DNA of 23,602 nt, taken from a virus. Below, piece by piece: positions 1-23,602 of this stretch; the first letter of the stretch is position 1, and every line of letters begins with the position of its first letter. The stretch is from positions 1-23,602 of IMG/VR virus record IMGVR_UViG_3300005513_000029. One strand, written 5' to 3'. Made by a program: the position numbers and the translations under genes. Under the pieces are notes generated by a model that was not told where the DNA came from, did not search any database, and saw only the letters and a program-made list of their open reading frames with translations.

Positions 1-263
1 AAGCGGCCGGCGTTGCATCGCTCGCCGAGCTGCCCGCCGACAAGATCGGCGGCGAAAGCGTGCAGCTCGCGCGCTATCGCCGAGCGATCTATTTCCTCGC
101 GCGCGCGGACCTCACCGAGAAGTATCGCGATTTCGATAGCACGAAGTCGGGCGCGAACGACGCCGACGAGCTGGTGACGACGATCGACGCCGATCGCCGC
201 AACGCACGCCAAGCAATCAACGATATGCGCGGCGTCGCGCGCACAACGATCGAGCTGATCTGA
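1..263 (+). CDS. L: Head completion/stabilisation protein gpL, 3' part only
   Basis: The open frame (read from base 3) enters from the left edge, so the N-terminus is missing; about 86 residues are visible and P2 gpL is about 169. The C-terminal block with RAIYFLARADLTEKYRDFD and the ending TTIEL resembles P2 gpL, which finishes filled heads by joining the packaging vertex before tail attachment. This is a family assignment from sequence resemblance. The TGA stop shares its last base with the ATG of the next gene, so translation is probably coupled. Capsid, scaffold and terminase genes should lie to the left. An internal GTG at 60 is not the likely start because conserved-looking sequence continues upstream of it. 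Confidence 0.88.
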   Translation, partial: AAGVASLAELPADKIGGESVQLARYRRAIYFLARADLTEKYRDFDSTKSGANDADELVTTIDADRRNARQAINDMRGVARTTIELI

Positions 264-469
264 TGCGCGTCTATGCCCAACAGGGCGATACCGTCGACGC
301 CCTCTGTTTCCGCTACCTCGGCCGCACGCAAGGCGTTGTCGAAACCACGCTCGAAATGAATGCCGGCCTCGCCGACTACGGTCCCGTGCTGCCGCATGGC
401 CTCGCCGTCGACCTACCCGATCCGCCGAGCGATCAAACAACGCTCCAGCTCGTCAACCTTTTCGATTAA
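263..469 (+). CDS. X: Tail protein X (gpX family)
   Basis: The product is 68 residues, matching P2 gpX (about 67). The gpX family is a small LysM-like protein required for P2-type tail assembly. The sequence starts MRVYAQQGDTVDALCFRYLG, where the GDTVD segment is the LysM-like start, and ends in a hydrophobic stretch with two prolines (DLPDPP). Its ATG overlaps the stop of gpL by one base, and it precedes the lysis cassette exactly as X precedes Y and K in P2. The family call is strong; its exact position in the virion is less well known. Confidence 0.9.
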   Translation: MRVYAQQGDTVDALCFRYLGRTQGVVETTLEMNAGLADYGPVLPHGLAVDLPDPPSDQTTLQLVNLFD

Positions 470-484
470 CCCGGAGTCGTCAAC

Positions 485-826
485 ATGGCCGAACCTAGCA
501 CCACCACCCTCGCCGCTGTGTCGGCCGGCATCGGCTTCGCAAGCCTGTTTCCCGGCATCGACGGCAACGCGCTCATCGGCGCTTTCACGGGCGCGGCGCT
601 CGTCGTCGTCACGTCGAAAGACCTGTCGCTCGGCAAGCGCTTCGCCTATCTCGTGATTTCGCTGATCGCGGGCTATATGGCCGCGCCCGATGTTGTGAAT
701 CACACGCCGATCACGAGCACCGGCGTTGCGGCGTTCTTCGCCGCTGCACTGGCAATCACCGTCACTCTGCAACTGATCGAGCGCATCAAGTCTTTCGACC
801 TGTTGTCGCTGTTCCGAAAGGGCTGA
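485..826 (+). CDS. Putative holin, multi-spanning membrane protein
   Basis: The product is 113 residues and mostly hydrophobic, with about four candidate membrane segments (roughly residues 9-26, 28-45, 53-72 and 80-99) and a short basic tail ending LLSLFRKG. The segment PGIDGNALIGAFTGAALVVV is typical of the small putative-holin family common in Burkholderia P2-like phages. A GGAG ribosome site lies about 10 bases before the ATG. It occupies the position of the P2 holin gene Y, between X and the endolysin. By context it should permeabilise the inner membrane at the end of the lytic cycle. A second small membrane protein follows at once, so which of the two is the pore-former and which an accessory or antiholin is not decided by sequence. 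Confidence 0.75.
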   Translation: MAEPSTTTLAAVSAGIGFASLFPGIDGNALIGAFTGAALVVVTSKDLSLGKRFAYLVISLIAGYMAAPDVVNHTPITSTGVAAFFAAALAITVTLQLIERIKSFDLLSLFRKG

Positions 827-829
827 CTC

Positions 830-1096
830 ATGACCAACCCCCTCGCACTGATCGCTTTGATTGCGTACAGCCTCGCGGCGCTGCGCATCCTCGCCTATCG
901 CCGCGACGGAGCGCGGCACCGGCATCACGTTTCATGGTTCGCCTGGCTGATGCTCGTCGCGCTTGGCGGCTCGGCGATCGAGCTGGCCGTGCATGCGAAA
1001 GCCGTCGGCTATTTCGAAGCGGCTCGCGCCGCTCTTTTCACTGTTCTCATTTTCGGCGCACGCGGCAACGTCGCGCGCCTGCTGCGGAGCGAATGA
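830..1096 (+). CDS. Phage holin-like membrane protein, three spans
   Basis: The product is 88 residues with about three hydrophobic segments (residues 3-18, 34-52 and 62-76) separated by a basic loop RRDGARHRHH. It resembles the three-span holin 3 superfamily found in Burkholderia and Pseudomonas phages. The ATG lies three bases after the stop of the preceding holin-like gene, and its own stop overlaps the endolysin start as ATGA, so the three are translationally coupled. It may be the holin partner or an antiholin of the upstream gene; sequence alone cannot choose. Confidence 0.75.
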   Translation: MTNPLALIALIAYSLAALRILAYRRDGARHRHHVSWFAWLMLVALGGSAIELAVHAKAVGYFEAARAALFTVLIFGARGNVARLLRSE

Positions 1097-1899
1097 CGAT
1101 GATTCTGCGAAAGGGTGATATCGGCGACGAAGTTGCGTTGCTACAAAAGCGGCTCACGCGCGCCGGCTTTCCCGTGCACGAAACGCACGTCTTCGACCAT
1201 GACACCGAATCCGCGGTTATGGCCCTGCAGAAAGCTCGCGGCCTTGTGATCGACGGCATCGCCGGCCCGAAAACGCTGATTGCTTTGCCCGGTGTCGCAC
1301 TGCCCCGGCACCTGTCCGACGATGACCTCGTGAAAGCAGCCGACACGCTCGGCGTATCCGTTGCGGCGATCCGCGCGGTCAACGAAGTCGAATCGCGTGG
1401 CGAAGGTTTCTTGACCGATGGCCGGCCGGCGATTCTTTTCGAGCGGCATGTGTTCTATAAGCGCCTCGAGGCACGCGGCTTTGATGTGGATGCGCTCGCC
1501 GCTCGATATCCGAACATCGTATCGAGCACCACCGGCGGGTACATGGGCAAGGCGGCCGAGTACACCCGCCTTGCGATCGCCGAGCGCATCGACGCCGACA
1601 CCGCGCACGAGTCGGCGAGCTGGGGCGCGTTTCAAATCATGGGCTATCACTGGCAAGACCTCGAATATTTGAGCGTCGCCGATTGGGTCGCTCGCATGCA
1701 GAGAAGCGAAGCCGATCACCTCGACGCGTTCGTGCGGTTTATCGCGGCCGACACGGCCTTGCTTTCTGCGCTGAAGGGTAGGAAGTGGACCGCGTTCGCC
1801 AAGGGCTACAACGGCCCGGATTACGCGCGCAATCTGTACGACGCCAAGCTCGCCCAGGCATACACGACGTATGCCGAGCGCGAGAAGGCGGCGGCATGA
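1093..1899 (+). CDS. Endolysin: peptidoglycan-binding plus N-acetylmuramidase
   Basis: The protein is 268 residues from the ATG at 1093. This start overlaps the upstream stop as ATGA and gives MTMILRKGDIGDEVALLQKR; the longer frame upstream only shadows the holin-like gene. Residues about 5-60 form a PG_binding_1 repeat (GDIGDEVALLQ and GIAGPKTL). Residues about 75-265 match the N-acetylmuramidase family formerly called DUF3380, with VNEVESRGEGFL and GRPAILFERH. Glu100 in the VES motif is the probable catalytic acid. The enzyme would cleave glycan strands of the cell wall. There is no signal peptide or SAR segment, so release should depend on the holin encoded upstream. Confidence 0.92.
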   Translation: MTMILRKGDIGDEVALLQKRLTRAGFPVHETHVFDHDTESAVMALQKARGLVIDGIAGPKTLIALPGVALPRHLSDDDLVKAADTLGVSVAAIRAVNEVESRGEGFLTDGRPAILFERHVFYKRLEARGFDVDALAARYPNIVSSTTGGYMGKAAEYTRLAIAERIDADTAHESASWGAFQIMGYHWQDLEYLSVADWVARMQRSEADHLDAFVRFIAADTALLSALKGRKWTAFAKGYNGPDYARNLYDAKLAQAYTTYAEREKAAA

Positions 1900-2348
1900 A
1901 CCCTATCACCGCACGCCTCGTGCCGATCGCGCTCAAGCTCGCCGCGATCGCGCTCGTCGCGCTCGCGATCGCGGCCGGCTGGTTTTACGTGAAGTCGCTG
2001 CGCGCCGAGCTGGTCGACGCACAGGACACCGCGCACACAGCGCAAGAGACGGTCGGCCGGCGCGACGCGACGATCGTCGAACTACAGCAGAAAGAGCGCG
2101 AGCACGCGAAGGCGCTCGCGCAGCTCGACGCGAAGCGCGCCGGCATCGCCGCGAGCCTCGCACAGACTGAGACCGACTTTGAGGCGTTGAAACATGAAAA
2201 CGAAGCGTTGCGCACATGGGCTGATGGCGCTTTGCCTGATGACGTTGTGCGCCTGTACGGCCGCCCCGCGATCACCGGAGCCGACGAATACCTTGCAATG
2301 CGCGCCCGTCGCGCGCTGCACGCTGCCGGCGACGGCACCGCGAACTAA
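1896..2348 (+). CDS. Rz: Inner-membrane spanin (Rz/LysB-like)
   Basis: The start ATG at 1896 overlaps the endolysin stop, giving 150 residues. An N-terminal membrane anchor (residues about 10-30, rich in Ala, Ile and Leu, ending AAGWFYV) is followed by a long charged region with heptad-like spacing (about 35-105), which fits a periplasmic coiled coil. The ending includes a WADGALPDDVVRLYGRPA block seen in LysB/Rz proteins of P2-like phages. It should pair with the lipoprotein encoded within its 3' part to fuse inner and outer membranes at lysis. The longer open frame upstream lies inside the endolysin and is not coding. Confidence 0.85.
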   Translation: MNPITARLVPIALKLAAIALVALAIAAGWFYVKSLRAELVDAQDTAHTAQETVGRRDATIVELQQKEREHAKALAQLDAKRAGIAASLAQTETDFEALKHENEALRTWADGALPDDVVRLYGRPAITGADEYLAMRARRALHAAGDGTAN

Positions 2349-2472
2349 CGACGAGCTGCGCCGCGCGCTCGATATCACCGAGGCGGCATGGGGCGAATGC
2401 GCGGCCCGTGTCGATCTGATCGTCGATTGCCAGTCGAAAGCCCTTTCCCTTCCCGGCCCCGACCATGAATAA
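2194..2472 (+). CDS. Rz1: Outer-membrane spanin lipoprotein (Rz1/LysC-like), nested in Rz
   Basis: The product is 92 residues, starting inside Rz in another frame and running past its stop. A short basic N-terminus is followed by a hydrophobic stretch and a lipobox-like LMTLCAC at residues 15-21, so Cys21 (or Cys19) is the likely lipidated residue after signal peptidase II cleavage. Pro-containing, low-complexity sequence follows, typical of Rz1 proteins. This nested arrangement is the classical Rz/Rz1 architecture and parallels P2 lysB/lysC. The stop overlaps the start of gene R by 8 bases. Lengths of Rz1 proteins vary, so the length gives little further support. Confidence 0.82.
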   Translation: MKTKRCAHGLMALCLMTLCACTAAPRSPEPTNTLQCAPVARCTLPATAPRTNDELRRALDITEAAWGECAARVDLIVDCQSKALSLPGPDHE

Positions 2473-2914
2473 GGCGAACAGTCTGCGCAAGGCGCTCAAT
2501 GTGGCCGTGCCGTCGCTCTCGACCGATCCCGACAAGCTGCTCGTGTTTATCGACGCCGGCAACATCATCGCGACGGGCGCGGCATCCGGCTCGTTCGATT
2601 ACGCCTATACGCTTAACGTGCTGCTGCTCGACTTCGCTGGCGATGCCGATATCGTGTTCGCCGCGCTGCTCGCATGGATTAAGCGCAATCAATCGGACTT
2701 GCTGACGAACGACGATCTGCGCAAGACGGGCATATCGTTCGAAGCCGACCAACTCACGCAAACCACGGTTGATCTGTCGATCAAGCTCAAGCTCACCGAA
2801 AGCGTCGTCGTCGGCACCGACGACACTGGCGCGCAGACCATCACGCACGTCGACGAACCCGTGCCCGAATGGGAGGTGAGCGGCCTTTACGATCCGGCGC
2901 AATGGACGAACTAA
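2465..2914 (+). CDS. R: Tail completion protein gpR
   Basis: The product is 149 residues (P2 gpR is about 155). The N-terminal NKANSLRKAL, the DPDKLLVFIDAG block and the C-terminal GLYDPAQWTN are hallmark stretches of the gpR family, which acts at the tail terminus needed for joining head to tail. It starts inside the end of Rz1 and its own end overlaps gene S by 13 bases, so it is co-translated with its neighbours. The order lysis genes, R, S is exactly that of P2. Confidence 0.92.
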   Translation: MNKANSLRKALNVAVPSLSTDPDKLLVFIDAGNIIATGAASGSFDYAYTLNVLLLDFAGDADIVFAALLAWIKRNQSDLLTNDDLRKTGISFEADQLTQTTVDLSIKLKLTESVVVGTDDTGAQTITHVDEPVPEWEVSGLYDPAQWTN

Positions 2915-3360
2915 GCGCGCTCGAATCATGGGCGGGCGGGCTGCTCTCGCGGCTCACGCCGGCCGCTCGACGCGCCGCGCTGCGCGATATCGGTCGCGAG
3001 CTGACGCGTAGCCAACGCACGCGCATCGCACAGCAACGCAACCCGGACGGGAGCGCATACGAGAAGCGCAAACCGCGCCCGAAGCATCTGCGCGACAAGG
3101 CCGCCCGCATCAAGCGCGCGGCAATGTTCGCTCGACTGAGGCAAGCGCGCTTCCTGCGCGCCGAAACTGACTCGCAAGGCCTCGCGATTGGTTTCGCCGG
3201 CCGCGTTGCACGCGTGGCCCGCACTCACCAATTCGGCGGCACCGATCGGGTCGCACCGGGCGGCCCCGAATACACCTACCCCGCGCGCGTGCTGCTCGGA
3301 TTCACCGACGCCGATCGCGAAATGATCCGCGATTTACTGCTCAAGCACATCGCGCCTTAA
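2902..3360 (+). CDS. S: Virion morphogenesis / tail completion protein gpS
   Basis: The ATG at 2902, overlapping the end of R, gives 152 residues (P2 gpS about 150). An in-frame upstream start at 2869 would only extend into R. The protein is very basic in its first 80 residues (many Arg and Lys, with RNPDGSAYEKRKPR) and contains the THQFGGTDRV and TYPARVLLGF segments typical of gpS/phage virion morphogenesis proteins. It acts with gpR in tail completion. It is the last gene before an intergenic hairpin, which fits the end of a transcription unit. Confidence 0.9.
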   Translation: MDELSALESWAGGLLSRLTPAARRAALRDIGRELTRSQRTRIAQQRNPDGSAYEKRKPRPKHLRDKAARIKRAAMFARLRQARFLRAETDSQGLAIGFAGRVARVARTHQFGGTDRVAPGGPEYTYPARVLLGFTDADREMIRDLLLKHIAP

Positions 3361-3385
3361 TCATTCGGCACCCGAAATTTGTACC

Positions 3386-3412
3386 CGACACGCTCACAAA
3401 CGCAGCGTGTCG
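3386..3412. promoter_or_regulatory. 9-bp perfect hairpin between S and V; possible late promoter region
   Basis: CGACACGCT and AGCGTGTCG form a perfect inverted repeat with a 9-base loop in the 84-bp gap between S and V. No T tract follows, so it is not a classical intrinsic terminator. It overlaps a second dyad, TTTGT-N13-ACAAA (3378-3400), close to but not identical with the TGT-N12-ACA half-sites bound by Ogr at P2 late promoters. The position matches the P2 boundary where the V-G operon begins. An Ogr role is an inference from position and partial match. Confidence 0.4.
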
Positions 3413-3444
3413 ACTCGCGCGTGCGTGCTCGGCAACATGGAGCC

Positions 3445-4104
3445 ATGAACGCAAACGAATCCTCACGCCAATTTCTGAACGGCATACGCAAAGGCACCGT
3501 TGAGTCGGTTGAAGGCGCGTTGTGTCGAGTAGTGAGCGGCGATTTACATACCGACTGGATTCAATGGTTCAGCCCTTTCGCTGGTGAGTCGATCGAGTGG
3601 CATGCGCCCTCGATCGGCGAAGGGGTGATGCTGCTTTGCCCGACCGGCGACCCTGCGCAAGCCGTCGCGCTGCGCGGTTTCTTTTCCGAAGATTTCCCAC
3701 CGCCGAGCACCGACCCGGCGAAGCATATGCGCGTTTATCGCGACGGCGCATCGATCGAATACGACATGGCCGCCCATGTTCTCAACGCCGTCTTTCCCGA
3801 TGGTGGAACCGTCAACATCACCGCCCCCGGCGCGGTCAACGTCACGACGAAAACGGCGACGGTTAAAGCCGACGATTTGACGCTCGACGCGACGCAAACG
3901 ACCGTCACAGGCGCGATGCTTGTTAAAGGCTCGTTCGCGTTTGAGAACGGCATGACCGGCAAGGCCGGCACGAGCGGCGGCCCGACGATGGCTATTTCCG
4001 GCACCGTCGCCGTAAGCGATGACGTGATCGCCGGCGGCAAAAGTTCGGCACATCACAAGCACCTCGAACAGGGCGACGGGCAACTCGTCGGCGAACCGCA
4101 ATGA
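3445..4104 (+). CDS. V: Baseplate spike protein gpV
   Basis: From ATG 3445, preceded by a GGAG-like site, the protein is 219 residues (P2 gpV about 211); an alternative TTG at 3379 would place the start in the intergenic hairpin. The N-terminal OB-fold region carries the RVVSGDLHTDWIQWF and GEGVMLLCP segments of the gpV/gp45 family. A Thr/Val-rich repetitive stretch (about 125-185) fits the triple-stranded beta helix. The C-terminal tip contains HHKH at 203-206; an HxH motif coordinates an iron ion at the apex of P2 gpV. It is the membrane-piercing spike at the hub of the baseplate. Its stop overlaps gpW. Confidence 0.92.
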   Translation: MNANESSRQFLNGIRKGTVESVEGALCRVVSGDLHTDWIQWFSPFAGESIEWHAPSIGEGVMLLCPTGDPAQAVALRGFFSEDFPPPSTDPAKHMRVYRDGASIEYDMAAHVLNAVFPDGGTVNITAPGAVNVTTKTATVKADDLTLDATQTTVTGAMLVKGSFAFENGMTGKAGTSGGPTMAISGTVAVSDDVIAGGKSSAHHKHLEQGDGQLVGEPQ

Positions 4105-4463
4105 TTGGAATGAACGCCTCGACCGGCCGCGCTACGGCCGGCCTCGCACACCTGTATCAATCGATTTCGAAGATTCTCACGACGCCTATCGGCACGCGTA
4201 TCGCTCGCCGCGATTTCGGCTCGGAGCTGCCCGACCTGATCGACGCGCCGAACAATGGCGCGACGCGCGTGCGCCTGTATGCGGCGATCGCGACCGCGCT
4301 GATGCAATGGGAACCTCGCTTGCGCCTTACGCGTGTGCAGCTCTCGACCGAACTGAGCGACGCCGGCGCGGGGGTGCAAGTCGTCGACATTGAAGGCACC
4401 ACGACCGAGACCGGCGAGCCAGTATCGACGCGCGTGCAGCTCACGAGCGGGGTTGCGGCATGA
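4101..4463 (+). CDS. W: Baseplate wedge protein gpW (gp25-like)
   Basis: The product is 120 residues (P2 gpW about 115), in the gp25/lysozyme-like baseplate family. The segments LTTPIGTRIARRDFGSEL and the WEPRLRL block around residues 75-80 are diagnostic; the RRDFGS region forms the core of T4 gp25-type wedge proteins. It sits in the tail baseplate with gpJ and gpI. It overlaps V by 4 bases at its start and J by 4 bases at its end (ATGA), indicating a tightly coupled operon. Confidence 0.92.
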   Translation: MIGMNASTGRATAGLAHLYQSISKILTTPIGTRIARRDFGSELPDLIDAPNNGATRVRLYAAIATALMQWEPRLRLTRVQLSTELSDAGAGVQVVDIEGTTTETGEPVSTRVQLTSGVAA

Positions 4464-5374
4464 GCGCAACGCCGATCGATCTGTCGCGCCTTTCATCGCC
4501 CGATATCGTCGAAACGATCGACTATGAAACGCTGCTCGCCGAGCGCAAGGCGCGGCTCGTGTCGCTCTATCCGCTCGATCAACAGGACGAAGTAGCGGCG
4601 GCCCTCGCGCTTGAATCCGAGCCGATGAACATTGCGTTGCAGGAAAACGCGTATCGCGAAATCGTGTTGCGCCAACGCGTGAACGATGCCGCGCGCGCCG
4701 TGATGCTGGCCTATGCAAAGGGCAAAGACCTCGAACACCTTGCCGCGCTGTTTGAAATTGAACGCCTCGTGATCACGCCGGCCGAGCCGGAAAATGACAT
4801 TGAGGCGGTCTACGAAGACGACACCGATTTGCGCGCGCGCGTGCAGCTCGCGCCGCAAGGCTTTTCGGTTGCCGGCCCCGAAGGCGCGTATATCTCGCAC
4901 GCTCGCAACGCTGACGGCCGCGTGCTCGATGCGTCTGCCGTAAGCCCCGCGCCGAAAGAAGTCGTCGTTACGGTTCTCTCGCGCGACGGCGACGGCACGG
5001 CCGACGAAACGCTCGTCGAAAAGGTGCGCGTAGCGCTCGCGTCCGACAACGTGCGCCCGCTCACCGATCTCGTGACCGTGCAGAGCGCGACGATCAAGCG
5101 ATACGCCGTGCGTGCGACGCTCGTTTTCTTCGCCGGCCCCGATCGCTCTGTCGCACTCGCCGAGGCAAACAAGAACGTCAAGAAGTACACCGACGACATG
5201 CACAAGCTCGGCATGGCGATCACGCTCGACGGCGTTTATGCCGCTGCGCGCGCGCCGGGCGTGCAAAAGGTGATGCTCGACGAGCCGGCCGCCGACATTC
5301 CGGCAACGAAACAGGAAGCGCCGTATTGCACGGCGATCGAGCTGGTCGACGGCGGCATTTACAACAATGAGTGA
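4460..5374 (+). CDS. J: Baseplate assembly protein gpJ
   Basis: The product is 304 residues, essentially the length of P2 gpJ (about 302). The opening with PIDLSRLSSPDIVETIDYE and the internal LAPQGFSVAGPEGAY block match the gpJ/Mu gp47-like wedge family. It forms the outer wedge ring of the baseplate to which gpI and the fibres attach. The start overlaps W by 4 bases and the end overlaps I by 8, as in P2. Confidence 0.93.
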   Translation: MSATPIDLSRLSSPDIVETIDYETLLAERKARLVSLYPLDQQDEVAAALALESEPMNIALQENAYREIVLRQRVNDAARAVMLAYAKGKDLEHLAALFEIERLVITPAEPENDIEAVYEDDTDLRARVQLAPQGFSVAGPEGAYISHARNADGRVLDASAVSPAPKEVVVTVLSRDGDGTADETLVEKVRVALASDNVRPLTDLVTVQSATIKRYAVRATLVFFAGPDRSVALAEANKNVKKYTDDMHKLGMAITLDGVYAAARAPGVQKVMLDEPAADIPATKQEAPYCTAIELVDGGIYNNE

Positions 5375-5909
5375 TCTGCTCCCGCCAAACTCGACTACGC
5401 ACGAGCGCAACCTTGCGCGCGTCGGCGCACGCGTTAGCGATATTCCGTCGCCGCTGGCCGTACTGATGGACCCCGATGCGATCCCGTTGCCTTTGCTGCC
5501 GTGGCTCGCGTGGCACCTCGGCGTCGACGCATGGAAAGACTACTGGCCCGAACAGACCAAGCGCGCCCGCGTGAAGGCCGCCATTCCGATCGCACGCAAA
5601 AACGGCACGGCTGCTGCCGTGCGCGAAGTCGTCGCCGCGTTCGGCGCAAACATCGCCCTGCGCGAATGGTTCGAGCTGACGCCTCGCGGCGTGCCCGGCA
5701 CGTTCGACGTAGTGCTAACCGTTAGCGGCCGGGACGGGCAAGTGCCGACCGCTGCACTCGTGGCCGACATCATCGCGGAAATCGATCGCACGAAGCCCGT
5801 AAGCGCGCACTACTCATTCACGCAAGGCTTTTCCATGCAGGGCACGCAGCGCGTCGCGGCGGCCGTTCGACCCGCGCTGTATCGCCGTCTTTCTCTCTCG
5901 GATATCTGA
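5367..5909 (+). CDS. I: Tail protein gpI (baseplate periphery)
   Basis: The product is 180 residues (P2 gpI about 176). The segment PLLPWLAWHLGVDAWKDYWP near residues 32-55 is the signature of the tail protein I family, followed by KRARVKAAIPIARKNGTAAAV. The C-terminal third (YSFTQGF to the end) is the fibre-facing part. It links the baseplate wedge to the tail fibre gpH encoded three bases downstream. Confidence 0.93.
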   Translation: MSDLLPPNSTTHERNLARVGARVSDIPSPLAVLMDPDAIPLPLLPWLAWHLGVDAWKDYWPEQTKRARVKAAIPIARKNGTAAAVREVVAAFGANIALREWFELTPRGVPGTFDVVLTVSGRDGQVPTAALVADIIAEIDRTKPVSAHYSFTQGFSMQGTQRVAAAVRPALYRRLSLSDI

Positions 5910-5912
5910 CCT

Positions 5913-7502
5913 ATGGCCGGAACCCTCATCACCATCACCGACGCCGGGCGAGCTGCGCTCGTCGCACCCGGCAACACGGGCACCAACGCGCACCAAGTCG
6001 TAAAGATCGGCCTTGCGTCTGCCCCTTTCGTCGCCGACAAGGGCATGCTCGCCATGCCGAACGAGCGCAAGCGCATCACGACATTCGCCGGAAAGAACGT
6101 CGCACCCGACACCGTGCATGTCACCCTGAAAGACGACACCGACGATCAATTCTCGCTATACGGATTCGGCCTGTATCTCGAAAACGATGTGCTGTTCGGA
6201 GTCTATAGCCAGGCGACGCCGATCATGGAGAAGTCGCCGGCCGCAATGCTGCTGCTATCCGCCGACATGCAATTCGCGACGATCGACGCGGCGGCGCTCA
6301 CGTTCGGCGACGCGACGTTTCTGAATCCGCCGGCGACGACTGAAGTGCAAGGCGTGATCGAGTTGGCGACGCAAGCCGAAGTCGACGCCGGCACCGACGC
6401 CGTTCGCGCCGTGACGCCGGCGACGCTCAAGCCAAAGCTGGATGCAAAGGCGAGTCTGTCGGGCGCTGATTTCATCGGCCGCGTGCAAACCGTCGATTCT
6501 TTCCGCATCGCAGCGGCTCCCGGCAACGTCGCGACGCTTGGCCCCGGAAACGCAGATTCGGCGAGCTTCTATGGAAATAACGTTGCGCTGCGCTCTTGGT
6601 ACGGCATCGGCTTCGGCCCGAATATTGATGGTTCGGCCGTGCCGAAAGCGGAGTTTTCGCACTGGTTCGACACGCGCACCGGAAACACCGGGTTTCGCGG
6701 AACGCTCGATGTAGGCGGTTTGATTACCGCGCTCACGCCCCCGGCCGGCGATGTATCGAAGCGCGTCCCGACGACTGAATGGGTAGTCGCGGCGATCGCG
6801 GCGGCTGCTGTCGGCACGATCGTTTTTGAACCGCGCACGAGCGTACGCGCTGGCTTTCTGAAGCTGAACGGCGCTGTTCTCAAGCGCGCGGATTACCCGG
6901 CGCTATGGGCCTATGCACAGGCGAGCGGCGCACTGGTCGCTGAATCCGCTTGGCCGTCGAATAACTGGGGGTGCTTTTCGAGCGGCGACGGCGCGACAAC
7001 CTTTCGCCTTCCCGAGCTGCGCGGCGAATTCATTCGCTGTTGGGACGATGCGCGCGGCGCGGATACCAACCGTGGTATCGGCACCTATCAGGCCTATCAA
7101 AACATGGTCCACACGCACAGCGCGAGCGCTGCCGCTGTCGGCGATCACGTCCACAGCGCATGGACAGATTCGCAAGGCTGGCACGGGCACCACGGCAATA
7201 CCTACGCGATCGGCGACCACGGGCACATATTGGATCAACCCGTGCCGATGTACACAACCGACACCGATCGCGGCGTCGGCAATTCGTCGACTTTCTCGAT
7301 CGACGGCGCGCGATATCCATACACGAACGCGACCGGCGCACACGGGCACGGTTTCGACACTGACGGCGCGGGCACGCACGGGCACAACGTCGGCATCGGC
7401 GGCGCTGGCAACCACTCACACACGATCACCGTCGCTTATGACGGCGGCAACGAAGCGCGCCCGCGAAATATCGCGCTGCTCGCAATGATTCGCGCCTACT
7501 AA
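5913..7502 (+). CDS. H: Tail fibre protein gpH with collar domain and seven HxH motifs
   Basis: The product is 529 residues (P2 gpH about 669). Residues about 1-160 resemble the virion-attaching N-terminal domain of phage tail fibres (starting AGTLITITDAGRAAL). Around 140-175 there is a fibre repeat motif (TEVQGVIELATQAEVDAGTD). Residues about 301-395 form a phage tail collar domain (FLKLNGAVLKRADYPALW, FRLPELRGEFIRCWD). The last 130 residues are Gly/His-rich with seven HxH motifs (about 400-505), the pattern that coordinates metal ions in the T4 long-fibre tip. The final AMIRAY is typical of collar-fibre ends. It recognises the host surface, and its C-terminal part is the likely host-range determinant. 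The gene for its chaperone follows. Confidence 0.9.
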   Translation: MAGTLITITDAGRAALVAPGNTGTNAHQVVKIGLASAPFVADKGMLAMPNERKRITTFAGKNVAPDTVHVTLKDDTDDQFSLYGFGLYLENDVLFGVYSQATPIMEKSPAAMLLLSADMQFATIDAAALTFGDATFLNPPATTEVQGVIELATQAEVDAGTDAVRAVTPATLKPKLDAKASLSGADFIGRVQTVDSFRIAAAPGNVATLGPGNADSASFYGNNVALRSWYGIGFGPNIDGSAVPKAEFSHWFDTRTGNTGFRGTLDVGGLITALTPPAGDVSKRVPTTEWVVAAIAAAAVGTIVFEPRTSVRAGFLKLNGAVLKRADYPALWAYAQASGALVAESAWPSNNWGCFSSGDGATTFRLPELRGEFIRCWDDARGADTNRGIGTYQAYQNMVHTHSASAAAVGDHVHSAWTDSQGWHGHHGNTYAIGDHGHILDQPVPMYTTDTDRGVGNSSTFSIDGARYPYTNATGAHGHGFDTDGAGTHGHNVGIGGAGNHSHTITVAYDGGNEARPRNIALLAMIRAY

Positions 7503-7515
7503 AAGGATCTGAACC

Positions 7516-8376
7516 ATGCTGATTCACCAATACGACGCCGAGACCGGCCAGTACCTTTCCAGTCGGCTCGCCGACCCTGACCCGATCAACGCCGATCGCT
7601 GGCTCGTGCCTGCGTTCAGCACGACCGACGATCTACCGTCGCGACCGCGCCTGACGTGGCCGTTTTATATCGATGGCGCATGGAAGCTGCTGCCCGACTA
7701 TCGCGGCCTGATGCTGTATCGGCAGGACAACGGCCAGCCGGCCGAAATTCAAATCGCCGGCGCTACGCCCGCCGAGCACGGTTTGACGGAAACCCCGCGC
7801 CCCTCGGACGACTACACGTTCCGCGATGGCGCATGGGTGATCGATCCCGCAATCGTCGCGCAACGCGTGCGCGCTGCGGCGATGGCCGAGTTTGATATGC
7901 GCATGGCGCGCGCCCGAACGATGAACGCGGGCAAGGCCGACGCCTATGCGGCCAGTTTGCTCTCGCGCGAAGAAGCCTATTACTTCCGCGCCTGGTCCGC
8001 GTATCAGCTCGACCTCGTGCGTGCGATCCAGCGTGAAGGCTTTCCCGATGCTGTGAGCTGGCCCGACGAGCCGACGCCGTTCGAAGTCGCGAGCGCGCCG
8101 GCAATGGCCGAATACGCTGCTCGCATTGCGAAGGCCGCGACCTTCACCGATGGCAAGGCCGAGGCTTACGCGGCCCGCACGCTGTCGGCCGAGGACTATT
8201 TCAACTATCAGGCGTGGACGGCCTACGCCGAGCAATGCACGCGTGCGCTCGATCGCGAAACCTTCCCGAACGCTGTCGTGTGGCCCGACGAGCCGGCCGC
8301 CTATACGCCCCCGGTTGAACTGCCCGTGATTCCGCCCACCGAATCCGCGCCGCAAACCCCGGCCGACCCCGCGTAA
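7516..8376 (+). CDS. G: Tail fibre assembly chaperone (gpG-like) with duplicated domain
   Basis: The product is 286 residues, clearly longer than P2 gpG (about 175). AAGGATCTGAACC before the ATG supplies the ribosome site. Residues 1-115 resemble N-terminal parts of fibre-assembly proteins, with three short aromatic repeats ending in similar phrases (FYIDGAWKL, FRDGAWVID). Residues 122-195 and 196-269 are tandem copies of a roughly 74-residue domain, each running from AMAE to FP-AV-WPDEP, about half identical. A proline-rich tail closes the protein. It should assist trimerisation of gpH. The duplication is read directly from the sequence; its effect is unknown. Confidence 0.82.
   Translation: MLIHQYDAETGQYLSSRLADPDPINADRWLVPAFSTTDDLPSRPRLTWPFYIDGAWKLLPDYRGLMLYRQDNGQPAEIQIAGATPAEHGLTETPRPSDDYTFRDGAWVIDPAIVAQRVRAAAMAEFDMRMARARTMNAGKADAYAASLLSREEAYYFRAWSAYQLDLVRAIQREGFPDAVSWPDEPTPFEVASAPAMAEYAARIAKAATFTDGKAEAYAARTLSAEDYFNYQAWTAYAEQCTRALDRETFPNAVVWPDEPAAYTPPVELPVIPPTESAPQTPADPA
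7879..8322 (+). repeat. Tandem in-frame domain duplication inside the G gene
   Basis: Two 222-bp units, 7879-8100 and 8101-8322, encode gap-free matching 74-residue blocks. By eye about 35 of the first 65 positions are identical, including GKA-AYA, AW-AY, and FP-AV-WPDEP. Base-level identity is high at the unit ends (TGGCCCGACGAGCCG in both) but diverged elsewhere, so this is an old duplication and not an assembly artefact. Confidence 0.85.
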
Positions 8377-8436
8377 CGCCGAAAGCGTCGCGATCTGCAA
8401 CCCGCCCTTTCACTGCCCTTCTACACAGGAATTCAT

Positions 8437-9609
8437 ATGGCAACTGACTATCACCACGGCGTGCGCGTACTCGAAATCAATGAAGGCACGCGCCCGATTC
8501 GCACCGTATCGACGGCCGTTGTCGGCCTCGTCGCGACCGGCCTTGATGCTGATGCCGCAATGTTCCCGCTCGATACGCCCGTGCTGCTGACGAACATTCA
8601 AGCGGCGATCGGCAAGGCCGGCGACAAGGGCACGCTCGCGCGCACGCTCGAAGCCATGTCGGCACAGGCGAAGCCCGTCATTGTCGTCGTGCGCGTCGCT
8701 GATGGCGTCGACGATGCGGCGACGACGAGCAACGTGATCGGCACGACTGCGGTCGGCGGCGGTTACACCGGCATGCAAGCGCTACTCGCCGCGCAATCGA
8801 AACTCGGCATCAAGCCGCGGATTCTCGGCGCACCGGGCCTCGACACGCAACCCGTCGCGACGGCCCTCGGAGCGCTCGCGCAGAAGCTGCGCGGCTTTGG
8901 TTATATCTCGGCGAACGGCGCGGAAACGAAGGAAGCGGCGACCACGTACCGCAAGCAATTCAGCCAGCGCGAGCTGATGGTGTTGTGGCCTGATTTCCTC
9001 GGATGGGACACGACCGCGGACGCGTCGACCACGATCGACGCGACGGCGATCGCGCTCGGACTGCGAGCCAAGCTCGACGAGCAAAGGGGCTGGCAAAAGA
9101 CGCTCTCGAATGTCGGCATCAACGGCGTCACCGGCATTAGCCGCGATGTGTTTTGGGATTTGCAAGACCCCGCGACCGATGCGGGCTACCTGAACGAACA
9201 GGACGTGACGACGCTGATTAACTCGAACGGTTATCGCTTCTGGGGTTCGCGCACCTGTTCCGACGATCCGCTGTTCGCGTTCGAGAACTACACGCGCACC
9301 GCGCAAGTGCTCGCCGACACGATGGCCGAGGCTCAAATGACGTTCGTCGACGTGGATTTACACCCGTCGATCGTGCGCGACATTATCGAAAGCATCAACG
9401 CGAAATTCCGCGAGCTGGTTTCGAATGGCTATCTGATCGGCGGCTCAGCCTGGTATGACGACAGCGTGAACGACAAAGACACGCTGAAGGCCGGCAAGCT
9501 CTCGATCGATTACGACTACACGCCGGTTCCCCCCCTTGAAAACCTGATGCTGCGCCAACGCATCACCGACCGCTATCTGATGGACTTCGCCGCACGCGTC
9601 ACAGCCTAA
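8437..9609 (+). CDS. FI: Tail sheath protein gpFI
   Basis: The product is 390 residues (P2 FI about 396). The N-terminus with TDYHHGVRVLEINEGTRPI, the ILGAPGLDTQPV segment and the C-terminal SIDYDYTPVPPLENL are signature blocks of P2-type contractile sheath proteins. It polymerises around the tube and contracts during injection. An AGGA site lies 8 bases before the ATG. The 60-bp gap upstream separates it from the fibre genes, where P2 starts the FI-FII transcript; I could not see a clear Ogr-type dyad there. Confidence 0.94.
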   Translation: MATDYHHGVRVLEINEGTRPIRTVSTAVVGLVATGLDADAAMFPLDTPVLLTNIQAAIGKAGDKGTLARTLEAMSAQAKPVIVVVRVADGVDDAATTSNVIGTTAVGGGYTGMQALLAAQSKLGIKPRILGAPGLDTQPVATALGALAQKLRGFGYISANGAETKEAATTYRKQFSQRELMVLWPDFLGWDTTADASTTIDATAIALGLRAKLDEQRGWQKTLSNVGINGVTGISRDVFWDLQDPATDAGYLNEQDVTTLINSNGYRFWGSRTCSDDPLFAFENYTRTAQVLADTMAEAQMTFVDVDLHPSIVRDIIESINAKFRELVSNGYLIGGSAWYDDSVNDKDTLKAGKLSIDYDYTPVPPLENLMLRQRITDRYLMDFAARVTA

Positions 9610-9625
9610 CTAGGAGCAATTAAAC

Positions 9626-10135
9626 ATGGCATTGCCGAAGAAACTAAAGAATTTCAATCTGTTCCAGAACGGCGAAAACTTCGCGGGACAGATTGCCGAA
9701 GTCACGCCCCCGAAGCTGACGCGAAAGATGGAGGCGTATCGCGGCGGCGGCATGAATGGCCCTATCGATATCGACCAAGGGCAAGAGGGCATCGTGCTCG
9801 AATGGACGGCCGGCGGCTTCATGCGATCGGTCTGCGCGCAATACGGCATCACGAAGCATGACGGCGTGCAACTGCGTTTCGCCGGCGCGTATCGCTCCGA
9901 GGATTCGACGAAGCACGACGCTATCGAAATCGTCGTGCGCGGCCGACACAAGGAACTCGATTTCGGCAACTCGAAGCCCGGCGACGATACGGCGTTCAAG
10001 GTTTCGACGACGTGCAGCTATTACAAGCTCACCGTCAACGGCGAAACCGTGATCGAGATTGACCTCATCAACATGGTCGAAAACGTCAACGGCGAAGACC
10101 TGTTGGCCGATCTGCGCAAGGCAATCGGCCTGTAA
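9626..10135 (+). CDS. FII: Major tail tube protein gpFII
   Basis: The product is 169 residues (P2 FII about 172). The start MALPKKLKNFNLFQNGENFA and the internal YRGGGMNGPIDIDQGQE segment are typical of the family, as is the ending EIDLINMVENVNGEDLLADL. It forms the hexameric rings of the inner tube. A TAGGAGC ribosome site precedes the ATG. A hairpin in the following gap separates it from the lower-abundance chaperone genes. Confidence 0.94.
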   Translation: MALPKKLKNFNLFQNGENFAGQIAEVTPPKLTRKMEAYRGGGMNGPIDIDQGQEGIVLEWTAGGFMRSVCAQYGITKHDGVQLRFAGAYRSEDSTKHDAIEIVVRGRHKELDFGNSKPGDDTAFKVSTTCSYYKLTVNGETVIEIDLINMVENVNGEDLLADLRKAIGL

Positions 10136-10153
10136 CGCAAGCATGTCCCCTTC

Positions 10154-10178
10154 CCCGCCTGGTCAAGCACCGGGCGGG
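10154..10178 (+). promoter_or_regulatory. Stem-loop between FII and E
   Basis: CCCGCCTGGT and ACCGGGCGGG form a 10-bp stem with one G-T wobble and a 5-base loop. No T tract follows, so it is not a strong intrinsic terminator. It lies right after the two most abundant tail transcripts. It may protect the FI-FII mRNA 3' end or attenuate read-through into E and T; this role is inferred from position. Confidence 0.5.
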
Positions 10179-10209
10179 CATCAACGACCCAATCTGAACA
10201 GAGAAAGAA

Positions 10210-10494
10210 ATGACCGAACAAGCCAAGTCGAACACCATCACCCTCGATGCTCCGATCACGCGCGGCGAACAGGTAATCAACGAAATCACGTTGCGCAAGC
10301 CGGCCGCCGGCGAGCTGCGCGGCACGTCGCTCAATGCGCTCGTGAATCTGGACGTCGACGCACTCGGCAAGGTGTTGCCGCGCATCTCGTCGCCGACGCT
10401 CACCGAGTTTGACGTGCAGCAGCTCGACCCCGCTGACCTCGTGCAATTGGGGGTGGCGTTCGCATCTTTTTTGCTGCCGAAGCGGGCGAGCTAG
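10210..10494 (+). CDS. E: Tail assembly chaperone gpE
   Basis: The product is 94 residues (P2 gpE about 91). TITLDAPITRGEQ and ITLRKPAAGELRG are characteristic of the P2/Mu gp41-like tail assembly protein family. With the frameshifted E+E' product it acts as a chaperone for the tape measure, encoded next. The zero-frame stop TAG is at 10492-10494, 19 bases beyond the slippery heptamer. The ATG is preceded by an A/G-rich site (AGAGAAAGAA). Confidence 0.9.
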   Translation: MTEQAKSNTITLDAPITRGEQVINEITLRKPAAGELRGTSLNALVNLDVDALGKVLPRISSPTLTEFDVQQLDPADLVQLGVAFASFLLPKRAS

Positions 10495-10646
10495 AGAACG
10501 GCATACCCGACCGCGTTGAAGAAGCGATGGCCGATATCGCGACCGTGTTTCACTGGACACGGCGCGATATGGACGATCTGACGTTGGCCGAGCTGGCCGA
10601 CTGGCGCGAGCGAGCGCGCGTGCGCTCGCCGTATGGAAGCGAATAA
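10210..10646 (+). CDS. E': E+E' fusion made by programmed -1 frameshift
   Basis: Ribosomes slipping back one base at T-TTT-TTG (10467-10473) leave gpE after Leu88 and continue from 10473 to the TAA at 10644-10646, giving 145 residues (P2 E+E' about 142). The added tail is 57 residues and carries ADIATVFHWTRRDMDDL and LAELADWRERARVR, which are typical gpE' sequence. The E' frame has no suitable start of its own near its beginning. Fixed E to E+E' ratios are needed for tail assembly in this phage group. Confidence 0.88.
10467..10473 (+). promoter_or_regulatory. -1 ribosomal frameshift slippery heptamer TTTTTTG
   Basis: In the E frame the codons read TCT TTT TTG, so the heptamer has the X-XXY-YYZ phase needed for a -1 slip. 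The same heptamer is used in P2 E/E'. Sequence 3' of it is GC-rich, but I did not identify a definite stimulatory pseudoknot. Confidence 0.85.
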
Positions 10647-10648
10647 CG

Positions 10649-13252
10649 ATGGCAAACAGTAACGACCTGAAATTGCGCGTGCTGTTCGATATGGTCGACG
10701 GCGCAACGAAGCCCCTGCGAAACATTCTCAACGGTAACAAGGGCCTCGCGAAGTCGCTCAAGGAGTCGCGTGAAGAACTCGGCAAGCTACAGCGCACGCA
10801 AAAGGACGTGGCCGCGTTTCGCGAAATGCGCGTCGGCCTGAACGGCACCAGGCGCGACATGCAGAGCGCGCAATCGCGCGTCGCCGAGCTGGCCCGCACG
10901 ATCGGCTCGACCGACTCGCCGACGAAACAGATGGTCGCGGAGTTTGAACGCGCGAAGCGCACGGCCGCGCAGCTCACCGCCGAGCACGACAAACAGGCCG
11001 ACAAGGTGCGGGCGCTCCGCGATCGCCTCGCGGGCGCCGGCATCGATACGCGCAATCTGTCGGAGCACGAGCGCAATTTGCGCTCGTGCATGGCCGCGAC
11101 AATCGGCGTGATGACGATTCAGCAAAACAAGCTCGCCGACCTCACCACTCGCACGAAGCGGCTCGCCGAGGCGCGCGAGAAAATGAACAGGACAAAGGAA
11201 CTGGCCGGTTCCATGGCGGGCACGGGCGCGAAGATGATGGCCGGCGGCGCTGTCGTCGGCGCGGCAACTCTCGTGCCTATCGCCGCATATGCGCAAGCCG
11301 AGGAATCGGCGACGCAGCTCGCGAGCGCGCTTATGCGCGCCGGCGGCGTCGTGCCCCCTGAATTCGAGAAGATCAACACGCTCGCGATGAAGCTCGGCGA
11401 CCGGCTCCCCGGCACGACCTCGGATTTCCAGAACATGATGACCATGCTCACGCGGCAAGGTATCAGCGCGGAATCGATCCTAGGCGGCATGGGCGAGGCG
11501 ACTGCCTATCTCGGCGTGCAGCTCAAGAAAGCGCCGGCCGAGGCGGCCGAATTTGTCGCGAAGCTACAGGACGCCACGCGCACGACCGAGAAAGACATGC
11601 TTTCGCTGACGGACGTGATTCAGAAATCTTTCATGCTCGGCGTCGACGATAACAACATGCTCGATGCGTTCGCCAAGCTCGGCCCGGCGATGGACACCAT
11701 CAAGATCAAGGGCCTCGAAGGGGCGAAGGCGCTCGCGCCGCTGCTGGTGATGGCCGATCAATCGGGCCTGATCGGCGGCTCGGCGGGCAACGCTTTCCGT
11801 AAGGTGTTCCAGCTCGGCATGGACGCGAAGAAAGTCGGCAAGGCAAACAAGCAGCTCGCGCCGGCCCAACGCCTCGACTTCACGAACGGCAAGGGCGAAT
11901 TCGGCGGCCTCGACAAGATGTTTGCACAGTTCCAAAAGCTCAAAGGCCTCACCACGCAAAAGCGCGAAGGCATCCTTAAAGAGATTTTTGGCGAGGACGC
12001 TGAAACGCTGCAAGCCGTGTCGCTGATGGTGAATAAGGGCAAAGAAGGTTACGAGGAAGTCGTCGCCAAGATGGCGGCGCAAGCCTCGATGCAGGAGCGC
12101 GTTAATAAGCAGCTCGGCACGCTTAAAAACCTTTGGGAATCGGCTACGGGCACCTTCACGAATGCCCTCGTCGCGTTTGGCGCGTCGATCGCGCCGGAAA
12201 TGAAAGGCGTAGTCCAATGGCTCGGCGACATGGCGCAAGGCTTGGGCCAATGGGCGCGCGACAATCCGAAGCTCGCTAACGGCCTGATGAAAGTCGCGGC
12301 CGGCGTCGCGCTGCTGTTGACGGCCGGCGGCGCTCTCGTCGTGATGCTCGCCGGCGTGCTTGGCCCGCTCGCTGTCGTCAAATTCAGTATGACGGCGCTT
12401 GGCATGCAAGGCGGCATTCTCGCGCGCGTGCTCGGCCTCGGCGCGACTGCATGGCGCGTGTTCGCGTCGGCCGCCATGTTCGCCGGCCGCGCCATGCTGA
12501 TGAATCCGATCGGCCTTGCGATCACCGCGATCGCGGCGGCGGCGCTCGCGATCTATGTCTATTGGGAACCGATCAAGGCATTTTTCGGCGGCCTATGGCC
12601 ACAGGTTCAACAGGCGTTCGCTGGCGGCATTTCAGGTATCGGCGCACTTATCGTCAACTGGTCCCCGCTTGGTCTGTTCTATCAGGCGTTCGCGGCCGTG
12701 CTGTCATGGTTCGGCGTCGACATGCCGGCGAAGTTTTCGGAATTCGGCGGCAACCTGATCGCCGGCCTCGTCAACGGCATCACTAGCGGCCTCGGCGCTG
12801 TTCAAGCGGCGATCACGAACGTCGCGACAAGCACGGTCGGATGGTTCAAGGAAAAGCTCGGCATTCATAGCCCGTCGCGCGTGTTCGGCGAGCTGGGCGG
12901 ATTCATCACGCGAGGCGCGGCGATCGGCATGGAAGGCGAGCAAGGCCGCATCGCGAAAGCCGCGGTCGGCCTCGCGACGCTCGCAGCGACCTCGTTCGCT
13001 GCCGCGCAAGGCGCACAGACGGCCGGCACGCCCGCCGGCGGTCCCGGCGCAGCGATTGATACCCGCCCCGCCCTGCAAGCCCGCCAGGCGACCGGAAACG
13101 CGGCCGGCGCGGCATCGTCGGCCGGCGGCGACACCTACATTTTTCAGATTTCAGGCGGCGGCTCTGACGAAATCGAGACGCGGATTCGCAAGGTGCTCGC
13201 CGATATCGAGCGCAAGAAGGCCTCGCGCGTTAGCTCCCGCCTGTCCGATTAA
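10649..13252 (+). CDS. T: Tail tape measure protein gpT
   Basis: The product is 867 residues (P2 gpT about 815). It has an N-terminal helical, coiled-coil-rich part (about 1-170) and a TP901/P2-type core (around 200-330, EESATQLASALMRAGG, ISAESILGGMGEATAYLG). The middle holds several long hydrophobic segments (about 545-585 and 610-645), typical of tape measures that enter the host membrane. A Gly/Ala-rich C-terminus contains LGIHSPSRVFGELG. It sets tail length and is ejected ahead of DNA. At the usual roughly 0.15 nm per residue it predicts a tail near 130 nm. The ATG is two bases after the E' stop. Confidence 0.93.
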   Translation: MANSNDLKLRVLFDMVDGATKPLRNILNGNKGLAKSLKESREELGKLQRTQKDVAAFREMRVGLNGTRRDMQSAQSRVAELARTIGSTDSPTKQMVAEFERAKRTAAQLTAEHDKQADKVRALRDRLAGAGIDTRNLSEHERNLRSCMAATIGVMTIQQNKLADLTTRTKRLAEAREKMNRTKELAGSMAGTGAKMMAGGAVVGAATLVPIAAYAQAEESATQLASALMRAGGVVPPEFEKINTLAMKLGDRLPGTTSDFQNMMTMLTRQGISAESILGGMGEATAYLGVQLKKAPAEAAEFVAKLQDATRTTEKDMLSLTDVIQKSFMLGVDDNNMLDAFAKLGPAMDTIKIKGLEGAKALAPLLVMADQSGLIGGSAGNAFRKVFQLGMDAKKVGKANKQLAPAQRLDFTNGKGEFGGLDKMFAQFQKLKGLTTQKREGILKEIFGEDAETLQAVSLMVNKGKEGYEEVVAKMAAQASMQERVNKQLGTLKNLWESATGTFTNALVAFGASIAPEMKGVVQWLGDMAQGLGQWARDNPKLANGLMKVAAGVALLLTAGGALVVMLAGVLGPLAVVKFSMTALGMQGGILARVLGLGATAWRVFASAAMFAGRAMLMNPIGLAITAIAAAALAIYVYWEPIKAFFGGLWPQVQQAFAGGISGIGALIVNWSPLGLFYQAFAAVLSWFGVDMPAKFSEFGGNLIAGLVNGITSGLGAVQAAITNVATSTVGWFKEKLGIHSPSRVFGELGGFITRGAAIGMEGEQGRIAKAAVGLATLAATSFAAAQGAQTAGTPAGGPGAAIDTRPALQARQATGNAAGAASSAGGDTYIFQISGGGSDEIETRIRKVLADIERKKASRVSSRLSD

Positions 13253-13266
13253 CGGAGGAAGAAACG

Positions 13267-13692
13267 ATGATGATGTCACTCGGCCAATTCGTTTTCAGTC
13301 TGTCGACGCTGGCCTATCAGGAGTTGCAACGGCGCACGAGCTGGAAGCACGCGAGTACGTCGCGCGTCGGCGGGCGTAATGCTCGGCAATACACCGGCCA
13401 GGGTGACGACACAATCACGCTCACGGGCTGGTTTGCGCCCGATCAAGGTATCGGCAAGCTGTCGTCGCTTACCGAGCTGCGCACGATGGCCGACGATGGC
13501 GAGGCCTATGTGCTCGTCGACGGCACGGGCACGGTATACGGCGCATTCGTGATCGAAGGCCTCGACGAAGGCCAATCGCTTCACCAGAAAGACGGCACGC
13601 CGAGGCGCGTCGAATTCACGTTAAACCTCACGCGCGTCGACGATGGCCTCGTGAAAACGAAAACTGAGCCGGCGAAGGACAAAGCGCAATGA
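13267..13692 (+). CDS. U: Tail protein gpU
   Basis: The product is 141 residues (P2 gpU about 159). MSLGQFVFSLSTLAYQELQR, the WKHASTSRVGGR segment and GDDTITLTGW are conserved features of the gpU family. It is a baseplate/tail-tip associated protein. GGAGGAAGAAACG precedes the ATG, a strong ribosome site, and the stop overlaps gene D by 4 bases. Confidence 0.93.
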   Translation: MMMSLGQFVFSLSTLAYQELQRRTSWKHASTSRVGGRNARQYTGQGDDTITLTGWFAPDQGIGKLSSLTELRTMADDGEAYVLVDGTGTVYGAFVIEGLDEGQSLHQKDGTPRRVEFTLNLTRVDDGLVKTKTEPAKDKAQ

Positions 13693-14729
13693 AGCAACCG
13701 ACGCCGATCTATCAAATCACGCTCAACGGCAAAGACCTCACGAGCAAGATTTCGCCGCGCCTGAATCACCTGTCGCTCGACGAGTCGCGATCGGACGAAG
13801 CCGATACGCTGATGCTCTCACTCGACGATGCCGATGGAAAGCTCGTGCTACCCAAGCGCGGCGAAGTCGTGCGCGTGGCGTTCGGATGGTCCGACACGGG
13901 CCTCGTCGACAAGGGCTCTTTCACGATCAACGAAATCGAGCACGCCGGCACCCCGGATATGCTCACCATTCAGGCGCGATCTGCTTCGATGACGAAAGGC
14001 CTCGGCGAACGAAAGGAAAAGAGCTGGCACGGCGAAACGATCGGCGCGATTGTGCGCAAGATCGCCGGCGCGCACGGCCTTAAACCGGCGATCACCGAGG
14101 CGCTTGCGGAAATCGTGATCGCGCACATCGATCAAACGCACGAGTCGGATATGTCATTTCTCACACGCCTCGCGAAGCGTTACGACGCCGTGATGAACGT
14201 GAAGGATACGCACCTGCTGTTCGTGCCGATCGGTCACGGCACGAGCGTTAGCGGCAAGGCGCTCGCCCCCGTTGAGCTGACGCGCAAAGAAGGCGACCGG
14301 CACCGCTATCACGTATCCGAGCGCGAGAACTATGCGTGCGTGCGCGCGTTCTACCACGCGACCGGCCGCGCGAAACGCAAGTCGATCGTCGTCGGCGGCG
14401 AAGATAACCATAACGCGAAGGTGTTGCCGGAAACCTATGCAACCGAAGCCGATGCACGCGCGGCAGCAACGGCCGAGCTGAACCGCACGAAACGCAGCCA
14501 GGCGACGATGACGTATAACCTCGCGCTCGGCCGGCCTGACCTCTACCCCGAAGTGCCCGTTTATCTGAACGGCTTCAAGCCCGATATCGATGCGGAGTCA
14601 TGGCTTGTGAAGAAGGTGCGGCACGAGATTGACGGCAACGGCGGCTATACGTGCGAACTGGAACTTGAAACACGCGACGATCCGACGAGCGAGCGGCACC
14701 GCACGCACTTTCGCAAAGGCGGGCAATAA
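13689..14729 (+). CDS. D: Late control / baseplate hub protein gpD
   Basis: The product is 346 residues (P2 gpD about 387). IYQITLNGKDLT, LSLDESRSDEADTLMLSLDD and RSASMTKGLGERKEKSW are hallmark blocks of the P2 gpD/gp27-like hub family. Despite the historical name late control, it is a structural baseplate hub component that holds the gpV spike. It is the last gene of the rightward late block and runs into a strong hairpin terminator three bases after its stop. Confidence 0.93.
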   Translation: MKQPTPIYQITLNGKDLTSKISPRLNHLSLDESRSDEADTLMLSLDDADGKLVLPKRGEVVRVAFGWSDTGLVDKGSFTINEIEHAGTPDMLTIQARSASMTKGLGERKEKSWHGETIGAIVRKIAGAHGLKPAITEALAEIVIAHIDQTHESDMSFLTRLAKRYDAVMNVKDTHLLFVPIGHGTSVSGKALAPVELTRKEGDRHRYHVSERENYACVRAFYHATGRAKRKSIVVGGEDNHNAKVLPETYATEADARAAATAELNRTKRSQATMTYNLALGRPDLYPEVPVYLNGFKPDIDAESWLVKKVRHEIDGNGGYTCELELETRDDPTSERHRTHFRKGGQ

Positions 14730-14731
14730 AC

Positions 14732-14760
14732 AAAGGGCCAAGGTTTAGCCTTGGCCCTTT
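14732..14760. terminator. Bidirectional hairpin terminator between D and the reverse-strand block
   Basis: AAAGGGCCAAGG and CCTTGGCCCTTT form a perfect 12-bp stem with a 5-base loop (TTTAG). The arms end in AAA/TTT, and reverse-strand sequence beyond the stem is T-rich (TTTGTTTATT). It lies between the stop of D and the stop of the convergent gene at 14765, so it should end transcription from both directions. Confidence 0.88.
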
Positions 14761-14764
14761 CGCT

Positions 14765-15217
14765 TTACTCGTCGCCGGCGGTCACTTCACCCGGCCGTCG
14801 CGGCCGACAGGCATTGCCGGCCACACACACCCAAAGGCGCTCAGAAATGTAGCTTGTCCGCTTTTCCGCATCGAGCGCGATGTTTTTAAGCGCCTCACAC
14901 TCATTTCGCCCACCCTGAAATGAGAACCCTTGTGCGCCGATATCGTTCCGTATCTCAATGCGCCGTATGTCGGACCGCCCCCATGTGTTCGCAGTCCAGC
15001 ATGCGCCGAACGTCAAAACATTATCGAAAGCTTCGCGCCTCACGACTGGTTTGCGAATCGTCATATAGAGCGATCCTTTTTCCAGTTTCACCCCGTCAAC
15101 CTGTCGGCTTGCAAGGCTCTTTTGCAGAGCCGGCGGCAACTCGGCCGCGTGAACGCTGAGCACGTTGCATAGTGCGGCAATGATGATTGACTTGGCGGTC
15201 CATACAGATAGCTTCAT
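14765..15217 (-). CDS. Exported four-cysteine protein of unknown function
   Basis: I chose the ATG at 15217 because GGGGAA sits 7 bases upstream; a start at 15235 would place the lysine-bearing N-terminus inside an extension without a ribosome site. The 150-residue product opens with a signal peptide (MKLSVWTAKSI, hydrophobic core to about residue 22, VHA-A cleavage). The mature part has four cysteines (in FGAC, NEC, WVC and NAC), which could form two disulfides, so it is probably periplasmic. There is no convincing lipobox. I recognise no family. It lies downstream of the ORF6C-like membrane protein on the same strand, in the D-repressor interval where P2-like phages carry accessory genes. 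Superinfection exclusion or lysogenic conversion would fit but is only a guess. Confidence 0.75.
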   Translation of the reverse strand: MKLSVWTAKSIIIAALCNVLSVHAAELPPALQKSLASRQVDGVKLEKGSLYMTIRKPVVRREAFDNVLTFGACWTANTWGRSDIRRIEIRNDIGAQGFSFQGGRNECEALKNIALDAEKRTSYISERLWVCVAGNACRPRRPGEVTAGDE

Positions 15218-15298
15218 TAATTTCCCCGTGCACAAATTTCCAGTCGGTCAGCCTTGGCCAATTCACTGGTGCCTGCTAGATGCAATGGTTCGCGTGAC

Positions 15299-16024
15299 CT
15301 ACCGCCGATGCCGTGTGTTGACCTTTTCCCACGTGACTGTGTTGTCGTCAGTTATCGCGCATTGCTGGCGTAAGCCAGCTTGCAGGACCACGCTACCGAT
15401 AGAGTAGTGATGACCACCGTACTCGCATTGCGCCGCGACCGGTGCGGCGGGCGACTGCGCGGATGCTGTTGACAGGTCTACAACGACATAGGCCACGGCT
15501 GAAAGCGCGGCGATTACTCCGCACGCTACGGCAACCGCTCGCCACGGCGCCTTTCTCGCAGGCACGTCAGGCATTGCCGCCTGGGCGAAAAGCTGCGGAG
15601 TTGCTACGTTCGGATTTGTGGAGGTGAAAATATGCCTCGCGTCTTCCGTGGCATCGCGATATGACGCATCGGCAGCGGGGCTCGACGTTCGCGATGAAGC
15701 CTTGACCGGTGCCGGCTCCGTTGTGCCATTTCGCAACCAGACTTCGAGATAGGACATCGCACGCTGGTACACGTCGCGCGGCATCTCGTCCATGTTAGGG
15801 AACTTGAATACCGTCATCAGGCGCCGATATACCATCAGCTTGTCGGTCTGCGTCTTGGCTTGGATCTGATACGCCTTGCGGGCGATTGCACTGCGCTGAC
15901 GGTCGCTGATGTAACGCTGTTTCGGTTCGTTGTGGATATGCACGCTTACGTTGGATTGCGCGCTATTTGTTTTGACATCGCGGCCCGCAACCTGCCCGAT
16001 GTCCCCGTTGAATTTCTGTTCCAT
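15299..16024 (-). CDS. ORF6C-like single-span membrane protein
   Basis: The product is 241 residues; GGAGAA lies 10 bases before the ATG. Residues 1-20 hold the motif FNGDIGQVAGRDV. Residues about 37-98 (SDRQRSAIARKAYQI to MSYLEVWL) resemble the ORF6C domain of phage regulatory proteins. A Ser/Ala/Pro-rich linker leads to one hydrophobic segment at about 161-183. The C-terminal 58 residues contain Cys200 and Cys222 in a CEYGGHHYSIGS context and should face the periplasm. It is transcribed away from the repressor, 50 bp downstream of it, so it is probably expressed in the lysogen. Membrane tethering of an ORF6C domain is unusual. Function is unknown; a lysogen-expressed envelope or immunity role is inference. 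Confidence 0.75.
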   Translation of the reverse strand: MEQKFNGDIGQVAGRDVKTNSAQSNVSVHIHNEPKQRYISDRQRSAIARKAYQIQAKTQTDKLMVYRRLMTVFKFPNMDEMPRDVYQRAMSYLEVWLRNGTTEPAPVKASSRTSSPAADASYRDATEDARHIFTSTNPNVATPQLFAQAAMPDVPARKAPWRAVAVACGVIAALSAVAYVVVDLSTASAQSPAAPVAAQCEYGGHHYSIGSVVLQAGLRQQCAITDDNTVTWEKVNTRHRR

Positions 16025-16074
16025 TGCTTTTTATTCTCCAACGCGGCTGGCCCCGCCGCCCTACTTTTCAACTG

Positions 16075-16509
16075 CTAATCTTTCTGCTCGCCCCGACGCT
16101 TCTTTCCCGTATTGCCCATGTCAATGGTGAAAGGACCGGTTACATCTCCGCTCACCTGCTGACCGATATTGGCGCCTTTAAAGCTTTGCTGGTACTTCGC
16201 TGGTGCCGCGCCTGCCGTCAGCGCTGCGACTGCAGCCACGCGGACCGCGTCTGGCGCTTCGCGGTATCGACGCACTAGGTCAGCTTCGTCCGGCGAAAGT
16301 GCCGACGTGTCACGTTCGCCGGTGAGGACGTAAAGCACGTCCACCCCAGCTCTCGCGACCGCTGACAGATATGCCCAATCAGGCGAGCGGTCACCGCTTT
16401 CGTACCGGCTTTGCGCAACGTTGGTCGTTGCGGCTAGTTCCGCAAGCTCAGCTTGTTTCAGACCCAAACGCTTCCGTTCGTCTTTGAGCCGCGCGCCGAA
16501 ATTTTCCAT
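16075..16509 (-). CDS. XRE-family prophage repressor (C/CI-like)
   Basis: The start is ATG at 16509 (MENFGARLKDERKRLGLKQ), giving 144 residues. The longer frame beginning at 16647 runs back through the operator and promoter region and is rejected. Residues about 5-65 form an XRE helix-turn-helix, with recognition region around TTNVAQSRYESGDRSPDW. There is no LexA/CI-type serine peptidase domain, so induction may not use RecA-stimulated self-cleavage. The C-terminus (from about 112) carries FKGANIGQQVSGDV, echoing the start of the neighbouring protein. Its start codon lies inside one of two operators, which suggests autoregulation. It should keep the early promoter silent in the lysogen. Confidence 0.85.
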   Translation of the reverse strand: MENFGARLKDERKRLGLKQAELAELAATTNVAQSRYESGDRSPDWAYLSAVARAGVDVLYVLTGERDTSALSPDEADLVRRYREAPDAVRVAAVAALTAGAAPAKYQQSFKGANIGQQVSGDVTGPFTIDMGNTGKKRRGEQKD

Positions 16510-16517
16510 AGTGGCAA
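16503..16517. promoter_or_regulatory. Operator copy 2 overlapping the repressor start codon
   Basis: TTTCCA-TAG-TGGCAA matches the perfect palindrome at 16533-16547 in half-site length and 3-base spacing, with one mismatch. The two centres are 30 bp apart, about three helical turns, so bound dimers would lie on the same DNA face. It covers the repressor ATG (16507-16509), suggesting negative autoregulation. Confidence 0.6.
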
Positions 16518-16525
16518 TAAACCTA

Positions 16526-16554
16526 TTGAAACTTGCCAAACTGGCAATTACAAT
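16526..16554 (+). promoter_or_regulatory. Early rightward promoter
   Basis: TTGAAA (16526-16531), exactly 17 bp, then TACAAT (16549-16554) gives a near-consensus sigma-70 promoter pointing to the early genes at 16592 onward. The expected start is about 16561, with a CAGGGAG ribosome site following. On the reverse strand the same segment offers TTGTAA-17-TTCAAT, a weaker candidate for the repressor promoter; the two would overlap head-on around one operator. Confidence 0.75.
16533..16547. promoter_or_regulatory. Operator copy 1, perfect palindrome
   Basis: TTGCCA-AAC-TGGCAA is a perfect 6-bp inverted repeat with a 3-base spacer. It lies wholly within the 17-bp spacer of the early promoter, so bound repressor would exclude RNA polymerase. 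Assignment to the XRE protein encoded next to it is by position. Confidence 0.75.
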
Positions 16555-16591
16555 CAGATTGTGCAAGGTTAATGACAGGGAGTATATCGCC

Positions 16592-16828
16592 ATGCCTCTG
16601 AAGAAAGCGCCTACAACACGCTCACCGCGCGGCGTGTTGTCCAGCAAGCCGGTCTATATGCGCCTGATGCCCATCGAGCGTCAGATGCTCGAGCAGCTTG
16701 CCGGAAGCCAGAACCGCTCGACCTCCAGCGTCGCGCGTCTGATCTATCTTGAAGGCGTTGAGCAGTACAGGGCCAAGGTTATCGGCTCCGTCGCTCAACT
16801 GCACGCAAATACTGTTGCGGGTCGTTGA
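16592..16828 (+). CDS. Small ribbon-helix-helix-like early protein
   Basis: The ATG at 16592 with CAGGGAG 9 bases upstream gives 78 residues; the open frame upstream overlaps the operators and is not coding. After a basic N-terminus (KKAPTTRSPRG), residues about 20-65 show strand-helix-helix spacing (PVYMRLMPIERQMLEQLAGS, then SSVARLIYLEGVEQY), as in Arc/CopG-type DNA-binding proteins. It is the first gene of the early operon, the position of Cox/Cro-like regulators in P2-like phages. The RHH assignment is by pattern only. Confidence 0.65.
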   Translation: MPLKKAPTTRSPRGVLSSKPVYMRLMPIERQMLEQLAGSQNRSTSSVARLIYLEGVEQYRAKVIGSVAQLHANTVAGR

Positions 16829-16831
16829 GCC

Positions 16832-17110
16832 ATGAGAACCCCCGCTCGCATCGAACCCGCCCTGCGTCAGGCGCTGAACGGCCCGGGACGCCACGACGTA
16901 CAACAGACGATCGGTTGGGACGACTCGCAGGTCAGCCGCTTCCTGAGCGGCGGGCAGGGAGTTGTGATCGACAAGATCGACACGCTCGTCGCCGCAGTCG
17001 GCTTCGTGCTCGTCACGCGAAAGTATCTGGACGCTGTCGCGACGCTCGGCGAAGTCGGCGTCCATTGTGAATGCGCACGCCAGGGTTACGGCGAATGCGG
17101 CAAACGCTAA
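16832..17110 (+). CDS. CII-like transcriptional regulator
   Basis: The product is 92 residues, starting three bases after the preceding stop. Residues about 7-60 resemble phage CII proteins: a short helix (IEPALRQAL), then an HTH in which IGWDDSQVSRFLSGG parallels VGVDKSQISRWK of lambda CII. It then continues into VIDKIDTLVAAVGFVLV. The C-terminus has a Cys-containing stretch (HCECARQGYGEC). In temperate phages CII-type proteins activate genes for lysogeny; here target promoters were not identified. The ribosome site is weak, so translational coupling to the upstream gene is likely. Confidence 0.7.
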   Translation: MRTPARIEPALRQALNGPGRHDVQQTIGWDDSQVSRFLSGGQGVVIDKIDTLVAAVGFVLVTRKYLDAVATLGEVGVHCECARQGYGECGKR

Positions 17111-17123
17111 CCCGGAGGTATTC

Positions 17124-17372
17124 ATGCGCATTCTGAATCGCTGCCCGCACTGCCGGACACGCGCCACGGCGCGCAGTAGCCGGGACATGTCGCTCACATT
17201 CCGCGAAGTGACATTCATGTGCAACAACGCTGAATGCGGTCACACGTATGTCGTGAACATGGAGTTCGCGCGCACGCTGTCGCCGTCCGCGATGCCGAAC
17301 CTGTCGCTCAAGCTGCCGCTGTCGCCTCACGTACGTGAACGGCTCGCCGAACAGCTCGAACTGCCCGTCTAG
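17124..17372 (+). CDS. ogr: Ogr/Delta-type zinc-binding late gene activator
   Basis: The ATG at 17124 after GGAGG gives 82 residues; P2 Ogr is about 72. Zinc ligands are Cys7-x2-Cys10 and Cys33-x4-Cys38 (CPHC and CNNAECGHTYVV), the exact spacing of the family, followed by the FARTLSPSAMPN block. Ogr/Delta proteins bind upstream of late promoters and recruit RNA polymerase through its alpha subunit. Here the gene lies in the early operon behind the CII-like gene, where P2 places ogr downstream of D. A hairpin terminator follows. Confidence 0.92.
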   Translation: MRILNRCPHCRTRATARSSRDMSLTFREVTFMCNNAECGHTYVVNMEFARTLSPSAMPNLSLKLPLSPHVRERLAEQLELPV

Positions 17373-17390
17373 CTCCCTTAACCGTTTCCT

Positions 17391-17429
17391 CCCTCGCATC
17401 GTGCCCATCGGGCGCGAGGGACTTTTTTT
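17391..17429 (+). terminator. Intrinsic terminator after ogr
   Basis: CCCTCGC (17391-17397) pairs with GCGAGGG (17414-17420), enclosing an inner GCCC-ATC-GGGC hairpin, and is followed by a run of seven T residues (17423-17429). It lies 18 bases after the ogr stop. The T run and the A run at 17434-17440 could also pair with each other, so read-through to the next gene may be adjustable. Confidence 0.75.
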
Positions 17430-17450
17430 GCCCAAAAAAAGGAGAACCTC

Positions 17451-17669
17451 ATGGCTACCCCTGCTGCAGCGCCGCTTGTCCTGCCGTTCGACCCGTCGTT
17501 CCTGTCCATGCAGGAACGACGCGCATATCTGCGGCTTCTCTGGAACGCCGATATCGATCCGTTCGTGTTTGTCGGCATGGCCCGCCGGCTCGGCTACGTC
17601 CTCGGCTGCCGCTGGGATTGCGAGGCCGGCATGCCGATGCTCGCGCCGACCCTAACGACACTGCACTGA
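17451..17669 (+). CDS. Small early protein, unknown
   Basis: The product is 72 residues. A strong AAAGGAGAA site lies 8 bases before the ATG. The middle (FLSMQERRAYLRLLWNADIDPFVFVGMARRLGY) looks helical with a mixed hydrophobic and charged pattern; there are no membrane segments or known motifs. It stands first after the ogr terminator, so it may be reached by read-through or its own unseen promoter. It is followed 5 bases later by another small gene. No function is assigned. Confidence 0.6.
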   Translation: MATPAAAPLVLPFDPSFLSMQERRAYLRLLWNADIDPFVFVGMARRLGYVLGCRWDCEAGMPMLAPTLTTLH

Positions 17670-17674
17670 TTGCC

Positions 17675-17872
17675 ATGCGTGCGCCCATCACCGAAGCAGA
17701 ACTGCGTGCGGCCTGGCAACGCCTGCGAATGGTCGGCGACTTCGATTCGTCGATGCGTCACCGGGCTGTGCACCGCGCGGTGGAAAGTGCCGCGCGCGCC
17801 ATGCAGGCACGTAAATGCGACCGCCCCGGCTACGACGCCAAACGTCGCGCCGCGAACGATCAGAACGACTGA
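17675..17872 (+). CDS. Small basic early protein, unknown
   Basis: The ATG at 17675 gives 65 residues; a longer in-frame start at 17618 overlaps the previous gene and is less likely. The product is rich in Arg and Ala (AVESAARAMQARKCDRP, KRRAAND) with a predicted helix from about residue 7 to 50. It might bind nucleic acid on charge alone, but no motif supports that. It belongs to a string of small early genes before the primase. A GCACCG-ATCAC-CGGTGC hairpin (17883-17899) follows. Confidence 0.5.
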   Translation: MRAPITEAELRAAWQRLRMVGDFDSSMRHRAVHRAVESAARAMQARKCDRPGYDAKRRAANDQND

Positions 17873-17917
17873 CCCGACCTCTGCACCGATCACCGGTGCC
17901 CCTTGAAGGAAACCATC

Positions 17918-18118
17918 ATGAAAACGTACATCTTCGGCTTAGGCGTATTGCTGATGCTGTCTTTCTCACTTGCTGGCATGACGTGGACAGCCGCGCTGAC
18001 GCTGCGCCGCGCGTCTGACAGATTCGGCCCGCTCACCGCCGTCGCCATCGGCTTCGTGTCGCTCGTCGTCCTCATTACCGCACTGGCGTGGTCTGTTCCC
18101 GCACGGGAGGCCGTATGA
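17918..18118 (+). CDS. Small two-span membrane protein
   Basis: The ATG at 17918 (preceded by AAGGAAA) gives 66 residues; a TTG at 17903 would add five. Two hydrophobic segments (about 4-22 and 44-62) flank a short basic loop (LRRASDRFG). The first could act as an uncleaved signal. Small inner-membrane proteins of this kind are common in temperate-phage early regions. The stop overlaps the next start as ATGA, so the two are coupled. No function is assigned. Confidence 0.6.
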   Translation: MKTYIFGLGVLLMLSFSLAGMTWTAALTLRRASDRFGPLTAVAIGFVSLVVLITALAWSVPAREAV

Positions 18119-18390
18119 GCTTCACTAACACCCCTCAACAAACGGCCGCGCCCCACGATGCTGCACTCACGGCCGCGATCGTTCGGGCCGCCGCCGTGCT
18201 GCGTTTCGATAGCCGGCCCGGCAGCCTGGAGCGCCAATGCACCATCGGCCTCTTTGTCGCCGCGCTGAGCGATCGTCTCGCCCTCGCTTTCCCGCACTCG
18301 TCGGACGCGCTGAAAGCCGTCGTATTCAGCCCGGCCACGGACGGCAACCCGGTCGAAACATTTGATTCCCAGTCACAGCAGCACGCATAA
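18115..18390 (+). CDS. Early protein of unknown function
   Basis: The product is 91 residues from the ATG at 18115, overlapping the previous stop. The middle (DAALTAAIVRAAAVLRF, IGLFVAALSDRLALAF) is predicted to be amphipathic helices, with no clear membrane span. The flanks are polar with Gln and Ser (NTPQQT, SQSQQHA). It ends two bases before the primase start, suggesting a shared mRNA and possibly a replication-related role. No family is recognised. Confidence 0.55.
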   Translation: MSFTNTPQQTAAPHDAALTAAIVRAAAVLRFDSRPGSLERQCTIGLFVAALSDRLALAFPHSSDALKAVVFSPATDGNPVETFDSQSQQHA

Positions 18391-18392
18391 CC

Positions 18393-21191
18393 ATGGCCTC
18401 GATTGAAGAACTCAAACAGCGCGTCGACCTGCACGACCTGGCCGATCGCCTTGGCCTCAAACGCGGGCGCGGCGGCGATAAGGCGCTCTACCACTCGCCC
18501 CAGCACGAGGACCGGAGCCCGTCGCTGTCGATCTACCAGAACCACCCGAAACACGGCACCGGCTGGCGCGATCACAGCGCCGACCAGGGCGGCTCCTGCA
18601 TCGATCTGGTGATCTATGCGCGCGGCGGCACGGTATCCGATGCGATACGGTTTCTGCATGAAGCCTACGGTATCCCGTTCGACCGGCCGGCCGCGCCGGC
18701 GGACCGCCGCGAGAAATCAACCGTGGAGTTCATTGCCGATCGATGCCTCGCGGAACGCGCGCGCGTACGCGACTACCTGACCGGGCGCGGGATTTCCGGC
18801 GATGCGATCGACGCCGCGATCGCAGCCAGAACGCTCGGCTTCAACGACTGGACCAGTTCGAAGGTGCAGTCCGGCGAGGTAGGGCACGGTGGCCCGGCTG
18901 CCGCGTTCATCGTCCGCACACTGAATCCCGGTCACGTCGTCGCCGTCGATATGCGCTACGTCGATCCGACCATCAATGGCGGTGTCAAGACGCAGACCCA
19001 GGGCGACAAGTCGGGTTATGGCTGGACCGCCGACGCGCGGCGTCTCAACAAGGCGAAGCGGGTGATCGTCGTCGAAAGCGCAATCAATGCGCTATCGGTC
19101 GACACGTGCAGCATTCCCGCGACAGCCGCATTTGCGCTGCGCGGCCTTGCGAACGTTGGCGGCATTGACTTTTCCTTCCTGCGAGGCAAACAGGTCGTGA
19201 TCTGCCTCGACAATGACGAGCCGTTCGCGGACGGCCACCCGCGCGCCGGCCACCGCCCCGGCCCCGAAGCCGCGTGGGCACTGTACGAACGCCTCACGAG
19301 CCTGAATATCAGTGCCGTGATGGTCGATCAGTCCGGATGGCTGGCCGACCTGGCCGATGGGGAAAGGACTCGCAAGCCGATCAACGACGTCAACGACTTC
19401 CTGCAACTGCGCGGCCCTCGCGAGCTGCAACGCGCACTTGACCAGTACGAACCGTGGCTTATTGCCGGCATGGCGGGCGACGACAGCCGCAAGGGCCGGC
19501 CGCGCATCTACCTGCCGTCGCACGACTTCGCACAGTACTGGCGTTTCCGTACCCGACCCGACTTCACCAGCTATATCGCGAAAATGGAGCGCAACGAGGA
19601 AAGCGGCGTCGAGACACCCGTGACGACCGATCTGTGCGGTTTCCGTATCGCCTCCATGAGCCGGGTGTCCGTGGCGAGCGCGACCTCGACCATGACCGGC
19701 GACGCCGATCAGGCGCCGACCGTGTACTTCGCCGTGTCCGTGCAGGCGCCGCGTCACGGCCCGACGCTCATCCGTCGTGTGATGATGGATGACCAGCTTC
19801 ACAACACGGACCAGTGGGCCAAGTTCGGGCCGATCTGGGCGCCGGCACCGTTCAAGCGCATGGTGAACATCCTTGAGCGCGGCGCGGACCTCGGCGCGCG
19901 CCACGCGGCGAACTTCGTGGGCCTCGCCTGGCGCGACGGCCAGCTCATCGTCAACGAAGGCCCCGACTGCTATTTCACCGAGGCCGACAAGCAGTGTCCG
20001 TATCACAACCTGTCATTTCCGGCAGGTCCGGTCGGCGACGCGCGGCGCGTGCTGGTCGCGTATCAGGAGACGTTCCGGCAGAACGCCGCCACGATCCCGC
20101 TCGTATGGGCACTCGGCGGTCACCTGAAAGCGCTGCTCGGCTTCTGGCCGCACATGACGGTGCAGGCCGACAAGGGCGCCGGCAAGTCGACGCTCATCAA
20201 ACGGCTCGAACGGACGATCGCCTTCACCATGTTTTCCGGCCAAAGCCTGCAGACCGAATTCCGGCTCCTGACGAGTATCAGTCACACCAGCCACCCGGTC
20301 GGCTGGGAAGAACTGTCTGCACGTCGGCAGGATGTGATCGACAAGGCCGTCGGCCTGCTGCAGGAAAACTACCAGTACACCGTTACCCGCCGCGGCACCG
20401 ACATGACGGAATACCTGTTGTGCGCGCCGGTGATGCTGGCCGGCGAAGACGTACCAGTAAAAAGTCTGCTCGGCAAGCTGGTGCGCACGTCGCTCACCGG
20501 CAAGCGCGGTCCCATGCTGCCTGACGATCTGCCGCGCTTCCCGCTGCGCCAGTGGCTTGAGTTCCTGGCCGGGCTGAACAGGCGCGACGTGCTCGACCAG
20601 TATCGCGCCATCCGGGAACGCTGCCTCGCCACCTGTCGCGCGAGCGGCGCCGACGATGGCGCGCTGCGCATGGCCGGCAACTATGCGGCCGTGGGGCTTG
20701 CGTGGCGATACCTGTGCGAGTTCGCCGGCATGGACCCCAGTGAAGGCGATTTTCCGCGCGACCTCACTGCCGAAATGAACAGCCACATTGCCGAAACCAG
20801 CGCCGATCGCGAGCCGTGGGTCTGGATTCTCGAAACCGTGCTGTCCGAAATCGACGGCGGCAATTACAAGCACCCGTACACGTTCGATACGGTCGACGGC
20901 GAATTCTGCATCCTGCTGCGCACCGGACACGTGATGGATCACATCGCACACACCGGGGCGCTCCGAGACAAGTGGAATGGTCTCCCTGTGAAATCCGATC
21001 GCGTGTTCAAGCGCCAGCTCCATCACGCCGGGGTCGTGGTCGGTGAGAAGGAAGTCGAACGGCGCATTTACACCCGCCGCGTGCCGTATCTCACACCGGT
21101 TTCACTCAATCGCCTGGCGGATTTCGGTCTGCACGTATCCGTGCGCGAAGACCTGGCGACGGACGCCGTCGAACAGCGGGGTCGCGCATGA
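18393..21191 (+). CDS. Bifunctional phage primase / ATPase (Toprim plus P-loop)
   Basis: The product is 932 residues. Residues about 1-95 align with the CHC2 primase zinc domain, but the metal ligands are largely replaced: HSPQH at 34-38 and DHSAD at 60-64 keep only His38 clearly. A Toprim core follows, with VIVVESAINAL (Glu228) and CLDNDE (Asp273, Asp275). The C-terminal half holds a Walker A loop, GAGKST at 595-600, in an HMTVQADKGAGKSTLIK context, with helicase-like sequence after it (HPVGWEELS, YTVTRRGTDMTEY). It should prime and unwind DNA for phage replication, taking the place of the gpA initiator of P2. It begins two bases after the previous stop and is followed by a repeat-rich region. 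Confidence 0.85.
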   Translation: MASIEELKQRVDLHDLADRLGLKRGRGGDKALYHSPQHEDRSPSLSIYQNHPKHGTGWRDHSADQGGSCIDLVIYARGGTVSDAIRFLHEAYGIPFDRPAAPADRREKSTVEFIADRCLAERARVRDYLTGRGISGDAIDAAIAARTLGFNDWTSSKVQSGEVGHGGPAAAFIVRTLNPGHVVAVDMRYVDPTINGGVKTQTQGDKSGYGWTADARRLNKAKRVIVVESAINALSVDTCSIPATAAFALRGLANVGGIDFSFLRGKQVVICLDNDEPFADGHPRAGHRPGPEAAWALYERLTSLNISAVMVDQSGWLADLADGERTRKPINDVNDFLQLRGPRELQRALDQYEPWLIAGMAGDDSRKGRPRIYLPSHDFAQYWRFRTRPDFTSYIAKMERNEESGVETPVTTDLCGFRIASMSRVSVASATSTMTGDADQAPTVYFAVSVQAPRHGPTLIRRVMMDDQLHNTDQWAKFGPIWAPAPFKRMVNILERGADLGARHAANFVGLAWRDGQLIVNEGPDCYFTEADKQCPYHNLSFPAGPVGDARRVLVAYQETFRQNAATIPLVWALGGHLKALLGFWPHMTVQADKGAGKSTLIKRLERTIAFTMFSGQSLQTEFRLLTSISHTSHPVGWEELSARRQDVIDKAVGLLQENYQYTVTRRGTDMTEYLLCAPVMLAGEDVPVKSLLGKLVRTSLTGKRGPMLPDDLPRFPLRQWLEFLAGLNRRDVLDQYRAIRERCLATCRASGADDGALRMAGNYAAVGLAWRYLCEFAGMDPSEGDFPRDLTAEMNSHIAETSADREPWVWILETVLSEIDGGNYKHPYTFDTVDGEFCILLRTGHVMDHIAHTGALRDKWNGLPVKSDRVFKRQLHHAGVVVGEKEVERRIYTRRVPYLTPVSLNRLADFGLHVSVREDLATDAVEQRGRA

Positions 21192-21240
21192 TGCCGGCCC
21201 GGCTCTCGTCGCCGCCGCGCGACCGGCACCTTCGTCCCGT

Positions 21241-21338
21241 TCCGTCTGGCCGCTGTCTGGCCGTCCTTTCCCCGGGCCAGGCCGGACGGAGACTGGCCCA
21301 AACCGGGAGGTCGGGGGACCGCGCGACCGACACTGGCC
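21241..21338. repeat. CTGGCC repeat cluster with inverted repeat
   Basis: GTCTGGCCG occurs at 21244-21252 and again at 21255-21263, one helical turn apart. The same CTGGCC core recurs inverted (GGCCAG, 21275-21280) and directly as ACTGGCC at 21292-21298 and 21332-21338. TCCGTCTGGCC (21241-21251) and GGCCGGACGGA (21280-21290) form an 11-bp inverted repeat with one mismatch. Five cores in under 100 bp exceed what GC content alone would give. Confidence 0.55.
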
Positions 21339-21432
21339 GATGGGGACGGGCAGGCAGCGCAGCTAACGCGTGGTTTTCGGGGGTGCGCGCCCGTAAGTCA
21401 TTGATTGTTGAGAGGACTACCGCCACAGGTCG

Positions 21433-21681
21433 TCCGGGTTTTGCCATGAGTTGCTCCGGTTTTGCCACGAGTCTGTTTTTTGCGTTTTGCCGCGCCGTAC
21501 CATCTTCTTCTCTCTCTAATTCATTGAAAGAGAAGAAGAAAGAAGGCTGTGAAGTGCGAGGAATCAGCCACGCACGCGCGCCACGGGTTACCGCTGTTTT
21601 GCCACGAGTCAGACATGCTGCCTATTTTTTAGGCCATCAGTCAGCCACGCCGGAATCGGCTGACTCATGGCAACTGATGGC
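21433..21681. repeat. TTTTGCCAYGAGT iteron-like repeats
   Basis: Direct copies lie at 21439-21451, 21460-21472 (21 bp later, two helical turns, both after CCGG) and 21597-21609. An inverted copy GACTCATGGCAA is at 21662-21673. Degenerate versions are TTTTGCC at 21485 and GCCATCAGTC at 21633. GCCATCAGTCAGCC (21633-21646) and GGCTGACTCATGGC (21658-21671) form a 14-bp hairpin with one mismatch, built from two repeat copies. Confidence 0.7.
21503..21539. repeat. Pyrimidine/purine inverted repeat
   Basis: TCTTCTTCTCT (21503-21513) and AGAGAAGAAGA (21529-21539) are perfect 11-bp inverted arms around a 15-base AT-rich centre. One strand is almost wholly pyrimidine on the left and purine on the right. 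It has no T tract of terminator type and sits between repeat copies, where an easily melted or hairpin-forming element would fit an origin. Confidence 0.5.
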
Positions 21682-21789
21682 AGGCGTTCCCTTACCGATC
21701 AATGACTTGCAACTGCCCGCCCGGCAATCCACGTGTCCACGAGTTGCGCCGCGTGTGCCCCCATCTCGCGTCCGTCTGGAGAGCCGCCG

Positions 21790-22122
21790 ATGAGTACTGT
21801 CGATCTTGTTCAGGCAGCGGCAATGCTCGGCGCGCATCCGGAAACGGTGAGGCTCAAGGCGAAGGCCGGCGAACTCCCGGGCCGGAAGGTAGGCAAGCGC
21901 TGGATGTTCTCCACGATTGCGCTGCATCGTTACCTCGCAGGAGAATGGATTCCGCGAGTTGTGCAGGGCGATCATCAGGAAGATGAAAAATGTCGCTCTA
22001 TAAACGAAGTAGAAGTCCGAACTGGTATTACCGACTTTCCCCGCCCGGTGGCGGCCCGGTCGTACAGGGCAGCACTGGCACCAGCAACAAGGAGCAGGCG
22101 CAGGAGTTCTACGACCGCCTGA
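21790..22122 (+). CDS. AlpA/excisionase-like HTH protein
   Basis: The ATG at 21790 with GGAG 8 bases upstream gives 110 residues. Residues about 3-55 form a MerR/AlpA-type winged helix-turn-helix (VDLVQAAAMLGAHPETVRLKAK, GRKVGKRWMFS). Proteins of this type next to integrases act as excisionases or integrase regulators. The last ~45 residues are encoded in the 133-bp overlap with the integrase gene and look low-complexity, so they are probably dispensable. Function is inferred from fold and neighbourhood. Confidence 0.7.
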   Translation: MSTVDLVQAAAMLGAHPETVRLKAKAGELPGRKVGKRWMFSTIALHRYLAGEWIPRVVQGDHQEDEKCRSINEVEVRTGITDFPRPVAARSYRAALAPATRSRRRSSTTA

Positions 22123-23066
22123 GAGTGGATCTGTGGAACCAGGCCAGGCTCGGTCACAAGCCGCGCTACACCTGGAATGATGCGGTCGTCCGCTATGTCA
22201 GCGAACGTGAAGGCATTGCCAGTCTGGAAACCAGCAAGACGCATCTGCGGTGGCTCGATCAGCACCTCTCGGGCGTGCTGCTGACCGATATTGACCGCAA
22301 CCGCATCGACGCGATTGCGCACATCAAGCGGATGGAGCCCCGGGTCGTCCAGACCCGCAAAGGTCCCCGGAAGCTCGGCCGCAATGTCAGCGCCGGAACG
22401 GTGAACCGCGTCGTCGGCGTCCTCAAGGCCGTCCTGAATGCCGCGGTCGAATGGGAGTGGATCGACCGGGCGCCAAGGACGAAAAAGGCCAAGATCCTGT
22501 CGCGCCGGATACGCTGGCTGACGCTGGCGGAAGCCGAACGTCTGCTGGCCGAGCTGCCGGCGCATCTGGCCGACATGGCGCAGTTCAGTCTCGAGACCGG
22601 GCTGCGCCGTGCCAACGTGACGGGCCTCCAGTGGTCGCAGGTCGATCTGGCGCGGGCCGTCGCCTGGATTCATCCGGACCAGGCGAAAGCCCGCAAGGCG
22701 ATCACCGTGCCGCTGTCGGACACGGCAATCGCGGTGCTACGGCGACAGCGCGGCAAGAAGCGCATGCCGGAGTACGTCGAAAGCGTGTTCGTGTACCACG
22801 GCAAGCCGGTTTATCAGACCGTGACGGCTGCATGGACCAAAGCGCTCAGGCGCGCCGGCATCCGCGATTTCCGCTGGCATGATCTGCGACATACGTGGGC
22901 CAGCTGGCATGTGCAGCGCGGCACGCCGTTACAGGTCCTGAAGGAGCTGGGAGGATGGGAAACGCTGGAGATGGTGCAACGCTACGCGCACCTGTCGGCC
23001 GATCACCTGGCACGCTGGGTCCAGCCGCACACACAGGTCGTCGACCTGCAGACGGCCACCGGCTGA
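21990..23066 (+). CDS. int: Tyrosine-family phage integrase
   Basis: The product is 358 residues. The ATG at 21990 follows an AGGAAG site. The N-terminal part (NWYYRL, SNKEQAQEFYDRL) fits an arm-binding domain, and residues about 60-165 a core-binding SAM-like domain. The catalytic domain has Arg206 (ETGLRR), a Lys in the QAKARKAI beta-hairpin, HDLRH at 297-301 (His297, Arg300), Trp323 in GGWETL in place of the second His, and the nucleophile Tyr332 (MVQRYAHL). All expected catalytic residues are present, so it should be active. It ends 74 bp before the tRNA-Arg 3' end and should recombine the element within that tRNA gene. Confidence 0.94.
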   Translation: MSLYKRSRSPNWYYRLSPPGGGPVVQGSTGTSNKEQAQEFYDRLRVDLWNQARLGHKPRYTWNDAVVRYVSEREGIASLETSKTHLRWLDQHLSGVLLTDIDRNRIDAIAHIKRMEPRVVQTRKGPRKLGRNVSAGTVNRVVGVLKAVLNAAVEWEWIDRAPRTKKAKILSRRIRWLTLAEAERLLAELPAHLADMAQFSLETGLRRANVTGLQWSQVDLARAVAWIHPDQAKARKAITVPLSDTAIAVLRRQRGKKRMPEYVESVFVYHGKPVYQTVTAAWTKALRRAGIRDFRWHDLRHTWASWHVQRGTPLQVLKELGGWETLEMVQRYAHLSADHLARWVQPHTQVVDLQTATG

Positions 23067-23092
23067 CTGTACCAACTGTATTTTCACTGTAC
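23066..23092 (+). repeat. Three ACTGTA repeats between int and the tRNA
   Basis: ACTGTAC (23066-23072), ACTGTAT (23075-23081) and ACTGTAC (23086-23092) lie within 27 bp, spaced 9 and 11 bases apart on the same strand, directly between the integrase stop and the presumed attachment core. That is where arm-type integrase or excisionase binding sites are expected. The role is inferred from position. Confidence 0.5.
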
Positions 23093-23140
23093 TGGAGGGA
23101 AATGCTGAAGCAGGAAAACCGCTGAAACCCTTGTCAGAAT

Positions 23141-23190
23141 TGGCGCGCCCGGCTGGGATCGAACCAGCAACCCCTGCCTTCGGAGGGCAG
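23141..23190. other. Presumed prophage attachment site within the tRNA 3' half
   Basis: Integrases of this kind usually recombine within a 20-60 bp identity block ending at the tRNA 3' end, which here would cover the anticodon and T arms. The exact core cannot be bounded because the partner site lies outside the window, left of the capsid genes. The element is on the left; host sequence resumes past the tRNA. Confidence 0.6.
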
Positions 23191-23216
23191 TACTCTATCC
23201 ATTGAGCTACGGGCGC
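23141..23216 (-). tRNA. tRNA-Arg (anticodon CCG)
   Basis: The 76-base gene is read on the reverse strand. Acceptor arms GCGCCCG and CGGGCGC pair perfectly, with discriminator G and an encoded CCA. The D arm is GCTC-AATGGATA-GAGT. The anticodon stem is CTGCC/GGCAG around loop CTCCGAA, so the anticodon is CCG (reads CGG, Arg). The T arm GCTGG-TTCGATC-CCAGC is intact. The 3' end faces the integrase, the usual orientation for tRNA-targeting phages, and the gene is whole after integration. Confidence 0.96.
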
Positions 23217-23545
23217 TTAGACAACAACAAACACTAAATCGGACACACTCGGCGCAGCATTCAGAACAAAAGCGGCGCCCAAGCGAGACCGGAAGCATAC
23301 CCGGTTTCGGCCACAGCGTCCACCGGACGGCCTCCAAGGCCTTTCTCCGGGCTTTGCAGGCAGCTCGCCCCGCCTTCCCCGCCAGCCCAACCGACTTCGC
23401 ACGATGCGGGTAAACGCCTGCTGAACAGCTCGCCGCGCCTCTCGCCGCCGTCGAAAGCTTGCGTCTATAATCGTCCGTGGCTGATCAAGAACAAGAAGTT
23501 GCCGTCGCGCTGTACCGCTCACATACCCACGGAGACGAGACAAGC
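23217..23545. other. Host intergenic region between tRNA-Arg and the next gene
   Basis: This 329-bp stretch should hold the reverse-strand tRNA promoter and the forward promoter of the gene at 23546. Small open frames occur on both strands but lack ribosome sites or recognisable products. Apart from the TATAAT at 23466 I see no other structured element. Confidence 0.6.
23466..23471 (+). promoter_or_regulatory. Probable -10 box for the downstream host gene
   Basis: A perfect TATAAT lies 75 bases before the ATG at 23546, in otherwise GC-rich sequence. No good -35 box is seen at the right spacing (the best is TCGCCG at 18 bp), so the promoter may be weak or helped by an activator. A GGAG site about 12 bases before the ATG would serve translation. 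Confidence 0.45.
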
Positions 23546-23602
23546 ATGAGCGAAGCACCACACGGAGCCCCGATCAAAACCCCAGGACAGCTCATCGCCG
23601 CG
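23546..23602 (+). CDS. Start of a probable c-type cytochrome gene (partial)
   Basis: Only the first 19 residues are present before the window ends. They begin MSEAPHGAPIKTPGQL, and I recall this IKTPxQL opening from cytochrome c5-like proteins of Burkholderiaceae, in which a single membrane anchor follows immediately. The haem-binding CxxCH is beyond the window, so the assignment is tentative. The gene lies outside the prophage and marks host chromosome. Confidence 0.5.
   Translation, partial: MSEAPHGAPIKTPGQLIAA

What the first reader, a model, noticed from the sequence alone, without database searches (positions are those of the whole stretch)
14765..16024. Lysogen-side accessory pair aimed at the cell envelope
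Between D and the repressor, on the repressor strand, sit two genes unrelated to the P2 core: a single-span membrane protein with a cytoplasmic ORF6C-like domain and a periplasmic two-cysteine tail, and an exported four-cysteine protein. Both have good ribosome sites, and no terminator is visible between them and the repressor, so they are likely made in the lysogen. P2-like phages often carry anti-phage or lysogenic-conversion genes at such sites. A membrane sensor with a periplasmic partner that excludes superinfecting phages is a testable idea. It is not shown by the sequence.
Basis: partly seen in the sequence, partly recalled or inferred. Interest (0 to 1): 0.62.

Follow-up and report, generated by a model that had tools for sequence, protein, structure and literature searches.

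The report
Motif-linked prophage repressor and membrane protein
In this prophage the protein that keeps the virus dormant and the inner-membrane protein encoded next to it carry the same short sequence motif at their facing ends, a pairing found again in at least 50 phage loci, which suggests that the dormancy switch is physically tied to the cell membrane.

Summary
The two genes are real, but they are not a pair. The exported four-cysteine gene is an interchangeable accessory: relatives occur without the membrane gene, beside an unrelated repressor, and other phages carry different genes in that slot.

The membrane protein's partner is the repressor. The repressor's C-terminal tail (QQSFKGANIGQQVSGDV...FTIDMG) and the membrane protein's N-terminus (MEQKFNGDIGQVAGRDV...VSVHIH) share one motif. 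In 30 of 31 loci carrying this membrane-protein family a tailed repressor lies 17-65 bp upstream; the exception looks like a decayed prophage. Independent searches of 398 Burkholderiaceae genomes with tail and N-terminal profiles found 20 tails, 19 with a motif-bearing gene directly downstream. The motif heads several unrelated membrane proteins. The tail co-varies with the partner's motif (r 0.78) more than with its own DNA-binding domain (0.49). Related repressors without the tail have no motif partner.

Best reading: a membrane-tethered lysogeny switch built on motif-motif contact. A 2026 B. pseudomallei phage study found that deleting the repressor or the gene after it wakes the prophage; that gene corresponds by position only. 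Contact, localisation and signal are inferred. Superinfection exclusion is neither supported nor excluded.

The parts
16075..16509 (-). cI-type HTH repressor, 144 aa
   Evidence: HTH_31 1.7e-8; PHROG transcription regulation; relatives annotated as immunity repressor; profile matches P22 C2 and 434 repressors in PDB over residues 3-70 only
16114..16191 (-). repressor C-terminal motif QQSFKGANIGQQVSGDVTGPFTIDMG (residues 107-132)
   Evidence: best of 436 window frames with a profile of tails from unrelated phages, E 0.0026; invariant Q108 F110 G112 G116 V119 G121 in 18 repressors; predicted disordered in the monomer
15299..16024 (-). membrane protein, 241 aa, phrog_6521
   Evidence: phrog_6521 'membrane protein' 2.5e-75; 26 IMG/VR and 5 GTDB loci plus phages AP3, Carl1, KS5
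15932..16024 (-). N-terminal motif MEQKFNGDIGQVAGRDV...VSVHIH of the membrane protein
   Evidence: Q3 F5 G10 Q11 V12 A13 G14 invariant in 21 sequences; profile from other protein families finds it at 7e-8
15728..15904 (-). cytoplasmic helical domain (residues 41-99), ORF6C/Flk-like
   Evidence: pLDDT above 90; phrog_5825 1.6e-10; a related motif protein (L131) hits Flk 2.5e-15
15467..15544 (-). transmembrane helix (residues 161-186)
15323..15427 (-). periplasmic five-strand domain with C200 and C222
   Evidence: pLDDT about 84; C200 G204 Y207 G210 C222 W232 invariant
14765..15217 (-). exported four-cysteine protein, phrog_3807; accessory slot, not a fixed partner
14732..14760 (-). intrinsic terminator ending the operon

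Best explanation
The repressor and the membrane protein form one lysogeny-control module. The repressor's disordered C-terminal tail and the membrane protein's disordered N-terminus carry the same strand-loop-strand motif of about 28 residues, so they most likely bind each other by homotypic beta pairing. This would tether or cluster the repressor at the inner membrane. The membrane protein adds a helical protein-interaction domain and a periplasmic disulfide domain that could pass an envelope signal to the repressor. The membrane partner is probably needed to keep the prophage silent, and loss or a change of the contact would lead to induction. The exported gene is a separate lysogen-expressed accessory gene. 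Shown: sequences, gene order, motif homology, co-occurrence, co-inheritance. Inferred: physical contact, membrane localisation of the repressor, direction of regulation, nature of the signal.
For: 30 of 31 loci of the family have a tailed repressor 17-65 bp upstream. Tail and N-motif profiles searched separately gave 7/7 tails with an adjacent N-motif hit in 65 Burkholderia genomes. In 398 Burkholderiaceae genomes 14/20 tails had one at threshold, 19/20 after reading the neighbours. In 369 genomes drawn across the class both profiles hit only the reference genome. A leave-one-out profile of N-terminal motifs ranks the repressor tail first after the motif proteins themselves in 11 of 14 loci, E down to 3e-7. 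It also finds the tail of the Komp_PAO1_1 repressor at 1.6e-8, as strongly as the tail profile does. Unrelated membrane proteins with the motif sit in the same operon, up to three motif proteins per phage. Tail tracks N-motif: r 0.78, partial r 0.72 given the HTH, 0/2000 permutations. V-type tails pair with V-type partners. Related repressors without the tail (Milagro, Mana, Momento, Menos, Dobby, JBD67) show no motif in the stretch around the repressor. PMC13026187: in phage phiBP82.2, deleting gp38 (HTH) or gp37 (next gene) left no lysogen colonies and released phage; gp36 deletion was tolerated.
Against: phiBP82.2 gp37 matches by position only; its sequence could not be reached (searches found no B. 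pseudomallei phage under the accessions tried) and it may be a different gene. Removing gp37 could also disturb gp38 expression. No interaction is shown; AlphaFold leaves both motifs disordered in the monomers and complexes could not be modelled. Komp_PAO1_1 has the tail and no motif partner in its whole genome. A few motif proteins have a tail-less repressor upstream (L217, L259). Tail and partner are adjacent in DNA, so co-inheritance partly explains the correlation. In the window itself the N-motif profile does not find the tail directly; the link runs through other tails.
Confidence: 0.5

Rival explanations
1. Membrane-anchored antirepressor: the partner normally leaves the repressor alone and, on an envelope signal, captures it at the membrane through the shared motif and so induces the prophage.
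For: The helical domain resembles the ORF6C region of antirepressors: relative in L131 matches phrog_245 'anti-repressor Ant' at 4.5e-4; Pfam ORF6C 0.004 in the L193 protein. Shared motif and gene order as in the main reading.
Against: Deletion of the gene at this position in phiBP82.2 induced the prophage instead of locking it (PMC13026187), the opposite of an antirepressor; identity by position only. ORF6C similarity of the window protein is below threshold.
Confidence: 0.2
2. Superinfection exclusion or anti-phage defence: the membrane protein, with or without the exported one, blocks other phages, and the motif recruits it or lets the repressor sense it.
For: PHROGs files the membrane family under moron/host takeover; lysogen-side position; small exported cysteine proteins recur beside motif membrane proteins. 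Prophage defence pairs involving a membrane protein exist (Butters gp30/gp31, PMC7542560).
Against: No PADLOC match for the membrane or exported protein; the exported gene is independent; the obligate association is with the repressor.
Confidence: 0.15
3. The motif is only an oligomerisation element of the repressor, and the membrane protein acquired a copy by duplication of the neighbouring 3' end; the two proteins need not interact.
For: Komp_PAO1_1 keeps the tail without a partner; tail and N-terminus are adjacent in DNA.
Against: The motif is the best-conserved part of the membrane family and heads several unrelated partners, and it is joined to repressors whose HTH types differ; variants change together in both.
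Confidence: 0.15

Closest known systems
Burkholderia P2-like phages KS5 (gp11/gp12), AP3 (gp39/gp38), Carl1 (39/38)
   Same: Same repressor and membrane gene, same order, same motif in both
   Different: Membrane proteins 41-44% identical to the window's; different downstream genes; the shared motif was not found described in Lynch 2010 (PMC3091744) or the AP3 paper (PMC5247547)
phiBP82.2 gp38-gp37-gp36 (PMC13026187)
   Same: HTH gene followed by two reverse-strand genes, highly expressed in the lysogen; the first two needed for lysogeny
   Different: Sequence homology not verified here; authors leave the mechanism open
NLR-associated amyloid signalling motifs (BASS, HET-s, PP/RHIM)
   Same: A short G/Q/N-rich strand-loop-strand-like motif shared by the facing ends of two adjacent genes (PMC8086366, PMC7885112)
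   Different: No NLR and no Bell effector; partner is a DNA-binding repressor; core F-x-G-x-V-G-Q-V-x-G instead of G-phi-Q-phi-G; no amyloid evidence
TF-small protein prophage modules (Silpe 2023, PMC10432266)
   Same: Phage-encoded, SOS-independent protein that acts on the master repressor
   Different: There a small antirepressor made on demand; here an adjacent membrane protein with a shared motif
Flk, tail-anchored flagellar regulator
   Same: Related cytoplasmic domain in the sister motif protein of L131 (2.5e-15), membrane anchor (PMC6794478)
   Different: Flk is not a phage protein; the GQVAGG motif was not looked for in it

Membership tests
phrog_6521 membrane protein | full-length profile match | tested here: met
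   2.5e-75 over 1-241 of 241 residues and 1-243 of 243 positions
phage cI-type repressor | N-terminal HTH and divergent position next to Arc-like/ogr genes | tested here: met
amyloid signalling motif (RHIM/PP/BASS3) | core G-phi-Q-phi-G | tested here: not met
   window motifs read I-G-Q-V-A-G and I-G-Q-Q-V-S-G; core definition from PMC7885112
amyloid signalling motif (any) | match to a Pfam model of a known amyloid motif | tested here: not met
   no such Pfam hit up to E 1; I assume from memory that RHIM and HET-s models are in Pfam; BASS models are not known to be
amyloid signalling motif (any) | shared motif in facing termini of adjacent genes | tested here: met
amyloid signalling motif (any) | forms cross-beta fibrils | not testable with these tools
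   needs peptide biochemistry
antirepressor with ORF6C domain | ORF6C domain above curated threshold | tested here: not met
   no ORF6C hit for the window protein; related L193 protein 17.5 bits against cutoff 22
antirepressor with ORF6C domain | relieves repression | not testable with these tools
   no experiment
known anti-phage defence system | PADLOC model match | tested here: not met
   none for membrane or exported protein
   exported gene without the membrane gene in KS14 and L293; membrane gene with other downstream genes in most loci

The most novel reading that the evidence does not exclude
The shared motif is a new self-assembling signalling motif: envelope sensing by the periplasmic domain nucleates assembly of the membrane protein's N-terminus, which templates the repressor tails and switches the prophage, an NLR/amyloid-like relay used by a virus to decide between dormancy and lysis.
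Probability: 0.15. Interest if true: 0.85.

Novelty: new variant of a known kind. Interest (0 to 1): 0.6.

Why it matters
Non-cleavable repressors of P2-like phages have no well-understood route to sense the host (general knowledge). A repressor tied by a dedicated motif to an inner-membrane protein with a periplasmic domain would be a direct envelope-to-prophage link. The module recurs in P2-like phages and others, and its tail in at least one Mu-like phage, with interchangeable DNA-binding domains and interchangeable membrane partners, and its motif can be recognised by a short profile. It also offers a mechanism for the unexplained finding that the gene after the repressor is needed for lysogeny in a B. 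pseudomallei phage (PMC13026187).

Tried and rejected
Exported protein as partner: rejected, independent occurrence. BLASTP of repressor against membrane protein: no useful hit; the motif needs profiles. First IMG/VR pattern (GQVAGGD alone): mostly chance matches; the longer pattern worked. RHIM/BASS membership: core not met. Solved-structure searches gave only HTH relatives for the repressor and nothing convincing for the membrane protein. Fold searches: no significant match, best weak ones Sak/RecT-like and ORF6C-like helical domains and small disulfide beta modules. tblastn with short motif peptides in annotated phages returned only the three Burkholderia phages and Komp_PAO1_1. B. pseudomallei phage records were not found under the accessions tried, so phiBP82.2 could not be compared.

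Full report
What is there. The window is a 23.6-kb viral record from a P2-like phage with Burkholderia phages as nearest relatives. Between tail gene D and the repressor, on the minus strand, lie a membrane-protein gene (15299-16024) and an exported-protein gene (14765-15217). A strong terminator closes the operon at 14760-14732; none is predicted between the repressor and the two genes.

The overlooked feature. The repressor ends in QQSFKGANIGQQVSGDVTGPFTIDMG; the membrane protein begins MEQKFNGDIGQVAGRDV and continues to VSVHIH. Both read Q-x-F-x-G-(x)-[IV]-G-Q-(x)-V-x-G, a loop, then a short alternating hydrophobic strand. AP3, Carl1 and KS5 have the same in both proteins.

How general it is. 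The membrane family was found in 26 IMG/VR loci and 5 GTDB loci. In 30 of these 31 a tailed repressor ends 17-65 bp upstream. The exception, L009, has tRNA-like sequence and no readable repressor upstream and looks like a decayed prophage. A pattern scan for F-x-G-x-[IV]-G-Q-V-A-G in IMG/VR brought in further N-terminal motif proteins unrelated to the window's family: 2-TM proteins of about 130 aa, a Flk-like tail-anchored protein, and others. Upstream of many sits an HTH repressor with a tail such as KQVFHGEVGQVVEGGLKNTKPVTFNVGG. Some phages have three motif proteins in one operon: the repressor and two membrane proteins.

Is it more than chance. A tail profile built without the window's relatives finds the window repressor tail as the best of 436 frames (E 0.0026), and an independent N-motif profile finds the window membrane protein at 7e-8. 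With a leave-one-out N-motif profile the repressor tail ranks first after the motif proteins themselves in 11 of 14 loci. The N-motif profile finds the Komp_PAO1_1 repressor tail at 1.6e-8, so tails and N-termini are one motif family. Independent genome searches: in the genus 7 tails and 9 N-motifs in 65 genomes, all 7 tails adjacent. In the family there are 20 tails and 23 N-motifs in 398 genomes; 14 are adjacent at threshold and 5 more after reading divergent partners. The twentieth, L272, is not a repressor. By my own arithmetic the chance expectation for adjacency is of the order of 1e-4 for the whole set. In a spread of 369 genomes of the class both profiles hit only the reference genome.

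Co-inheritance. Over 50 non-redundant pairs, distances between tails correlate with distances between partner motifs (r 0.78) more than with distances between the repressors' own HTH domains (0.49). The partial correlation given the HTH is 0.72 (0 of 2000 permutations), and HTH against partner given the tail is 0.19. Four V-type tails (V/I-K-G instead of F-x-G) pair with V-type partners. Adjacency in DNA contributes to this, so it supports a unit of inheritance and is compatible with, not proof of, contact. Control repressors without the tail (Milagro, Momento, Menos, Mana from Burkholderia; Dobby, JBD67 from Pseudomonas) show no motif in the stretch around the repressor; Mana is in the same genus as AP3.

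Exported gene. Its family (phrog_3807) occurs in five IMG/VR loci: three with the membrane gene, two (KS14 and L293) with a LexA-like repressor and no motif. The slot holds other genes elsewhere: an OB-like exported protein, lipoproteins, a glycosyltransferase.

Function. Both motifs are predicted disordered in the monomers, as expected for a segment that folds on binding or assembly, though shallow alignments could give the same. A 2026 study of phiBP82.2, a P2-like phage of B. pseudomallei, reports that gp38 (HTH) and the two following reverse-strand genes are highly expressed in the lysogen. Deleting gp37 or gp38 gave no lysogen colonies and released phage; deleting gp36 was tolerated in the lysogen (PMC13026187). 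The authors' discussion nevertheless credits all three genes with lytic activation. By position gp38, gp37 and gp36 are the repressor, membrane and exported genes here. I could not check the sequences. The paper places the K96243 prophage it compares at tRNA-Phe, whereas phiBP82.2 is at tRNA-Arg, so the KS5-like pair that Lynch 2010 lists in K96243 need not be the phiBP82.2 pair. If the match holds, the membrane protein is needed for lysogeny, which favours a membrane-tethered co-repressor over an antirepressor and over pure superinfection exclusion.

Novelty. The membrane family is catalogued (phrog_6521, 'moron') and the gene was noted beside the repressor in KS5. I found no description of the shared motif or of a repressor-membrane link in the papers searched. 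The layout resembles NLR-amyloid motif pairs, but the RHIM/PP core is not met and no amyloid property is shown. I rate it a new variant of known kinds (repressor-modulator modules; homotypic terminal motifs).

Noticed in passing
L183, L196, L232, L234 and L131, L169, L212: Two quite different repressor tails (FHGSVGQSVAG... and FKEVGQYIHG...) occur in front of nearly the same Flk-like motif membrane protein, with different HTH domains.
   Followed up: partly
L301 (Komp_PAO1_1) 36468-37001: A Mu-like Pseudomonas phage repressor has the full motif tail but no motif partner anywhere in its 40-kb genome; an exported cysteine protein follows it.
   Followed up: yes
L272, reverse strand 1408-1776: A 122-aa protein that is not an HTH repressor carries the complete motif with its second strand (VIGNVGQVVAGGELNQPFRITMGG); the motif may exist outside phage immunity regions.
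   Followed up: no
L012, L019, L029, L256, L278, L287 downstream of the motif membrane genes: An exported or membrane-anchored family with a core like MTPxxFxxxFN recurs after motif membrane proteins in different genomes.
   Followed up: no
L169, L174, L183, L234 and L301 37014-37613: A second exported family (core EPLGxCFAAGNxSRxWW) recurs between the motif genes or directly after the tailed repressor.
   Followed up: no
L063 and L190: A third, small protein with the motif (IGQLAGQDIINREA / IGQVAGHNVINREA) lies between the repressor and the 2-TM motif protein.
   Followed up: partly
window 14732-14760: A strong hairpin terminator lies between the lysogeny operon and tail gene D, which faces it from the other strand.
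   Followed up: partly
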